From an uncultured Bacteroidales bacterium (lineage in GTDB: Bacteria > Bacteroidota > Bacteroidia > Bacteroidales > Muribaculaceae): DNA of 64,000 nucleotides. The first letter of the stretch is position 1, and every line of letters begins with the position of its first letter. The notes under the pieces are model-generated. The model was not told where the DNA came from. It worked only from the letters and a program-made list of their open reading frames with translations, and did not search any database. The stretch is from contig CAMTKF010000004.1 in the NCBI GenBank assembly GCA_947072905.1, forward strand, positions 31,416-95,415. Direction: 5' to 3'. Shown piece after piece: positions 1 to 64,000 of this stretch. The translations under genes and the position numbers were made by a program.

Positions 1-2
1 TA

Positions 3-353
3 ACACCCCACTCCATCCTTGTGGCCAAACCACGCGTAGCCGGAGTATCTACCGCACAGGCATACGCCGGAGTGAAACCGCAGCAGCCCACCCGCGACAT
101 CCGTCAAATCATATCACTGAGTCCTGAAAAATGGCAGGGCCTGCTGAAAAACGATTTTGAGCCATCGGTATTCGCCCAAATCCCCCGCTCGGCCGAGCTT
201 AAGAAAGAAATGCTCGAAGGCGGTGCAATATATGCTTCGATGAGCGGATCGGGCTCGGCCGTGTACGGAATTTTCACTAATGACAAAATGGCACAGACCG
301 TAGCCGAGCGGCTGACCGACTGCGACACTCACATTTCATCAGGCTGTAATTGA
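3..353 (+). CDS. ispE: 4-diphosphocytidyl-2-C-methyl-D-erythritol kinase, C-terminal part (truncated by window edge)
   Basis: Frame open to the 5' edge (TPHSILVAKPRVAGVSTAQAYAGVKP...); GHMP kinase motif YASMSGSGSAVYGIF. Confidence 0.85.
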   Translation, partial: TPHSILVAKPRVAGVSTAQAYAGVKPQQPTRDIRQIISLSPEKWQGLLKNDFEPSVFAQIPRSAELKKEMLEGGAIYASMSGSGSAVYGIFTNDKMAQTVAERLTDCDTHISSGCN

Positions 354-459
354 ACGATTAAGCCATAAAATTGTTATAAAAGCAAGGTCAAAAATGCGTT
401 GAAATGTATTTTTGGCAAAGTTTTTGCATATAAGACATAGAATTTAACGAAATATAATC

Positions 460-1050
460 ATGAGCAACAATAAACACAACGAAGAATCAAAACTTCACGA
501 ACAAGCAGCCGACTCTCCAGAAGTAGAGGATATCCTCAATGACACAACAAGCGACACTGAGACTGCCGATATTACCGAAGATGAGGCAGATGCCATGATG
601 AAACAAGTAGCCGACCTCACCGCCGCCCTCGAAAAAGAAAAGAAAGAATATCTCTATCTCAGGGCCGACTTCGACAATTACCGCAAACGCACACTCAAAG
701 ACCGCGAGGATTTGCTCAAAAACGCAGCCGAAAAGGTCCTGAAAGGTCTTCTGCCCATTGTCGATGACTTTGAACGCGGCCTTCAGGCCACCAAGGACGC
801 TGAAAATGCCGAAGGTGTGCGCGAAGGAATGGAACTCATCTACAACAAGCTTCTGAAATATCTCGCCGACAACGGCGTTACACCGATAGATTCTACAGGC
901 AAGCCGTTTGACCCCGACTTCCACGAAGCTATCGCAGCCATACCTGCACCCAGCGAAGACCTCAAGGGCAAGGTTGTCGACACAACCACCCGTGGCTATA
1001 TGCTCAACAACAAAGTTCTGCGTCACGCAAAAGTAGCCGTGGGCGAATAA
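460..1050 (+). CDS. grpE: GrpE nucleotide exchange factor
   Basis: LRADFDNYRKRT, PIVDDFERGL, GKPFDPDFHEA, TRGYMLNNKVLRHAKVAV; directly upstream of dnaJ. Confidence 0.97.
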   Translation: MSNNKHNEESKLHEQAADSPEVEDILNDTTSDTETADITEDEADAMMKQVADLTAALEKEKKEYLYLRADFDNYRKRTLKDREDLLKNAAEKVLKGLLPIVDDFERGLQATKDAENAEGVREGMELIYNKLLKYLADNGVTPIDSTGKPFDPDFHEAIAAIPAPSEDLKGKVVDTTTRGYMLNNKVLRHAKVAVGE

Positions 1051-1088
1051 CACCTTATACACATTAATAATATAGGAGCTATCCATAT

Positions 1089-2276
1089 ATGGAAAACAAG
1101 CGCGATTATTACGAGGTGCTTGGCGTGAGCAAAACGGCAACCCCCGAAGAAATAAAGAAGGCTTATCGAAAGATGGCCATAAAATACCATCCGGACAAAA
1201 ATCCGGGAGACAAAGAGGCGGAAGAAAAGTTCAAGGAAGCCGCCGAGGCATACGATGTGCTTTCAAATGCCGACAAACGCCAGAAATACGACCAGTTCGG
1301 CCATTCAATGGGTCCGCAAGGCTTCCCCGGCGGCGGATTCGGCGGATATGGCGGCTTCAGCGGCGGTGGCTTTACAATGGAAGACATCTTCGAGCAATTC
1401 GGCGATATATTCGGAGGCCGCTTTTCAAACATGGGCGGGTTTGGCAGTGCGGCAGGTTCGTCGCGCAGCCGCCAGCGCCAGCAGCGCCGCGGCACCGACC
1501 TGCGCATACGCGTGAAGCTTTCGCTCGAAGAAATAGCAAACGGCGCATCCAAGAACCTAAAGATTCCCACATACGTAGCCTGTGAACACTGCAACGGCAC
1601 CGGCGCCAAGGACGGCACTGCATTCGCCACATGTTCAACCTGCCACGGCACGGGTACGGTAATCGAGCAGCACCAAAGCTTCTTCGGAGTACAACAGGTA
1701 CAGGCTGTATGCCCCACATGCGAGGGCACCGGCAAGGTGATAACCGAGAACTGCACATATTGCCATGGCGAAGGTATAGTAAGGAAAGACGAGCAGGTGG
1801 CATTCAACATTCCGGCCGGTGTTGCCGACGGCATGACCCTGACTGTAAGAGGAAAAGGCAATGCGCCACGCCACGGCGGAGCACGAGGCAATCTGCTTGT
1901 AGTAATCGAAGAACTGAAGCACCCCGAACTGATACGCGACGGCCAGGACATCATCTACAACCTCATGCTCGACCTCCCCACCGCCATACTTGGCGGAACG
2001 GTGGAAGTTCCCACAATCGGAGGACGCGCAAGACTGAAGATCGCCCCCGGAACCCAACCCGGCAAAGTGTTGAGAATGAGAGGCAAAGGTCTGCCGACCA
2101 CCGAGTCGTCAACACGTGGCGACGAGCTTATAAACGTGATGGTTTACATACCCGAGACAGTTACAGACGAACAGCGCAAGGCTTTCGAAGCCATGCAGGG
2201 AGCATCGAACCTCACACCCAACGAAGACCAAAAGAAACGCATATTCTCGAAGCTCAAACACATATTTGAAGACTGA
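1089..2276 (+). CDS. dnaJ: Chaperone DnaJ
   Basis: J-domain with HPD, Gly-rich linker, CxxCxGxG zinc repeats. Confidence 0.98.
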
Positions 2277-2313
2277 CGCGTTAAATTACGTTTCAAATCA
2301 CACAATAATTAAT

Positions 2314-2354
2314 AAAATGATTGGATGAGCGTTTTGCTTATCCAATCATTTTTT
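2314..2354 (+). terminator. Rho-independent terminator of grpE-dnaJ
   Basis: AAAATGATTGGATGAGC / GCTTATCCAATCATTTT stem (one G-T wobble) with short loop and T-tract. Confidence 0.85.
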
Positions 2355-2363
2355 GTAACTTTG
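2333..2363 (+). promoter_or_regulatory. Bacteroidota-type promoter for dnaN (TTTG, 19 nt, TAACTTTG)
   Basis: TTTG 2333-2336 and TAACTTTG 2356-2363 match the Bacteroides -33/-7 consensus (TTTG / TAnnTTTG). Confidence 0.7.
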
Positions 2364-2408
2364 TGTGCTTAGATATTATAGAAATTAAAAAACAAACATA
2401 TACCGAAA

Positions 2409-3542
2409 ATGAGATTTAACGTGCCCTGCAAGACCTTCTACAACGCTGTCTCAGCTGTAAGCAAGGTGATAAATGCAAAGAATTCACTCAACATCCTCGA
2501 CAACTTCCGCATTCGCCTTGAGGGTGACGTTCTCACCGTCACCGGCGCCGACATGGACAATGAACTCACCGCCCGCATACACGTAACCGATGCCGAGGGC
2601 GACTTTTGCTTCTGCGTCACAGCCCGCCGCCTTGTAGACCTTCTCAAAGAATTACCCGACCAGGGAATCACATTCCGCCTTGACGAACAGACCTACGAAG
2701 TGGAAATTGAATACACCGGCGGTAAGTACAACCTGACGGCGATGGACGGCAACGAATATCCGGTTTTCCGCACCGACGAAGATGATGCCACCGAGCCTAT
2801 CTCATTCTCTATCAACTCCACCAACCTCATCAAAGGTCTTGAATACACCATCTTTGCCGTTGGCGATGATGACTACCGACCCATGATGAAGGGCGTATAC
2901 TTCGACCTCGACGAAGACCACCTCACCTTCGTGGCCACCGACACCCACAAGCTTGTGAGATACATCGACAACCGCGTGGCACCCGGTGCCAAGGGTTCAT
3001 GTATCATGCCCGTGAAGCCGGCTACTGTAATCCGTACTGTTTTCTCCAAGGAATCAGTTCTCAACTTCACCATCAGCCGCAAGAGCGCAACAATCGAAAA
3101 CGAGAACTTCACCTTCAAATGTTCGTTCCTCAACGGACGTTTCCCCGACTATAACCGTGTGATTCCCAAGAATTCACCTTTCCGTCTGGTTCTCGACCGC
3201 TCGGCCGCCCTCAACGCCATACGCCGCGTGGCCGTGTTTGTAGACCCCGGCTACGGTCTTGAGAAGTTCAAAATCACTCCCGACAAGCTCCTCATCAAGA
3301 GCGACGACAATAACATGTGCACATGTGCCCGCGAGACACTTGCATGCTCATACAACGGACCCGAGATGGTGATAGGATTCAGCGCACCGTTCCTCATCGA
3401 GTTCATGAACGTGCTTCCTACCGACGAGGTATATATCGACCTTGCAGATCCTTCGCGTGCCGGAGTGTTCTCACCCTCTGAAAACGAAGAAGGAACCGAC
3501 CTCGTGATGCTGCTGATGCCGATGAATGTTGATAAGTTCTAA
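2409..3542 (+). CDS. dnaN: DNA polymerase III beta sliding clamp
   Basis: Full-length 377 aa with beta-clamp features (FNGRFPDYNRVIP, LLMPM C-terminus). Confidence 0.96.
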   Translation: MRFNVPCKTFYNAVSAVSKVINAKNSLNILDNFRIRLEGDVLTVTGADMDNELTARIHVTDAEGDFCFCVTARRLVDLLKELPDQGITFRLDEQTYEVEIEYTGGKYNLTAMDGNEYPVFRTDEDDATEPISFSINSTNLIKGLEYTIFAVGDDDYRPMMKGVYFDLDEDHLTFVATDTHKLVRYIDNRVAPGAKGSCIMPVKPATVIRTVFSKESVLNFTISRKSATIENENFTFKCSFLNGRFPDYNRVIPKNSPFRLVLDRSAALNAIRRVAVFVDPGYGLEKFKITPDKLLIKSDDNNMCTCARETLACSYNGPEMVIGFSAPFLIEFMNVLPTDEVYIDLADPSRAGVFSPSENEEGTDLVMLLMPMNVDKF

Positions 3543-3554
3543 GAGCTTGTTTAA

Positions 3555-4328
3555 ATGAAACTTACCCTTAAACGCCCCATAGTATTCTTTGATCTCGAGA
3601 CTACCGGTATCAATATCACCAAGGATCGTATAGTAGAGATTTCGATAGTGAAAGTGATGCCGGGCCGCGAAGATGCCCCCGAAGTGAAAACGCGCAGAAT
3701 CAACCCGGAAATGCACATTCCCGAGGAATCTACAGCCATTCACCATATTACCGACGAAGACGTGGCCAATGCCCCGACATTCAGACAGGTGGCACGTTCG
3801 CTTGCCGACTATATCAAAGGCTGCGATATCGCAGGATTCAACTCCAACCGCTTTGATGTGCCTATGCTCGACGAAGAGTTTCGCCGTGTAGGCGTGGAAT
3901 TTGACTTCCATAAAGCCCGGTTTGTGGATGTGCAGACCATTTTCCACAAAAAAGAGCCGCGCAACCTTATAGCCGCCTATCGCTTCTACTGCGACAAGGA
4001 GCTGACCGGCGCGCATGGTGCCCAGGCCGATACCATGGCCACCTACGAGGTACTGCTGGCACAGCTGGAGAAGTATGACGACCTGCCCAACGATATAGAG
4101 GAACTGGCTAAGTTTTCGTCGCAGAACAATAACGTAGACTTTGCCGGACGTATGATATACGACGACAAAGGTCGCGAAATCATCAACTTCGGCAAATACA
4201 AGGGCCAGGTAGCCATTGACGTGCTCAGAAAAGATCCCGGCTACTACAGCTGGATAGAACACGGCGACTTCCCGGGCGACACCAAACGCGCCTTCCTGCG
4301 CCTGTACATGGAGAGCAAAAAGAAATGA
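3555..4328 (+). CDS. 3'-5' exonuclease, DnaQ/epsilon-like, with DUF3820-like C-terminus
   Basis: FFDLETTGIN ExoI motif, AGFNSNRFDVPML, HGAQADTMAT; C-terminal FGKYKGQ...YYSWIEHGDFP. Confidence 0.85.
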   Translation: MKLTLKRPIVFFDLETTGINITKDRIVEISIVKVMPGREDAPEVKTRRINPEMHIPEESTAIHHITDEDVANAPTFRQVARSLADYIKGCDIAGFNSNRFDVPMLDEEFRRVGVEFDFHKARFVDVQTIFHKKEPRNLIAAYRFYCDKELTGAHGAQADTMATYEVLLAQLEKYDDLPNDIEELAKFSSQNNNVDFAGRMIYDDKGREIINFGKYKGQVAIDVLRKDPGYYSWIEHGDFPGDTKRAFLRLYMESKKK

Positions 4329-5551
4329 ATAATACAGAAAGCTGCATCAACAGCCTTAAAGGCAAGCATATAGTACTCGGCATAACAGGTGGCATTGCCG
4401 CGTACAAGGCCGCTGTGCTCACACGTCTGTTTGTAAAAGCCGGTGCGGAGGTGCAGGTCATCATGACTCCGAATGCCTGCGAGTTCATCACTCCGGTCAC
4501 CCTCTCAACACTGAGCGGAAAACCGGTCATAAAGGAATTCTTCACAGCTAATACAGGCGAATGGCACAGCCACGTAGACCTGGGGCTGTGGGCTGATGCC
4601 TTTGTTGTGGCTCCGGCTACGGCGTCAACCATAGGCAAGATGGCCAACGGAATTGCCGACAATATGCTGGTGACATCGTATCTGTCGACCCGCGGTAAGG
4701 TGTTTGTAGCACCGGCCATGGACTTCGACATGATGCTCCACCCGTCTACCAAGCGCAATATCGACCTGCTGAAGTCGTACGGCAACATCATCATAGAACC
4801 GGCCGAGGGCGAACTCGCATCGCATCTCATAGGAAAAGGCCGCATGGAAGAGCCCGAAAACATCATCAAGGCTGTAGCAGCTTACTTTGACTCCAAGCAA
4901 GACCTCAAGGGCAAGTGCGTACTTGTGACCGCCGGCCCTACATACGAAAAAATCGACCCCGTGCGGTTCATAGGCAACTACTCAACCGGTAAAATGGGCT
5001 ATGCCATAGCCAACGAGGCCGCAAAGCGCGGCGCTGAGGTTATCCTTGTCAGCGGTCCTGTAGAGGGGCTGCAAGTAGAGCCGGGCGTAGAACTCCACAA
5101 GGTGGAAAGCGCCGAGCAGATGCTCGCCAAGGCTCAACAGGGATTTGAGCGTGCAGATATTGCCATACTCTCGGCTGCGGTGGCTGATTACCGCCCTGCC
5201 GAATACATCGACCATAAGATCAAGCGAGAGAAATCAGGCATAGATTCCATTCAACTGGTTAAGAACCCCGATATTGCAGCCACTTTAGGCGCAAGCAAGC
5301 GCAAGGGGCAGATATTGACCGGCTTCGCGCTCGAGACTGACAACGAAAACTCAAACGCCATTGACAAGCTGCACCGCAAGAACCTCGATATGATTGTATT
5401 GAACTCACTACGCGATGCAGGGGCCGGATTCGGCGTACCCACCAACAAGGTAAGCCTTATCTTTGCCGACGGCCGCCCGCAACTCGACTTCCCCCTGAAG
5501 TCGAAAGCCGAAGTGGCCACCGACATCATTGACAACATACTGAAATTATGA
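4325..5551 (+). CDS. coaBC: Bifunctional phosphopantothenoylcysteine decarboxylase / phosphopantothenate-cysteine ligase
   Basis: GITGGIAAYKA, APAMDFDMMLHPST, VTAGPTYEKIDPVRFIGNYSTGKMG; ATGA overlap with upstream gene. Confidence 0.97.
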   Translation: MNNTESCINSLKGKHIVLGITGGIAAYKAAVLTRLFVKAGAEVQVIMTPNACEFITPVTLSTLSGKPVIKEFFTANTGEWHSHVDLGLWADAFVVAPATASTIGKMANGIADNMLVTSYLSTRGKVFVAPAMDFDMMLHPSTKRNIDLLKSYGNIIIEPAEGELASHLIGKGRMEEPENIIKAVAAYFDSKQDLKGKCVLVTAGPTYEKIDPVRFIGNYSTGKMGYAIANEAAKRGAEVILVSGPVEGLQVEPGVELHKVESAEQMLAKAQQGFERADIAILSAAVADYRPAEYIDHKIKREKSGIDSIQLVKNPDIAATLGASKRKGQILTGFALETDNENSNAIDKLHRKNLDMIVLNSLRDAGAGFGVPTNKVSLIFADGRPQLDFPLKSKAEVATDIIDNILKL

Positions 5552-6468
5552 ACTTTATATGTCGTGTATTAGTATTCCTTGTTGTAGTGTGCAGCTCATA
5601 CGCAGTGAGCAGCGCACAGGAGCTTAATTGCTCGGTGGAATTCAATACCGACCAGATAAGCGGCACCAACAAGTCAGTATTCGAGACATTGCAGTCGGCA
5701 GTAAACGACTACATGAATACCACGGCATTTACGCCGATGCAGTTTTCAGCCAATGAAAAGATAGAGTGCCGCCTGTTTTTCACAATCAAGGAATACAGTG
5801 ACGACGGCACTATAAAAGGCGATCTGCAGGTGCAATCAATGCGACCTGTGTACAACTCTGCATATACTACAACGGTAGTTAATTTCAAAGATTCCAAAAT
5901 AGACTTCGTATATCAGGAGGGGGAACCGCTGAATTTTACCGTCAATTCCATGGAAAATCAGATAACGGCAATTCTCAACTTCTATGCTTATCTCATAATA
6001 GCCATGGACTCGGACACATTCGCCCCTAAAGGTGGCGAACCCTATTGGGAACGTCTGAAGCAGATAGTGCAGATGGCACAGTCGTCAGGCGAAACCGGAT
6101 GGAAGGCATTTGAAGACACCAAAAACCGCTCGGCCGTCCTCTCCGCTTTTACAGAAGGCAACGGAGGCGAGGCTCTGCGCAAGATGCTTTACGACTACCA
6201 TCGCAACGGCCTTGACCAGATGAACCTGTCGATGGATAAAGGCCGGGCTGCCGTTACCGCAAGCCTTGATGCCATAGGCTCTGTTTACCAACTGAGCCCT
6301 ATGTCGGTATCGCTCTCTATGTTCCGCGACGCCAAGATGGATGAACTTGTGAATATATATTCATTGGCTCCGGCAGATGAACGCACCAAGGTGTACAACC
6401 TTCTGCAACCCATATATCCTACAGACGAAGACAGACTTTCAAAAATCAAAAAAGGTCAGGAAAAATGA
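5548..6468 (+). CDS. DUF4835 family protein (signal peptide)
   Basis: Signal peptide, ELNCSVEFNTDQISGTN; position between coaBC and recN. Confidence 0.75.
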   Translation: MNFICRVLVFLVVVCSSYAVSSAQELNCSVEFNTDQISGTNKSVFETLQSAVNDYMNTTAFTPMQFSANEKIECRLFFTIKEYSDDGTIKGDLQVQSMRPVYNSAYTTTVVNFKDSKIDFVYQEGEPLNFTVNSMENQITAILNFYAYLIIAMDSDTFAPKGGEPYWERLKQIVQMAQSSGETGWKAFEDTKNRSAVLSAFTEGNGGEALRKMLYDYHRNGLDQMNLSMDKGRAAVTASLDAIGSVYQLSPMSVSLSMFRDAKMDELVNIYSLAPADERTKVYNLLQPIYPTDEDRLSKIKKGQEK

Positions 6469-8135
6469 TTACAAGCCTTCGCATCATAAACTATGCGCTC
6501 ATACGCAATCTTGAGCTGAAGCCGGCCGAGGGATTCAATATCATCACAGGCGAAACCGGCGCGGGTAAATCCATCATAATGGGTGCTCTGTCGCTGCTGC
6601 AGGGCAAGCGTGCCGATGCCCGCGGATATGTGCAGGAAGAGCGCTCGGTGGTGGAAGCTGATTTTGAAATTTCAGAAGAGATTGCAGCCCGTATAAACCA
6701 AGTGCTTGATGAGGCCGGAGTAGCCCATATAGAGAGCAACAGACTCACACTCAGGCGCGAAATACGGCCTACCGGCAGATCAAAAGCCACTGTCAACGGT
6801 ACTCAGGTGCAACTGTCGGTTCTGGGCGAGGTGGCCGATAAACTTGTCGACATACATTCGCAGCATAAAAACCTGCTGCTCGCCGACCCCGACTTTCAGC
6901 TTGAGGTACTTGACAGTCTGGCCGACAATAAGGAGCTGCTCGAAGAATACAAAAAAATATATGCGGACTACCGGGTAGCTCTGCGCAAGTTTGCCGATAC
7001 CCGCGAAGAGATATCGCGCACCGCTTCAGATGCCGATTATCTGGAATATCAGCTGAACGACCTCAATTCTGTACAACTGAGTGCCGGAGAGGAAGAAGAG
7101 CTTGAACGCCAACGCAATGCCCTGGCAAATTCATCTGCGATAAGCGAGAAACTGGCATTGGCGGCATCCAACCTTATATGGGCAGACAATTCAGCCTCAG
7201 AGCTTGTATCAACAGCTTTATCAGCCATCAACGATGCCGCCGGAATGTCTGAAGAATTCGCACCGGTGGCTCAGCGACTTGAAAGCATGCTCACCGAGCT
7301 TGATGATGTGGCCGACTCCATTGCCGACCATGCCAGCCGCATGCAGGACAATCCGCTTGCACTTGAAGAAATAGAGCAACAGCTCAATAAAATATATGCT
7401 CTGAAGACCAAACACCGCGTAGGATCGGTAGAGGAGCTGATAGCTATACGCGACAACATAACATCGAGGCTCGAAGCCCTCAACGACTCGGAGACACTGC
7501 TCAAATCGCTTGAAAATGAAGCCCGAATGCTCAAAAAACAGGCACTTGAGAAAGCCAATGTACTGTCGTCGCGCCGCAAGACCGCGGCAAGCGAGCTTGT
7601 GAAGCTGCTTACCCAACGGGCAAGGCCACTTGGCTTGACCAATCTTAATATCGACGTTTGTGTCAATACGGGCAAGCTCAATCCAAACGGCATTGACACA
7701 GTTGAATATCTGTTTTCATTCAACAAGAATCAACAGCCCCAACCCATAGGCTCGCGGGCATCGGGCGGTGAGATTTCACGAGTGATGCTGGCCCTTAAAT
7801 CAATCACAGCCGAGCATAGCCACATCCCTACCATTATTTTCGATGAGATAGACACAGGTGTATCGGGCGATGTAGCCAAACGCATGGGTAATCTGATGGC
7901 CGAGATAGGCCGGCACATGCAGGTAGTGACAATCACACACCTGCCACAAGTGGCTGCCCGCGGCGAACGCCACTTCAAGGTTTATAAAGTTGATGAAGCC
8001 GACAGCACACGCACCCACATTTCGCTGCTCGATACAGAACAGCGCAAAGCCGAACTTTCGCTGATGCTGAGCGGTAATCCCTGCGACCCAACCGCGCTTG
8101 CAGCAGCCGAAAACCTGATGAAAAATCAAGATTAA
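6465..8135 (+). CDS. recN: DNA repair protein RecN
   Basis: Walker A GETGAGKSI, DIHSQHKNLLL, RASGGEISRVMLALK, IIFDEIDTGVSG. Confidence 0.97.
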   Translation: MITSLRIINYALIRNLELKPAEGFNIITGETGAGKSIIMGALSLLQGKRADARGYVQEERSVVEADFEISEEIAARINQVLDEAGVAHIESNRLTLRREIRPTGRSKATVNGTQVQLSVLGEVADKLVDIHSQHKNLLLADPDFQLEVLDSLADNKELLEEYKKIYADYRVALRKFADTREEISRTASDADYLEYQLNDLNSVQLSAGEEEELERQRNALANSSAISEKLALAASNLIWADNSASELVSTALSAINDAAGMSEEFAPVAQRLESMLTELDDVADSIADHASRMQDNPLALEEIEQQLNKIYALKTKHRVGSVEELIAIRDNITSRLEALNDSETLLKSLENEARMLKKQALEKANVLSSRRKTAASELVKLLTQRARPLGLTNLNIDVCVNTGKLNPNGIDTVEYLFSFNKNQQPQPIGSRASGGEISRVMLALKSITAEHSHIPTIIFDEIDTGVSGDVAKRMGNLMAEIGRHMQVVTITHLPQVAARGERHFKVYKVDEADSTRTHISLLDTEQRKAELSLMLSGNPCDPTALAAAENLMKNQD

Positions 8136-8227
8136 GAGTGTGTCGGATTAACGATTAACACACAAAGAATATCATATTGTAGAATTTAAATTCTAACAAA
8201 CTCCAAAACAACTAAAACTGACTTAAC

Positions 8228-8983
8228 ATGGAACCTACCGACTATATATATGGAATCAGAGCCGTCATGGAAGCTATACGCGGAGGACGGTCAATTGACA
8301 AACTCTTTATCAAAAAAGATCTTTCCGGAGACCTTGCCTCAGAGCTTTTCGGGCTGATGCGCGAACATCGTATCGTAGCTCAGCGTGTTCCGGTAGAACG
8401 TCTCAACCGCATCACACGCAAGAACCATCAGGGCGTAATAGCACTTTTGCCGGCCATAGAATATACCAATCTCGGCAATCTTGTGACATCGCTCTACGAC
8501 GACGGCGTGCTGCCCTTTATCGTGGTACTTGACGGTATAACCGACGTACGCAATTTCGGTGCCATAGCCCGCACGGCAGAATGCTGCGGTGTCAACGCCC
8601 TTGTGATAGCCGAACGCGGCAGTGTGAGCGTAGGAGCAGATGCCATAAAGACCTCGGCCGGCGCACTACACAGCCTGCCCGTATGCAGGGAACACAGCAT
8701 CACCGGTGCCGTTAAATTCCTTAAAGACAGCGGATTTAACGTAGTGGCTGTGAGCGAGAAAGCCAACTTCAACTATACCAAAGGCGACTATGCCGGCCCT
8801 ACCGTACTGGTTATGGGTGCCGAGGACACAGGCATATCGCCTGAGGTGATGAAACTGTGCGATACACGAGTTTCAATTCCTATGTTCGGACATATCGGTT
8901 CATTGAACGTTTCGGTGGCCGCAGGTGTTATGATGTATGAGGTTGTGCGCCAACGTCTGGAAGCAAATCTCGAAGTAATCTGA
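8228..8983 (+). CDS. rlmB: 23S rRNA (guanosine-2'-O)-methyltransferase RlmB, TrmH/SpoU family
   Basis: VLDGITDVRNFGAIARTAECCG, VMGAEDTGIS, IPMFGHIGSLNVSVAAGV. Confidence 0.9.
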   Translation: MEPTDYIYGIRAVMEAIRGGRSIDKLFIKKDLSGDLASELFGLMREHRIVAQRVPVERLNRITRKNHQGVIALLPAIEYTNLGNLVTSLYDDGVLPFIVVLDGITDVRNFGAIARTAECCGVNALVIAERGSVSVGADAIKTSAGALHSLPVCREHSITGAVKFLKDSGFNVVAVSEKANFNYTKGDYAGPTVLVMGAEDTGISPEVMKLCDTRVSIPMFGHIGSLNVSVAAGVMMYEVVRQRLEANLEVI

Positions 8984-9054
8984 GTGCACCGGCCAACACC
9001 GGAATCCATACATTTAACACACAAAAAACTATAAAACACATAAAACATATACCT

Positions 9055-9555
9055 ATGACAAACAACATAGAAGATAAATACACCGCCGAGGATGCACGAT
9101 TCATGCAGATGGCTATAGACCTGTCTATTGAAAACGTAGATAACGGCGGTGGCCCCTTTGGCGCCGTTATCGTAAGCCCCGAGGGCGACGTCATAGCTAC
9201 AGGCGTAAACCGCGTAACTGCAAACAACGACCCCACAGCCCATGCCGAGGTTTCGGCGATAAGGGCTGCATGCCAAAAGGTGAAAGACTTCAAATTGCAC
9301 GGATGCACAGTATACTCATCCTGCGAGCCATGCCCCATGTGCCTGAGCGCACTCTATTGGGCCGGTGTAAAACGCATCTGTTTCGGAAATACCAAAGCCG
9401 ATGCCAAGGCCATTGACTTCGACGACCAGTTTATCTACGACCAGATTGAGCTTTCGAGAGAAGCACGGTCAATAAAATGCGACCATTTCATGAACAAAGA
9501 GGCTATTGTAGCCTTCAACAAATGGCGCGATAAAACCGATAAGGTGGAATATTAG
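9055..9555 (+). CDS. Nucleoside/guanine deaminase (CDA superfamily)
   Basis: HAEVSAI and PCPMCLSALYWAG zinc motifs; guanine-deaminase-like tail DAKAIDFDDQFIYDQI. Confidence 0.85.
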   Translation: MTNNIEDKYTAEDARFMQMAIDLSIENVDNGGGPFGAVIVSPEGDVIATGVNRVTANNDPTAHAEVSAIRAACQKVKDFKLHGCTVYSSCEPCPMCLSALYWAGVKRICFGNTKADAKAIDFDDQFIYDQIELSREARSIKCDHFMNKEAIVAFNKWRDKTDKVEY

Positions 9556-10301
9556 CATCCGCAACCGGTCTCCACGTAGTGAACCGAAGCATTACACTCT
9601 GTCACAGAGCGGTCTACGAGAAGGTGACGGTTGGCCATTGATGAAATCTGGCTCATTTCATGCGAAACGAGCAATATAGTACAATGAGGCGCTATCTCAG
9701 CTATAAGGCGGTAGATATGCGCCTCAAAATGTTTATCAATATAGCTGAGCGGTTCGTCAAGAATCAACACATGAGGGTCAGAAATTATGGCACGGCCCAG
9801 CAATGCACGTTGGAGTTGGCCGCCCGAGAGGCGCCCTATAGGACGGTCTGCCAAATCTTCCATCTCTATTTTTGCCAGGGTCGACTCAACTCTCGCACGG
9901 CGATCAGCGTCAGCAAGCCCCTTGGTACCAAGCAATCCCGACTCAACCACTTCCTTTACTGAAATGGGAAAATGCGAATCTATCATGTTTTTTTGCGGCA
10001 GATAGCCTATGTGCGGGTGTTTGATCTGATAAATAACTTTACCGGCAGTAGGGCGCAACAGGCCCAGTATAATGCGCAATAAAGTAGTTTTGCCACCACC
10101 GTTAGGGCCGGTGATGGCAACGAAGTCGCCTTTGTTTACTGTCAGATTCACATTGTCAAGTATCACACGGTCCTCGCGCATGAACCTGACCTTGTTGAGA
10201 GTGATAAGCGGTTGAGAGCTTGGATGCAGGTGAACTTCTACCGGCTCGGGGTGATGGCAGCATGCTCCACCCCTGTGAATATCATTTTGTTGAAATGCCA
10301 T
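9552..10301 (-). CDS. Zinc/manganese-type ABC transporter ATP-binding protein (ZnuC-like)
   Basis: Walker A GPNGGGKTT, LSGGQLQRALLGRAI, ILDEP; Cys/His-rich N- and C-termini. Confidence 0.88.
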   Translation of the reverse strand: MAFQQNDIHRGGACCHHPEPVEVHLHPSSQPLITLNKVRFMREDRVILDNVNLTVNKGDFVAITGPNGGGKTTLLRIILGLLRPTAGKVIYQIKHPHIGYLPQKNMIDSHFPISVKEVVESGLLGTKGLADADRRARVESTLAKIEMEDLADRPIGRLSGGQLQRALLGRAIISDPHVLILDEPLSYIDKHFEAHIYRLIAEIAPHCTILLVSHEMSQISSMANRHLLVDRSVTECNASVHYVETGCGC

Positions 10302-11181
10302 CTACCACTCTGCTAAGTTCGTTTTCCCAATCATAGTTCAAACCATCGAACTTAACCACATCAACACCGAGATTATTTTTTATTACATCGGCTTGACGTG
10401 AGTCGAGTTCGCGCTGGAATATAAAAGTCTTAACATTATAGTCCTTGACCAGCGCCAGATATTCGGCCATACGCTCTGCCGAAATCTCTTTGTTCTCAGA
10501 GCTGAATGAAATCTGATTCAAGTTATAATCGCGGGCAAAATAGCTGAGCGATGGATGCCATATAAAGAATGATTTGCTTGGATTCTCAAGCAGTTTCTTT
10601 TCAAAGGCCAAGTCAAGCGAGTCAAGATGGCTGACATACTTGTCATATCGCTGCTCGTACTCTTCAATATTTTCATTGTCGAGTTCTATGAGAGTTTCGG
10701 TAATGTTGCGAGCCATCTTTCTCATATTCTTCACCGAGCTCCAGATGTGCGGGTCGGCAAGATGACGCTTGTCGGTCTCGCCCTTCACGCCGGGCAAAAA
10801 TCCGGCATGTCCACCGGGGCGGGTATGAGTACCGTAGAGAAGGTCTATGCCCTCTGAAGTATCATAAAACTTTGAGGTATCTCTCTCTGACATACGAAGA
10901 TTTTCTTCAAACAGAAGATTACCGGTGATAAAATACGCTTTAGCATCGCCAAGATCCATGCGTCGGGCAGGCGATGGTTCATAGGTTTCGGGATTCTCGC
11001 CGTTTGGCATAAGTGTGACAATACGGAAATTATCTCCTGCGAGCTGTTCAAGCATCTGACGCTGAGGCTCGATGCTTACAGCAATCACAGGGCGATCGTC
11101 CTGATTTTTGGAACGACAGCCCAAAGCCATCAGAAGTAAAATTGCGCAAGTTGGTATAAGCAACTTTTTCAAGCTCTTCAT
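10282..11181 (-). CDS. Zinc ABC transporter substrate-binding lipoprotein (ZnuA-like)
   Basis: Lipobox LLLMALGC, VSIEPQRQMLEQLAG, DPHIWSSVKN, WHPSLSYFARDYNL. Confidence 0.9.
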   Translation of the reverse strand: MKSLKKLLIPTCAILLLMALGCRSKNQDDRPVIAVSIEPQRQMLEQLAGDNFRIVTLMPNGENPETYEPSPARRMDLGDAKAYFITGNLLFEENLRMSERDTSKFYDTSEGIDLLYGTHTRPGGHAGFLPGVKGETDKRHLADPHIWSSVKNMRKMARNITETLIELDNENIEEYEQRYDKYVSHLDSLDLAFEKKLLENPSKSFFIWHPSLSYFARDYNLNQISFSSENKEISAERMAEYLALVKDYNVKTFIFQRELDSRQADVIKNNLGVDVVKFDGLNYDWENELSRVVDGISTK

Positions 11182-11358
11182 AGTTTTTTCATTTTATTTC
11201 TGCAAAGTTACAAAAAAATTTCATTCCAACAACAATATATTTTCATTTTAACTACAAATATATTTCTATATTATGTTTTTATCGCTGATTTCATGGATAT
11301 TAACATCAGTAGTGACTATTTAAGGAAACGTGGCTCTCTGTTTTTCATAAATTAATCG

Positions 11359-11366
11359 TAACTTTG
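11359..11366 (+). promoter_or_regulatory. -7 element TAACTTTG upstream of Smr gene
   Basis: Match to TAnnTTTG at 15-22 nt upstream of the start codon. Confidence 0.5.
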
Positions 11367-11380
11367 CAAATAAAAACGAT

Positions 11381-12469
11381 ATGACTGCTAAAGTTGGAGA
11401 TATAGTGCGCTTCCTGAATTCGGTGGGAGGCGGCAAAGTAACCCGTATTGACGGACAGATAGCGTATGTGGATGATGACGGATTTGAGACTCCGGCGCTT
11501 CTGCGCGAATGCGTTGTGGTTGCGTCGGGCGATACTTTTTACAAGATAGAGAACAAGACCAAAAAAACCGAGACAAAAGAAATTCCTGCTCCGGCAGCCC
11601 CCAAACCCAAGCCCCAATTGGCTCCGATAACCGAGACGCCCGAGGGCGAAAAGCTCAACATTGTGCTGGGTTTTGAAGCCGCCGACCTAAAACGGCTGAG
11701 CGATACATCTTTTGACGCGTTTTTAGTAAATGATTCAAATTTCGGGCTCTACATGACGGTTGCCACCCGCCCCAACGAAAGCAATGACTGGGATCTGAGA
11801 TTTGCCGGATTCATTGAACCCGGCACACAGGAGTTTCTCTTTGAGCTCACACCCGACATGCTCCCCGAAATCGACAGAATTTCCGTACAGGCCCTGCCAT
11901 TTAAACGCGGCGCCGCTTTCACACGTAAGCCTGCTATAGATTTCGAACAGCGTTTTGATTCCACCAAATTTGCCCGTCTTCACTGCTTCACGGCCAATCC
12001 TTACTTTGACAACAAGGTGATAGCGTTGACTATCGTTGAAAATGACAAGATATGTAATTCCAAGCCTATAGACGTTGAGAGCCTGAAGCAATCGTTTGCC
12101 GAGAAAGAACGTGAGGATCGTCGGCGCAGCCGTCCGGTGAATAAGGTTTCAAAGAGTTCAAAACCCAACCTCGAGCTTCTGGAAGTTGATCTGCATGCCG
12201 GCTCACTGCTTGATAACCTCAACGGTCTTTCAAAAGCTGATATACTTAATTATCAGATAGATACATTCCGCAAGATAATGGATGAAAATCTGAAGAATAT
12301 CGGTAAGAAGATAGTTTTCATCCACGGGAAGGGCGAGGGTGTGCTGAGATCGGCCCTGATGAAAGAACTGAATCATCGCTACAAGGGACATGATGTAGCC
12401 GATGCATCGTTCCGCGAGTATGGTTTCGGAGCTACACAGGTCACAATCAAGAATTTGACAAAGAAATGA
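11381..12469 (+). CDS. DUF2027 protein with C-terminal Smr domain
   Basis: C-terminal EVDLHAGSLLDN...IVFIHGKGEGVLRSALMKEL. Confidence 0.88.
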   Translation: MTAKVGDIVRFLNSVGGGKVTRIDGQIAYVDDDGFETPALLRECVVVASGDTFYKIENKTKKTETKEIPAPAAPKPKPQLAPITETPEGEKLNIVLGFEAADLKRLSDTSFDAFLVNDSNFGLYMTVATRPNESNDWDLRFAGFIEPGTQEFLFELTPDMLPEIDRISVQALPFKRGAAFTRKPAIDFEQRFDSTKFARLHCFTANPYFDNKVIALTIVENDKICNSKPIDVESLKQSFAEKEREDRRRSRPVNKVSKSSKPNLELLEVDLHAGSLLDNLNGLSKADILNYQIDTFRKIMDENLKNIGKKIVFIHGKGEGVLRSALMKELNHRYKGHDVADASFREYGFGATQVTIKNLTKK

Positions 12470-13257
12470 TAATCTGTTTTTCAGGTACGGGCAATTCGCT
12501 GTATGTGGCAAAGAAATTGTCAAACCGTATTGGCGACGACATTGTCACGCTTCCTCTTGACAAGCCGGGTGAGATACGCCCGGCCGACGGCCGCATAATA
12601 TGGATTTTCCCTGTATATTCATGGGGTATTCCGCCTGTATTGAAGAAATGGATATCGCGTATCAACATACCCGGTGCACATAAACTGCCACACTTTGCAG
12701 TAATGACGTGTGGCGATGATGTAGGCAAAACCGACGAAACATGGCGCAAGGCCCTGTGCCGTCGCGGCTGGATAGGACGTGATACTTTTTCGGTGCAGAT
12801 GCCAAACACATACGTGATGATGAAAGGATTTGACGTTGACCCCGTGGAGGTAGCCCAACAGAAAATCGAAGCGTCAGGCAGCCGTATAGATCACATAGCC
12901 GAAATGCTGCGTAGAATAATATCGAACTTCAATCCTGAGAACGACGTATATATCAACGATTTGGTGCGCGGACGCTTTGCCGGCATAAAAACCGGCATAA
13001 TCTACCCCTGGTTCAAGCGGTTTGCAATGTCGCCCAAGCCATTTTTTGCAAATCCCGAATGTATCAGCTGCGGCATTTGCTCACAAAGCTGCCCTCTGGG
13101 CAACATAAAGATGGTTGAAGGCCACCCGCAGTGGAGCGACAATTGCGCATTTTGCCTGCGTTGCTATCATATATGCCCGCGACACGCGGTTTCATATACC
13201 AACGCTACAGCGGGCAAAGGGCAATCGCGTTTGCTGATAGACCTGGTCAAAAAGTAA
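12466..13257 (+). CDS. EFR1-type flavodoxin/ferredoxin fusion protein
   Basis: N-terminal FSGTGNSLYVAKKL, two 4Fe-4S motifs CISCGICSQSCPLG and CAFCLRCYHICP. Confidence 0.9.
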   Translation: MIICFSGTGNSLYVAKKLSNRIGDDIVTLPLDKPGEIRPADGRIIWIFPVYSWGIPPVLKKWISRINIPGAHKLPHFAVMTCGDDVGKTDETWRKALCRRGWIGRDTFSVQMPNTYVMMKGFDVDPVEVAQQKIEASGSRIDHIAEMLRRIISNFNPENDVYINDLVRGRFAGIKTGIIYPWFKRFAMSPKPFFANPECISCGICSQSCPLGNIKMVEGHPQWSDNCAFCLRCYHICPRHAVSYTNATAGKGQSRLLIDLVKK

Positions 13258-13843
13258 CTCCGAGTCTTACGCTGGCCAATGACAGCGGTTTGTACTCGGT
13301 GAGTACCTCATTTGCAAGGATATCCTTGCGACCTACGTATGTGTATCCGGCAGTTATATAACTTCTGAACTTCTTGCCTCGGGCAAGATTGAAACCAAGA
13401 TACAGACCGGCGTAACCGTCGGTCTGATTTTGATTGTTGTGGAGATAGTTGAGAGCTATACCGCCACGGGCTTCCACAAACATGATTTTCAAGAAACTTG
13501 AGAAATCGGTGCGGAAAACAGCATAAAGCGGATATGTGCGGCACGAATTGGAAATCATTATATTGGCACCGGCGCCAATACCGGCCAGCATAATCCATTT
13601 ATGGCTCACACCCACCGATGCGCCAATGTCAATAGAAGACATATCGCTGCCACTTAAATCGACAGAGCTGCCAAACTCGGCGCTCCATGCAAATTTTGTG
13701 ACATCTGGCTTTTCGATAGGTCGCGTATTCCAGCCAGGCAAGTTGTCTGAGGTTTTGTCTTGTTGCGCCGCACTTGACAATGCCGTTGCCGATAGAATGA
13801 CGGCAACGAACAGCAAACGGCTTATTTTGAGTATATTTCTCAT
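13247..13843 (-). CDS. Outer-membrane beta-barrel-like protein (hypothetical)
   Basis: Signal peptide MRNILKISRLLFVAVILSATALSSAAQ; C-terminal aromatic LGVTF; ATGA overlap with prmA stop favours this start. Confidence 0.6.
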   Translation of the reverse strand: MRNILKISRLLFVAVILSATALSSAAQQDKTSDNLPGWNTRPIEKPDVTKFAWSAEFGSSVDLSGSDMSSIDIGASVGVSHKWIMLAGIGAGANIMISNSCRTYPLYAVFRTDFSSFLKIMFVEARGGIALNYLHNNQNQTDGYAGLYLGFNLARGKKFRSYITAGYTYVGRKDILANEVLTEYKPLSLASVRLGVTF

Positions 13844-14688
13844 TTCTTTACTAATTGCAGGCAGGTCCAACGGTCGCGTTCGGTAAACCCGATTTTTTCG
13901 AGACCCACGGCCTTGGCGGCATTCTCCACCACCTCGATATCCTCTACGTAAAATCCGCTGAGCAACATAAGTCCGCCCTCGTGCAGCCGACGGGCGTAAC
14001 GGTCAATATCGCCTGTGATTACATTTCTATTGATATTGGCGATAAAGATGTCGGCAGGCTCCACATCATCAAGAGCTTGCGCATCGCCCAGTATGATTTT
14101 TATCTCCGGATGATTGTTGAGGGCAACATTCTCCACCGCGTTAACTTGCGCAAACGGATCAATCTCAATGCCGGTGACCGGCGAAGCGCCCCTCATTGCA
14201 GCCAATAGCGCAAGTATGCCTGTACCTGTGCCCATGTCTATAACCGACTTTGATGCAAGGTCGCGTTCAAGGAGTTGTTCGAGTATGAGCGACGTGGTAG
14301 CATGATGCCCGGTACCGAAAGCCATCTTTGGGTCAATGACTATGTCGTACTCAGCTGCTGGAATATCGGTATGGAATGAACTGTGCACCACACATTTGTT
14401 ACCTATGACAATAGGCTGAAAATAGTTTTTCTCCCATTCTTCATTCCAATCACGTCCTTCTATGACAGAGTGGGTGTAGCCTATCTTACAGTTGAAAGGG
14501 AATTCTTCAATCACCTCTTTAAGGGCGTCTTCGTTCCATAAGCCACATGCCACAAAAGCCGTCAGACCTTGATCGGACGGTACAAAACTTTCAAAACCAA
14601 TATCACCGAGCATACCGGCCAAAAGGTCGGTCGCATCTTCGCCCGGATTAGGGCTAAGAGTAAATTTGAGTTCTACGTAGTCGTTCAT
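13840..14688 (-). CDS. prmA: Ribosomal protein L11 methyltransferase
   Basis: IDPKMAFGTGHHATTSL, VIDMGTGTGILALLAA, IFIANINRNVI. Confidence 0.95.
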   Translation of the reverse strand: MNDYVELKFTLSPNPGEDATDLLAGMLGDIGFESFVPSDQGLTAFVACGLWNEDALKEVIEEFPFNCKIGYTHSVIEGRDWNEEWEKNYFQPIVIGNKCVVHSSFHTDIPAAEYDIVIDPKMAFGTGHHATTSLILEQLLERDLASKSVIDMGTGTGILALLAAMRGASPVTGIEIDPFAQVNAVENVALNNHPEIKIILGDAQALDDVEPADIFIANINRNVITGDIDRYARRLHEGGLMLLSGFYVEDIEVVENAAKAVGLEKIGFTERDRWTCLQLVKK

Positions 14689-14765
14689 CTTTGCGAATTT
14701 TATCTCGCAAAGGTAATTAAATTTTGTGACTAATCAGCCAAAAAGGAATACTAAACACAAATTTT

Positions 14766-15041
14766 TCACTTTTTCTTTTTCTTGAAAAGCGGAGAAAGAC
14801 TGCGATATAGCTGAACAGCCATCACTACATAGTCGGTATAAGTAAGGACACTTGTAATACGCGAGAACAATGATGCCGAAAGGCCAAGATTGCCTTTACG
14901 GGCCCGTCCGTAATTGACAGTGGCCACCTCCTTTTCCACCTCTATTCTTGCCAAAGCCACAGTGCGCTCGTAAGAAAGTTGCTCAAGGGTATAGCCATTC
15001 CATTTTTTGTCGCCGGGTAATACTTCTTTAGGCATTGTCAT
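14766..15041 (-). CDS. Hypothetical small protein, Lys-rich C-terminus
   Basis: 91 aa, co-directional with 15047-15406. Confidence 0.5.
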   Translation of the reverse strand: MTMPKEVLPGDKKWNGYTLEQLSYERTVALARIEVEKEVATVNYGRARKGNLGLSASLFSRITSVLTYTDYVVMAVQLYRSLSPLFKKKKK

Positions 15042-15046
15042 AATCT

Positions 15047-15406
15047 TTATTCCTCAGGTGGTTTAACAAAAAGCTTTGAGATGAAGCGGGCAGTAGGATC
15101 AATAAAAATCTTTTTTCGGAGCAAAAACAGCAAGATGAAAAGCGCCAGATAGAAAGCGGCCACATAAAGATATGCAGCTTCTTTTGCCACTGTATTGGCA
15201 AGCAAGTGCCCTACTCCAATCGACACGAAAATCAAAACCAAGGTGCCAAGGATGCAGACCATTGAATAGAATGCAATCGTTGACAGCAGGATGGTTAATT
15301 TCTCGGCAGCAGTAAGCCTTGCATAGTCTAAGTTCAAAGCCAGCAGCTTCTTGAAATTATCAATAAGGCCTTGGACATTGTTGGCCTGTTGTCTATCGTC
15401 CATCAT
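15047..15406 (-). CDS. Phage-holin-III/DUF1469-like membrane protein
   Basis: Two TM segments in a 119-aa protein next to YtxH proteins. Confidence 0.6.
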   Translation of the reverse strand: MMDDRQQANNVQGLIDNFKKLLALNLDYARLTAAEKLTILLSTIAFYSMVCILGTLVLIFVSIGVGHLLANTVAKEAAYLYVAAFYLALFILLFLLRKKIFIDPTARFISKLFVKPPEE

Positions 15407-15469
15407 TTGAAAGATAATTATAAAATTAGTTGAGACGTCACATACCGCGATGATCCGGACAAATAAGGA

Positions 15470-15518
15470 AAGGCTAAGCCCGACACAGATCTCATCCCCA
15501 TGCCGGGCTTAGAGCCTT
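15470..15518 (-). terminator. Terminator of the YtxH pair, overlapping a stop codon
   Basis: AAGGCT-AAGCCCG / CGGGCTTA-AGCCTT inverted repeat. Confidence 0.5.
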
Positions 15519-15711
15519 ATACTTTATTTTCCTCAATCTCCGTGGCAATCAATTCAACAAACTCGCTTACATTGTCGGACTGGATAATTCCGCGTTTTCT
15601 AAGCAAAGTCTTGATACGTTCGCGCAAATCCTCACCGGGTTCGGGAGTGAAAAGTGCGGCTACGGCTGCGCCTACAAGGGCGCCACCAAGGAAGATTGTG
15701 AGTTTTTTCAT
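15517..15711 (-). CDS. YtxH domain-containing protein
   Basis: FLGGALVGAAVAALFTPEPGEDLRERI. Confidence 0.75.
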   Translation of the reverse strand: MKKLTIFLGGALVGAAVAALFTPEPGEDLRERIKTLLRKRGIIQSDNVSEFVELIATEIEENKV

Positions 15712-15715
15712 TATA

Positions 15716-15946
15716 TTACTTTTTTACAACCTGATTAGCAGCTGTTTCAGCCGATTCAATCATGTCTTCGATACGGTCGGCCACTGCGTCTACTTCGCTT
15801 TCTTTAACGAACGGGCATTTTTCTTTGATGAATTCCTTAAGATGACGGCGAGCGTCTGAACCTTTTTCGGGAGCAAGAAGAAGGGCGGCTGTTGCGCCTA
15901 CAAGTGCGCCACCAAAGGCGGCAAGTGCTACGTGTACTGCTTTCAT
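15716..15946 (-). CDS. YtxH domain-containing protein (paralog)
   Basis: AFGGALVGATAALLLAPEKGSDARRHL. Confidence 0.75.
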   Translation of the reverse strand: MKAVHVALAAFGGALVGATAALLLAPEKGSDARRHLKEFIKEKCPFVKESEVDAVADRIEDMIESAETAANQVVKK

Positions 15947-16146
15947 AGTTTTGTTTTTTTGTTAAGTTAATAATTAATTTCTACACTATACAACATACAC
16001 ACATGAAAAAGGTTCGATACGAATTAAAAAAATTATGAAAAATAATTTATAGGATAACTCCCCGGAAACAATCCCATAATATTCCCTTCACAGTGGAGTG
16101 CTGAAGTTTTCTCATGTAAAAAATTGATTTTTCTTTAATTTTATAC

Positions 16147-16154
16147 TACCTTTG
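16147..16154 (+). promoter_or_regulatory. -7 element TACCTTTG upstream of abiEi
   Basis: TAnnTTTG match 20-27 nt upstream of ATG. Confidence 0.45.
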
Positions 16155-16173
16155 CAATATATTTTAAAACTAA

Positions 16174-16920
16174 ATGGCAAGCAAAATAAAGAACATAATA
16201 GAATCGGCTGTTGACAGAGGTGTATTATTAGGATCATGGCTTTCACAACAAGGACTGTCAAGGACAGAACAGGTGAGCTACGTAAAATCCGGTTGGCTCG
16301 AACGAGTGCATCGTGGCGTGTATAAGATAAAAGGCTCTGAATTGAAGCTTTATCCTACGCTCAAAGCACTTAGCATACAATCTGATTTCTGTTATCATGT
16401 CGGAGCCTTATCGGCATTGGAATTGAGGGGTTACTCCCATTTTGGCCAATTGGGAAAACAAAAAGTATTCCTGTACTCTCAAAAGGAGCTTCCTAAATGG
16501 ATGGTCACGGATGATTGGGATATGAACATAATAGATAATAATACCAATAAATATGGCAATATTGGCTTGACTGAAATAGAAAATGACAATGTTACTATCA
16601 GAATTTCAGCGCCGGAGAGAGCATTTCTTGAAAGTCTGGATTTAATTCCCGAATATGCTAATCCAATGGATTTGTACTATATAATGGAAATGCTATCAAC
16701 CTTGAGACCTCGAATAATAATAGATTTATTGGAGAAAGCATCAATAAAAACGCGCCGATTGTTCCTGTTTATGGCAGACAAGGCCAAGCACCCTTGGTTT
16801 GACGATTTGGATTTAAACCGGATTGCTCTTGGTTCGGGTGACCGCAGCATCACTCCCGGAGGTGTATATAACGCCAAGTATAAGATAGTTATCCCGAAAG
16901 AACTTAATAATTATGAATAA
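16174..16920 (+). CDS. AbiEi-family antitoxin (type IV toxin-antitoxin)
   Basis: N-terminal winged helix (GLSRTEQVSYVKSGWLERVHRGVYKI), CYHVGALSALELRGYSH, APERAFLESL; followed by AbiEii homolog. Confidence 0.88.
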   Translation: MASKIKNIIESAVDRGVLLGSWLSQQGLSRTEQVSYVKSGWLERVHRGVYKIKGSELKLYPTLKALSIQSDFCYHVGALSALELRGYSHFGQLGKQKVFLYSQKELPKWMVTDDWDMNIIDNNTNKYGNIGLTEIENDNVTIRISAPERAFLESLDLIPEYANPMDLYYIMEMLSTLRPRIIIDLLEKASIKTRRLFLFMADKAKHPWFDDLDLNRIALGSGDRSITPGGVYNAKYKIVIPKELNNYE

Positions 16921-16922
16921 AA

Positions 16923-16930
16923 TATATATA
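16923..16930 (+). repeat. (TA)4 dinucleotide tract at the antitoxin/toxin junction
   Basis: ATGAATAAAATATATATAGAG; removing one TA puts the ATG at 16913 in frame with the toxin. Confidence 0.9.
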
Positions 16931-16950
16931 GAGACAAAGTTGAGCTGCTA

Positions 16951-17817
16951 TTGAAAGTAATGCCGGTAGTATTCACAGAAGAATGCTTTGCGATGCACGG
17001 TGGAACAGCAATCAATTTATTTGTGAATAATCTTCTTCGATATAGCGTAGATATAGACCTGACTTATATTCCTCTGGAAAGCAGAGATGACAGTATCCAC
17101 CATATTAATGAAGCATTGGTGCGAATTGCGGAAAAGGTAAAAACATCCCTGAAAGGCGTACGAATTATCCCTCGTCTTGACATTTGCAAATTGACCTTGG
17201 AGTATCATGGCCGACAAATAAAAATAGAGGTTAATCAGACAAAACGTGGAATTGTTGGTGGAGACGTCTTAATTCTTCCACTATCTGAAAAGGCTGAAGA
17301 TGATTTTGAAATGACCGTAAAGGCAAGAATTGTTCCCTTAACATTGTTGTATGGCGGAAAGGTTGCAGCTGCCTTGTCGCGACAGCATCCTCGCGACCTA
17401 TTTGACATACGACACATGTCCATCCCCCTGGGGGACGTTAAGCGCGGTTTCATTTTCTGTCTGCTCGGTAGCGACCGTCCAATTTATGAATCGTTCGCGC
17501 CAAGCCTTATCGACCAAAGCGAGGCTATGGTCAACCAATTTGAAGGGATGACTGACATCGGCTTCAGTTATGATGATTTTATAGAAACACGTTCAAGGCT
17601 GATAGAGGATGTAAATGCCCTGATGTCTGACTCTGACAAACGTTTTCTTATAAGTTTTGAAAGGTGTGAGCCCGAATGGGCTAGTTCAGACTATGCTGAA
17701 TTTGCAAATTACCCGTCGGTGAAGTGGAAGCTACTCAATCTCTCAAAACTTAAGAAAACAAATCCTGCGAAACTGCATGCCAATGCCGGTATGCTTGCAG
17801 AAATCTTTGGATATTAA
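16951..17817 (+). CDS. AbiEii/AbiGii-family nucleotidyltransferase toxin; N-terminus probably frameshifted relative to an ATG at 16913
   Basis: MHGGTAINLFVNN..RYSVDIDLTYIP nucleotidyltransferase motif; DLFDIRHM; upstream in-frame NIYRDKVELLLKVMPVVF has no canonical ATG. Confidence 0.88.
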   Translation: MKVMPVVFTEECFAMHGGTAINLFVNNLLRYSVDIDLTYIPLESRDDSIHHINEALVRIAEKVKTSLKGVRIIPRLDICKLTLEYHGRQIKIEVNQTKRGIVGGDVLILPLSEKAEDDFEMTVKARIVPLTLLYGGKVAAALSRQHPRDLFDIRHMSIPLGDVKRGFIFCLLGSDRPIYESFAPSLIDQSEAMVNQFEGMTDIGFSYDDFIETRSRLIEDVNALMSDSDKRFLISFERCEPEWASSDYAEFANYPSVKWKLLNLSKLKKTNPAKLHANAGMLAEIFGY

Positions 17818-17982
17818 AGAATGTCATGGCGATTGTTGACCTCGGTTAGGCCGAGTATCTTGGTTTATAAAATTATGGAAAAAGGGTAAACCTTGCCTTA
17901 AATCTACTTTTTTAAAGAAAGAGGGCTGAAATTTCATATATTTTCACTAATTTTGTACCTTAAATCAGAACACCAATAATAT

Positions 17983-18627
17983 ATGAGTATAAAAGCAGTC
18001 TTGTTTGACCTTGATGGAGTATTAATCGACACTGAGGGTATATATTCTTGTTTCTGGAGCGAGATGGACAGGTTATATCCTACCGGCATTGATGATTTCG
18101 CCAATGTAATCAAAGGAAACACCCTGTCGAATATCCTTACTAAATATTTCCCAAATCAGGATAATCAGGAAGATATCAAAAAACGGCTTATCAAGCAAGA
18201 AAATGAGATGGAATACCGTCTATATCCGGGAGCTGTCGAGCTCATGAACGGACTTAGAGATCTCGGTATCAAGACTGCTATTGTCACTTCAAGCAATATG
18301 ACAAAAATGAAGCATCTGTTCACAGTCTTGCCTGAGCTTGAAGAAAACATAGACACCCTTATTACCGATGAAGATGTGACACGCTCCAAACCCGACCCGC
18401 AGGGATACATGCTTGCGGCCGAAAGACTCGGAGCTTCAAAAGGCGAGTTTGTAGTGGTGGAAGATTCTATGGCCGGACTTGAAGCCGGACGCCGCTCGGG
18501 TGCGTTCGTACTTGGAATTGCAACCACCAACAGCCGCGAAGCAGTTGAAAAACTGGCTGATATGACTATTGACGAGATTGGGTGCATTACGGCCGATAAA
18601 ATTTCCGGCTTCCACTGTCTTGGCTGA
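17983..18627 (+). CDS. HAD-superfamily hydrolase (beta-phosphoglucomutase-like)
   Basis: LFDLDGVLIDTEG, IVTSSN, RSKPDPQGYM, VVEDSMAGLEAGRRSG. Confidence 0.9.
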   Translation: MSIKAVLFDLDGVLIDTEGIYSCFWSEMDRLYPTGIDDFANVIKGNTLSNILTKYFPNQDNQEDIKKRLIKQENEMEYRLYPGAVELMNGLRDLGIKTAIVTSSNMTKMKHLFTVLPELEENIDTLITDEDVTRSKPDPQGYMLAAERLGASKGEFVVVEDSMAGLEAGRRSGAFVLGIATTNSREAVEKLADMTIDEIGCITADKISGFHCLG

Positions 18628-18734
18628 TTCAGGCTCTTGCCGCGATAGCAAGAACCTTATAAAATTCCACCTCTTTTTTTTAAACCAAAGAAGTATTTAT
18701 AGAGCCAAAAGCTCAAGTACTCAAATAAGTAAAT

Positions 18735-20750
18735 ATGAGAAATAAATTAATAAACTTAGTCGGCAACAGCTCTCTCGCCCATAAATTCATAAAATCGCCA
18801 AGCCCCAGCAAACTCGTGCTGTGCTTTGACCTTATGGTAGTGGCACTGAGCTGTTTCATAACATATATGTTCAGCCCGTCGGCCAGTCTGGACAAAAGAG
18901 GCGTGATTTTCACTCCATTCGCACAGGGCCTGCTGGCTTTTCTGATATATGCGACTATTATCCCCATAGTAAAGACCTACAAATATATAATAAGGCTGTC
19001 GGTACTTGAAGACATGTACCGCATTGTAGCACTGTCGGGAATATCTACTTGCACAATGCTGTTCATTGCATCGTGTACATTCATCTACGATGGATATGCC
19101 TACTTTGGATTATGGAACATATTTGTAGTGATGCTGCTCACGTTCACACTGCTCATGCTGAGCCGTCTTGCCATAAAGTATCTCTACCGACAACTCATAG
19201 CGAGCAAGCACAACCGACTGCGTGCCATAGCCTTCGGGCCTTCGCTGAACGCACTGTCATTTGCCACAGCACTTAACAACGACCCCGAGTGCCGTTATAA
19301 CATCGTGGCCGCGCTGATATATTCATCTGAGAAAACAGTAAAGGAACTGAACGATATTCCTATCTACAATTATTCGCCGGAAATCATAGCCGAAGTGTTC
19401 AAGAAACATACCTGCGACAATCTGATATTTGCATCAGGTCAGCTGCAGTTCATGCGCAACGGCATAGCCGACGAGTTCCTGCGCAACCATATCCACCTCA
19501 ACATGTTTACACAGGTAGAGGAACTTGATCCATCTACCGGACTGAAAAAGCATCAGGGAGCATCGGTACGCTCTATCAACATCGAGGACCTTCTGGGTCG
19601 CGATGTAATCAAGACCGATACAACTCCCGTCGAGTCTATCATCCACGGACAAGTGGTGATGGTGACCGGTGCTGCCGGTTCTATCGGTTCTGAGATTGTG
19701 AATCAGGTAGCCAAACTGCATGCTTCTGAAATCATATTGCTCGACCAGGCCGAAACTCCCATGCACGAACTGCAGTTGCAGATGGAGGCCGAGCATCCCG
19801 ACACCAAGATACATCTATTCATAGCCGACGTTGTAAACAAGGGCCGTGTGGAACAGGCATTCAAGCGTTATCACCCGCGTTATGTATTCCACGCTGCCGC
19901 ATACAAGCACGTGCCTATGATGGAACGAAATCCGTCGGAAGCCATCCTCACCAATGTTTTCGGTACCAAGAACGTAGCCGACCTTTCGCTGAAATACAAG
20001 GTTGATAAATTTGTGATGATTTCCACCGACAAAGCTGTTAACCCAACCAACGTGATGGGTGCTTCAAAACGCATTGCCGAGATATACGTTCAGAGTCTTT
20101 TCTACTACAACCGCTCGCACAATGACGGACCCTCAACCCGCTTTATCACCACACGTTTCGGCAACGTGTTGGGTTCAAACGGTTCGGTAATACCGCTGTT
20201 CCGCAAGCAGATAGAACAGGGAGGACCGGTAACTGTGACTCATCGCGACATCATACGTTACTTCATGACCATACCCGAGGCCTGCTCGCTGGTGCTACAG
20301 GCAGGAACAATGGGCAACGGCGGCGAGATTTTCGTATTCGACATGGGCGAACCTGTAAAAATATATGATCTGGCCACTCGCATGATTTCGCTGTCGGGAT
20401 TGCGCCCCGGAGTGGATATAGAAATTGTGGAAACCGGACTCCGTCCCGGCGAAAAGCTGTATGAGGAATTGCTCAACGACAAAGAAATGACAATGGCTAC
20501 CCGCAATAATAAAATAATGATAGCCAAGGTGAGAATATACGACTATCAGCAGGTGGCAACGCATATCGACACGCTGCATGAACTTACCGTGAAAGGCGAG
20601 TATCATGACATCGTAGCGGAAATGAAGCGTATAGTTCCTGAATTCAAATCAAAGAATTCACAGTGGGAACAGGTCGATGAAGAAATCGTAAATGATACTG
20701 AAAATCAAATCAAAGAAATAGAATTCTCGACAACAGCCATACCGCAATAG
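18735..20750 (+). CDS. Membrane nucleoside-diphosphate-sugar 4,6-dehydratase/epimerase (CapD/PglF/WbpM family)
   Basis: N-terminal TM region; VTGAAGSIGSEIVNQV, AAYKHVPMMERNP, STDKAVNPTNVMGASKR. Confidence 0.93.
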   Translation: MRNKLINLVGNSSLAHKFIKSPSPSKLVLCFDLMVVALSCFITYMFSPSASLDKRGVIFTPFAQGLLAFLIYATIIPIVKTYKYIIRLSVLEDMYRIVALSGISTCTMLFIASCTFIYDGYAYFGLWNIFVVMLLTFTLLMLSRLAIKYLYRQLIASKHNRLRAIAFGPSLNALSFATALNNDPECRYNIVAALIYSSEKTVKELNDIPIYNYSPEIIAEVFKKHTCDNLIFASGQLQFMRNGIADEFLRNHIHLNMFTQVEELDPSTGLKKHQGASVRSINIEDLLGRDVIKTDTTPVESIIHGQVVMVTGAAGSIGSEIVNQVAKLHASEIILLDQAETPMHELQLQMEAEHPDTKIHLFIADVVNKGRVEQAFKRYHPRYVFHAAAYKHVPMMERNPSEAILTNVFGTKNVADLSLKYKVDKFVMISTDKAVNPTNVMGASKRIAEIYVQSLFYYNRSHNDGPSTRFITTRFGNVLGSNGSVIPLFRKQIEQGGPVTVTHRDIIRYFMTIPEACSLVLQAGTMGNGGEIFVFDMGEPVKIYDLATRMISLSGLRPGVDIEIVETGLRPGEKLYEELLNDKEMTMATRNNKIMIAKVRIYDYQQVATHIDTLHELTVKGEYHDIVAEMKRIVPEFKSKNSQWEQVDEEIVNDTENQIKEIEFSTTAIPQ

Positions 20751-20772
20751 TGCGGACTCAAAGGGGGAAATT

Positions 20773-22629
20773 ATGAATGATAAAACACACACACGGCTGG
20801 TACAGCGGCTTAAGGCTGCCCGATACCGCTATGGTATTTTCACTCATAATTTCGCCTCCGCCATCAATTTTTTCACATCTCTGATCGGGTCACTGGCGGT
20901 GATTGCATCGGTGGTGAGCCTGGTGAGCCTGGTGATACTTGCCGGCTACGACCACTCGGCAGCCGACCTGCGCATCATCAACCGCTGTATACATACATGC
21001 CAGAGCATATTTGTGGTTGAAGTGCTCTTCAACACCATATTCAAGTTCAAGCACCTTATCCACACCACAAAAGTCATAAAGTGGATAACCAACATAGCGA
21101 TTCTGTCGACCATCATTCAATATATCTATCCTCAGCCGGAACATCCGTGGATTCCTGTGCTCGAACGGATATTATACAGCCATTACTACACAAATACCGT
21201 AGTTGGAGCTTATTCAGTAGTAGAGTTCAGCTACGCTATAATGCGGCTGGTGTCGCGTCGCACCAATCCCTCGCTGCTTCTTACGGGCAGCTTCTTGTTT
21301 TTTATACTCATTGGCTCGTTTGTGCTGATGCTACCCAAGTGCACAGTCACCCCTATAGATTACTTCGACTCGCTGTTCATAGCCACATCGGCCGTGTGTA
21401 TCACAGGGCTTACACCTGTTGACGTAGCCGCCACATTCACCCCTACGGGCCTCACGGTGCTGGCCGTGCTGATTCAGATAGGAGGTATAGGAGTATTGAC
21501 CTTCACAAGCTTCTTCGCTCTCTTTTTCAGCGGCAGCACATCCATTTACAATCAGCTGCTCATCCGCGATATGGTTTACTCCAAAACCATGAACCGGCTG
21601 CTCCCTACATTGGTATATATCATAGTGTTCACCTTGACTCTTGAAGCCATCGGTGCGGTGGCCGTATATTTCACCATACCCGACACATTGCTGCCTGACA
21701 ATAATGATAAAATGATTTTTGCCGCATTTCATTCATTGTCATCTTTCTGTAATGCAGGATTTTCCAATCTGCCGCAGGGCATGGCCAATCCGGCATTGAT
21801 GACAGCCGGCCAGTCGCTGTACAATGTTACGTCAGTATTGATTCTTGCCGGAGCCATCGGCTTCCCTATACTCGTCAATCTCAAGGATATTCTGTTTACC
21901 CGTGTCAAGTCGGTATGGAAAAGGCTGCGTGGAGAATTTTATGAAAAACCCGTGCACCTGTACGACCTCAACACCAAGCTTGTGTTGGTAACCTCATTCA
22001 GCATACTGGCCGTATGCTCGGCACTGTTCTTCTTTTTTGAGTACGACAATACTTTAAAGGGAATGACCCTGTGGCAGAAAGTTAGCCAATCTGTATTCAA
22101 TTCGCTCATTCCACGCAGTGCCGGGTTTGCATCGGTAGACCCGGCGCAGTTCCTGCCCATTACGCTGATGATAGTGATGATACAGATGTGGATAGGCGGT
22201 GCTTCGCAATCGCTTGCCGGCGGTATAAAGGTAAACACGTTTGCCGCCATTTTTCTGAACGTGCGTTCGGTACTGACATCCAGCAGGAGCTCATGGGCCT
22301 TTGACCGCAGCATCTCAATAGGCTCTACGCGTCGCGCCAATACCGGGCTGGCACTTGCTCTGGTATCGTTTACATTCTTTTTGGGCGGTGTAATGATATT
22401 CGACCCCGCACTCGAAATGAAATCAATGGTTTTTGAGGTCACATCAGCGCTGTTCACCGTAGGCTCATCCCTCGGAGCCACAAGCCTGCTGAGCGACGAG
22501 TCAAAAATATTGCTGTGTATAGCCATGCTGCTGGGCAGAGTGGGTATAATATCTATATGCAGCGGATTTTTTGTACATCACCGCGACATATCTGAACATC
22601 TGCCCAAAGAAAATATTATTATTAACTGA
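20773..22629 (+). CDS. TrkH/KtrB-family potassium uptake membrane protein
   Basis: Selectivity filter-like SAVCITGLTP, FHSLSSFCNAGFS, NSLIPRSAGFAS. Confidence 0.92.
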   Translation: MNDKTHTRLVQRLKAARYRYGIFTHNFASAINFFTSLIGSLAVIASVVSLVSLVILAGYDHSAADLRIINRCIHTCQSIFVVEVLFNTIFKFKHLIHTTKVIKWITNIAILSTIIQYIYPQPEHPWIPVLERILYSHYYTNTVVGAYSVVEFSYAIMRLVSRRTNPSLLLTGSFLFFILIGSFVLMLPKCTVTPIDYFDSLFIATSAVCITGLTPVDVAATFTPTGLTVLAVLIQIGGIGVLTFTSFFALFFSGSTSIYNQLLIRDMVYSKTMNRLLPTLVYIIVFTLTLEAIGAVAVYFTIPDTLLPDNNDKMIFAAFHSLSSFCNAGFSNLPQGMANPALMTAGQSLYNVTSVLILAGAIGFPILVNLKDILFTRVKSVWKRLRGEFYEKPVHLYDLNTKLVLVTSFSILAVCSALFFFFEYDNTLKGMTLWQKVSQSVFNSLIPRSAGFASVDPAQFLPITLMIVMIQMWIGGASQSLAGGIKVNTFAAIFLNVRSVLTSSRSSWAFDRSISIGSTRRANTGLALALVSFTFFLGGVMIFDPALEMKSMVFEVTSALFTVGSSLGATSLLSDESKILLCIAMLLGRVGIISICSGFFVHHRDISEHLPKENIIIN

Positions 22630-22646
22630 TACATCCCCCCTACTCT

Positions 22647-23321
22647 ATGCGCTATTTAATTATAGGTCTCGGAATATATGGAAGCAATCTGGCTCTTGAC
22701 CTCACCGCCCAGGGGCACGAGGTGATCGGTGCCGACATCTCGCGCAACACCATAGACTCAATAAAAGACTACATTGCCACCGCATACGTGCTCGACACCA
22801 CCGAAGAGGCCTCATTAGGCGTGTTGCCAATTCATAACGTGGATTTGGTAATAGTGGCGATCGGCGAGAACTTCGGAGCCTCGGTAAAGACCGTAGCTCT
22901 GCTTAAGAAATCGGGGGTAAAAAAGATTTACGCCCGAGCCATTGACCCCTTGCACCTTTCGATTCTGCAAAGTTTCAATATCGACCATATTTTGCAGCCC
23001 GAACAACGTGCAGCCCTCGACCTTACTCACGAAATGGCTCTTGGCAACGATGTGGAGACTCTAAAGGTAGATGAGAATAATTACATCCTTAAATTCAAAG
23101 TCCCTCAGTACTTTGTAGGGCTGGAGTATGCCGATATAGATTTCGCTCAACAATATGGCCTGAAAATAGTATCAATATCAAGACCGGCCGAAAAGACTAA
23201 TTTCCTCGGTTTAAAGTCCAAGCAACTGATGCCCTTGGATGTTTCAGCTCCCGGAACTACGGTGGCCGCCGACGACCAATGGGTGGTATTCGGTTCACTC
23301 AAAGCCTTCCGCTCGCTGTAA
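22647..23321 (+). CDS. TrkA/KtrA-family K+ uptake regulatory subunit (RCK)
   Basis: LIIGLGIYGSNLALDLTAQGHEVIGADI Rossmann; HILQPEQRAALDL; adjacent to TrkH/KtrB. Confidence 0.9.
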   Translation: MRYLIIGLGIYGSNLALDLTAQGHEVIGADISRNTIDSIKDYIATAYVLDTTEEASLGVLPIHNVDLVIVAIGENFGASVKTVALLKKSGVKKIYARAIDPLHLSILQSFNIDHILQPEQRAALDLTHEMALGNDVETLKVDENNYILKFKVPQYFVGLEYADIDFAQQYGLKIVSISRPAEKTNFLGLKSKQLMPLDVSAPGTTVAADDQWVVFGSLKAFRSL

Positions 23322-23362
23322 AAGCGTATAGAATAAACATCGCTGAGTCAACAGCAATGTGC

Positions 23363-23396
23363 AACACCCCAAAAGTCATTTAACTTCTGGGGTGTT
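23363..23396. terminator. Bidirectional terminator between trkA-like (+) and Dabb gene (-)
   Basis: AACACCCCA..AAGT / ACTT..TGGGGTGTT stem in convergent intergenic region. Confidence 0.75.
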
Positions 23397-23415
23397 TGTA
23401 ATCTATAATACGATT

Positions 23416-23709
23416 TTAAAACTCGTAATCCACGCATGCGCGGTTGGCCTTGTGGCCGGCGAGCAGACCGGCTGCGGCTACGTGGGCAGGATGATTGGCA
23501 TAGACCGCTACATCTGCCATGGTGGGGAGTATGGCCGTGAGGACTACATCCCAGGTTTCGGCGGGATTTTCGTTGATACCTACTTCTATAGACTGCAGTG
23601 GCTCTATGACTTGGGGAAGTGCCATGAGCGCTTCTTTGAATTTTGTTGCTACCTGAAGGCGTTCCTCAGGGGTGCCTGTAAGCTGGAATGTGACTATGTG
23701 CTTTACCAT
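23416..23709 (-). CDS. Dabb (stress-responsive alpha/beta barrel) protein
   Basis: MVKHIVTFQL...YANHPAHV. Confidence 0.85.
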   Translation of the reverse strand: MVKHIVTFQLTGTPEERLQVATKFKEALMALPQVIEPLQSIEVGINENPAETWDVVLTAILPTMADVAVYANHPAHVAAAGLLAGHKANRACVDYEF

Positions 23710-23720
23710 TTCAATTGTAC

Positions 23721-25034
23721 TTAGAACAGTTTGTTATTCAAAAGATTAAGAGCTTCAATTTTATCAGAAGCTTTAATAAGCATGGAAATGTTGTAGTTGC
23801 TGCCGCCATACGATATCATGCGCACGGGTATGGGTTTGAGCGCTTCAACTGCCTGGCAACAGTAGTCGTGTCCGTTGTCCCAAGCGAAATCGCCCACGAT
23901 GCAGATGATAGTCATGTCTGTGTCGACCGATACGGTACCGAAGCGCTTGAGTTCGTCAACGATGTCGGCAAGGTGGCGGGTGTCGTCAATTGTTACGGTC
24001 ACACCCACTTCAGATGTCGCCATAAGGTCGATGGCCGTATGATAGTTGTCGAAAATCTCGAATACTTTGTGCAGGAAACCGTATGCCAGAAGCATACGGC
24101 CGCTCTTTATCTTGATGGCTGTAACGTTGTCCTTTGCTGCAACGGCTTTCACAGTACCGTCAGGCGCAAAGTTGGCTATGGTTGTACCCTGTGCCGATGG
24201 TTCAAGGGTGTTGAGAAGCCTTACAGGAATGTTGTGCAACTTGGCCGGCAGCACGCATGTAGGGTGAAGTATCTTGGCTCCGAAATATGCCAGCTCGGCA
24301 GCTTCCTCGAAATGCAGACGGCTCACGGGACGTGTATTTTTCACGAATCGGGGATCGCCGGTGTGCATGCCGTCGATATCAGTCCATATCTGAATTTCGT
24401 CAAGATTGAGCACAGCACCGATTATTGAAGCCGAGTAATCGCTGCCGCCGCGGCGCAGATTGTCTACTTCGCCACGGTCGTTGCGGCAGATATAGCCCTG
24501 AGTAAGCCACACCTCGGCATCGGGTTCTATCTCAACCATTCTGCGCAGATGTGAAGAAATAAATTTCATATCAGGCTCGCCTTCGCGGGTGATACGCATA
24601 TAGTCGAGAGCGGGCAGCAGCACGCTTTTCACACCGGTTTCCTCGAAATACAGCTGCATGAGCATTGTTGAAATCAACTCGCCCTGAGCCAGTATCTCTT
24701 TTTCTTCGGCAAGGCCAAACTCGCCTTCGGTAAACCTGAGAATGAAGTTGAATATACGGTCGAGATAATCGGTGGCACGCTGTTTCGATTGTTCCTGACT
24801 GTAGAGTTCATTTACTACCGACGCATATTTCTGACGCATACTGTTCACGGTCTCCTGTGCGCCGGGCACATTGTGCTTATGCAGATAGTCGGAAATTTCG
24901 ACGAGCGAATTTGTTGTGCCCGACATAGCCGAAAGCACTACTATGTTTCGGCCCGACTCCCTTACAAGCTGCGCAACATGGCGCATGCGCTCGGGAGTTC
25001 CGACTGAAGTTCCGCCAAATTTGAGGACTTTCAT
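23721..25034 (-). CDS. lysC: Aspartate kinase
   Basis: MKVLKFGGTSVG, LRRGGSDYSASIIGA, EIQIWTDIDGMHTGDPR, C-terminal ACT domains. Confidence 0.95.
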   Translation of the reverse strand: MKVLKFGGTSVGTPERMRHVAQLVRESGRNIVVLSAMSGTTNSLVEISDYLHKHNVPGAQETVNSMRQKYASVVNELYSQEQSKQRATDYLDRIFNFILRFTEGEFGLAEEKEILAQGELISTMLMQLYFEETGVKSVLLPALDYMRITREGEPDMKFISSHLRRMVEIEPDAEVWLTQGYICRNDRGEVDNLRRGGSDYSASIIGAVLNLDEIQIWTDIDGMHTGDPRFVKNTRPVSRLHFEEAAELAYFGAKILHPTCVLPAKLHNIPVRLLNTLEPSAQGTTIANFAPDGTVKAVAAKDNVTAIKIKSGRMLLAYGFLHKVFEIFDNYHTAIDLMATSEVGVTVTIDDTRHLADIVDELKRFGTVSVDTDMTIICIVGDFAWDNGHDYCCQAVEALKPIPVRMISYGGSNYNISMLIKASDKIEALNLLNNKLF

Positions 25035-25059
25035 TCTTTAATCTTCTTTACAACTAAAA

Positions 25060-25725
25060 TTATTTGCCGATAAGGTGCTTGCCTTCTATATGCATCACTG
25101 TACCCGGAAATGCTTCAATGAGCGAATGGTTGTGTGTTGCAATAATCACGGCAGTGCCGTCGGCAGCTATATCATGCAGCTGAGCCACAATCTGCTCACC
25201 GGTTTCGGGGTCTAGATTACCTGTAGGCTCATCAGCAATTATCAGTTGGGGATTGTTGAGCAATGCGCGGGCAATGACCACACGCTGCTGCTCACCTCCT
25301 GAAAGCTCATGAGGCAGTTTGTATGACTTTTTCACCATTCCTACCCTGCGCAGAGCCTGGTCTACGCGCGCTTCGCGCTCCGCTTTGTCGCGCCAACCGG
25401 TAGCTGCCAGCACGAAATCAAGGTTTTCAAACACGCTGCGGTCAAACAGCAGTTGAAAATCCTGAAAAACGATGCCTATGCTGCGACGCAAAAACGGTAT
25501 CTGACTGCGCTTGATCTGCAACAAGTCGTAGTCAAAAACCCTTGCTTCGCCCTTTGTGACAGGGACTTCGGCATACATAGTCTTAAGCAGGGAACTTTTA
25601 CCGGAACCCACCTTTCCGATAAGATAAATAAACTCACCGGAATCTACCTTGAAGCTGACATCCTTGAGCACTACATGCTCCTTGCGCAGCACATCTACAT
25701 TCTGATAATCAATTATGGTTGACAT
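25060..25725 (-). CDS. ftsE: Cell division ATP-binding protein FtsE
   Basis: [57 protein letters not shown]. Confidence 0.88.
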
Positions 25726-25803
25726 TGCGCAAAGTTACGCAAAAAAAGTGAATTTCACGATAAATTGTATCGTAAATCAGTACTTTTGCAGTCCTTGCCT
25801 GTA

Positions 25804-27192
25804 TCAGCTGTTGAGTGTAGCCCTTATTTCCTCTATCTGATTGCGCAGCTCGGCATCAATAGACAGACGGTCGTCAATGCTGCGGCATGCGTAGATAACA
25901 GTGGCATGTGTACGGCCCAGCTTGGTACCGATATTCTTAAGTGACATGCCGGCAAGCTTTTTGGCCAGATACATCACAATCTGTCGGGCATCGCTTATCT
26001 CGCGCTTGCGGGTTGAGGTGAAGAACAGGTCGGGATTAATCTTGAAGTAAGCAGCCACGGCCTGGGTTATCATCTCAAAGTTAACCTGCGAACGTCGCAT
26101 ACGTATTGCGTGTGCCACCACCGGGCGGGCCAGTTCAAGATTTATGTCGCAGTTGAGCACTGTAGCCTGGGCCACAAGCGAAGCCACTACGCCAACAAGC
26201 TCACGGATTGAGTCGGTGACATTCTCGGCGATATAGTCAATCACATCCTCGGGCAGATTAAGACCATCCTGCTCGGCATTCTTGATCAGCACACGGCGGC
26301 GCAGGTCGTAATCGGGCTTGTCGAGCGCAACCGAAGCACCCCACTTGAAGCGGCTGAGCAGGCGCGATTCGAATCCGTCCATCTCAGAGGGCGCACAATC
26401 GCTCGAAAGTATTATCTGGCGGTTGTTCTGATGAAGCTGGTTGAATATATGGAAGAATGTATTCTGAGTCTCGGGTTTGCCTGCGAGGTCCTGTACATCG
26501 TCAATGATAAGAGTGTCTATCGACTGATAGAAATGGAAGAAGTTGTTTATCTGGCCCTTATGGTTGGCGGCTGTAAACTGGCTTTGGAAGAAACGTGCGG
26601 TCACATACAGCACACGGGACTGAGGATTGCGTTCCTTCACACGTATGCCCACAGCCTGAATGAGGTGAGTCTTGCCCACACCCACGGGACCGAAAACAAA
26701 CAAGGGGTTGAAGGTCTTGTTGCTGGGATCATTTGCAATTGATTCAGCAATCGTACGCGCTATATTATTAGATGTACCCGTGCAGTAATTCTCAAAATTA
26801 TACTTGGGATTGAGTTGAGAATCAAATGATTTTACGGGCTGGTCGACAAAAGGATTTGCCGGTGCGGCCATTCTGTCGTTTACGATTGCAACAGACTGAC
26901 CCGAAGCGCGTACCTCCACTCCGGTTTCTTTGGCTCCGTCCACTTGCAGGTAGCTGTAGAAAAGCTGTACACCGGGGCCATACACCTTCTTTATAACCGG
27001 TCCGATGAGGTCTGCATACTTTTCTTCAAGCTGTTCAGGGAAAAATGTAGAGGGAAGGAAAAGACGGAGTACACCATCCTCAAATCCCATTGATTTGATT
27101 GGTTCAAACCACGTTTTATATTGCTGAACGTCGATATTATCCTTGATAATACCTAAGGCTTTAGCCCATAGTTCTTGATGTGAAAGTTGCAT
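25804..27192 (-). CDS. dnaA: Chromosomal replication initiator protein DnaA
   Basis: FVFGPVGVGKTHLIQAVG, IIDDVQDLAGK, GTKLGRTHATVIYACRSI. Confidence 0.97.
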   Translation of the reverse strand: MQLSHQELWAKALGIIKDNIDVQQYKTWFEPIKSMGFEDGVLRLFLPSTFFPEQLEEKYADLIGPVIKKVYGPGVQLFYSYLQVDGAKETGVEVRASGQSVAIVNDRMAAPANPFVDQPVKSFDSQLNPKYNFENYCTGTSNNIARTIAESIANDPSNKTFNPLFVFGPVGVGKTHLIQAVGIRVKERNPQSRVLYVTARFFQSQFTAANHKGQINNFFHFYQSIDTLIIDDVQDLAGKPETQNTFFHIFNQLHQNNRQIILSSDCAPSEMDGFESRLLSRFKWGASVALDKPDYDLRRRVLIKNAEQDGLNLPEDVIDYIAENVTDSIRELVGVVASLVAQATVLNCDINLELARPVVAHAIRMRRSQVNFEMITQAVAAYFKINPDLFFTSTRKREISDARQIVMYLAKKLAGMSLKNIGTKLGRTHATVIYACRSIDDRLSIDAELRNQIEEIRATLNS

Positions 27193-27497
27193 TTTAATTG
27201 TAAATGAAGGTGTGAAATGCTGTTTTGGGAATACAAATTTCGGACTTTTTTTTAAAAAAACAAAGTGAAAAATTAATTGGATTTTTCAAATATTTTGCAA
27301 GAGTATAATTTTCAGCACTTTATGTAATACTTAAACAATTACATTAAATCAAAACTTTATATTATGATAGATATAGCTCTGATTTACCCCGATTAAACGC
27401 CCTGCTTTAATATGTTCCACGAATTATATTACAAAGCTGTTAAAACGCGTGGAACCCCTACCTTATAACGGCTTTACGCACTCACGGGTAACGGAAC

Positions 27498-27547
27498 CGC
27501 CTGAATCGTTATTTAAAATGATTTTAAATAACGATTCAGGCGCCGTT
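27498..27547 (+). terminator. Strong terminator-like hairpin with + strand T-tract
   Basis: CGCCTGAATCGTTATTTAAAAT (27498-27519) and exact reverse complement (27521-27542), followed by CCGTTTTT. Confidence 0.7.
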
Positions 27548-27575
27548 TTTGCATTTCCACCGGCCGGTGTGGTGA

Positions 27576-28475
27576 TTATAACAGCTTGATACTGATGTAG
27601 CGTTTGGGATTGCGCTTGATATCCACAAACAGCGAATCAAGCGATGCTACTGTTGAATTCAAGTTGTTATACAGTGCCGGATCGTGTGTGAGCATTCCCA
27701 GACTCGAATCAGGATTGTTGAGCTGAGCCGACAGCTGTGCGAGATTCTCGGTAATTGTCTGAAGGTTGCCGGCAAGTGAATCAAGAGGAACCTCCTTGAG
27801 CGCAGAAGTGACAACAGCCAGGTCAGAAGTCATATTGTTGACATTACCTGTTATGCCGTTTACATTATTCAATACAGGCGGCAGAGTGGCCATGAGTGCG
27901 TTGAGCTGACGTGTAGTGGCCTCAAGATTTGCAGTAATGGCATCAAGGCGTTTTACAGACGATGCTATAGCCGGGTCGCTGACAAGAGCGTTTATCGACA
28001 GAAGCAATGTATCTACCTTGGGCAATATTCCGGTAAAAGCCGGCAGCAGGTTGTCAGTGACATTGTCCATCATACCTTTGGGCACTACACCTTCGAGCGA
28101 GTCACCCACCTTGTGATACTCTGTAGATTTAGCCATGTCGATCACTATGGATGCAGTACCGAGCAGATCTGACGAAAGCACAGCCTTGGAGCCGGCAGGC
28201 ACTTTAAGATTCTTGTCAAGCGAAAGCTCCACCTTAACATGACCGGGATTATCGTATTCGTAGGCTATTTCACGCACCTGCCCTACCTTGAATCCATTTA
28301 CAGTGACGGGAGCATTCTGGGCAAGACCGGCCACGTCGGTAAACGACACATAATAGTAGTTGGCGGCTTTAAACACATTGACCCCTTTGAGGAAGTCGAT
28401 ACCAATAATCAGCACGGCCATGGCAACCAGAACAATCAGGCCGATTAAAACTTCTTTACGGAATATTTTTTTCAT
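27576..28475 (-). CDS. MlaD/MCE-family lipid transport protein
   Basis: N-terminal TM then VSFTDVAGLAQNAPVTVNGFKVGQV. Confidence 0.9.
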   Translation of the reverse strand: MKKIFRKEVLIGLIVLVAMAVLIIGIDFLKGVNVFKAANYYYVSFTDVAGLAQNAPVTVNGFKVGQVREIAYEYDNPGHVKVELSLDKNLKVPAGSKAVLSSDLLGTASIVIDMAKSTEYHKVGDSLEGVVPKGMMDNVTDNLLPAFTGILPKVDTLLLSINALVSDPAIASSVKRLDAITANLEATTRQLNALMATLPPVLNNVNGITGNVNNMTSDLAVVTSALKEVPLDSLAGNLQTITENLAQLSAQLNNPDSSLGMLTHDPALYNNLNSTVASLDSLFVDIKRNPKRYISIKLL

Positions 28476-28507
28476 ATTGAATTATTTTTTCATATTTTTA
28501 GGCACTC

Positions 28508-29593
28508 TTAATTATTGTCAACCTTAATGATTACAACATCCGGGAACGCCTTTTTGATTTTACGCAAGTTACGCCGGGCAATTTTTAATGTCTTGAAATC
28601 GCCGTAAACATATTTATATTCATTATCTTCAAGTATAACACGCAACTCCGCCTTCTTGATCTTGTCGAAAGCCGGATCGGCAGCGGTGTCAATGGCCGAT
28701 TTGGATGTCTTTAGCAACAATGCATACGATTCAGACGCCTTTGTCAATGGCTGTACCTCGGGCTGTTTATCTGATTTTGTCTTGATTTCGGCAGTTTTTG
28801 AAGCCGGAATCGAAGGACGTGGCTTTTGCTTGTTGTAATACGTTGTGAAGGCATTTGCAAGCGAGCGGGCACACTTCTCGCGGCCTGCTGTTGAAGCAAG
28901 GAAGTTCTCTGCCTCCTTATTGCATATAAAGTCAAGCTCTACCAGCACCGATGGCATTGACGTTGCACGCAGTACAAGAAAACCTGACTGACGCACACCC
29001 TTGTCAGCGCGGCCGGCTGTTGACACAAGTTCTTTCTGTATATCATCGGCCAGTTCAATCGACTGCTTCATGTGCCGGTTCTGACTCATCTCAAAAATGA
29101 TGTACGACTCCGACGAAGAAGGGTCAAAACCCTGATAAGTTTCCGAAAAGTCTTTTTCGAGCTCGATAACGCTGTTTTCGCGCATGGCCACCGCGAGGTT
29201 GTCGTCGCTGCGGTGCAGACCAAGGCTGTATACCGACGCTCCATGAATCTTCTCGCGCCCCTTGGTGCGTTTATCAACCGAATTCACATGAACCGATATA
29301 AACAGGTCGGCATTAGCCTTATTGGCTATAGAAGCACGCTGATTTAGCGGGATAAACCTGTCGTCGGAGCGTGTGTATATAGTCTTAACTTCAGGATGTT
29401 CCTTGGCTATAATAGCTCCGAGGCGCTTTGCCACGTCAAGCACAATGGTCTTTTCGTTGGTTTTGGCACCTATGCAACCATAGTCCTTGCCGCCATGCCC
29501 GGGGTCAATTACGAGAGTAAACGGCTTCTGACTCACGGCACCGAAGAGTGCCGCGGCAAAAAACATGAATATATTTAGCACTATAAGTCGCAT
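28508..29593 (-). CDS. N-acetylmuramoyl-L-alanine amidase (Amidase_3)
   Basis: VIDPGHGGKDYGCIG, LFISVHVNS, SVLVELDFICN. Confidence 0.93.
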   Translation of the reverse strand: MRLIVLNIFMFFAAALFGAVSQKPFTLVIDPGHGGKDYGCIGAKTNEKTIVLDVAKRLGAIIAKEHPEVKTIYTRSDDRFIPLNQRASIANKANADLFISVHVNSVDKRTKGREKIHGASVYSLGLHRSDDNLAVAMRENSVIELEKDFSETYQGFDPSSSESYIIFEMSQNRHMKQSIELADDIQKELVSTAGRADKGVRQSGFLVLRATSMPSVLVELDFICNKEAENFLASTAGREKCARSLANAFTTYYNKQKPRPSIPASKTAEIKTKSDKQPEVQPLTKASESYALLLKTSKSAIDTAADPAFDKIKKAELRVILEDNEYKYVYGDFKTLKIARRNLRKIKKAFPDVVIIKVDNN

Positions 29594-29684
29594 AATCGTA
29601 CAAAATTACATAAATATTCCGTAACTTCGCAGCTCAGGAGTATGTTTTTTATACAATTATTCCAATTTTGATGTAATATTCGAC

Positions 29685-30656
29685 ATGAAAAAATACGTAT
29701 TGCCCGGTACAATCGCCATTATCTCAATTATTCTGGCCACTTGCACAAATGTTGTTTCCACACCATACCCTATAATACCATTATATAAGAATCTGGAAAA
29801 CTACCCGGTGATGACGACAGCTCAGCGCGACTCTATGCTCCGTGCCGACAGACTGCCACTGTCGGTAATGTTCGGATTTTTGGGTCTGAGCGACACCCCT
29901 GACCATCAGACTATAGAAAAGTGGGCACATTCGCGCGTAGTAGAGGCTTTCACGCCTGTGGTAGACAGTGTTTACAGCAACCTGCGGTCAACTGAGCTTG
30001 CACTGGGACAGATTCTTAATGAGGCCGAACGCGACAAACTCGACTTTCCGCCACGGCAATACGCAGCCGTTATCTGGGGAAATCCCAGGTCGATAGTAAT
30101 GAGCGATTCGTGCATGCTTATCGCACTGAATCATTACTTAGGCGAAGACTTTGAAGGGTATAATCATTTGCCTGAATACCTTAAATCAGGCAAGACTCCC
30201 GCACGGCTGCCCTACGATATATGCGAGGCGCTGATAGCCAACCGCTACCCATACGTACGAACCGACGAAAGCACCGTACTTTCGCGACTGCTGTACGAAG
30301 GCGCTGTTACAGCCGCCAAATTGATGCTGCTTCCATATAACGACGTGGCAGAGTCTATGGGATATACAGATGCTCAGCTTAAATGGCTTACCGACAACCG
30401 CCAAAAGATATGGAATACCCTGGTGGCTCGCAATCTGCTCTACAGCACATCGGCCAACGATATAGACAGACTTGTAGAGGCAGGCCCTAATACATCAATA
30501 CTTGGAGCGGAAGTTCCGCCACGCGCCGGACGGTTCATAGGCTACTCTATTGTGGTTTCGTATATGCAGGATAATTCCGATAAGCCCCTATCCTATCTGC
30601 TTTCTCCCGAATTTTATAACAATCCGTCAATACTGATCGAATCAGCCTACGAATAA
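29685..30656 (+). CDS. GldB-like lipoprotein (gliding motility lipoprotein GldB-related)
   Basis: Lipoprotein-like signal (IILATC), LIALNHYLGEDFEGYNHLPEYL, YEGAVTAAKLMLLP, PPRAGRFIGYSIVVSYM. Confidence 0.6.
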   Translation: MKKYVLPGTIAIISIILATCTNVVSTPYPIIPLYKNLENYPVMTTAQRDSMLRADRLPLSVMFGFLGLSDTPDHQTIEKWAHSRVVEAFTPVVDSVYSNLRSTELALGQILNEAERDKLDFPPRQYAAVIWGNPRSIVMSDSCMLIALNHYLGEDFEGYNHLPEYLKSGKTPARLPYDICEALIANRYPYVRTDESTVLSRLLYEGAVTAAKLMLLPYNDVAESMGYTDAQLKWLTDNRQKIWNTLVARNLLYSTSANDIDRLVEAGPNTSILGAEVPPRAGRFIGYSIVVSYMQDNSDKPLSYLLSPEFYNNPSILIESAYE

Positions 30657-30672
30657 GGCACCCGATATAGTT

Positions 30673-30712
30673 CAAGCGCCCGCAATTCCATCTCAGGAAA
30701 TGCGGGCGCTTG
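30673..30712. terminator. Bidirectional terminator
   Basis: CAAGCGCCCGCA / TGCGGGCGCTTG perfect arms in convergent intergenic region, followed by GTTATTTT. Confidence 0.85.
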
Positions 30713-30735
30713 GTTATTTTCGGAATCTGTTTCGA

Positions 30736-32442
30736 TTATTCGTGAGCGAGATAGATATCAAGCTGTGAAGGATCGAAAGAGTGGATAAATTCAGCGTGAC
30801 GAGTAACTTCAGAAGCAGCGAGGTTAGCATAAACCTGAGCTGAGCGGGTGAAGCTTTCGGTACGGTTGGCATCAAGAAGCAGGAGGTAAGCCATAACTAT
30901 GTTACCGGCCATTTCTACCATGCGGCGAGCCATGAAGTCGGTGTATGCGGTGTTGTTCACGGCAACAACGGCAGCCACTGCCTTCTCGTACATTTCTGTA
31001 AGAACTGCCAGACGATCTTTGAGCGACTGAAGTTCGGGACGAACTTCATTGGCAGCGTACGAGTCGATGAGCTGCTTGTATGTGCCGGTGGTGACGTGGC
31101 GTATTGCAGCCACTACCTGCAGCTGGGTTGTACCTTCGTAGATTGATGTGATACGTGCGTCGCGGTAGATGCGTTCGCAAGCATAATCCTTCATGAAGCC
31201 CGAACCTCCGTGCACCTGGATGCAATCATAAGCATTCTGGTTGCAATATTCGCTGCCCATACCTTTGGCCATGGGAGTGAGCGCATCGGCAAGGCGGTTG
31301 AATTCCTTGCGTTCGGCACGTTCTTCGGGAGTAAGTGTACGTTCCTTGCTGATGTCGTCGAGCACCTTGTAGAGGTCTACATAGCGTGCGCATTCATAGA
31401 GGAGCGAACGGCTTGCGTCGAGCTTTGCCTTCATAACGGCGATGAGCTCGGCCACAGCGGGGAACTCGATGATAGCCTTGCCAAACTGGCGGCGGTCCTT
31501 GGCGTATGCAAGAGCTTCGCGGTATGCGATTTCGCTTACACCTACGCTCTGTGCTGCGATACCCAGACGGGCACCGTTCATCAGGGCCATCACATATTTG
31601 ATAAGACCCATGCGGCGGCTGCCTACGAGTTCGGCGGGAGCGTTCTTGTAAACGAGTTCGCAGGTGGGAGAACCCTTGATACCCATCTTGTTCTCGATGC
31701 GGCGAACGGTAACACCACCGTTGCGCTTGTCGTATACGAACATCGAAAGACCGCGACCGTCCTTAGTGCCTTCTTCGCTTCGGGCGAGTACCAGGTGGAT
31801 ATCGGCGTCACCGTTGGTGATAAAGCGCTTTACGCCGTTGAGTACCCATGAACCGTCTTCTTTCTGAGTAGCCTTGAGCATTACCGACTGAAGGTCAGAA
31901 CCGGCATCGGGTTCTGTGAGGTCCATCGACATGGTTTCGCCCTCGCAAACGCGGGGGATGAAACGCTGTTTCTGGTCTTCGTTACCGAATTCATAGAGAG
32001 TTTCGGCGCAGTCCTGCAGACCCCAGAGGTTTTCAAAACCTGTATCGGCACGGCTTACGATGTCGGCAGCCATGATATAGGGGGTGATGGGGAAGTTAAG
32101 ACCACCGAGACGGCGAGGCATTGCCATACCCATGAGGCCGGCCTGACGGCATACTTCGAGATTCTTGACGGTAGGACCGGCATAGTGGGCACGGCCACCT
32201 GAGCATGAAGCGCCTTCGTGGTCAACATCAGCTGCATTTTCGGCTATGGTAGTGCCGCATATATCGCCGACTACTTCAAGGACGCGTTCGTAGTTGTCCA
32301 TTGCATCCTCGAAATTGGAGGGAGCATAGTCAAACTTTTCGGCATCTGAAAAGTTGCGCTCTTTGAGCTCAACAATCTTACGCATCATCGGGTGATTGAG
32401 ATGATGGCGCAAGTCGGCATTATCGGTATAAAAATTTGCCAT
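30736..32442 (-). CDS. Acyl-CoA dehydrogenase family protein
   Basis: SMDLTEPDAGSDLQSV, RFITNGD, VHGGSGFMKDYACERIYRDARITSIYEGTTQLQ. Confidence 0.93.
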   Translation of the reverse strand: MANFYTDNADLRHHLNHPMMRKIVELKERNFSDAEKFDYAPSNFEDAMDNYERVLEVVGDICGTTIAENAADVDHEGASCSGGRAHYAGPTVKNLEVCRQAGLMGMAMPRRLGGLNFPITPYIMAADIVSRADTGFENLWGLQDCAETLYEFGNEDQKQRFIPRVCEGETMSMDLTEPDAGSDLQSVMLKATQKEDGSWVLNGVKRFITNGDADIHLVLARSEEGTKDGRGLSMFVYDKRNGGVTVRRIENKMGIKGSPTCELVYKNAPAELVGSRRMGLIKYVMALMNGARLGIAAQSVGVSEIAYREALAYAKDRRQFGKAIIEFPAVAELIAVMKAKLDASRSLLYECARYVDLYKVLDDISKERTLTPEERAERKEFNRLADALTPMAKGMGSEYCNQNAYDCIQVHGGSGFMKDYACERIYRDARITSIYEGTTQLQVVAAIRHVTTGTYKQLIDSYAANEVRPELQSLKDRLAVLTEMYEKAVAAVVAVNNTAYTDFMARRMVEMAGNIVMAYLLLLDANRTESFTRSAQVYANLAASEVTRHAEFIHSFDPSQLDIYLAHE

Positions 32443-32509
32443 TATATTTTATTCTTTTTGTTTCTGTTTTTAATCGTATAAACAAGATATTCAGGCAATC
32501 ATGCGTAGA

Positions 32510-33541
32510 TTACTTTGAATTCTTCTTGTAATAACGGATAAGTTTGGGCACCACATCTTCGATATTGCCGGTGATAACGTAGTCGGCGATAGTGTTGATG
32601 GGGGCGGCGGGATCGTTGTTGATCGAGATGATGATCGAGCTTTCCTGCATACCTGCGATATGCTGAATCTGACCCGAGATACCACAAGCGATGTAGAGTT
32701 TGGGGCGTACGGTGACACCGGTCTGACCGATCTGACGTTCATGTTCGATGAAACCGGCATCAACAGCAGCACGCGATGCACCCACTTCAGCGCCAAGGGT
32801 AGCGGCGAGTTCATAGAGGAGATTGAAATTTTCCTTTGAACCTACGCCGTAACCGCCGGCTACGATGATGGGCGCACCCTTGATGTTGACTTTTGACTTG
32901 GCAATCTGGCGGTCGATGATTTCAACAACAAAGTCTTCGTCGCTTACATACTTGCTTGCATCGAGCTTTATAACTTCGCCCTTGTGGTCGGGGTTGAACA
33001 CTTCTTTCTTCATCACGCCCTCGCGCACGGTAGCCATCTGGGGGCGGTGTTCGGGATTGACGATTGTAGCCACGATGTTACCACCGAATGCAGGACGGAT
33101 CTGGTAGAGAAGATCTTTGTATTCCTGCTTGGTCTTGGCATCGGTGTGGTCGCCGATTTCGAGTGAAGTACAGTCGGCGGTAAGACCGCTGTGGAGTGCG
33201 CTCGAAACGCGGGGGCCAAGGTCGCGACCAATGCAGGTGGCACCCATCAGTGCAATCTGGGGCTCGATTTCCTTAAAGAGGTTGATGAGCACCGAAGCGT
33301 GGGGATTGGAAGTGTAGGGATACAGACGAGGGTCTTCAACGAGATAAACCACATCGGCGCCGTATGGGAAGAGTTGCTTTTCAACCCCGTTCAGCTTGTC
33401 GCCTACAACGATAGCCTCAAGACGGATGCCGAGGCGATTGGCGAGCTGACGGCCCTTGGTAAGGAGCTCAAGGCTCACGTCTGCTACGCGGCCGTCTTCA
33501 ATCTCGCAATATACTATAAGATTGTTCTTATCTTCTGTCAT
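32510..33541 (-). CDS. etfA: Electron transfer flavoprotein subunit alpha
   Basis: GASRAAVDAGFIEHERQIGQTGVTVRPKLYIACGISGQIQH. Confidence 0.95.
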   Translation of the reverse strand: MTEDKNNLIVYCEIEDGRVADVSLELLTKGRQLANRLGIRLEAIVVGDKLNGVEKQLFPYGADVVYLVEDPRLYPYTSNPHASVLINLFKEIEPQIALMGATCIGRDLGPRVSSALHSGLTADCTSLEIGDHTDAKTKQEYKDLLYQIRPAFGGNIVATIVNPEHRPQMATVREGVMKKEVFNPDHKGEVIKLDASKYVSDEDFVVEIIDRQIAKSKVNIKGAPIIVAGGYGVGSKENFNLLYELAATLGAEVGASRAAVDAGFIEHERQIGQTGVTVRPKLYIACGISGQIQHIAGMQESSIIISINNDPAAPINTIADYVITGNIEDVVPKLIRYYKKNSK

Positions 33542-33570
33542 AATATTAATGTGTAGATCGGAGCCGAGGC

Positions 33571-34446
33571 TTAGCCGATTGTGTGGTTTGTGATGAGTTC
33601 TTTGATAAGGTTTTCGATGCCTGCTTCGTCGGCGCCATCGAGATGAAGGGCTTCCTTGGCAACGAACACTACGTTTTCAACGCTCTTCACCTTAGTGGGC
33701 GAACCGGGGAAACCGATCTGCTGGGGATCAGCTTCTACGAAATCGGCGCCCCATTCGTTGAGCTTGAGGTAGGGACGAGCTTCAACCATGGCTTTACGGT
33801 CGTCAGAAAGGGCAGCCATTTCAGAAGGCGATACGGCATATTTGTACTTCATCAGACGCTTGGCGTTGCGGGGACGGCATTCGGCAGCAGAGCCGTTTAC
33901 AGTTACCACGCAAGGCAGGGGAGCTACAACGGTTTCGATACCGTGTTCGAGACGACGTTTAACTGTAACTTTGCCGTCGGCGAGGTCTACAATTTCTTCG
34001 GCGTAGGTAACCTGAGGGATACCGAGCTTTTCGGCAATCTGGGGGCCTACCTGAGCGGTATCACCGTCGATAGCCTGGCGTCCGCCGAGGATGATGTCGT
34101 AGTTTCCGATTTTCTTAACAGCCTGAGCCAGCGAGTAAGAAGTTGCGAGTGTGTCGGCACCACCAAGAGCACGGTCTGTGAGCACGATACCGCCGTCGGC
34201 ACCGCGATACATTGCTTCGCGGATTACTTCAGCTGCTTTAGGCAAACCCATTGTGAGAACTGTGATTGTTGAGCCGGGATTGGCATCCTTGAGTCGCAGA
34301 GCCTGTTCGAGGGCATTAAGGTCTTCAGGGTTGAAGATTGCAGGCAACGCGGCGCGGTTTATGGTGCCGTCGGCCTTCATAGCATCTTTGCCTACATTGC
34401 GGGTATCGGGTACCTGCTTAGCAAGCACAATGATGTTTAAACTCAT
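33571..34446 (-). CDS. etfB: Electron transfer flavoprotein subunit beta
   Basis: AKQVPDTRNVG, NPEDLNALEQALRLKD, GGRQAIDGDTAQVGPQIAEKLG. Confidence 0.95.
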   Translation of the reverse strand: MSLNIIVLAKQVPDTRNVGKDAMKADGTINRAALPAIFNPEDLNALEQALRLKDANPGSTITVLTMGLPKAAEVIREAMYRGADGGIVLTDRALGGADTLATSYSLAQAVKKIGNYDIILGGRQAIDGDTAQVGPQIAEKLGIPQVTYAEEIVDLADGKVTVKRRLEHGIETVVAPLPCVVTVNGSAAECRPRNAKRLMKYKYAVSPSEMAALSDDRKAMVEARPYLKLNEWGADFVEADPQQIGFPGSPTKVKSVENVVFVAKEALHLDGADEAGIENLIKELITNHTIG

Positions 34447-34521
34447 AATTATCAGTGTATTAAGAGATTTGTATTTCTATTGCTATGTGATATGGTTCAT
34501 TTCGAGCCATTATTGGCATGG

Positions 34522-34529
34522 CAAAGTTA
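34522..34529 (-). promoter_or_regulatory. -7 element TAACTTTG for etfB-etfA-acyl-CoA dehydrogenase
   Basis: Reverse strand TAACTTTG upstream of etfB. Confidence 0.5.
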
Positions 34530-34632
34530 CTAATTTTATCCATAACTTACAATTTTTAATTGAATTAATCCACCTCATTAGCCCATTCTTGCCAAAAGTT
34601 GGACTGTTTTGTATAATATGAGGATTTATTCG

Positions 34633-34640
34633 TAACTTTG
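34633..34640 (+). promoter_or_regulatory. -7 element TAACTTTG for the DUF1599 gene
   Basis: TTTTG - about 21 nt - TAACTTTG; 21 nt upstream of ATG 34661. Confidence 0.6.
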
Positions 34641-34660
34641 CATTGATTTATACACTTCAC

Positions 34661-35194
34661 ATGGACACAAACACTCAATTTGATAAGGCACTTGCCGACT
34701 GCCGCAGCATTTTTGTGGCAAAACTTCAAGATTACGGCCCATCGTGGCGCATAATGAGACCATCGAGCGTCACCGACCAGATTTTCATCAAAGCAAAGCG
34801 TATACGCTCGCTCGAAATCAAAGCTTGCTCGGCTGTGGGCGAGGGTATATTGCCTGAATTCAAAGCAATCGTAAATTACAGTATCATAGGCATAATACAG
34901 CTGCAATTGGGCTTTGTTGACACAAAAGACATATCTGCTGAACGTGCTGTTGAACTGTACGACGAAATTGCATCCTCGGCCCGCGAGCTGCTGCAGAAGA
35001 AGAACCACGACTACGACGAAGCATGGCGCGGAATGAGGGTTTCGAGCTACTCCGACTTTATCCTCACAAAAATCGAACGCATCAAAGAGATCGAGGAACA
35101 CGACGGCGCCACCACCGTATCTGAAGGCATTGAGTCAAACTATCTCGACATACTCAACTATGCAGTATTCGGTATAATAAAGCTTACCGAATGA
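34661..35194 (+). CDS. DUF1599-family protein
   Basis: Duplicated module (KLQDYGPSWRIMRPSSVTDQIFIKAKRI / KKNHDYDEAWRGMRVSSYSDFILTKIERI); start chosen at ATG downstream of the promoter. Confidence 0.8.
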   Translation: MDTNTQFDKALADCRSIFVAKLQDYGPSWRIMRPSSVTDQIFIKAKRIRSLEIKACSAVGEGILPEFKAIVNYSIIGIIQLQLGFVDTKDISAERAVELYDEIASSARELLQKKNHDYDEAWRGMRVSSYSDFILTKIERIKEIEEHDGATTVSEGIESNYLDILNYAVFGIIKLTE

Positions 35195-36450
35195 GTGCCG
35201 GGGCTAAATGGTGGAAGGTAGCCGCCGTATGGTTTGCGAGAATTGTCACAGGCGCAATATTCATTCTCTCGGGTTGGTCAAAGGCTGTAGATCCTCATGG
35301 ATTTGTATTCAAAATAGAGGAATACCTCAACGTATGGGGGCTGTCTGACACCATACCAGTCGACATAGTGCTGATAGGCGCTGTGGGTCTGTCGCTGTTT
35401 GAACTTATAACAGGTATTTTGCTTCTAACAGGCTCATTGCGTCGTTCAGCGCCTATATGCGGACTCGCCATGATGGCCGGTATGCTTCCGCTCACAGCCT
35501 ATATAGCGGTAGCCGAACCTGTGGCCGACTGCGGCTGCTTCGGCGATCTGATGGTGATATCAAACACAGCTACATTCGTAAAAAATATCATCATCACCGC
35601 GCTTCTTGCGGTAGCTCTGATATGGCGCAAGGCTGCCATACCACTCTATCGTCCCGGATTACAATGGTTGGTCATAATACTCACAGCCATCTACGGCATA
35701 GTGATAGCCACAATAGGATGGCAATTCCAGCCCGTTGTGGATTTCCGACCGTATGGCACGGGGCAAAGCCTTGTGATATCTGAAGATGAAGAGAGCGAGC
35801 AGCCCGAGCCGGGATACATATATGCCAAAGATGGCGTGGAACGCGAATTTACAATGTCGGCTCTTCCAGACTCCACCTGGACATTTGTCCGTCCATCGGC
35901 AGCGGCTGTTGAAGAAGCCATGTCAGGAATGGCTGTATTTGACAGCGATGGAAATGATGTGGCCCAAGACCTTTTCAATCCCGAATACTGCGACTCGGCC
36001 ATGCTTGTACTTGCTGTCACCGAGCCGGGCATAGGCAACCTTACACGCTCGCGCCTTGCCAACGAGGTGTATGACTACGCCACTGCCAACGGTGTGGCCA
36101 TGGTAGGCATTGTTGCCCTGTCGGGAGAAACTCTGCAGCAATGGATTGAACTCGCCAATCCGCGCTACGAAGTTTTCTCAGCTTCCGACACATCACTCAA
36201 AGAGCTTGTGAGGGGGTCGGTTGGACTTGTATACCTCAAAGACGGCAAAGTGAAATGGAAACGTAATTTCGCTACGATTAATCCCTATTTTCTAAACGAC
36301 AATGCTCCATTTGACAATATGAAAATTGTGGATGACGGACACGTGGCATATTGGCTTTCCGGCTCATATATTGTATGCATGCTCATACTTGCCGGCATAA
36401 GCACCTTAACTAAAATTAACATAAGGCCGCTCCGTAAAAAGCAAGCTTAA
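35191..36450 (+). CDS. DoxX/BT_3928-family membrane protein
   Basis: RIVTGAIFILSGWSKAVDPHGFVFKIEEYL; CGCFGD; ATGA overlap. Confidence 0.75.
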   Translation: MSAGAKWWKVAAVWFARIVTGAIFILSGWSKAVDPHGFVFKIEEYLNVWGLSDTIPVDIVLIGAVGLSLFELITGILLLTGSLRRSAPICGLAMMAGMLPLTAYIAVAEPVADCGCFGDLMVISNTATFVKNIIITALLAVALIWRKAAIPLYRPGLQWLVIILTAIYGIVIATIGWQFQPVVDFRPYGTGQSLVISEDEESEQPEPGYIYAKDGVEREFTMSALPDSTWTFVRPSAAAVEEAMSGMAVFDSDGNDVAQDLFNPEYCDSAMLVLAVTEPGIGNLTRSRLANEVYDYATANGVAMVGIVALSGETLQQWIELANPRYEVFSASDTSLKELVRGSVGLVYLKDGKVKWKRNFATINPYFLNDNAPFDNMKIVDDGHVAYWLSGSYIVCMLILAGISTLTKINIRPLRKKQA

Positions 36451-36484
36451 TTGTTTTAAGTTTGTTTAACTGCTATTAGAATTT

Positions 36485-37942
36485 ATGACGTTATCAACTG
36501 AAAACAATAATAATACAGACAACAATAACCACTCCAAGGGTACAGGGGCATCGCAACTTACGCTGGGCACAAACAGCATAGGCAAGTTGCTGATGCAATA
36601 TTCCGTGCCGGCCATAATTGCAGCTATTGCCACATCGCTTTACAACATTATAGACAGTGTGTTCATCGGCCGCGGCGTGGGAGCAATGGCCATTGCGGGG
36701 CTTGCCATCACCTTCCCCATGATGAACCTCGTCATAGGCTTCTGCACGCTCATTGCAGTGGGCGGCGCCACTATCTCTTCTATTTTCTTAGGACAGAAAA
36801 ATGTGGCGCGAGCCACTGATGTTGTAAACAACGTCATGGTGCTGTGCATAATCCACTCGGTGATTTTTGGCGGACTGTCGTTGATTTTTCTCGACGACAT
36901 ACTCACATTCTTCGGAGCGACTCCCGAGACCATACCCTACGCACGCGAGTTCATGAAGGTGATACTCTACGGCACACCAATATCTTATATCTTCATAGGA
37001 CTCAACAACCTGATGCGTGCCACGGGCTATCCCAAGAAAGCCATGATATCGGCGCTGCTCTCGGTGGCCGTGAATCTGGTGCTTGCCCCCATATTTATTT
37101 TCGTACTCGACTGGGGCATCAAAGGTGCCGCACTTGCCACTATTTGCGGCCAGTTCGGAGCATTTATATGGGTGTTGGCACACTTCTTGTCAAAAAAGAG
37201 CTTTGTACACTTCGACCCGTCGCAACGCTGGTTTACCCCGAGTCTTATAAAACGAATATATTCCATAGGTCTGTCGCCCTTTCTTATGAACGCCACGGCA
37301 TGCTTTGTAGTGGTATTTCTCAATAAATCGCTGCTTTCGGTAGCCGGAGATGACGGAAATATTGCAGTGGGAGCATACGGTATAATCAACCGCACCACCA
37401 TGTTCTTCGTGATGATTGTATTCGGTGTGACACAAGGTATGCAACCCATCTTGGGATTCAACTACGGAGCAGGTCAATGGAAACGCGTTACCGACACACT
37501 AAGACGCGGAATATGGATTGGAGTGGCTATAACCTTTGTCGGCTGGCTGCTCACACAGATTTTCCCGGATAAAATCAGCTCCATGTTCACAACCGACCTA
37601 ACGATGATCGACATTGCCCGACCCGGATTCCACATTTACTTCCTGTGCTATCCGGTGGTAGGGTGCCAGATAGTGATACAGAACTACTTCCAGAGTATCG
37701 GACACCCCAAGCTGTCGATATTCCTTTCGCTTACCCGTCAGCTTATTTTCCTTGTGCCGCTGCTGTGGATATTGCCACCCGTATACGGAATTGACGGAGT
37801 GTGGGCCTCGATGGCCGGCAGCGATGTGCTTGCCTTCGTGCTCGCTGTCGTAACTCTGTTGATAATGAACCGCAAACTCAAGAAGCACTTCTCCGAACTC
37901 AAAACTTCACACGATGCTACAGAAACTCCAACTAAGGCTTAA
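36485..37942 (+). CDS. MATE-family efflux transporter
   Basis: 12-TM-type hydrophobic ORF; YNIIDSVFIGRGVG, GVTQGMQPILGFNYGAG. Confidence 0.93.
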   Translation: MTLSTENNNNTDNNNHSKGTGASQLTLGTNSIGKLLMQYSVPAIIAAIATSLYNIIDSVFIGRGVGAMAIAGLAITFPMMNLVIGFCTLIAVGGATISSIFLGQKNVARATDVVNNVMVLCIIHSVIFGGLSLIFLDDILTFFGATPETIPYAREFMKVILYGTPISYIFIGLNNLMRATGYPKKAMISALLSVAVNLVLAPIFIFVLDWGIKGAALATICGQFGAFIWVLAHFLSKKSFVHFDPSQRWFTPSLIKRIYSIGLSPFLMNATACFVVVFLNKSLLSVAGDDGNIAVGAYGIINRTTMFFVMIVFGVTQGMQPILGFNYGAGQWKRVTDTLRRGIWIGVAITFVGWLLTQIFPDKISSMFTTDLTMIDIARPGFHIYFLCYPVVGCQIVIQNYFQSIGHPKLSIFLSLTRQLIFLVPLLWILPPVYGIDGVWASMAGSDVLAFVLAVVTLLIMNRKLKKHFSELKTSHDATETPTKA

Positions 37943-39470
37943 GCCTGAAGAAGCGGCCGATGATACCCGCCTGCGCATAGCTGCTTCAACCGCCCTGAAT
38001 ATTGATGTAAACCGCATAAAGAGAGTTGACATCCTGCGTCGGTCAATCGACGCCCGCCAGCGCCGGGTAATGGTCAATCTTAGTATTCAGCTTCACATTG
38101 ACTCGGTTGACGAAACATTTTCGAGATATACCCCCGTGCAATATCCCGATGTAAAAGACAAACCGCAGGTTATAATAGTGGGAGCAGGGCCGGCAGGACT
38201 GTTCGCCGCCCTTGAGCTGATTGAGTTGGGGATGAGGCCCGTAGTGCTTGAAAGAGGCAAGGATGTGGACTCGCGCCGGCGCGATATGGCCGTACTGTGC
38301 CGCGAAGGTATCGTAGACCCTGATTCCAACTACTGCTTCGGCGAAGGCGGTGCCGGCGCATTCTCCGACGGCAAACTCTACACCCGTAGCACCAAACGCG
38401 GGCCTGTAGACAAGGTACTCCAGATTTTCCATGCCCACGGAGCATCAGACAACATTCTCATAGATGCCCACCCACATATAGGCACCGACCGTCTGCCGGT
38501 CATAATAAAAGCTATAAGAGAAACCATAAAGGCGCACGGCGGCGAAGTGCATTTCGGCCAAAGAGTAACTGAATTGATATTCAATAAAGATAAAAATGCC
38601 GTTACGGGAGTAAAAACCCTCGACGGTTCGGAGTATCAAGGTCCGGTGATACTGGCCACAGGCCACTCGGCACGAGATGTTTACCGCATGCTCCACGATG
38701 AAGAAGTGCCAATGGAGCCCAAAGGCATAGCCGTAGGTGTTCGACTCGAACATCCTCAACGCCTTATAGACAGCATACAGTATCATTCGCCCGCCGGACG
38801 CGGCAAGTATCTGCCGGCTGCCGAGTATTCGATGCTCACACGCGTTGACGACCGCGCTGTATACTCGTTCTGCATGTGTCCCGGCGGTGTGATTATTCCT
38901 GCCGCAAGCGAACCGGGCCAACTGGTGGTCAACGGCATGTCGCCATCCAACCGCGGTACCCGTTGGGCCAATTCGGGCATGGTGGTAGAAGTGCTGCCCG
39001 ACGATGTACCCGAATATGATAAATACGGAGTACTGAAAATGATGTATTTCCAGCAGGATATAGAACAAAAATTCTTTGAGGCGGCAGGTCACACTCAGCA
39101 GGCTCCGGCACAGCGTATGACCGACTTCATAGCCTCACGTCCAAGTGCCACCCTACCCGATTCATCGTATGCGCCCGGCCTTATACCCGGACGGATTGAC
39201 CAACTGCTACCCCGCTTCATAGCTGCAAGACTGCAAAAGGGGCTGGCTGAATTTGGCCGCAAAGCACGCGGATTTCTGACTTCTGACGCAACTCTTATAG
39301 GTGATGAGACCCGCACATCGGCTCCGGTACGTATTCCCCGCGATAAAGATTCGCGCAGCCATATCACCATTGCGGGGCTTTATCCCGTAGGCGAGGGAGC
39401 CGGATATGCCGGGGGCATAGTAAGCGCAGCCATCGATGGAATCAATACCGCCCGTACAATAAAATTATGA
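37914..39470 (+). CDS. FAD-dependent dehydrogenase/oxidoreductase (HI0933-like/uncharacterised FAD protein)
   Basis: VIIVGAGPAGLFAALELIELG, EGGAGAFSDGKLYTR, GLYPVGEGAGYAGGI. Confidence 0.9.
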   Translation: MLQKLQLRLKPEEAADDTRLRIAASTALNIDVNRIKRVDILRRSIDARQRRVMVNLSIQLHIDSVDETFSRYTPVQYPDVKDKPQVIIVGAGPAGLFAALELIELGMRPVVLERGKDVDSRRRDMAVLCREGIVDPDSNYCFGEGGAGAFSDGKLYTRSTKRGPVDKVLQIFHAHGASDNILIDAHPHIGTDRLPVIIKAIRETIKAHGGEVHFGQRVTELIFNKDKNAVTGVKTLDGSEYQGPVILATGHSARDVYRMLHDEEVPMEPKGIAVGVRLEHPQRLIDSIQYHSPAGRGKYLPAAEYSMLTRVDDRAVYSFCMCPGGVIIPAASEPGQLVVNGMSPSNRGTRWANSGMVVEVLPDDVPEYDKYGVLKMMYFQQDIEQKFFEAAGHTQQAPAQRMTDFIASRPSATLPDSSYAPGLIPGRIDQLLPRFIAARLQKGLAEFGRKARGFLTSDATLIGDETRTSAPVRIPRDKDSRSHITIAGLYPVGEGAGYAGGIVSAAIDGINTARTIKL

Positions 39471-39506
39471 GGTTTCAAGGCTGTCTTATCTCAGCCTTAA
39501 AACCTC
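39469..39506 (+). terminator. Terminator after the FAD-dependent gene
   Basis: GAGGTTT..AAGGCTG / CAGCCTT..AAACCTC hairpin. Confidence 0.5.
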
Positions 39507-39539
39507 AAAGTTTATTGAAAAGCACCTGTACCCGAGGGC

Positions 39540-40454
39540 TTATCTCAGCTTATCGTATTCTTCATCCGACACCGGTTCGAGCCACTCATTTGAGGTGTTT
39601 TCACCCTTTACTTCAAAAGCGAGATGCGAGAACCAGCTGTCTTTGGCCGCTCCGTGCCAATGTTTTACATTAGCAGGAATATGAATCACAGTACCCGGCA
39701 GGATTTCCTGTGCGGGCTTGCCCTCTTCCTGATACCAACCGCGACCGGCCACGCCTACGAGCATCTGTCCGCCGCCGGTGCTTGCATGATGGATATGCCA
39801 GTTGTTGCGGCAACGGGGCTCGAAGGTCACATTAGTTACAGGTACCTGCTCCTTTGATACCGGATAGAGATAACTGTTGCCGATGAAATACTGTGCGTAT
39901 GCAGTATTTGGTTCGCCAATGGGGAAAATCATTTCCTGTTGAAACTTCTGCCTGGCATCGGTTTCATCGCTCGCATCAGCCCAAACCTCCTTTGCCTGAC
40001 GGAATGCGCCCCATGCCTTGGGCCAACCGGCATAGAATGCCACCTGTGTAAGTATCTCGGCTATTTCAGTACGTGTGACGCCGTTCTTTTTAGCTTCCAT
40101 CAGATGATAGGTCAACGACGAGTCTATGATACCACTGCTTACGAGTGCGGTTACCGTGACTATGCTGCGGTCGCGCAAGGCCAGTTTGTCAGTGCGGCTC
40201 CATACTTCGCCGAAGAGTACATCATCGTTCAATTCAGCAAACTTGGGAGCAAATTCGCCAAGCTGGTCATGTCCGGCAGTCTGTTTTATCTCAGAAGGTT
40301 GCGGAGTGAGTTTTGTCGGATTGTTTTGAGAGTATGCCATATTTATAAAGGATGTTGTCAGTAGCGACAAAAATACAAAAAATTTTTTCATGTGATACAA
40401 CCGTATATGATAAACACAATGCAAAATTACTGAAAACAAATTGCGGTAGTACAA
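39540..40454 (-). CDS. Carboxymuconolactone decarboxylase-cupin fusion, secreted
   Basis: CMD domain (RDRSIVTVTALVSSG...MEAKKNGVTRTEIAEILTQVAFYAGWPKA) plus cupin (WHIHHAS...PGTVIHIPANVKHWHGA); signal peptide. Confidence 0.88.
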   Translation of the reverse strand: MYYRNLFSVILHCVYHIRLYHMKKFFVFLSLLTTSFINMAYSQNNPTKLTPQPSEIKQTAGHDQLGEFAPKFAELNDDVLFGEVWSRTDKLALRDRSIVTVTALVSSGIIDSSLTYHLMEAKKNGVTRTEIAEILTQVAFYAGWPKAWGAFRQAKEVWADASDETDARQKFQQEMIFPIGEPNTAYAQYFIGNSYLYPVSKEQVPVTNVTFEPRCRNNWHIHHASTGGGQMLVGVAGRGWYQEEGKPAQEILPGTVIHIPANVKHWHGAAKDSWFSHLAFEVKGENTSNEWLEPVSDEEYDKLR

Positions 40455-40500
40455 TACAAATCACTTAAATATTTACCAAAATTACAGATAAAAGCGAGCA

Positions 40501-40536
40501 AAAGCGGCTTCACTGATTTCTCAATGAAGCCGCTTT
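40501..40536 (-). terminator. Terminator downstream of the TonB receptor/lipoprotein pair
   Basis: AAAGCGGCTTCA / TGAAGCCGCTTT arms with A-rich left flank. Confidence 0.7.
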
Positions 40537-40567
40537 GCTTATAATACGGATTTATCTGTTCAGGGGA

Positions 40568-42652
40568 TTATTCCTCGTCCCATGTGCAGCTTACGGGTTC
40601 GAATTTACCCTGGCCTACAACCTTAAATACAGCTGTGTATTCAGTGGTGGTGCCGGTGTAAACCGAGAAGTTGATGGTGAAGAGAACTTCAAGACCTTCA
40701 ATGGGCTTGGCATCGGGATGGAGAGTAGAAAGTGCACCGGGCATCACTTCGTTGAGGAAGCGTGACTTTTCGAGGGCTACTATTTCTTCATCGCTCATGC
40801 CGGTATAGCCTGCGGGATACTGTTCGCGAGCCTTGTCGGGACGGAGGTCGATATTGTTCTGATATGCAGAAGTACCGCAATAGTATTCATTGTTACCGTA
40901 AGAGGTTACATAGAACTTACCGCTCTTGATGCTTGTATCGCCCAGAGGAACACAGATATTATTGTATACCCAGTCTACACAAGCCTGATAGTAGGTAGAG
41001 CTTATGGCCATGTTGCGGCCGGCGGGCAGTGTGATGGTGACATTGGGGTCGTACATCCAGCCGCTGCTGGTATATACAAACTGCGATGTTTCCTCAGTGA
41101 CATAGCGATTGAGGACCCAAGTATTGTTCTTGAGAACATACGGATCGCAAGCGTATGCAGTCTTGGAATCCTTGTAGAGCAGATAGAGCACGTTGATTTC
41201 TGTGCCTTCCTGAGCGTAGGGATACTTCTGAGCGAGATAGGTGGGCAGGTATGCATCAGGAGTGGTGAGATTCTGATATTTCTGACCCATTGCATAATAA
41301 TCGTCGGGATTGAGAACGGTGAAGTCGCTGAGAGTTGCCCACTTGGCGCCATCCCAATGATATACGGCATTGTAAGTGGTGGTGGGAACCTGTGCTACGG
41401 GAGCCTTGGCTACAGACTTGGCGGGAGCACTTGCCACGGCCTTGCCATCTACCATGGTGGGGATAAAGTTGCAGTACTTGTCGCCGGCCTTTGAAGAGTT
41501 AACCGACATGAAGTAACCGGTAACGGTAGCCTTCTGACCATCGGTGAAAGCAGCGATCTGAGCCGGAGTCGCCTGATAAAGGCTGCCCTTGACTTCTGTA
41601 CCCTCAACTGTGAAGTTCACGTAGTTGCCACTGATAACAGGTACACCGGTGAATCGGGCATAGGTGGCTGTAACATCGTTTTTACGGCCATGCTGAGTGG
41701 TGAAATCTGCACCTGTCATTTCAACCGGAGTGGGATAAGTCACTTCCTGCTGACCGATCACTGTTACTTCCAGTGCTACATCTGCATTGTTGCCGATAAC
41801 CTGGAATCCCTTGTTGTAAGAGCCGACAGTTCCGCTGATGTGCATCTGGTTGCCGATCTGAACTGAAGAAGCATCAAATGCGCTACCCATGTAAACAAGG
41901 ATATTGCCGCTGTTGTCGCTGATGATATAGCCCTGCTTGCAGATTGCGGTAACCACACCGTCAATTTCGATTAAAGCATTCAGTGAAGCTGAGGCGATAG
42001 TGTTTGAAAGCTCAAAGCCGGGTTCTTCGCCACCGCTGACGTTTCCGAATACAGGTTCCTGCTCGGTCTGGTTGTAAGAAACGATTACATAGGGATTCAC
42101 TTCTTCGTCGACTTCTGACTTGAGAAGAATCTGGGCGAGATAACGTGATGCGGGCTTGGAGGGTGAGAACGCATCTATGTAGTTGTCGTCGCTTTCCCAT
42201 ACATACTGCTGATATTCATCGCTGGTGATGGTATACAATTCAGCTTTGGGAGCTTCTTTAACTGCTGCGGGAAGATCACCGGCTACGTTATAGGTGAGTT
42301 TCACCGACGAACCCTTGGTGAGTGTGAAGTAAGGGAAAGAAGTTGATCCGAGGAAAGCGGGAACGTATTGCGCAGCCGGAATTTCGGCCGAGAAGGCATG
42401 CTGTGTACCTACGGCAGCAAGGGCAGCCTTAAGCTCATCGCCGGCCATTGCCACGTTTGAGCTGTTGCCTGCTATAGCTACATAGTCGGCATCGGTAAGA
42501 GTATAATCGATGGCCTTGTTAACGCTGATAGGTTCATCGTTTTTATCCTCAAATCCGTCGAGATGATCGTTCCATGCGTTTTCGTCGCATGCGGTCATGG
42601 TGCCTGCCACTGCAAGCATCAAGATGGATTTGAACAAATTATTTGTTTTCAT
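40568..42652 (-). CDS. Surface lipoprotein, unknown function (OB-fold-like/DUF5689-like central region), TonB receptor partner
   Basis: Lipobox AGTMTAC; central IEIDGVVTAICKQGYIISDNSGNILVYMGS...GNQMHISGTVGSYNKGFQV; adjacent to TonB receptor. Confidence 0.6.
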   Translation of the reverse strand: MKTNNLFKSILMLAVAGTMTACDENAWNDHLDGFEDKNDEPISVNKAIDYTLTDADYVAIAGNSSNVAMAGDELKAALAAVGTQHAFSAEIPAAQYVPAFLGSTSFPYFTLTKGSSVKLTYNVAGDLPAAVKEAPKAELYTITSDEYQQYVWESDDNYIDAFSPSKPASRYLAQILLKSEVDEEVNPYVIVSYNQTEQEPVFGNVSGGEEPGFELSNTIASASLNALIEIDGVVTAICKQGYIISDNSGNILVYMGSAFDASSVQIGNQMHISGTVGSYNKGFQVIGNNADVALEVTVIGQQEVTYPTPVEMTGADFTTQHGRKNDVTATYARFTGVPVISGNYVNFTVEGTEVKGSLYQATPAQIAAFTDGQKATVTGYFMSVNSSKAGDKYCNFIPTMVDGKAVASAPAKSVAKAPVAQVPTTTYNAVYHWDGAKWATLSDFTVLNPDDYYAMGQKYQNLTTPDAYLPTYLAQKYPYAQEGTEINVLYLLYKDSKTAYACDPYVLKNNTWVLNRYVTEETSQFVYTSSGWMYDPNVTITLPAGRNMAISSTYYQACVDWVYNNICVPLGDTSIKSGKFYVTSYGNNEYYCGTSAYQNNIDLRPDKAREQYPAGYTGMSDEEIVALEKSRFLNEVMPGALSTLHPDAKPIEGLEVLFTINFSVYTGTTTEYTAVFKVVGQGKFEPVSCTWDEE

Positions 42653-42679
42653 AATAAATTCTTGTGTTGCGAGTGAAAA

Positions 42680-45415
42680 TTAGAAATTAACACGGAGCTT
42701 CATTGAGTATGTACGTCCGAAAGCATAGAACACGCGGAATGCGTTTTCCCATGTACCAACTACGTCTGACTGAGTGTAAGCGTCGATAACATAGTTGTAG
42801 TTGAACAGGTTGTGTACATTACCCGAGAGAGTGGCGTTGAGACCGCCGATTTGGAAATTGTATGAAGCATTCATATCGAGCTGGCTGCCCCATGGAATTC
42901 TCCAGGGCGAACCTACGGTTACGGTACCGTTGGCCGAGTAAGAGCTTGAAGATATGGTGTAGTCTGAATAGTTGCGTGCGGCAGCAGTCCAGTCGGCACC
43001 GATGCGGAAACCCTTGAACGGACGGAACTGAACACCTACAGCGGCGGTAGTCATTGCAGAACCACCCACCTTGCGGCCTTTCTGGAGCAGAGTTGCCGAG
43101 GCATGGTCTTCGGCGAGAATGCCGCTTGCCAGATTACCGGCAAGGTCCTTAAGGGGCTGGCCTACCTGGTTGTAGAAATAACCCTTGGCGTCTGAAGCCC
43201 ATTCATAGTCGCCCAGCGAGAGCATACCGTTGATTTCAAACCAACGCACGGGGATGAATGTGAAGTTGATTTCAACACCCATGTGGCGTGCATCCACACC
43301 GCTCATATTGAGGTAGTAGCGGTCGCCGGCGTGTTCGCCTGCGGTGATGTCGCCACCACGGGTTGTGGTCTTGTCGAGCCACTTGGTATAGTAACCGTTT
43401 ACGGTAGCCGAGAATATGGGTGAAGAGTAGCCGTAACCAAGTTCGTATGAGAATACTTTCTCATTGATGGGATTGGGGTTGGCGGCATTGCTCACGTTAG
43501 ACGAAAGGAATACACCCTGTGAGAAGAAAGGCGCACGGCTGATATAACCGATGTTGGTATATACATTGTTGTGACGGTCGATGTTATAGTTGGCACCGAA
43601 TTTGGCAGTACCGCCTATAAAGCTGTATGTCTTTGATTTGGCGTGAGCCTTATCGTAGTAGAAGTGGTCGATACGCTGGTATGAGGTATTTGAGAGTGAA
43701 CCCGACAGAACGAGTGTGAGGTTGTCGTTGAGTGTGAGATATTCACCCTGTGCATACACGCCTTCCTGGATTGTACGGCCGTCATAATCGCGGTAAACTA
43801 CATCGCCGATGCCGAGTTTTTCGTACTTCCAGTTGGGATCTTCGGCAAGGTAGTTGTTTTCGGGCTTCACGTTCTTACGCGAGCTGTCGTCCATATAATA
43901 TTCACCGTTGTAGAGGTCGGTAATCTTGTTGTTATGCTTACCGAGGTAGTAGCGGAGGTCAATACCGCCGGTGAACGAAAGTTTGTTGTTGAAGAACTTA
44001 TTATTATATGTGGAAACGAGGCCATACCAGTTGTGCGAGTTGTTGCTTTCGCCCATAACCATGTTTGAACCGGTGGTTGAAGCCATGTTCATTTCCTGAA
44101 CTTCATCGTATGCGAAAGTACCGTCGGCATTGCGGAAGAGAGTGTTGGGAATACCGTTTGTGGCACCGTACCACGAAGTGTTGCTCAGGCTCTGTCCTTT
44201 GTATGTACCGCGACCCTGACCTGAAAGACCGCCACCCGATGCGAGCGATACGTAAACGGTGCTCGAAAGAGAAGACTTGTGGTCGATCTGCCAGATATGA
44301 CCGAGTGAAATCTGAGGCTTGTGATACTTGTTGCGGTTTGAAGTGCGGCGCTGGCCCTGGAGGTCGTAACCGAATGAGGGGTTATACTTGTAGGGGCTGT
44401 CGCCATCCATCACGCGCTTGGCGTAGGTCTGATACTCCATGATTGTAAGACCGTCCTGGCTCGAACGTTTGTTGTGTTCCTGAGGTGCGCCAAAGGCGGT
44501 AAGAGAGAGCTGATGCTTGTCGTTGATACGCTTTGACACGTTCACGAAGTAGTTGTATGAATTGAACCATGTGCCCTGTACATAACCGTCGCCCCACTTG
44601 CGCGAACCGAGCACCGAGATAGCCCAGCCGTTTTTCATAAGACCGGTAGAAACCTTCATACCGATATTGTTCATTCCGTCGTTACCGAAACCATACCAGA
44701 TGCTACCGCCCTTTTCAGCGTCAAGGCTGCGGGTGGTGATGTTGATGGTACCGCCGATAGAGGGAGCCGAGAGGATAGCGGCACCAAGACCGCGCTGAGT
44801 CTGGATAGAAGAAGCCACGTCGCTGAGGCCGGCCCAGTTGCTCCAGTAGATACCGCCCCACTCCATGTCGTTGACAGGAATACCGTTTACGAGTACTGCT
44901 ACGTTTTCGCTCTTGAAGCCGCGCATGTTGATTTTAGCGTCGCCAAAACCACCGCCGTCTTTTGTGGCCCATACGCCGGGAGTGGTCTTGAGCACTTCGG
45001 GAAGTTCCTGAGTACCGAGTTTAAGCTCGATTTCAGAGGCATTAAGCTGCGAAACAGCTACAGGGGTCTGACGAGTACGGGCCAACGACTGTGTTACAAC
45101 CACGTCGTTGAGCATTTCGGTAGAAGGCTCCATTTTGATGTCGCCCATGTAGGCTGCCACAGCGGCCTGCTTGGTCTTGTAGCCCACGTATGTGAATGTG
45201 AGCGTACTTGCATTGTCAGGAACTGTTACCGAGAAGTTACCGTCAATGTCGGTAGTACCGACAGGATTGCCGTTGGTAACGACGATGCTCACACCGATGA
45301 GCGGTTCGCCGTTCTCGTCAACAACATGTCCTTTGCAATTCATTGATGCACCTGCCGAGAAGGCATAGACTGATGTCACTAATAGCACCATGAATACAGA
45401 AAAGAGTCTTTTCAT
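42680..45415 (-). CDS. TonB-dependent receptor with carboxypeptidase-like regulatory N-terminus
   Basis: GHVVDENGEPLIGVSIVV, plug domain GFKSENVAVLVNGIPVNDMEWGGIYWSNWAGLSDV, C-terminal beta-barrel F. Confidence 0.94.
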   Translation of the reverse strand: MKRLFSVFMVLLVTSVYAFSAGASMNCKGHVVDENGEPLIGVSIVVTNGNPVGTTDIDGNFSVTVPDNASTLTFTYVGYKTKQAAVAAYMGDIKMEPSTEMLNDVVVTQSLARTRQTPVAVSQLNASEIELKLGTQELPEVLKTTPGVWATKDGGGFGDAKINMRGFKSENVAVLVNGIPVNDMEWGGIYWSNWAGLSDVASSIQTQRGLGAAILSAPSIGGTINITTRSLDAEKGGSIWYGFGNDGMNNIGMKVSTGLMKNGWAISVLGSRKWGDGYVQGTWFNSYNYFVNVSKRINDKHQLSLTAFGAPQEHNKRSSQDGLTIMEYQTYAKRVMDGDSPYKYNPSFGYDLQGQRRTSNRNKYHKPQISLGHIWQIDHKSSLSSTVYVSLASGGGLSGQGRGTYKGQSLSNTSWYGATNGIPNTLFRNADGTFAYDEVQEMNMASTTGSNMVMGESNNSHNWYGLVSTYNNKFFNNKLSFTGGIDLRYYLGKHNNKITDLYNGEYYMDDSSRKNVKPENNYLAEDPNWKYEKLGIGDVVYRDYDGRTIQEGVYAQGEYLTLNDNLTLVLSGSLSNTSYQRIDHFYYDKAHAKSKTYSFIGGTAKFGANYNIDRHNNVYTNIGYISRAPFFSQGVFLSSNVSNAANPNPINEKVFSYELGYGYSSPIFSATVNGYYTKWLDKTTTRGGDITAGEHAGDRYYLNMSGVDARHMGVEINFTFIPVRWFEINGMLSLGDYEWASDAKGYFYNQVGQPLKDLAGNLASGILAEDHASATLLQKGRKVGGSAMTTAAVGVQFRPFKGFRIGADWTAAARNYSDYTISSSSYSANGTVTVGSPWRIPWGSQLDMNASYNFQIGGLNATLSGNVHNLFNYNYVIDAYTQSDVVGTWENAFRVFYAFGRTYSMKLRVNF

Positions 45416-45554
45416 TGCGTCTGTGATGTTGGTTTATAATTAGGTAATTTTATGTCACGGGAAACAATGAGCAAAGATAATCATTATTTTTTAATTTTTT
45501 CACAAAATTTACACTTCTTTTATCCAAATCAGTCATAATTGTTGAAAATTATTT

Positions 45555-45562
45555 TAAATTTG
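45555..45562 (+). promoter_or_regulatory. -7 element TAAATTTG for the DUF2284 gene
   Basis: TAnnTTTG; falls inside the 5' extension of the ORF-track call, supporting a start at 45611. Confidence 0.45.
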
Positions 45563-45610
45563 CAGCTTGTTAAGAGTGTTACCGACTGTTTTAAACAAGC
45601 TATACCTGAA

Positions 45611-46174
45611 ATGATTGAAATAAACACAGCTGAAATAGCGGTAAAGGATTATATTACCGGCTATCGCGACACATTGCGTATCAACGCTTTGTGCAGGCAG
45701 TGCCGTAATTATGGGAAGGTGTGGATGTGCCCGCCTTTTGTTTTCGATGCCGACGAGCTGTTGGGCCGATGGTCTGACGCGCTGATTGTGGCATGCAGTT
45801 TCCACATTCCGCAAGGCGAAACCTTAGAGTCGGGAATGGAAAAACTGCGGGCTGCGAGAAAGAGTCTTGAAGAGAATTTGCTGCGTTACGAGAAAGAGGT
45901 CGACGGCCTTGCTTTCGGATTCAGCGGCGAATGTCTGCACTGCCCGGAGTGCACCCGCATACATGGTGGTGAATGTCGCCACCCCGAACTCGTAAGACCC
46001 GCCCTCGAAGCCTACGGATTTGACGTTGAAAAGACAGTAAAGGAGTTGCTCGGCATAGAGCTGAAGTGGGCAACCAAAGGACAGTTGCCTGACGTAATCA
46101 CTCTGGTGGGAGCGGTGTTCTACAACCGCGACCAATCAGGCATACAAGCTGATTTCAAACTTACTCCGGATTGA
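45611..46174 (+). CDS. DUF2284 metal-binding protein
   Basis: CRQCRNYGKVWMCPPF, CLHCPECTRIHGGECRHPELVRPALEAYG. Confidence 0.85.
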   Translation: MIEINTAEIAVKDYITGYRDTLRINALCRQCRNYGKVWMCPPFVFDADELLGRWSDALIVACSFHIPQGETLESGMEKLRAARKSLEENLLRYEKEVDGLAFGFSGECLHCPECTRIHGGECRHPELVRPALEAYGFDVEKTVKELLGIELKWATKGQLPDVITLVGAVFYNRDQSGIQADFKLTPD

Positions 46175-46238
46175 CATAAAAAAAATGATTTTTTACATAT
46201 TGTTGTCACAAATCCATACCCTGAAACGTCTTTAATAT

Positions 46239-46721
46239 GTGAAACAACTTGAAGAAATATTTCGAAAACGTTTTTTGCCTGTCTATCCTAAGCTGTATTC
46301 AATTGCTTTGGCAATTCTGGGAAGCTCAACCGACCTTGCCTCTGACGCCGTACAGGAAACTATGGTCAAGATTTGGTCAAAGGGAGATGAACTGCTGAGT
46401 GTTAATAACCCCGAAGCTCTGTCAATAGCCATATTACGCACAACGGCAATAGACATAATGAGACGGCAGCGAAAATATGAACAAGTTGACACCATAACGG
46501 ATATTGCCCCCGACTCTCCTCCCGACCACGAAACCGCCACAATACTCGAACGTATAATAGATACCATGCCACCGGCACAGAAAGAAATACTGAGGCTAAG
46601 CATATTTGAAGACTTGAGCGCAAAAGAGATTTCTGAAATTACCGGGGTATCAGGCACCAATGTAAGACAGTTGTTGAGCCGTGGACGTAAAAAAATAAAA
46701 GAAATATATAGCAAACTATGA
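46239..46721 (+). CDS. ECF RNA polymerase sigma factor
   Basis: AILGSSTDLASDAVQETMVKIW, LRTTAIDIMRRQRKY, LSAKEISEITGVSGTNVRQLLSRGRKKIKE. Confidence 0.92.
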   Translation: MKQLEEIFRKRFLPVYPKLYSIALAILGSSTDLASDAVQETMVKIWSKGDELLSVNNPEALSIAILRTTAIDIMRRQRKYEQVDTITDIAPDSPPDHETATILERIIDTMPPAQKEILRLSIFEDLSAKEISEITGVSGTNVRQLLSRGRKKIKEIYSKL

Positions 46722-47437
46722 ATATAGACAAGATACGCAACTTGCTCGAAAAATACTACGAAGGCTCTGCCTCAAACATTGAGACAGACATCCTCAAGCA
46801 GTATTTCAGGGATAACAACGACATCCCCGAAGATCTGCGTGTAGATGCAGCCATATTCCGCGACATGGCCACTATGAAAGAGGATGTAGCCCTGCCCGAA
46901 AACCTCGAGCAACTTATAATCGACTCCACCATTGGTCGCAACCGCCGTAATATCATCCTTTGGAAAGTTATTCCTTCGGTTGCCGCTTCTTTAGCATTGC
47001 TCACCGTTCTCACCATTTCGTTCATATCAGGCCATGAAAGAATTTTATCTTCAGACGAAGATGCGATGGTAGCTCAATCAGAGCCTGTGCTTGTACACAA
47101 AGAAGAAATTACGGCAGCCCCGACCCCTACCGAGGATTGTACTTTGACAGCATCAACGCCCGAGCCTATGGTGAGCAAAACCGCTACACCCGAACCGGCT
47201 ATAGCACAAGCACCTGCACCTAAAAAGAGCAGTACTACACGCAAGGCATCAGAAAACAATTACATAGAAGTTTACGATTCAATACAGGCAGCCAAGATAA
47301 GCAGCCGTATTCTTGCCAAACTCGAATCCACTATCAGCAGAGTTGCCGACAAAGGAATCAGAAAGACTGAGATAGCTGTAGCCGCCATTAAAGACCCCGT
47401 AAACGCCCCTCAAATTTTAGATGAAATAAGCAATTAA
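46718..47437 (+). CDS. Probable membrane anti-sigma-like protein
   Basis: ATGA overlap with sigma factor; cytosolic N-terminus, single TM, Pro/Thr-rich exterior. Confidence 0.65.
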   Translation: MNIDKIRNLLEKYYEGSASNIETDILKQYFRDNNDIPEDLRVDAAIFRDMATMKEDVALPENLEQLIIDSTIGRNRRNIILWKVIPSVAASLALLTVLTISFISGHERILSSDEDAMVAQSEPVLVHKEEITAAPTPTEDCTLTASTPEPMVSKTATPEPAIAQAPAPKKSSTTRKASENNYIEVYDSIQAAKISSRILAKLESTISRVADKGIRKTEIAVAAIKDPVNAPQILDEISN

Positions 47438-47459
47438 TGACCATAAATACTCCGGAATC

Positions 47460-47951
47460 ATGAAAAAAATCATCGCACTCGTTCTCCTCTCTCTCTTTGC
47501 CGTAATGGCTCCTCTCGCAATCAATGCCAAAGAAAAAAGATATCTGGCAAAACTTGCAAAGCATCCCGAAGTCGAATCGGTTTACATCAGTCCCGCGGCC
47601 ATGAAGTTTGCGAAGTCGGCCAGCATCAGTCAATTGAATGCCGGCGAATACACCTCGTACATCAAGGATATCCAGTCGATGGAAATCATAAATTGCGACC
47701 ATTCAAGCTATTTTATAAAAAAGCTCAGGGCCGAAGCTCAGGAAGTCATTGACCAGTTGGGTATGGAAATGATAATGGAGACCAAAGAAGACGGAGATAT
47801 CACACGTATATATGCCAAAATGCCCGAAGGTGATACCGAAGCCAAGCAATTTGACAGTCTGCTTATCGAAAACCTTGAAGACGACTCGGAATACAATATA
47901 GTATATATCCGCGGCAAGATAGACCCCGACAAAATCAGTTCTGCACAATAA
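47460..47951 (+). CDS. DUF4252-family secreted protein
   Basis: Signal peptide; position in ECF module; size typical of DUF4252. Confidence 0.65.
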   Translation: MKKIIALVLLSLFAVMAPLAINAKEKRYLAKLAKHPEVESVYISPAAMKFAKSASISQLNAGEYTSYIKDIQSMEIINCDHSSYFIKKLRAEAQEVIDQLGMEMIMETKEDGDITRIYAKMPEGDTEAKQFDSLLIENLEDDSEYNIVYIRGKIDPDKISSAQ

Positions 47952-48056
47952 GGGGTTTTAGGGCTATATGCCGTTAAATTTAGTTAATTGAGTTGACACT
48001 AAGAAAAAATGTAATAACTTAGCGACTCAATCTAAAACTACCTTAAAACGACAATA

Positions 48057-49562
48057 ATGAATCATCAAATCGCCCTGAACAAGAACCACCTTGTACGTGC
48101 TTTGCAAAAACCGCAGAGCAGCTTCACAAGGCAAGATATCATCTCTTATATCATAGATAACGACATAGAGATGGTCAACTTCATGTATCCGGCCTCGGAC
48201 GGACGCTTGAAAACCCTCAACTTTGTAATAAACGATTTACAGTACCTCGAGACCATACTCACCCTGGGAGAACGCGTCGACGGGTCTTCACTTTTCCCGT
48301 TCATCAGCGCCGGCAGCAGTGACCTCTATGTAATTCCCCGCTACCGCACCGCTTTCCTTGACCCCTTTGCCGATATTCCCACCGTAACCATGCTGTGCAG
48401 CTTCTGCGACAAGGACGGCAAGCCGCTCGAATCGTCGCCCGAACATACGCTGCACAAAGCTTGCGAGGAATTCACCAAAACCACAGGTCTGAGATTCCAG
48501 GCCATGGGTGAACTTGAGTATTACGTTATCGACGAAGATACCCACCGCTTCCCGGCCACAGACCAGAAGGGCTATCACGAAAGCGCACCTTTTGCCAAAT
48601 ACAACGATTTCCGCACACTCTGCATGAGCTACATAGCCCGTACAGGCGGACAAATCAAATACGGCCACTCTGAGGTGGGCAACTTCACCCTCGAGGGCAC
48701 CGTTTACGAACAAAACGAAATAGAATTCCTGCCCGTAGACGCCGAAGATGCAGCCGATCAGCTTATGCTGGCCAAGTGGGTTATCCGCAACCTGGCATTC
48801 CGCGAAGGCTACGACGTGACTTTCGCTCCGAAAATCACAACCGGCAAAGCCGGCTCCGGACTCCACATACACATGCGTATGGTTGATGCCGAGGGCCATA
48901 ACCACATGCTCGACTCACAGCGCAAGATTTCAGATGAAGCACGCAAAGCCATCGCCGGTCTTATGCTGTTGGCTCCGGCCATCACGGCGTTTGGCAATAC
49001 CAACCCCACAAGCTACTTCCGCCTTGTACCCCACCAGGAAGCTCCCACCAACGTATGCTGGGGCGACCGCAACCGCTCGGTGCTCGTGCGTGTACCCCTG
49101 GGCTGGACAGCCAATTCAGACATGTGCGCTGCTGTTAATCCCGGAGAATCCACTCCCGCCGAAATTGACCCCACACAGAAACAGACAGTGGAAATACGTT
49201 CAGCCGACGGCTCGGCTGATGTATATCAGCTCCTTGCAGGTCTTGCCGTAGCTCTGCGCTATGGATTTGAAGTTGAGAACGCGCTCGAAGTGGCTGAACG
49301 CACATACGTGGACGTAAACATCCACGATCCGCAAAACCGTGCCAAACTCGAAACACTGGCATCGCTGCCGGTAGACTGCGCCTCAAGCGCCGACGCCATC
49401 GAGGCAGTACGCAATATATTTGAAGACCGCGGAGTGTTCTCAACCGGTATGATCGACGGCATCATCGCCAAACTGCGGTCATACGACCCGGCCGAAACCC
49501 AAGCCGCACACACCGATCCGGTGAAAATGCAGCGCATGGTAGAGAAATACTTCCATTGCTGA
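48057..49562 (+). CDS. glnA: Glutamine synthetase family protein
   Basis: MGELEYYVI, KAGSGLHIHMRMVD, NTNPTSYFRLVPHQEAPTNVCWGDRNRSVLVRVP. Confidence 0.9.
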   Translation: MNHQIALNKNHLVRALQKPQSSFTRQDIISYIIDNDIEMVNFMYPASDGRLKTLNFVINDLQYLETILTLGERVDGSSLFPFISAGSSDLYVIPRYRTAFLDPFADIPTVTMLCSFCDKDGKPLESSPEHTLHKACEEFTKTTGLRFQAMGELEYYVIDEDTHRFPATDQKGYHESAPFAKYNDFRTLCMSYIARTGGQIKYGHSEVGNFTLEGTVYEQNEIEFLPVDAEDAADQLMLAKWVIRNLAFREGYDVTFAPKITTGKAGSGLHIHMRMVDAEGHNHMLDSQRKISDEARKAIAGLMLLAPAITAFGNTNPTSYFRLVPHQEAPTNVCWGDRNRSVLVRVPLGWTANSDMCAAVNPGESTPAEIDPTQKQTVEIRSADGSADVYQLLAGLAVALRYGFEVENALEVAERTYVDVNIHDPQNRAKLETLASLPVDCASSADAIEAVRNIFEDRGVFSTGMIDGIIAKLRSYDPAETQAAHTDPVKMQRMVEKYFHC

Positions 49563-49567
49563 ACCAC

Positions 49568-49598
49568 AACGGGATGCCACCAAAGACGGCATCCCGTT
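49568..49598 (+). terminator. Terminator of glnA
   Basis: AACGGGATGCC / GGCATCCCGTT perfect arms. Confidence 0.85.
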
Positions 49599-49696
49599 CT
49601 TTATTATACCCTTTTTAAAGAGTTTCAATAAGCATGTCAATTTGCACGAAAATTGAAAAAAACGGTAAAACTGTGTAATTCTATCGGATTTTTTTG

Positions 49697-49704
49697 TAAT
49701 TTTG
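49697..49704 (+). promoter_or_regulatory. -7 element TAATTTTG upstream of spt
   Basis: TAnnTTTG match in intergenic region. Confidence 0.5.
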
Positions 49705-49759
49705 CATTCTGAAATGTCGCGGACCAACCTTCAGCGACAATATAAACCACAGAAACACT

Positions 49760-50947
49760 ATGAAGCCCTTACAAGCTAAACTTGCACAGTATACAGCTCC
49801 GCAGGAGGCAAAAGCCGCAGGAGTATATCCCTATTTCCGTGCTATCTCATCGGAGCAAGAACCGGAAGTCATCATGGACGGTAAAAAAGTGCTGATGTTC
49901 GGTTCCAATTGTTATACAGGTCTTGTTTCCGACCCCCGAATAAAAGAGGCCGCAATCGAGGCTACTAAGAAATACGGCACCGGCTGCGCAGGCTCTCCAT
50001 TCCTCAACGGAACTCTCGACATTCATAAACAACTCGAAGCTCGTCTCGCTGAATACATCGGCAAGGAAGACGTAATGATTTATTCTACCGGCTTTGAGGT
50101 AAACCTCGGTGTAGTGTCTTGCCTCACCGGCCGTCAGGACTATATATTGTGGGACGAACAGGATCACGCCTCTATTATCGAAGGTCGCCGCCTGTCGTTC
50201 TCACAGCAACTCAAATATAAGCACAACGACATGGAGTCGCTCGAAAAGCAGCTCCAGAGTTGTAAGCCCGACAAACTGAAACTCATCGTAACAGACGGTG
50301 TATTCTCAATGGAAGGCGACGTAGCCAACATCCCCGAAATAGTACGTCTGGCCAAGAAATATGATGCTGCAGTCATGGTTGACGAAGCTCACGGCATAGG
50401 TGTATTCGGCGAAGGCGGCCGCGGTACCGTAAATCATTTCGGTCTTACCGACGATGTTGACCTCATTATGGGTACATTCTCCAAGTCGTTTGCATCGCTT
50501 GGCGGTTTTATCGCTACAGACAAAGAAATCACCAACTTCCTGCGTCACCACTCACGTTCGTACATCTTCACCGCCAGCATCACTCCGGCCTCGACAGCCG
50601 CTGCGCTCAAGGCTATCGACATCATGATTGAAGAGCCTGAACGCCAGGAACACCTCTGGAAAATCACAAACTATGCGCTCGAAGGCTTCCGCAACATGGG
50701 CTGTGAGATAGGCAATACCTCAACCCCTATCATCCCCCTGTTTATCCGCGACAACTTCAAGACTTTCGCCATCACACGCGATCTGCTTAATGAAGGCATA
50801 TTTGTGAATCCCGTAGTATCGCCGGCCGTAGCTCCACAGGATACCCTTATCCGCTTCTCTCTCATGGCTACCCATACCAAAGAACAGGTTACAACAGCCC
50901 TCGAGAAGATACAGAAGGTATTCAGAGCATACGATCTTATCCCGTAA
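49760..50947 (+). CDS. spt: Serine palmitoyltransferase (alpha-oxoamine synthase family)
   Basis: GVYPYFRAI, MFGSNCYTGLVSDPRI, KKYGTGCAGSPFLNGTLDIH, GTFSKSFASLGGFIA. Confidence 0.88.
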   Translation: MKPLQAKLAQYTAPQEAKAAGVYPYFRAISSEQEPEVIMDGKKVLMFGSNCYTGLVSDPRIKEAAIEATKKYGTGCAGSPFLNGTLDIHKQLEARLAEYIGKEDVMIYSTGFEVNLGVVSCLTGRQDYILWDEQDHASIIEGRRLSFSQQLKYKHNDMESLEKQLQSCKPDKLKLIVTDGVFSMEGDVANIPEIVRLAKKYDAAVMVDEAHGIGVFGEGGRGTVNHFGLTDDVDLIMGTFSKSFASLGGFIATDKEITNFLRHHSRSYIFTASITPASTAAALKAIDIMIEEPERQEHLWKITNYALEGFRNMGCEIGNTSTPIIPLFIRDNFKTFAITRDLLNEGIFVNPVVSPAVAPQDTLIRFSLMATHTKEQVTTALEKIQKVFRAYDLIP

Positions 50948-50972
50948 AAATCAGTATTCTATCATATATACG

Positions 50973-50997
50973 AGAGGCCCCGCAATCCGGGGCCTCT
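50973..50997. terminator. Terminator between spt (+) and a convergent gene (-)
   Basis: AGAGGCCCCG / CGGGGCCTCT stem. Confidence 0.85.
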
Positions 50998-51002
50998 GTT
51001 TG

Positions 51003-51443
51003 TTATACAGGTGAGGTAGTTTCCTGACGTATGGTTTCCGTTGCTATATCGTAGGTAACGGTCTGTGTGAGCAGAGTCACCGTGTATATGCGCGGTGTAC
51101 GCACTATTGAGAATGTCTGCGACAAAAATTCGCCCGACTCAAGATAATCGTAAAGCTTGGGCGGCAGCTGGTCGAACATCACTATCGAGGGTAATGGCAG
51201 CCCGTTGCCGTTTATCGAAGTCCAGTCGCACGAACTGTTGAAAGTCAGCGTGGGACCGTTCTTTATGATTATCACCCATGACTCTCCACCGGGATTTGTA
51301 CAACTTTCGATGTTAGGGTCAGGCCAATATTTAGATACGAATGTAGCGATTTCATTCGGCATCTTGTCATACTCCTCATGGCTGCAGGCCGAAAGAGCCA
51401 AAACCGCTATAACGGAGGCAAGCAAAATTCTTAAGGTTTTCAT
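51003..51443 (-). CDS. PepSY-like/DUF2874-type lipoprotein
   Basis: Lipobox VLALSAC; MPNEIATFVSKYWPDPNIE...WTSINGNGLPLPSIVMFDQLP. Confidence 0.65.
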   Translation of the reverse strand: MKTLRILLASVIAVLALSACSHEEYDKMPNEIATFVSKYWPDPNIESCTNPGGESWVIIIKNGPTLTFNSSCDWTSINGNGLPLPSIVMFDQLPPKLYDYLESGEFLSQTFSIVRTPRIYTVTLLTQTVTYDIATETIRQETTSPV

Positions 51444-51452
51444 ATCAAATTC

Positions 51453-54400
51453 TTATTTCTTTTTGGGAGTTACATATTTAGAGTTAAATACCAGGATATC
51501 GTATATACTGTTGCATCTTGCTTCGAGTTCGGGTTGAAGCATATTTGCTGCGGCCTCATCCACCATCTTGAGGTCGGCATAGCGGTCTTCGCCGTTGATA
51601 AACGGAATGAGAGAGCCGTCGGGAGCAGCGGCATCAATTGTAAGCGAGGGCGAGTTTGCCGGATTGTTGCGGTATAGCTGCCAATATCCTGCCTTCACAG
51701 CATCGCGCTCTTCCACAATAGAATGACTCATGCCGGTGCGTATGCCGTGATTGATGCACGGACAATATGCTATTACAATAGATGGACCCGGATGGCGGTC
51801 GGCCTCTGTGATAGCGTCAATAGCCTGACGGTAGTTGGCGCCTAAGGCGATAGATGCCACATACACATCGGGATAAGTCATCATCATGCGTCCCAGATCT
51901 TTCTTATATGTGCGTTTGCCATCGGCCGAATACTTGGCTACCGCACCCAGCGGAGTGGCTTTGGAAGTCTGTCCTCCGGTATTGGAGTAGCACTCGGTGT
52001 CGAGAACCAATATGTTTATGTCTATATTTTGAGCAAGCACATGATCGAGTCCTGCAAAACCAATGTCGTATGCCCAGCCGTCGCCGCCTATGGCCCAGAC
52101 TGATTTCTTTACAAACAGATCAGATAGCGCAAGAATATCGGCAGCTCCGGGCATGTCAGCATGGTTACGCAGTGCCGATATGGCCTTGGCTGACGATGCT
52201 TTTGAAGCCTCGCCATCGGCCCGGGTATCGAGCCACGCATTAAGTGCGTCCTTGACATCGGCGGGTGTGGCTGTAGCAGCAGCCGCTTCTTTAACCAAAT
52301 CCACAAGATGCTCACGGCGGTGTGCTATTGCCGAGGCTATACCGTAGCCATACTCGGCATTGTCCTCAAACAGCGAGTTGCCCCATGCCGGGCCATGACC
52401 GTGACGATTGGTACAGTATGCGTTGCTTGGATAATTGGCACCCCATATCGACGAACAACCGGTGGCATTGGCTATAACCATGCGTTCGCCCATGAGCTGA
52501 GTCACCAGCTTAACGTATGGAGTCTCGCCGCAACCCGCGCATGCACCCGAGAACTGCAGCATTGGCTCGTGGAACTGCGAACCGTTTATTGTGTTGCGGT
52601 CAACAAGGTTATCCTTGATACTTACATTTTTCCGGATGTATTCCAATAAGGGTATTTCTTCTTTCATTATACTGCCTGCAGGCACCATAGTGAGGGCGTG
52701 ACCGGGACAAATCACAGCACACGAGCCACAGCCGGTGCAGTCCTGTGGATAAACCTGAATCCTGTATTGCAACCCCTTGAGTGTCTTGCCGTGGGCATCA
52801 ACGGTAGAAAGCGACTGCGGAGCCTTTGACTTTTCTTCAACGTCAAGCAAAAACGGACGGATGGTGGCATGAGAACATACCAGCGAGCACTCGGTACACT
52901 GCACGCACTTAGACGGGTCCCATTGCGGCAGGTAATCGGCTATTGACCTTTTTTCGTAAGCCGTAGTCCCCATTGGCATAGTACCGTCGGGGGTAAATGC
53001 CGACACGGGCAGTTTGTCGCCCTTGAGGTGCATGCACGGCACTGACACCTTGCTTATGAACTCAGGCAAGTCGGTCACCGCATCTTTTTGATCAGTAGCA
53101 TACAGCCACGAATCGGGGTAATCTATCTGTGTGATTGCATCGGCCACAGCGTCGATGGCGTTGATATTGTTTTTCACCACTTCCCCACCCTCGTGCATGT
53201 AAAGCTTGGTTATGTGGTCTTTTAGTTCGGTGATGGCTTTATCATAATCAATTACCCGGCGAAGCTTGAAAAATGCCGCAAGCATTATCATGTTTATACG
53301 CACCCCGAGATGATTTGCCTCGGCTATCTTAAGCGCATCGAGATTGTAGAACTTGGCCTTTTTCATCGCAATGGCCCGGCGCAACGAAGCCGGCAATTGA
53401 GTTTCCATATCCTGCGGTGTCCATGAAGAATTGAGCACAAATATACCACCGTCTACAAGGCTGTCGATAAGTTCGAAACGCTTCACATAAGTATTCTTGT
53501 TGCATGCCACATAGTCAGCTTGCTCTATGGTATATGCCTGCTCTATAGGCACCGGACTGAATCTGAGCTGGCTGATGGTGAAGCCGCCGCTCTTCTTGGC
53601 TGAATATTCAAAGTATGCCTGCGAATATATACCACCCGTCTCGCAAATTATTTTTGCACAGGTCTTGGTGGCACCCACCGTACCGTCTGAACCCATTCCA
53701 TAGAATATGGCCGAGGTAGTGCCGGGCGCGGGAATAAGCAATTTGTCTTTCACGGGAAGAGAGCGATGGGTAACATCGTCGTTGATACCTACGGTGAAAC
53801 TTCTTACGGGATTTTCAGACTCGAGATTGTCGAAAACGGCTTTAACCATCGACGGGTCAAAATCCTTTGAGCTAAGGCCGTAACGTCCGCCTATCACCTT
53901 GATATCTCGGCCCGAGGCTTGTACGGCCGCGGCCACATCAAGATAGAGCGGTTCGCCGAGCGAGCCGGCTTCCTTGGTACGGTCGAGAACAGCAATCCTT
54001 TTTACTGTGGGCGGCAACTGACTGATGAGCGCATCGGCATCGAACGGCCTGTAAAGGCGTACCTTTACCGAACCGTAGTTCTTACCGTTTTTATTAAGAT
54101 AATCTACAGTATATCGTACGACATCGGCCGATGAACCTATAGAAATAACAACATCCTGCGCTGTGGACGAGCCATAATAATCAAACAGATGATAGCTGCG
54201 GCCGGTGAGCCGGGCCACTTTGTCCATAGCAGCCTGCACCATGGCGGGGAATGCGTCATAATACCTGTTACGGGCCTCGGTATTCTGAAAATATACATCC
54301 CGGTTCTGTGCAGAACCACGGAGGTCGGGATGCTCGGGGTTCATTGAACGGGCACGGAACGCCTTAATCTTATCAACGGGCAACAGAGGAGCCAGTTCAT

Positions 54401-54959
54401 CAAATGAAGCCACATCTATAGAAGCAATTTCATTGGATGTGCGCCAGCCATCAAACATGTGCAGCACCGGCACAGAGCCTTCAATGGCAGCCAGATGAGC
54501 TACTATGGCCAGGTCGTGTGTTTCCTGTACGTTTGATGACGCAAGTATAGAGAAGCCGGTGGCGCGACAAGCCATGACATCCTGATGATCTCCAAAGATA
54601 CTGAGAGCATGAGTGGCCAATGAACGACAGCCCACATGGAAAACTGCAGGCAGCAGTTCTCCGGCAATCTTATACATATTGGGTATCATGAGCATCAGGC
54701 CCTGCGAAGCGGTGAATGTGGTGGCGAGCGCACCTCCGGCCAGAGCGCCGTGGGTAGCGCCGGCTGCACCAAGCTCACTTTCCATTTCCTTCACCTGCAT
54801 AGACGACCCCATGAGGTTGTTCAGACCCTGCATGCTCCATTTGTCGGCTATCTCACCCATCGCAGCTACCGGGGTTATAGGATATATGGTGGCGATGTCG
54901 CTGAAAGCGTATGCTATATAAGTGGCTGCCGTACAGCCATCCATACTTTGTCGATTCAT
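51453..54959 (-). CDS. nifJ: Pyruvate:ferredoxin (flavodoxin) oxidoreductase
   Basis: GCTAATYIAYAFSDIATIYPITPVA, 4Fe-4S CVQCTECSLVCSHATI and CTGCGSCAVICPGHAL, FSGACAGCGETPYVKL; start moved to MNRQSMDG. Confidence 0.96.
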   Translation of the reverse strand: MNRQSMDGCTAATYIAYAFSDIATIYPITPVAAMGEIADKWSMQGLNNLMGSSMQVKEMESELGAAGATHGALAGGALATTFTASQGLMLMIPNMYKIAGELLPAVFHVGCRSLATHALSIFGDHQDVMACRATGFSILASSNVQETHDLAIVAHLAAIEGSVPVLHMFDGWRTSNEIASIDVASFDELAPLLPVDKIKAFRARSMNPEHPDLRGSAQNRDVYFQNTEARNRYYDAFPAMVQAAMDKVARLTGRSYHLFDYYGSSTAQDVVISIGSSADVVRYTVDYLNKNGKNYGSVKVRLYRPFDADALISQLPPTVKRIAVLDRTKEAGSLGEPLYLDVAAAVQASGRDIKVIGGRYGLSSKDFDPSMVKAVFDNLESENPVRSFTVGINDDVTHRSLPVKDKLLIPAPGTTSAIFYGMGSDGTVGATKTCAKIICETGGIYSQAYFEYSAKKSGGFTISQLRFSPVPIEQAYTIEQADYVACNKNTYVKRFELIDSLVDGGIFVLNSSWTPQDMETQLPASLRRAIAMKKAKFYNLDALKIAEANHLGVRINMIMLAAFFKLRRVIDYDKAITELKDHITKLYMHEGGEVVKNNINAIDAVADAITQIDYPDSWLYATDQKDAVTDLPEFISKVSVPCMHLKGDKLPVSAFTPDGTMPMGTTAYEKRSIADYLPQWDPSKCVQCTECSLVCSHATIRPFLLDVEEKSKAPQSLSTVDAHGKTLKGLQYRIQVYPQDCTGCGSCAVICPGHALTMVPAGSIMKEEIPLLEYIRKNVSIKDNLVDRNTINGSQFHEPMLQFSGACAGCGETPYVKLVTQLMGERMVIANATGCSSIWGANYPSNAYCTNRHGHGPAWGNSLFEDNAEYGYGIASAIAHRREHLVDLVKEAAAATATPADVKDALNAWLDTRADGEASKASSAKAISALRNHADMPGAADILALSDLFVKKSVWAIGGDGWAYDIGFAGLDHVLAQNIDINILVLDTECYSNTGGQTSKATPLGAVAKYSADGKRTYKKDLGRMMMTYPDVYVASIALGANYRQAIDAITEADRHPGPSIVIAYCPCINHGIRTGMSHSIVEERDAVKAGYWQLYRNNPANSPSLTIDAAAPDGSLIPFINGEDRYADLKMVDEAAANMLQPELEARCNSIYDILVFNSKYVTPKKK

Positions 54960-54986
54960 ATTTGTAACTCTGATATTTATATACGT

Positions 54987-55022
54987 ATACTTGGAGCTTT
55001 TTGAAAAACAAGCTACAAGTAT
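54987..55022 (-). promoter_or_regulatory. Hairpin in the nifJ 5' leader
   Basis: ATACTTGGAGCTTTTT-GA-AAAACAAGCTACAAGTAT near-perfect inverted repeat upstream of the proposed nifJ start. Confidence 0.5.
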
Positions 55023-55064
55023 ATAACACCACATTTACTTAGCATGTTCAGACTCTTGCATATT

Positions 55065-55087
55065 ACAAAATTTCTACCGAAATTTGT
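55065..55087. promoter_or_regulatory. Dyad in nifJ/fprA divergent intergenic region
   Basis: ACAAAATTTC-TACC-GAAATTTGT inverted repeat. Confidence 0.4.
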
Positions 55088-55108
55088 ATTATATTAACAA
55101 TATTAAAA

Positions 55109-56296
55109 ATGGGTAAACTAATCTCACAACATGTAACATGGGTTGGCAAGACCGACTGGCAACTGACCAAATTTCACGGCGATGAACTGTCCACACATCA
55201 TGGATCAAGCTACAATTCATATCTTGTACGCGACAAGAAAGTGGCGTTGATCGACACCGTGTGGCAACCGTTTGACAAAGAATTTGTAGAGAGACTCAAA
55301 GAAGAGATAGATCTGTCGCAGATTGATTACATCATAATGAATCATAATGAGATAGACCACAGCGGTGCTCTGCCCGAGCTGATGCGCCACATACCCGACA
55401 CGCCCATTTACTGCACCAAAAACGGTGAGAATATAATGCGCGGCCATTATCATCAGGATTGGAATTTTGTGAACGTACACACCGGCGACACCCTCTCGCT
55501 TGGCGACACAACGCTCATGTTCATTGAAGCACCGATGCTGCACTGGCCCGACACCATGTTCACATACCTCAAGGGTGACAATATACTTTTCTCCAACGAC
55601 GGATTCGGGCAGCACCTCGCCTCAGAAAGCCTGTTCAACGACTCTGTTGACAAAGGGGTCATGATGGCTGAAGCCGAAAAGTATTATGCCAACATTCTGG
55701 CTCCGTTTAACCCCATGGTTAAAAAGAAGATTGCAGAACTGCTCGGCCTCGGCCTGAAAATAGATATGATAGCCCCGAGCCACGGCGTGATATGGAAAGA
55801 AAATCCAGAAGAAATTATAGGAATGTACACCAAATGGTGTGAGAACTACAGCATAAACCAGATTACAATTGTTTACGACACCATGTGGTCGTCGACCCGA
55901 CGTATGGCCGAAAGCATAGCCGAGGGTATAGGTGAGGCTGATTCTAATGTGACTGTAAAGCTCTTCAATGCCGCCCATCACGACAAGAACGATATACTCA
56001 CCGAGATATTCCATTCAAAGGCTGTATTGGTAGGCTGTCCCACAATCAACACAGGTATATCATACGCCATAGCCGGATTGCTCGAGATGGTTCACGGCCT
56101 GAAGCTCAAAGGAAAGAAAAGCGCGGCATTCGGCTCATACGGCTGGGCACCGACCGGCACCAAGGTAATACAGACCCATCTTGAAGATGCAGGAATACCG
56201 GCTGTGTTACCCCCGTTGAATATAAACTGGGTGCCCGATAACAATGCGCTGGAAAGCTGCCGCCAATATGGCCGCGATTTTGTGAAGGCATTGTAA
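55109..56296 (+). CDS. FprA-family A-type flavoprotein (flavodiiron protein)
   Basis: HNEIDHSGALPEL, DxxFGQHLASES, YDTMWSSTRRMAESIAEGI, GSYGWAPTGTK. Confidence 0.95.
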   Translation: MGKLISQHVTWVGKTDWQLTKFHGDELSTHHGSSYNSYLVRDKKVALIDTVWQPFDKEFVERLKEEIDLSQIDYIIMNHNEIDHSGALPELMRHIPDTPIYCTKNGENIMRGHYHQDWNFVNVHTGDTLSLGDTTLMFIEAPMLHWPDTMFTYLKGDNILFSNDGFGQHLASESLFNDSVDKGVMMAEAEKYYANILAPFNPMVKKKIAELLGLGLKIDMIAPSHGVIWKENPEEIIGMYTKWCENYSINQITIVYDTMWSSTRRMAESIAEGIGEADSNVTVKLFNAAHHDKNDILTEIFHSKAVLVGCPTINTGISYAIAGLLEMVHGLKLKGKKSAAFGSYGWAPTGTKVIQTHLEDAGIPAVLPPLNINWVPDNNALESCRQYGRDFVKAL

Positions 56297-56304
56297 ACTG
56301 TATA

Positions 56305-56360
56305 AACAGCAACAAGCTTGCACTCCTGCATACATGAGGGAGTGCAAGCTTGTTGCTGTT
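56305..56360. terminator. Bidirectional terminator with 22-bp perfect arms
   Basis: AACAGCAACAAGCTTGCACTCC and exact reverse complement GGAGTGCAAGCTTGTTGCTGTT between convergent genes. Confidence 0.9.
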
Positions 56361-56372
56361 ATTAATAAACCG

Positions 56373-57353
56373 TTAAGCGAGATGGAACATCTTTATTGCC
56401 ATTTCGGTAATCCACAACCATAGCGGGCAGAAGCCCATGAACAGAAGGGTTGAGAAGGCAAGTGAAGAAGTACCGGTTGCAACGTAAGTGTTGTATTTGC
56501 TGGCAATCATTATACCTGAGAAGGCAGGGGGCAGAGCGCCTGCAAGAACAAGCATCTTGAGGTTAAGAGGATCCATCTTGAAGATGATACCTACCACAAG
56601 CAGTGACAGAGGCATTATGATAAGCTTGAGGAATGACCCCATCAGAGCCTGTCCGTTGATCTTGATGCTTACTGATGAAAGTGTAATACCTGCGGCAAAT
56701 ACGGCTACAGATGCATTGGCACCTGAAATAAGCTTGAATGAAGGATCAAGGTATGCCGGCCACTTTAGTCCGCAAAGTACAAGAACTACGGCAAGAATCG
56801 GTGCCCATGCCACAGGTTCTTTGAGCGCGTTTACAACAGGCATCCAGGGATTTGGCTTCTTCTCGCCGGGGGCAAGCGGAGTCTTTGCCTGACGGCCGGC
56901 ATTGATAAGGGCAAGACCGATAGGAATACCTATGGCGTTAACTTCAATAGATATGATGGCTATCACAAGACCTACACTCGGGCTGTCGCCGAAGATAGGC
57001 TGAAGCACCGCGAAACCAAGAAAGCCGATGGTGGGCGAACCACTGATAAGGGCCGATACGGCCGAATCGGCTATGCTGTCCTTGTAGAACCAACGGAATA
57101 CAAAGTACACCAGGAAGAAACATGCTATAAGCACCACAAACGATATGATAGTGAGCTTGACATCAACGCTGAGCATCTGGCGGTTAGCCTTTACGATTGA
57201 GAGAAAAAGAGCTGCCGGCAATGCATAATTAAGTACTACCTTATTGAGCGTTCGGGCATTCTCTCCTGTGAAAGAACCGGCTTTACCTGAATAGTAGCCG
57301 AGTGCCATAATCACGAATATAGGGACTATGGCGTATAGTAAGATATGTCCCAT
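56373..57353 (-). CDS. AEC (auxin efflux carrier/malate permease) family transporter, YfdV-like
   Basis: About 10 TM; MALGYYSGKAGSFTGENARTLNKVVLNYALPAALF, SGSPTIGFLGFAVLQPIFG. Confidence 0.9.
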   Translation of the reverse strand: MGHILLYAIVPIFVIMALGYYSGKAGSFTGENARTLNKVVLNYALPAALFLSIVKANRQMLSVDVKLTIISFVVLIACFFLVYFVFRWFYKDSIADSAVSALISGSPTIGFLGFAVLQPIFGDSPSVGLVIAIISIEVNAIGIPIGLALINAGRQAKTPLAPGEKKPNPWMPVVNALKEPVAWAPILAVVLVLCGLKWPAYLDPSFKLISGANASVAVFAAGITLSSVSIKINGQALMGSFLKLIIMPLSLLVVGIIFKMDPLNLKMLVLAGALPPAFSGIMIASKYNTYVATGTSSLAFSTLLFMGFCPLWLWITEMAIKMFHLA

Positions 57354-57436
57354 AAGAAATTATTATAAGTAGTTATGAAATATGTATATCGACAGCACAG
57401 CCGTGGCCTGTGCCCGGCCGTACTGTCAATAGTTTT

Positions 57437-59212
57437 TTATACTATAACGTTCTGAAGAGATGCCGGATTAAGGTATCCGATATGGCCGGATTCCTTACCT
57501 GAATCGGCTCCGAGTTGAACGTCAATAAGGGTAGGACGACGTGATGCGAGAGATGCCTTGAGGGCTGTTTCAAGCTCCTGAGGTGTGGTTACATAATAAG
57601 CGTCTGCGCCGAAGGCCTCGCCGAGTTTGTCGTATCGTGCGCGTATATCGAGGGTGGTGGGTGCGGGATCGCCGAATGGGGCTTCGCCTTCCTTACTCAT
57701 ATTTTCACCGATACCGTTGTAGATACCGCCGTTGTTGAAAATAATCACAGTAGCCGGCAAGTTGAAACGACATACAGTTGAGAAATCCATGCCTGAGAAA
57801 CCGAATGCGCTGTCGCCTTCGATAGCCACTACCTGCTTGCCTGTAGAAACCGCTGCACCTACTACCGAGCCCATGCCCATACCCATGATGGCCCATGTGG
57901 CACAGTCGATGCGCTGGCGTGGCTTGGACAACGTGATGGTATCGCGTGTATCATCAAGTGTATTGGCACCTTCGTTAACCAAAATCACATCAGGATTGGC
58001 TTCGAGGATAGGCTTGATTACATTGAGGGCAGTCCAGTGGGTCATAGGCGATGCGGTAGCCGCGTCCTTAAGGCGCTGGGCAAACTTGGCATCCTTGGTT
58101 TTGGTCTCGGCCTGAAGCGAGGGTACCCACTGCGGATCCATACTGAGTTTATATGCGGGAAGTGCCGCAAGCATGGCATCGAGTGTGGTCTTGAGGTCAC
58201 CGATCACGGGGGCTGCGATTGGCACGTTGCAGTCAATTTCCTGCGGGTCAATATCAATCTGAACAAACTTAAGGTCCTTATTATTAGCCCACTTGCCGTG
58301 TCCGCGCGAAAGCAGCCAGTTGAGGCGTGCGCCCACAAGGACTACAACATCGGCATTTTCCATAATGGTGGTACGGCACGAAAGTGCGCTCAGAGGGCCG
58401 TCGTCGGGCAGCAAGCCCTTGGCCATTGACATTGAATAGTAAGGAATTCCGGTTTTTTCTACAAATTCCTTAAGTTCATTTTCAACCTGTGCGTATGCTG
58501 CACCCTTGCCCAGAATGAGGGCAGGACGCTTGGCACCGGCGATGAGCTGCATGGCGCGATCTACAGACTCCTTTGAGGGAGCTACAGCCGGACATACATC
58601 CACGGGCTTATAGAACAATTTTTCGGCCTCTTCGCGGTCGATGATCGCACCAAGGCATGGGGTGGTTACATCAAGATATACACCGCCGGGGCGTCCGCTG
58701 ACGGCTGCACGATATGCGCGTACAACGGCCGTGGGGATGTCTTTGATATCATTTACACGATATGCGGCCTTGACAAGAGGTTTGGCAATGGCGAGCTGGT
58801 CGAGGCCCTCGTATGTACCCTGCTGCAGGTCGATGGGTTCGCGTACGCTTGAACCCGAAATCTGAATCATAGGGTAGCAATTGACTGTGGCATTGGTTGT
58901 GGCTGTAAGACCGTTGAGGAAGCCGAGCGACGATACTGTGAGAAGCACACCCGGAGTCTTGGTGAGATATCCGTGGGTCTGGGCAGCCATACCGGCCTGC
59001 TGTTCATGACGGAAGCCTACAAAGCGTATTCCTTGTTCCTGACACAGGTATGCGAGTTCGGTAACAGGAATACCTACAAGGCCATACATCTCCTTGACGC
59101 CCATCATGACGAGTGAGCGGGCAAGAACCCACATGCCGGTAACTTGATTTGGATATGATGGTGCAGCCGGCGTGGCGGCACTGTTTTGAGTATTGGTAGT
59201 TGTGGTTGACAT
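57437..59212 (-). CDS. oxc: Oxalyl-CoA decarboxylase (ThDP-dependent)
   Basis: GVKEMYGLVGIPVTELAYLCQEQGIRFVGFRHEQQAGMAAQ, EGDSAFGFSGMDFSTVCRFNLPATVIIFNNGGIYNG. Confidence 0.94.
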   Translation of the reverse strand: MSTTTTNTQNSAATPAAPSYPNQVTGMWVLARSLVMMGVKEMYGLVGIPVTELAYLCQEQGIRFVGFRHEQQAGMAAQTHGYLTKTPGVLLTVSSLGFLNGLTATTNATVNCYPMIQISGSSVREPIDLQQGTYEGLDQLAIAKPLVKAAYRVNDIKDIPTAVVRAYRAAVSGRPGGVYLDVTTPCLGAIIDREEAEKLFYKPVDVCPAVAPSKESVDRAMQLIAGAKRPALILGKGAAYAQVENELKEFVEKTGIPYYSMSMAKGLLPDDGPLSALSCRTTIMENADVVVLVGARLNWLLSRGHGKWANNKDLKFVQIDIDPQEIDCNVPIAAPVIGDLKTTLDAMLAALPAYKLSMDPQWVPSLQAETKTKDAKFAQRLKDAATASPMTHWTALNVIKPILEANPDVILVNEGANTLDDTRDTITLSKPRQRIDCATWAIMGMGMGSVVGAAVSTGKQVVAIEGDSAFGFSGMDFSTVCRFNLPATVIIFNNGGIYNGIGENMSKEGEAPFGDPAPTTLDIRARYDKLGEAFGADAYYVTTPQELETALKASLASRRPTLIDVQLGADSGKESGHIGYLNPASLQNVIV

Positions 59213-59253
59213 GATATAATTCTATGTGTTTTTTATTTCCTGTATTACAAAAT

Positions 59254-59277
59254 GGAGGGGACTGCGGGGTCCCCTCC
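59254..59277 (-). terminator. Terminator/attenuator-like hairpin between frc and oxc
   Basis: GGAGGGGAC / GTCCCCTCC stem followed on the minus strand by ATTTTGT. Confidence 0.55.
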
Positions 59278-59295
59278 GTCAGTTATGCGGATATG

Positions 59296-60594
59296 TTATT
59301 TAGCTTCGGGCTTGGGCATGGGAGCGGTAGTGCCGTTAGCCTTGAATTTGGCCATATCTTCGGCTGTGTAGCCCAGTGCGGCCAGCACTTCGTCGGTATT
59401 TCCGCCCAGTGTAGGACACGGACCGTAGGCAGGTGTATAGTTGCTCATGGTGAAGGGGCAACCTACGGTTACAAATTCGCCGACCTTGCCGCCCTGGTTG
59501 ATCTTCACAAGTGTATTGCCATCGTAAAGGCTCTGGTCTTCCATAAGTTCCTTGGTATTGATGACAGGTGCGCAGGGCACTCCGTAAGGTGCAAGTTCTT
59601 TGACAACCTCATACTTGTCGCGCTGTACGGCCCAGTCGCCTATACGCTTGTAGATTTCCTGTTTGTGACGGTCGCGGGCATCGGCGGTGTTGAAATCAGG
59701 ATTAGTAAGCCAATCCTCAAAACCTAAGCCCTTGCATGCCTTTTCAAAGTCTTTTGCATCACGCTGCAGGATAATGTAAGCGTATGCGTTGGGATCGGTT
59801 TCCCAACCCTTGCACTTGTAAGTCCAGCCAAGTACGCCTGAACCTTCCTGGTTACCGGAACGGGGAACATAGTCGGGGAACTTCTCATTAGGATACTGCG
59901 GGAACTGTGTAAGATAACCGAGACGGTCGAGGGTGAGCTGGTCGCGGGTCTTGATACGGCACAGGTTCAAGCATGCGTTGTGCATTGACTGATATACGTA
60001 AACGCCTTCGCCGGTCTTCTCACGCTGCATAAGGGCTGCAAGCAGACCAATCAGCATGTGCATACCGGTGTTTGAATCGCCAAGGGCCGCACCACTCTGT
60101 GTAGGCACATTGTCGGGGCCTTCCCACCAACCGGTGGTTGTGGCGGCGCCGGCTGTTACCTGTGCTACAGGTTCGTAAGCCTTAAGGTTGGCAAATCTCG
60201 ACGATACAGGGAAGCCCTTGATTGTACCGTAAATACATTTAGGATTAAGTTTGTGAACTTCTTCCCAGCTGAATCCGAGCTTATCCATAGCTCCGGGGTG
60301 GAGGTTTTCAATAAATATATCGGCACCCTGAATCAACTTGGTAAGGATTTCCTTACCGTCGGGGGTGGCGGCATCAAGTGCCAGTGATTTTTTGTCTGAG
60401 TTGAGCTGGAGGAAGTAGTAGCTCGGGCAATCGGGGTCAAACTGAAGTTCTTTACGAGTGGCATCGCCCGAACCCGGACGTTCAATCTTTATAACTTCGG
60501 CTCCGAGCCAAGCGAGCATTTGTGTACATGAAGGGCCTGACTGTACATTTGTAAAGTCAACAACCTTAATACCTTGAAGAGGTGCGTAATTCAT
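59296..60594 (-). CDS. frc: Formyl-CoA:oxalate CoA-transferase (class III CoA-transferase)
   Basis: LQGIKVVDFTNVQSGPSCTQMLAWLGAEVIKIERPGSGD, GAALGDSNTGMHMLIGLLAAL; adjacent to oxc. Confidence 0.93.
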   Translation of the reverse strand: MNYAPLQGIKVVDFTNVQSGPSCTQMLAWLGAEVIKIERPGSGDATRKELQFDPDCPSYYFLQLNSDKKSLALDAATPDGKEILTKLIQGADIFIENLHPGAMDKLGFSWEEVHKLNPKCIYGTIKGFPVSSRFANLKAYEPVAQVTAGAATTTGWWEGPDNVPTQSGAALGDSNTGMHMLIGLLAALMQREKTGEGVYVYQSMHNACLNLCRIKTRDQLTLDRLGYLTQFPQYPNEKFPDYVPRSGNQEGSGVLGWTYKCKGWETDPNAYAYIILQRDAKDFEKACKGLGFEDWLTNPDFNTADARDRHKQEIYKRIGDWAVQRDKYEVVKELAPYGVPCAPVINTKELMEDQSLYDGNTLVKINQGGKVGEFVTVGCPFTMSNYTPAYGPCPTLGGNTDEVLAALGYTAEDMAKFKANGTTAPMPKPEAK

Positions 60595-60948
60595 AACGAA
60601 ATTGTTTTAGTATTTTATGTTAGTGTGTGTTTCTGTTTTATGCTTTTTACATAAATGTTTGAAAATAAAACAACCAAACCGTTAAAAAAGTTATTTCCCC
60701 GAAAAAATATACAAAGAATTTTATAATTTTTGACATTTGAGAACTACGTAATTAACCTCAAGATAAATGCTAAACATTATATAGTGATGCCTCACTTATT
60801 TTGGCCTATCGCAGGCTTTTCTCAAAAATAAACACTAACTTTGCTTATGGTAAGCGAGTTCATGATATGAATTAATGTATTGAACAGAATATATCTCATT
60901 ACAAAACAAACCATTAACTTACTTCATAACTCTGACTTAATACATACT

Positions 60949-60962
60949 TAACCCGCGGGTTA
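60949..60962. promoter_or_regulatory. 14-bp perfect palindrome TAACCCGCGGGTTA, candidate operator
   Basis: Located in the frc/crp1 divergent intergenic region, 42 nt before crp1 ATG. Confidence 0.4.
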
Positions 60963-61004
60963 TAGTACATATTGGACTGACATGTCCTGCACAGACTATA
61001 TTAT

Positions 61005-61580
61005 ATGACTAAGAACTTCAATACATATATTGAACATATTGACGTAGATGCTTGGCGCGAGATTTGCGTCAGCAAGGGCACACTGCGCCATTTTGCCAAA
61101 GGCGAGGAATTTGTCTCTATCGGCAAGGTTGGCCGATATTTCGGATTTATCCAATCCGGCACACTCAAATATGTGGCTCGTTCAGCTGATGGCACAGAGT
61201 ATGTGATGGGGCTGGTGTTTGGCAACGGATTTGTTGGCGACTGGCGTCACTTTTCACAAAATCAAAATGCGACGGTAGCCATCGTTGCCACATCAGATTG
61301 TGATATATACTGCATTACATCAAAAGAATTGAAAGTGATGATGGACTCCGATTCTTATTTCAAAGATATGGTAATGCACGCCACAGAAGCTGTTTATGGC
61401 ACGGTATACGATAGATACGTAGATTTATATGTCAAGACACCACAGCAAAGATATGAAGATCTTATAAATCGGCATCCCGACCTTTTTGACCTCTTTTCGC
61501 TCAAAGACATCGCTTCTTTTCTGAAAATCACGCCCACACATCTGAGCCGATTGCGAAAAAATAACGGAAATCAGTGTTAA
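61005..61580 (+). CDS. Crp/Fnr-family transcriptional regulator (copy 1)
   Basis: cNMP-binding fold (LRHFAKGEEFVSIGKVGRYFGFIQSGTLKYV), C-terminal HTH LFSLKDIASFLKITPTHLSRLRK. Confidence 0.9.
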   Translation: MTKNFNTYIEHIDVDAWREICVSKGTLRHFAKGEEFVSIGKVGRYFGFIQSGTLKYVARSADGTEYVMGLVFGNGFVGDWRHFSQNQNATVAIVATSDCDIYCITSKELKVMMDSDSYFKDMVMHATEAVYGTVYDRYVDLYVKTPQQRYEDLINRHPDLFDLFSLKDIASFLKITPTHLSRLRKNNGNQC

Positions 61581-61583
61581 AAG
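61372..61583 (+). repeat. 212-bp perfect direct repeat, copy A (3' end of crp copy 1)
   Basis: Base-for-base identical to 63590-63801 by direct comparison. Confidence 0.95.
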
Positions 61584-61587
61584 GCTT

Positions 61588-61614
61588 GACTCTCAACATT
61601 GTTGAGAGTTTTTA
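61588..61614 (+). terminator. Terminator after crp copy 1
   Basis: ACTCTCAACA-TTGTTGAGAGT hairpin followed by TTTTATTTTTATT. Confidence 0.85.
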
Positions 61615-61783
61615 TTTTTATTGGATGTAAAATTGTTGTGGCTCTCTTATGTGCCCATCTTTACTGAGTGCAAAGATACATAATTTTTGGGAAAGTGACA
61701 AATTCAATCATGCAGATTAAGGGGAAAGCGACAAAATTGAAAAATTAGATTTTTGGTATACCGATAATTTTATTAGTATAAAT

Positions 61784-61814
61784 TTGGGGAATATTGTCAA
61801 AATCGCTATCTTTG
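61784..61814 (+). promoter_or_regulatory. Bacteroidota-type promoter for the AAA/DUF4143 gene (TTTG, 19 nt, TATCTTTG)
   Basis: TTTG 61784-61787 and TATCTTTG 61807-61814. Confidence 0.75.
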
Positions 61815-61846
61815 CACTCGGAAACATAAAACAAAAACAAGGACAG

Positions 61847-63181
61847 ATGAAGATTTTTAAGAGGAAACTCTATGATGAAATGCTTAAATGGAAGCACGAC
61901 TCTAATGGCAGAACGGCGTTGCTCATTAAAGGGGCGCGGAGAGTTGGTAAATCCACTCTTGCACATACCTTTGCGCAGAAGGAGTATAAGTCATATATTG
62001 CCATTGATTTTGCCGTATGTAAACCTGAGGTTAAAGCATTATTTGACGACATATCAGACCTTAATTTCGTATTTTTGCGTTTGCAAGTATTGTTTGGGGT
62101 AGAACTACACGAACGAAATTCTGTGATAGTTTTTGACGAAGTGCAGGATTGTCCCAGAGCCCGACAGGCAATCAAGTATCTGGTAGCAGACGGACGTTAT
62201 GATTATATTGAGACAGGTTCGTTGATTTCAATTCGGCAGAATGTTAAAGATATTCTTATTCCCAGCGAGGAAGAGGAGATGGTAATGAATCCTTTGGACT
62301 ATGAGGAATTCCAATGGGCATTAGGTAATGAGGTGTCGATACCAATTATTAAAAAATTCTTTCAAGAAAGAAAAGGTTTCGGAGATGCCGGCGCAAGAGG
62401 TGAAATGCGCAATTTACGGTTGTATATGTTGGTGGGAGGCATGCCGCAAGCTATAAGCACTTATCTTGAGACCAATAATATGGAAAAGGTTGACAAGATG
62501 AAGCGGTCTATAATCAAGTTATACGAGAACGACTTTATTAAGATAGACCCGTCAGGCAATATCTCAAAAATGTTTATGGCTATCCCAGGTCAGTTGGCCA
62601 GCAATTGGGGGCGATATCAAATATCCTCTGCAACAGGAATAGACCACCCTGAGAGATTGAAGGGGCAGATTTTTGATATGCAGGATTCGATGGTTGTTAA
62701 TTTGGCATACCATGCGAATGACCCAAACGTTGGAATGGCTCTGCATAGAGATGGAGAAAAATTTAAAATGTTTATGGCTGATACCGGTCTGTTTATTACG
62801 CTGGCATTTTGGGATAAGAAATTCACGGAAAATATTATCTATGAGAAACTTCTGTCTGACAAACTGAGTGCAGACCTTGGTTATGTGTATGAGAATTTAG
62901 TGGCACAGATGCTCCGCGCCAATGGTCACGAATTATACTACTATACATGGCCATCTGAAACGAGTAATCATTTATATGAAGTGGATTTTCTTCTTTCAAA
63001 CGGCACTAAGATAGAGCCTATTGAGGTAAAGTCTTCCGGATATAAGACGCATAGGTCGCTTGACTTGTTCTGTGAGAAATTCTCTTCACGAGTGAACAAG
63101 CGTTACCTTATATATACAAAGGATTTGAGGAAAGATGGCAATATAACTTACCTCCCGGCATACATGACACAATTTCTATAA
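61847..63181 (+). CDS. AAA-family ATPase with DUF4143-type C-terminal domain
   Basis: LLIKGARRVGKSTLAHTFAQKEYKSYIAIDF, NSVIVFDEVQDCPRARQAIKYLV, YETGSLISI, LYEVDFLLSNGTKIEPIEVKSSGY; start at MKIFKRK. Confidence 0.92.
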   Translation: MKIFKRKLYDEMLKWKHDSNGRTALLIKGARRVGKSTLAHTFAQKEYKSYIAIDFAVCKPEVKALFDDISDLNFVFLRLQVLFGVELHERNSVIVFDEVQDCPRARQAIKYLVADGRYDYIETGSLISIRQNVKDILIPSEEEEMVMNPLDYEEFQWALGNEVSIPIIKKFFQERKGFGDAGARGEMRNLRLYMLVGGMPQAISTYLETNNMEKVDKMKRSIIKLYENDFIKIDPSGNISKMFMAIPGQLASNWGRYQISSATGIDHPERLKGQIFDMQDSMVVNLAYHANDPNVGMALHRDGEKFKMFMADTGLFITLAFWDKKFTENIIYEKLLSDKLSADLGYVYENLVAQMLRANGHELYYYTWPSETSNHLYEVDFLLSNGTKIEPIEVKSSGYKTHRSLDLFCEKFSSRVNKRYLIYTKDLRKDGNITYLPAYMTQFL

Positions 63182-63222
63182 AACGCCTGTATTTTCTGTA
63201 TTATCTGCATTTTGGAACAATA

Positions 63223-63798
63223 ATGTCTGACAACTTCAATACATATATAGAGCAGATTGATTTTGATGCTTGGCGCGAATTATGTGTCAGCATAGGCACT
63301 TTGCGACGTTTTTCCAAAGGCGAGGAATTTGTCTCCATTGGCAAAGTTGGTCGTTATATCGGATTTATACAATCCGGCACGCTCAAATATGTGGCTCGTT
63401 CAGCTGATGGCACAGAGCATGTGATGGGATTGGTGTTTGGCGAGGGGTTTGTTGCCGACTGGCCTTTTTGTCTGTACGGTAAGGAAGCGAAGCTGGCTAT
63501 TGTAGCAGTGACTGAAAGCGATATATATTGCGTATCGTCTGAGGCGGTGAAGAAACGTATGGACAACGACCCAAAATTTCGCGACATCATAATGCACGCC
63601 ACAGAAGCTGTTTATGGCACGGTATACGATAGATACGTAGATTTATATGTCAAGACACCACAGCAAAGATATGAAGATCTTATAAATCGGCATCCCGACC
63701 TTTTTGACCTCTTTTCGCTCAAAGACATCGCTTCTTTTCTGAAAATCACGCCCACACATCTGAGCCGATTGCGAAAAAATAACGGAAATCAGTGTTAA
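63223..63798 (+). CDS. Crp/Fnr-family transcriptional regulator (copy 2)
   Basis: Same length (191 aa) as copy 1, diverged sensor region, identical C-terminal part including HTH. Confidence 0.9.
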   Translation: MSDNFNTYIEQIDFDAWRELCVSIGTLRRFSKGEEFVSIGKVGRYIGFIQSGTLKYVARSADGTEHVMGLVFGEGFVADWPFCLYGKEAKLAIVAVTESDIYCVSSEAVKKRMDNDPKFRDIIMHATEAVYGTVYDRYVDLYVKTPQQRYEDLINRHPDLFDLFSLKDIASFLKITPTHLSRLRKNNGNQC

Positions 63799-63801
63799 AA
63801 G
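63590..63801 (+). repeat. 212-bp perfect direct repeat, copy B (3' end of crp copy 2)
   Basis: Identical to 61372-61583; offset 2,218 bp. Confidence 0.95.
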
Positions 63802-63805
63802 CCTT

Positions 63806-63840
63806 GACTCTCAACATTTGTTGAGAGTTTTTATTTTTAT
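63806..63840 (+). terminator. Terminator after crp copy 2
   Basis: CTCTCAACA-TT-TGTTGAGAG then TTTTTATTTTTATT. Confidence 0.85.
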
Positions 63841-63845
63841 TGGTT

Positions 63846-63853
63846 GTAACTTT
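63846..63853 (+). promoter_or_regulatory. -7 element TAACTTTG for a gene running off the right edge
   Basis: TAnnTTTG; ATG at 63960 starts MKKLHNLQIISKLV, open to the edge. Confidence 0.35.
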
Positions 63854-64000
63854 GCGCAGATATTCCAAGAATATTTTCCTAAAACCTCGATGCTATACGC
63901 AAATGAACAAATTAATCATAACAACCCGTTGGTTGAATTAAAATTCTAAATATTTACAAATGAAAAAGTTGCACAATTTGCAGATTATTAGTAAATTAGT

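Follow-up and report, generated by a model that had tools for sequence, protein, structure and literature searches.

Two tandem Crp/Fnr-type regulator genes with a common DNA-binding end, a predicted operator behind their stop codons and an interposed ATPase gene in a Muribaculaceae genome

Class II CRP and FNR sites are centred at -41.5, and residues R82 and S83 of Escherichia coli CRP contact cAMP. In the Bacteroidetes, the sigma-A -7 box is TAnnTTTG and occupies positions -12 to -5 (PMC9723704). A Crp homolog of the Bacteroidales, CrpPg of Porphyromonas gingivalis, is presented in PMC12040651 as a cAMP-independent global regulator. Gene conversion between paralogs is on record in Bacteroidia for the release factors RF1 and RF2 (PMC4530459).

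Herein, we analysed two crp genes of an uncultured member of the Muribaculaceae. The window, meaning the whole stretch of 64,000 nucleotides under analysis, is the end of a 95-kb contig in a draft assembly of 2.69 Mb and 94 contigs. The relatives used for comparison were Muribaculaceae from animal guts, one genome per species and mostly metagenome draft assemblies. Some of their loci appear in two collections (e.g. L043/L146, L042/L142 and L049/L161), and these pairs are not independent for that reason. The model that we favour, and hold to be fairly probable as a whole, is that of two anciently diverged tandem Crp/Fnr activators with a converted DNA-binding end, their own operator, an inserted ATPase gene and a copied block of crp tail and operator.

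Layout of the locus and the two crp genes

The crp1 gene, an AAA_14+DUF4143 ATPase gene and the crp2 gene are all on the + strand, and crp1 and crp2 have 191 codons each (Table 1). The maximal exact match between the two crp regions covered 212/212 bases at an offset of 2218 and was bounded by mismatches on both sides. The TAA stops of crp1 (61578-61580) and crp2 (63796-63798) lie 3 bases before the ends of the respective repeat copies, and about 40 bases of operator/promoter sequence beyond the repeat are nearly identical between the two. The sequence-only reading of this DNA had reported an identical repeat ending just past both crp stops, and the match confirmed it. A search of the complete 2.69-Mb assembly recovered the 212 bp at full length at these two sites only, plus one weak partial match of 73%. 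The identity is far above chance. The contig, and with it the window, ends 199 bases past repeat copy 2.

Table 1. Features of the crp1-crp2 locus in window coordinates.
Feature	Position	Strand	Evidence or remark
crp1, Crp/Fnr-type regulator	61005..61580	+	ORF, PF00027, AU test, trees; 5' part clusters with crp from L141/G220
Repeat copy 1 (C-helix end, helix-turn-helix, stop, 3 nt)	61372..61583	+	maximal exact match
OP1, degenerate palindrome after crp1, core CTCAACATTGTTGAG	61588..61610	+	spacer one base short
Decayed -7 box TAAAATTG behind OP1 (consensus TAnnTTTG)	61628..61635	+	sequence comparison
TATCTTTG, a separate -7 box that likely serves the ATPase gene	61807..61814	+	sequence
AAA_14 + DUF4143 ATPase, PADLOC candidate PDC-S01	61847..63181	+	
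crp2, Crp/Fnr-type regulator	63223..63798	+	ORF, PF00027, trees, AlphaFold model, Foldseek; 5' part clusters with crp from L134
Repeat copy 2	63590..63801	+	maximal exact match
OP2, intact palindrome ACTCTCAACATTTGTTGAGAGT, predicted Crp operator	63806..63829	+	predicted centre at -41.5
TAACTTTG, intact -7 box	63847..63854	+	29 nt from the OP2 centre
First codons (MNKLIIT) of the gene that OP2 is predicted to control	63903..63923	+	broken by the adjoining repeat
Probable end of an insertion-sequence-like element with at least 11 copies	63924..64000	+	contig stops here

The similarity of crp1 and crp2 is unevenly distributed. Their nucleotide identity was 0.85 in codons 1-79, approximately 0.52 in codons 80-122 and 0.995 in codons 123-191. 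Counted in bases, the first 240 coding bases were 85% identical and bases 241-366 only about 51%, after which the genes were identical through the stop. The dS value was about 0.5 in codons 1-79, and codons 123-191 held zero synonymous differences in about 46 sites, which has a probability of about 6e-10 at the rate of codons 1-79. The phylogenies of the two parts also differed. In the tree of the 5' 366 nt, crp1 grouped with the crp of L141 (whose contig also appears as L366 from G220; support 100/99) and crp2 with that of L134 (100/97), and a sister relationship of crp1 and crp2 was rejected (p-AU 9.6e-5, lnL -39). In the tree of the 3' 207 bases, crp1 and crp2 were united with a support of 97/96. 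A phylogenetic conflict between the unconverted 5' and the putatively converted 3' part is thus present.

Given that the 5' parts belong to separate lineages and the 3' ends are identical, one DNA-binding end was in all likelihood overwritten by the other. The simplest reading is that gene conversion, or recombination between the homologous 3' ends, has acted over the DNA-binding end, and the 212-bp repeat is better explained in this way than by a recent duplication of the unit. The 5' parts diverged long ago, which rules out a recent duplication of the whole ATPase-crp unit, and crp1 and crp2 resemble recent copies in their 3' ends only. A fast divergence of the crp1 ligand pocket in this genome alone is ruled out as well, since the unusual pocket segment of crp1, FGNGFVGDWRHF, is common to the L141 crp. 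The conversion probably ran from crp2 to crp1, a weakly supported direction that is suggested because a quick tree of the 3' part puts L134 next to crp1 and crp2; in the careful 3' tree, the position of L134 as sister was not significant and the grouping of crp1 with L141 was not formally rejected (p 0.32).

The oxalate gene pair oxc-frc (window 57437-60594), which is conserved in most genus members, adjoins crp1. None of the 14 frc loci of relatives had a crp beside frc, which rules out an old neighbourhood of crp and the oxalate genes.

Crp proteins, predicted operator and predicted targets

The N-terminal cNMP-binding beta-roll, PF00027, was matched above the cut-off by crp1 (2.8e-11) and crp2 (9.2e-9). 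The Pfam HTH_Crp family had no sequence match in either protein. The AlphaFold model of crp2 (pLDDT 89) matched MtbCRP, GlxR, FNR and CAP in Foldseek (prob 1.00), and its C-helix, C-terminal helix-turn-helix and overall fold are those of CRP. In the ungapped HMM register, the positions of R82 and S83 of E. coli CRP are taken by A89/K90 in crp2 and A89/T90 in crp1; the conserved cAMP-contacting Arg and Ser of the phosphate-binding cassette are absent from both in this register. Since R82 and S83 align to non-matching residues, cAMP is unlikely to be the ligand of either product. Crp1 and Crp2 should bind the same predicted site because their helix-turn-helix parts are identical, and they would do so with different ligand pockets.

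The crp2 stop codon is directly followed by the palindrome CTCTCAACATTTGTTGAGAG (core 63810-63825), and across the Muribaculaceae this palindrome is placed after crp stop codons. At 38 of the 43 crp-adjacent sites with a recognisable motif and -7 box, the distance from the motif to TAnnTTTG is exactly 29.0 nt. With TAnnTTTG at -12 to -5, this spacing puts the palindrome centre at -41.5. Relative to the inferred transcription start, the palindrome would therefore be an activator site of class II geometry at about -41.5.

We compared the occurrence of the motif with that expected by chance and with that of the regulator. A palindrome with a -7-like box (NAnnTTTG) at the exact spacing was found behind 38 of 82 crp genes, compared with 43 of 4,800 segments drawn at random from these contigs. 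The other 44 crp genes were without a site by the strict criteria within 170 nt, and many of them show a weaker or slightly shifted palindrome. The pattern CTCAACATNTGTTGAG was present in 45 of the 344 family genomes and the reversed control pattern in 3. A strong Crp match (71 genomes, hand-picked at E below about 1e-70) was present in 38 of these 45 genomes versus 71 of 344 overall (Fisher p 7e-24); the remaining seven of the 45 carry the palindrome but no strong Crp match. The operator counts are lower bounds because the motif patterns missed variants with shifted or weaker arms. No known structured RNA was found in Rfam, and a literature search found no description of this operator. We conclude that these Crp regulators most likely use the palindrome as their operator. 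Directly behind the stop codon of each crp stands a predicted operator with a promoter for the gene that comes next, and the palindrome would serve as the regulators' own class II activator site that switches on the downstream envelope gene.

The palindrome may double as a terminator at many sites. The palindromes in the window fold as hairpins of -12 to -14 kcal/mol, and a T-run is present at 38 of 56 palindrome sites. Furthermore, an exact copy in the same genome (G000:C14:45153; L091 5156-5171) lies after an unrelated gene of 653 aa with no -7 box at the usual spacing, and it may act as a terminator there. The same observations would fit a palindrome that is nothing but the intrinsic terminator of crp, at an incidental spacing to the next promoter. 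We consider this very unlikely. A plain terminator does not explain the palindromes because 18 of the 56 sites have no T-run; the spacing to the -7 box is fixed at 29.0 nt, some sites are far from any crp yet upstream of regulon-type genes, and the palindrome co-occurs with Crp across genomes. A role as an operator, with termination as a possible additional function, is the reading that we retain.

The genes behind the predicted operators encode mostly predicted outer-membrane or secreted proteins. These predicted targets include OMP_b-brl_3 barrels of about 700 residues, DUF3943 and TonB_C proteins, Porph_ging proteins with TonB-dependent receptors, and lipoproteins. The ORF that OP2 faces is interrupted at 63924 by a sequence of 75-77 bases (CCCGTTGGTTGAATTAAAATTC...GTAAATTAGT), which is also found, in differing contexts, at 10 or more other contig ends of the same genome (C14, C17, C21, C28, C37, C51, C52, C65, C69 and C85 of G000). 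Because of this recurrence, it is probably the end of a multicopy insertion sequence. The rest of this element and of the OP2 target gene was not found among the small contigs of 3 to 4.6 kb and the plasmids.

Two further elements were observed near crp genes. A near-palindromic element of 56-58 bases (GTGGGCTTGTAGCGCA..GTCGGC..GCCGGTGCGCGGTC..ACAAGACCCAC) lies in the last crp codons, just before the operator, and lengthens the Crp protein by a short tail (L146 6571-6628, L170 3103-3158, L183 6568-6623 and L184 6568-6623; looser copies in L135, L138, L186, L193 and L196). Many of these crp genes also have as a neighbour a member of a second, more distant subgroup with about 35% identity (L143 7564-8127, L146 4139-4702, L183 4232 and L191 2012). 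In other loci, this second subgroup is followed by a different palindrome, e.g. ACATTTGTTAAG in L183 and L191.

The interposed ATPase gene and crp-tail repeats in relatives

The ATPase matches PADLOC PDC-S01 at full length (E 1e-91, residues 2-443), and no relative of solved structure was found for it by sequence. The sequence-only reading had suggested that the ATPase and the regulator could form a cassette. In relatives, the two were not found together: none of the 19 loci of related ATPases in the genus had a crp nearby, none of the approximately 80 crp loci in other species carried this ATPase, and genomes rich in this ATPase are often without this Crp. The context at the 19 ATPase loci rules out the ATPase as a partner of the regulator. 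Judging from the layout, the ATPase gene would be an incidental insertion. A gene with its own promoter would have been inserted between the crp1 operator and crp2 and would have cut crp1 from its former target, after which OP1, now one base short, and its -7 box would have decayed. The empty state, without the ATPase, was not found at this exact locus in any relative. A 60% identical DUF4143 ATPase lies on the opposite side of the same oxc-frc pair in L283 (G029:C13), which is probably a coincidence.

Defence candidates are found among the genes interposed beside crp. In five species, including that of the window, the interposed genes match PDC-S01, PDC-S02 (twice), PDC-M64, PD-T4-5 and PDC-M01B, and an apparent transposase is also among those of the relatives. 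Among 70 genes further from crp, at most four gave defence-type matches. This enrichment (p about 0.005 to 0.02) is only suggestive, being post hoc, small in numbers and based on 19 interposed-gene positions listed by hand. Directly upstream of crp, three genus members carry a 156-aa gene and an 88-aa HTH gene (PADLOC PDC-M64B/C; L043 7832-8565, L062/L209 and L067).

Repeats of the crp 3' end were observed at several loci of relatives. Locus L136 (= L347 from G080) has four successive genes or gene pairs, each with a crp-tail remnant, an operator and a promoter. In L138 (= L348 from G172), a block of 238 bases that includes the last 81 bases of crp recurs 4.8 kb downstream with 97% identity; the second block stands before a gene for a small membrane protein, and a third operator precedes a DUF3943 gene, whose counterparts in G043 and G011 come directly after crp. 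In L134, crp is separated from the OMP697 barrel gene, its immediate downstream neighbour in L141, by a CAAX protease gene and further genes, and a 72-base crp tail (93%) with the operator is repeated after the CAAX protease gene. In G011, a 4.8-kb stretch that holds a second crp, DUF3943 and defence-candidate genes lies between a full crp and a crp 3' part (about 420 bases, about 97%). In contig C62 of the window's own genome, the operator and a short remnant of a crp tail, but no crp, stand before a DUF3943 gene. Since repeats of the crp 3' end flank inserted genes in relatives, such repeats recur, and that of the window belongs with them. The block of crp 3' tail, operator and promoter appears to have been copied repeatedly to new positions by homologous recombination. 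The outcome would be local arrays of several genes, each with its own copy of a Crp-dependent promoter, and the 212-bp repeat would be one product of such recombination.

The repeats allow other explanations. The crp 3' tail with its operator could be a recurrent docking site in Muribaculaceae, homologous or site-specific, for gene-bearing DNA that is often defence-like; a single-crossover integration would duplicate the block on both sides and recruit the captured gene to the regulon. The gene arrays separated by duplicated blocks in L134, L136 and L138, the extra genes between crp and OMP697 in L134 where L141 has the two adjacent, and the defence candidates beside crp in five species as against the few matches among distant genes are all in line with such a dock. 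However, neither an integrase nor a circular intermediate nor a defined junction was observed, and the blocks vary in length (about 50 to 420 nt), as fits ordinary homologous recombination; the enrichment in defence candidates has the weaknesses given above. We regard a dock as unlikely. If it were true, a captured gene would gain a ready-made Crp-dependent promoter, and the regulator would enlarge its regulon by copying its own tail.

The sequence-only reading had proposed a self-restoring cassette, in which the ATPase and crp are lost or amplified through the 212-bp repeats and one working regulator is always left. Its geometry is exactly right, in that recombination at the common 3' end of these co-oriented genes could delete or amplify a 2.2-kb unit and leave one intact crp, and similar direct repeats of the crp 3' end surround inserted genes in G011, L138, L134 and L136. 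That part of the proposal stands, but the ATPase and crp as a unit do not, given that the two do not travel together at any of the other loci examined and that the crp copies come from old, different lineages. In this comparison of one genome per species, the copy number of the unit showed no variation. A cassette of this kind is therefore distinctly unlikely. An assembly artefact or a mixture of strains seems still more remote, and we judge it highly improbable. The assembly is indeed a draft in 94 contigs that stop at overlaps of about 77 nt, which the repeat exceeds, and a tandem array of exact unit copies would yield an identical contig. Against this, both copies have unique and different flanks on both sides within one contig, and similar layouts with a common 3' end are found in independent assemblies. 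Gene conversion between the crp genes, together with copying of the tail-operator block, is the explanation that we favour.

Comparison with known systems

These observations offer a concrete predicted operator, with predicted envelope targets, for a Crp subfamily from gut bacteria that are uncultured and have hardly been studied. They also provide a case in which the DNA-binding end is kept identical between diverged regulator paralogs. Regulons appear to grow here by the copying of a block in which the 3' end of the regulator gene itself is joined to the operator; if this recombination also captures defence genes, regulon growth would be linked with the turnover of defence genes.

The ATPase is a full-length match to PADLOC PDC-S01, an AAA_14-DUF4143 single-gene phage-defence candidate; that family is a computational candidate only, and the relatives of the ATPase are not beside crp. 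The arrays in L136 and L138 resemble the gene-cassette arrays of integrons in having tandem genes separated by a repeated short block. In contrast to integrons, the blocks have a regulator gene's 3' end as their source, and a promoter is part of each. No integrase was recognised among the genes examined beside crp, and the OP palindrome has no GTTRRRY core and showed no attC consensus.

Like the class II promoters of E. coli CRP and FNR, the locus combines a CRP fold, a cNMP-binding domain and a palindrome at -41.5 from the inferred start. It differs from them in the operator, CTCAACATNTGTTGAG, and in the position of this operator directly behind the regulator's own stop codon, and from E. coli CRP in that the equivalents of R82 and S83 do not match. 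With CrpPg, as far as that protein is covered by the part of PMC12040651 used here, the regulators have in common that they are of Crp type, of the Bacteroidales and outside the classical cAMP group; in the same part of that source, neither an operator behind its own gene nor an operator array was found for CrpPg. As in the conversion between RF1 and RF2, one functional domain would have been overwritten by that of a paralog while the rest stays diverged. Here, however, the paralogs are tandem regulators, the putative conversion would be very recent (no synonymous change), and the tract covers the DNA-binding domain and ends just past the stop codon.
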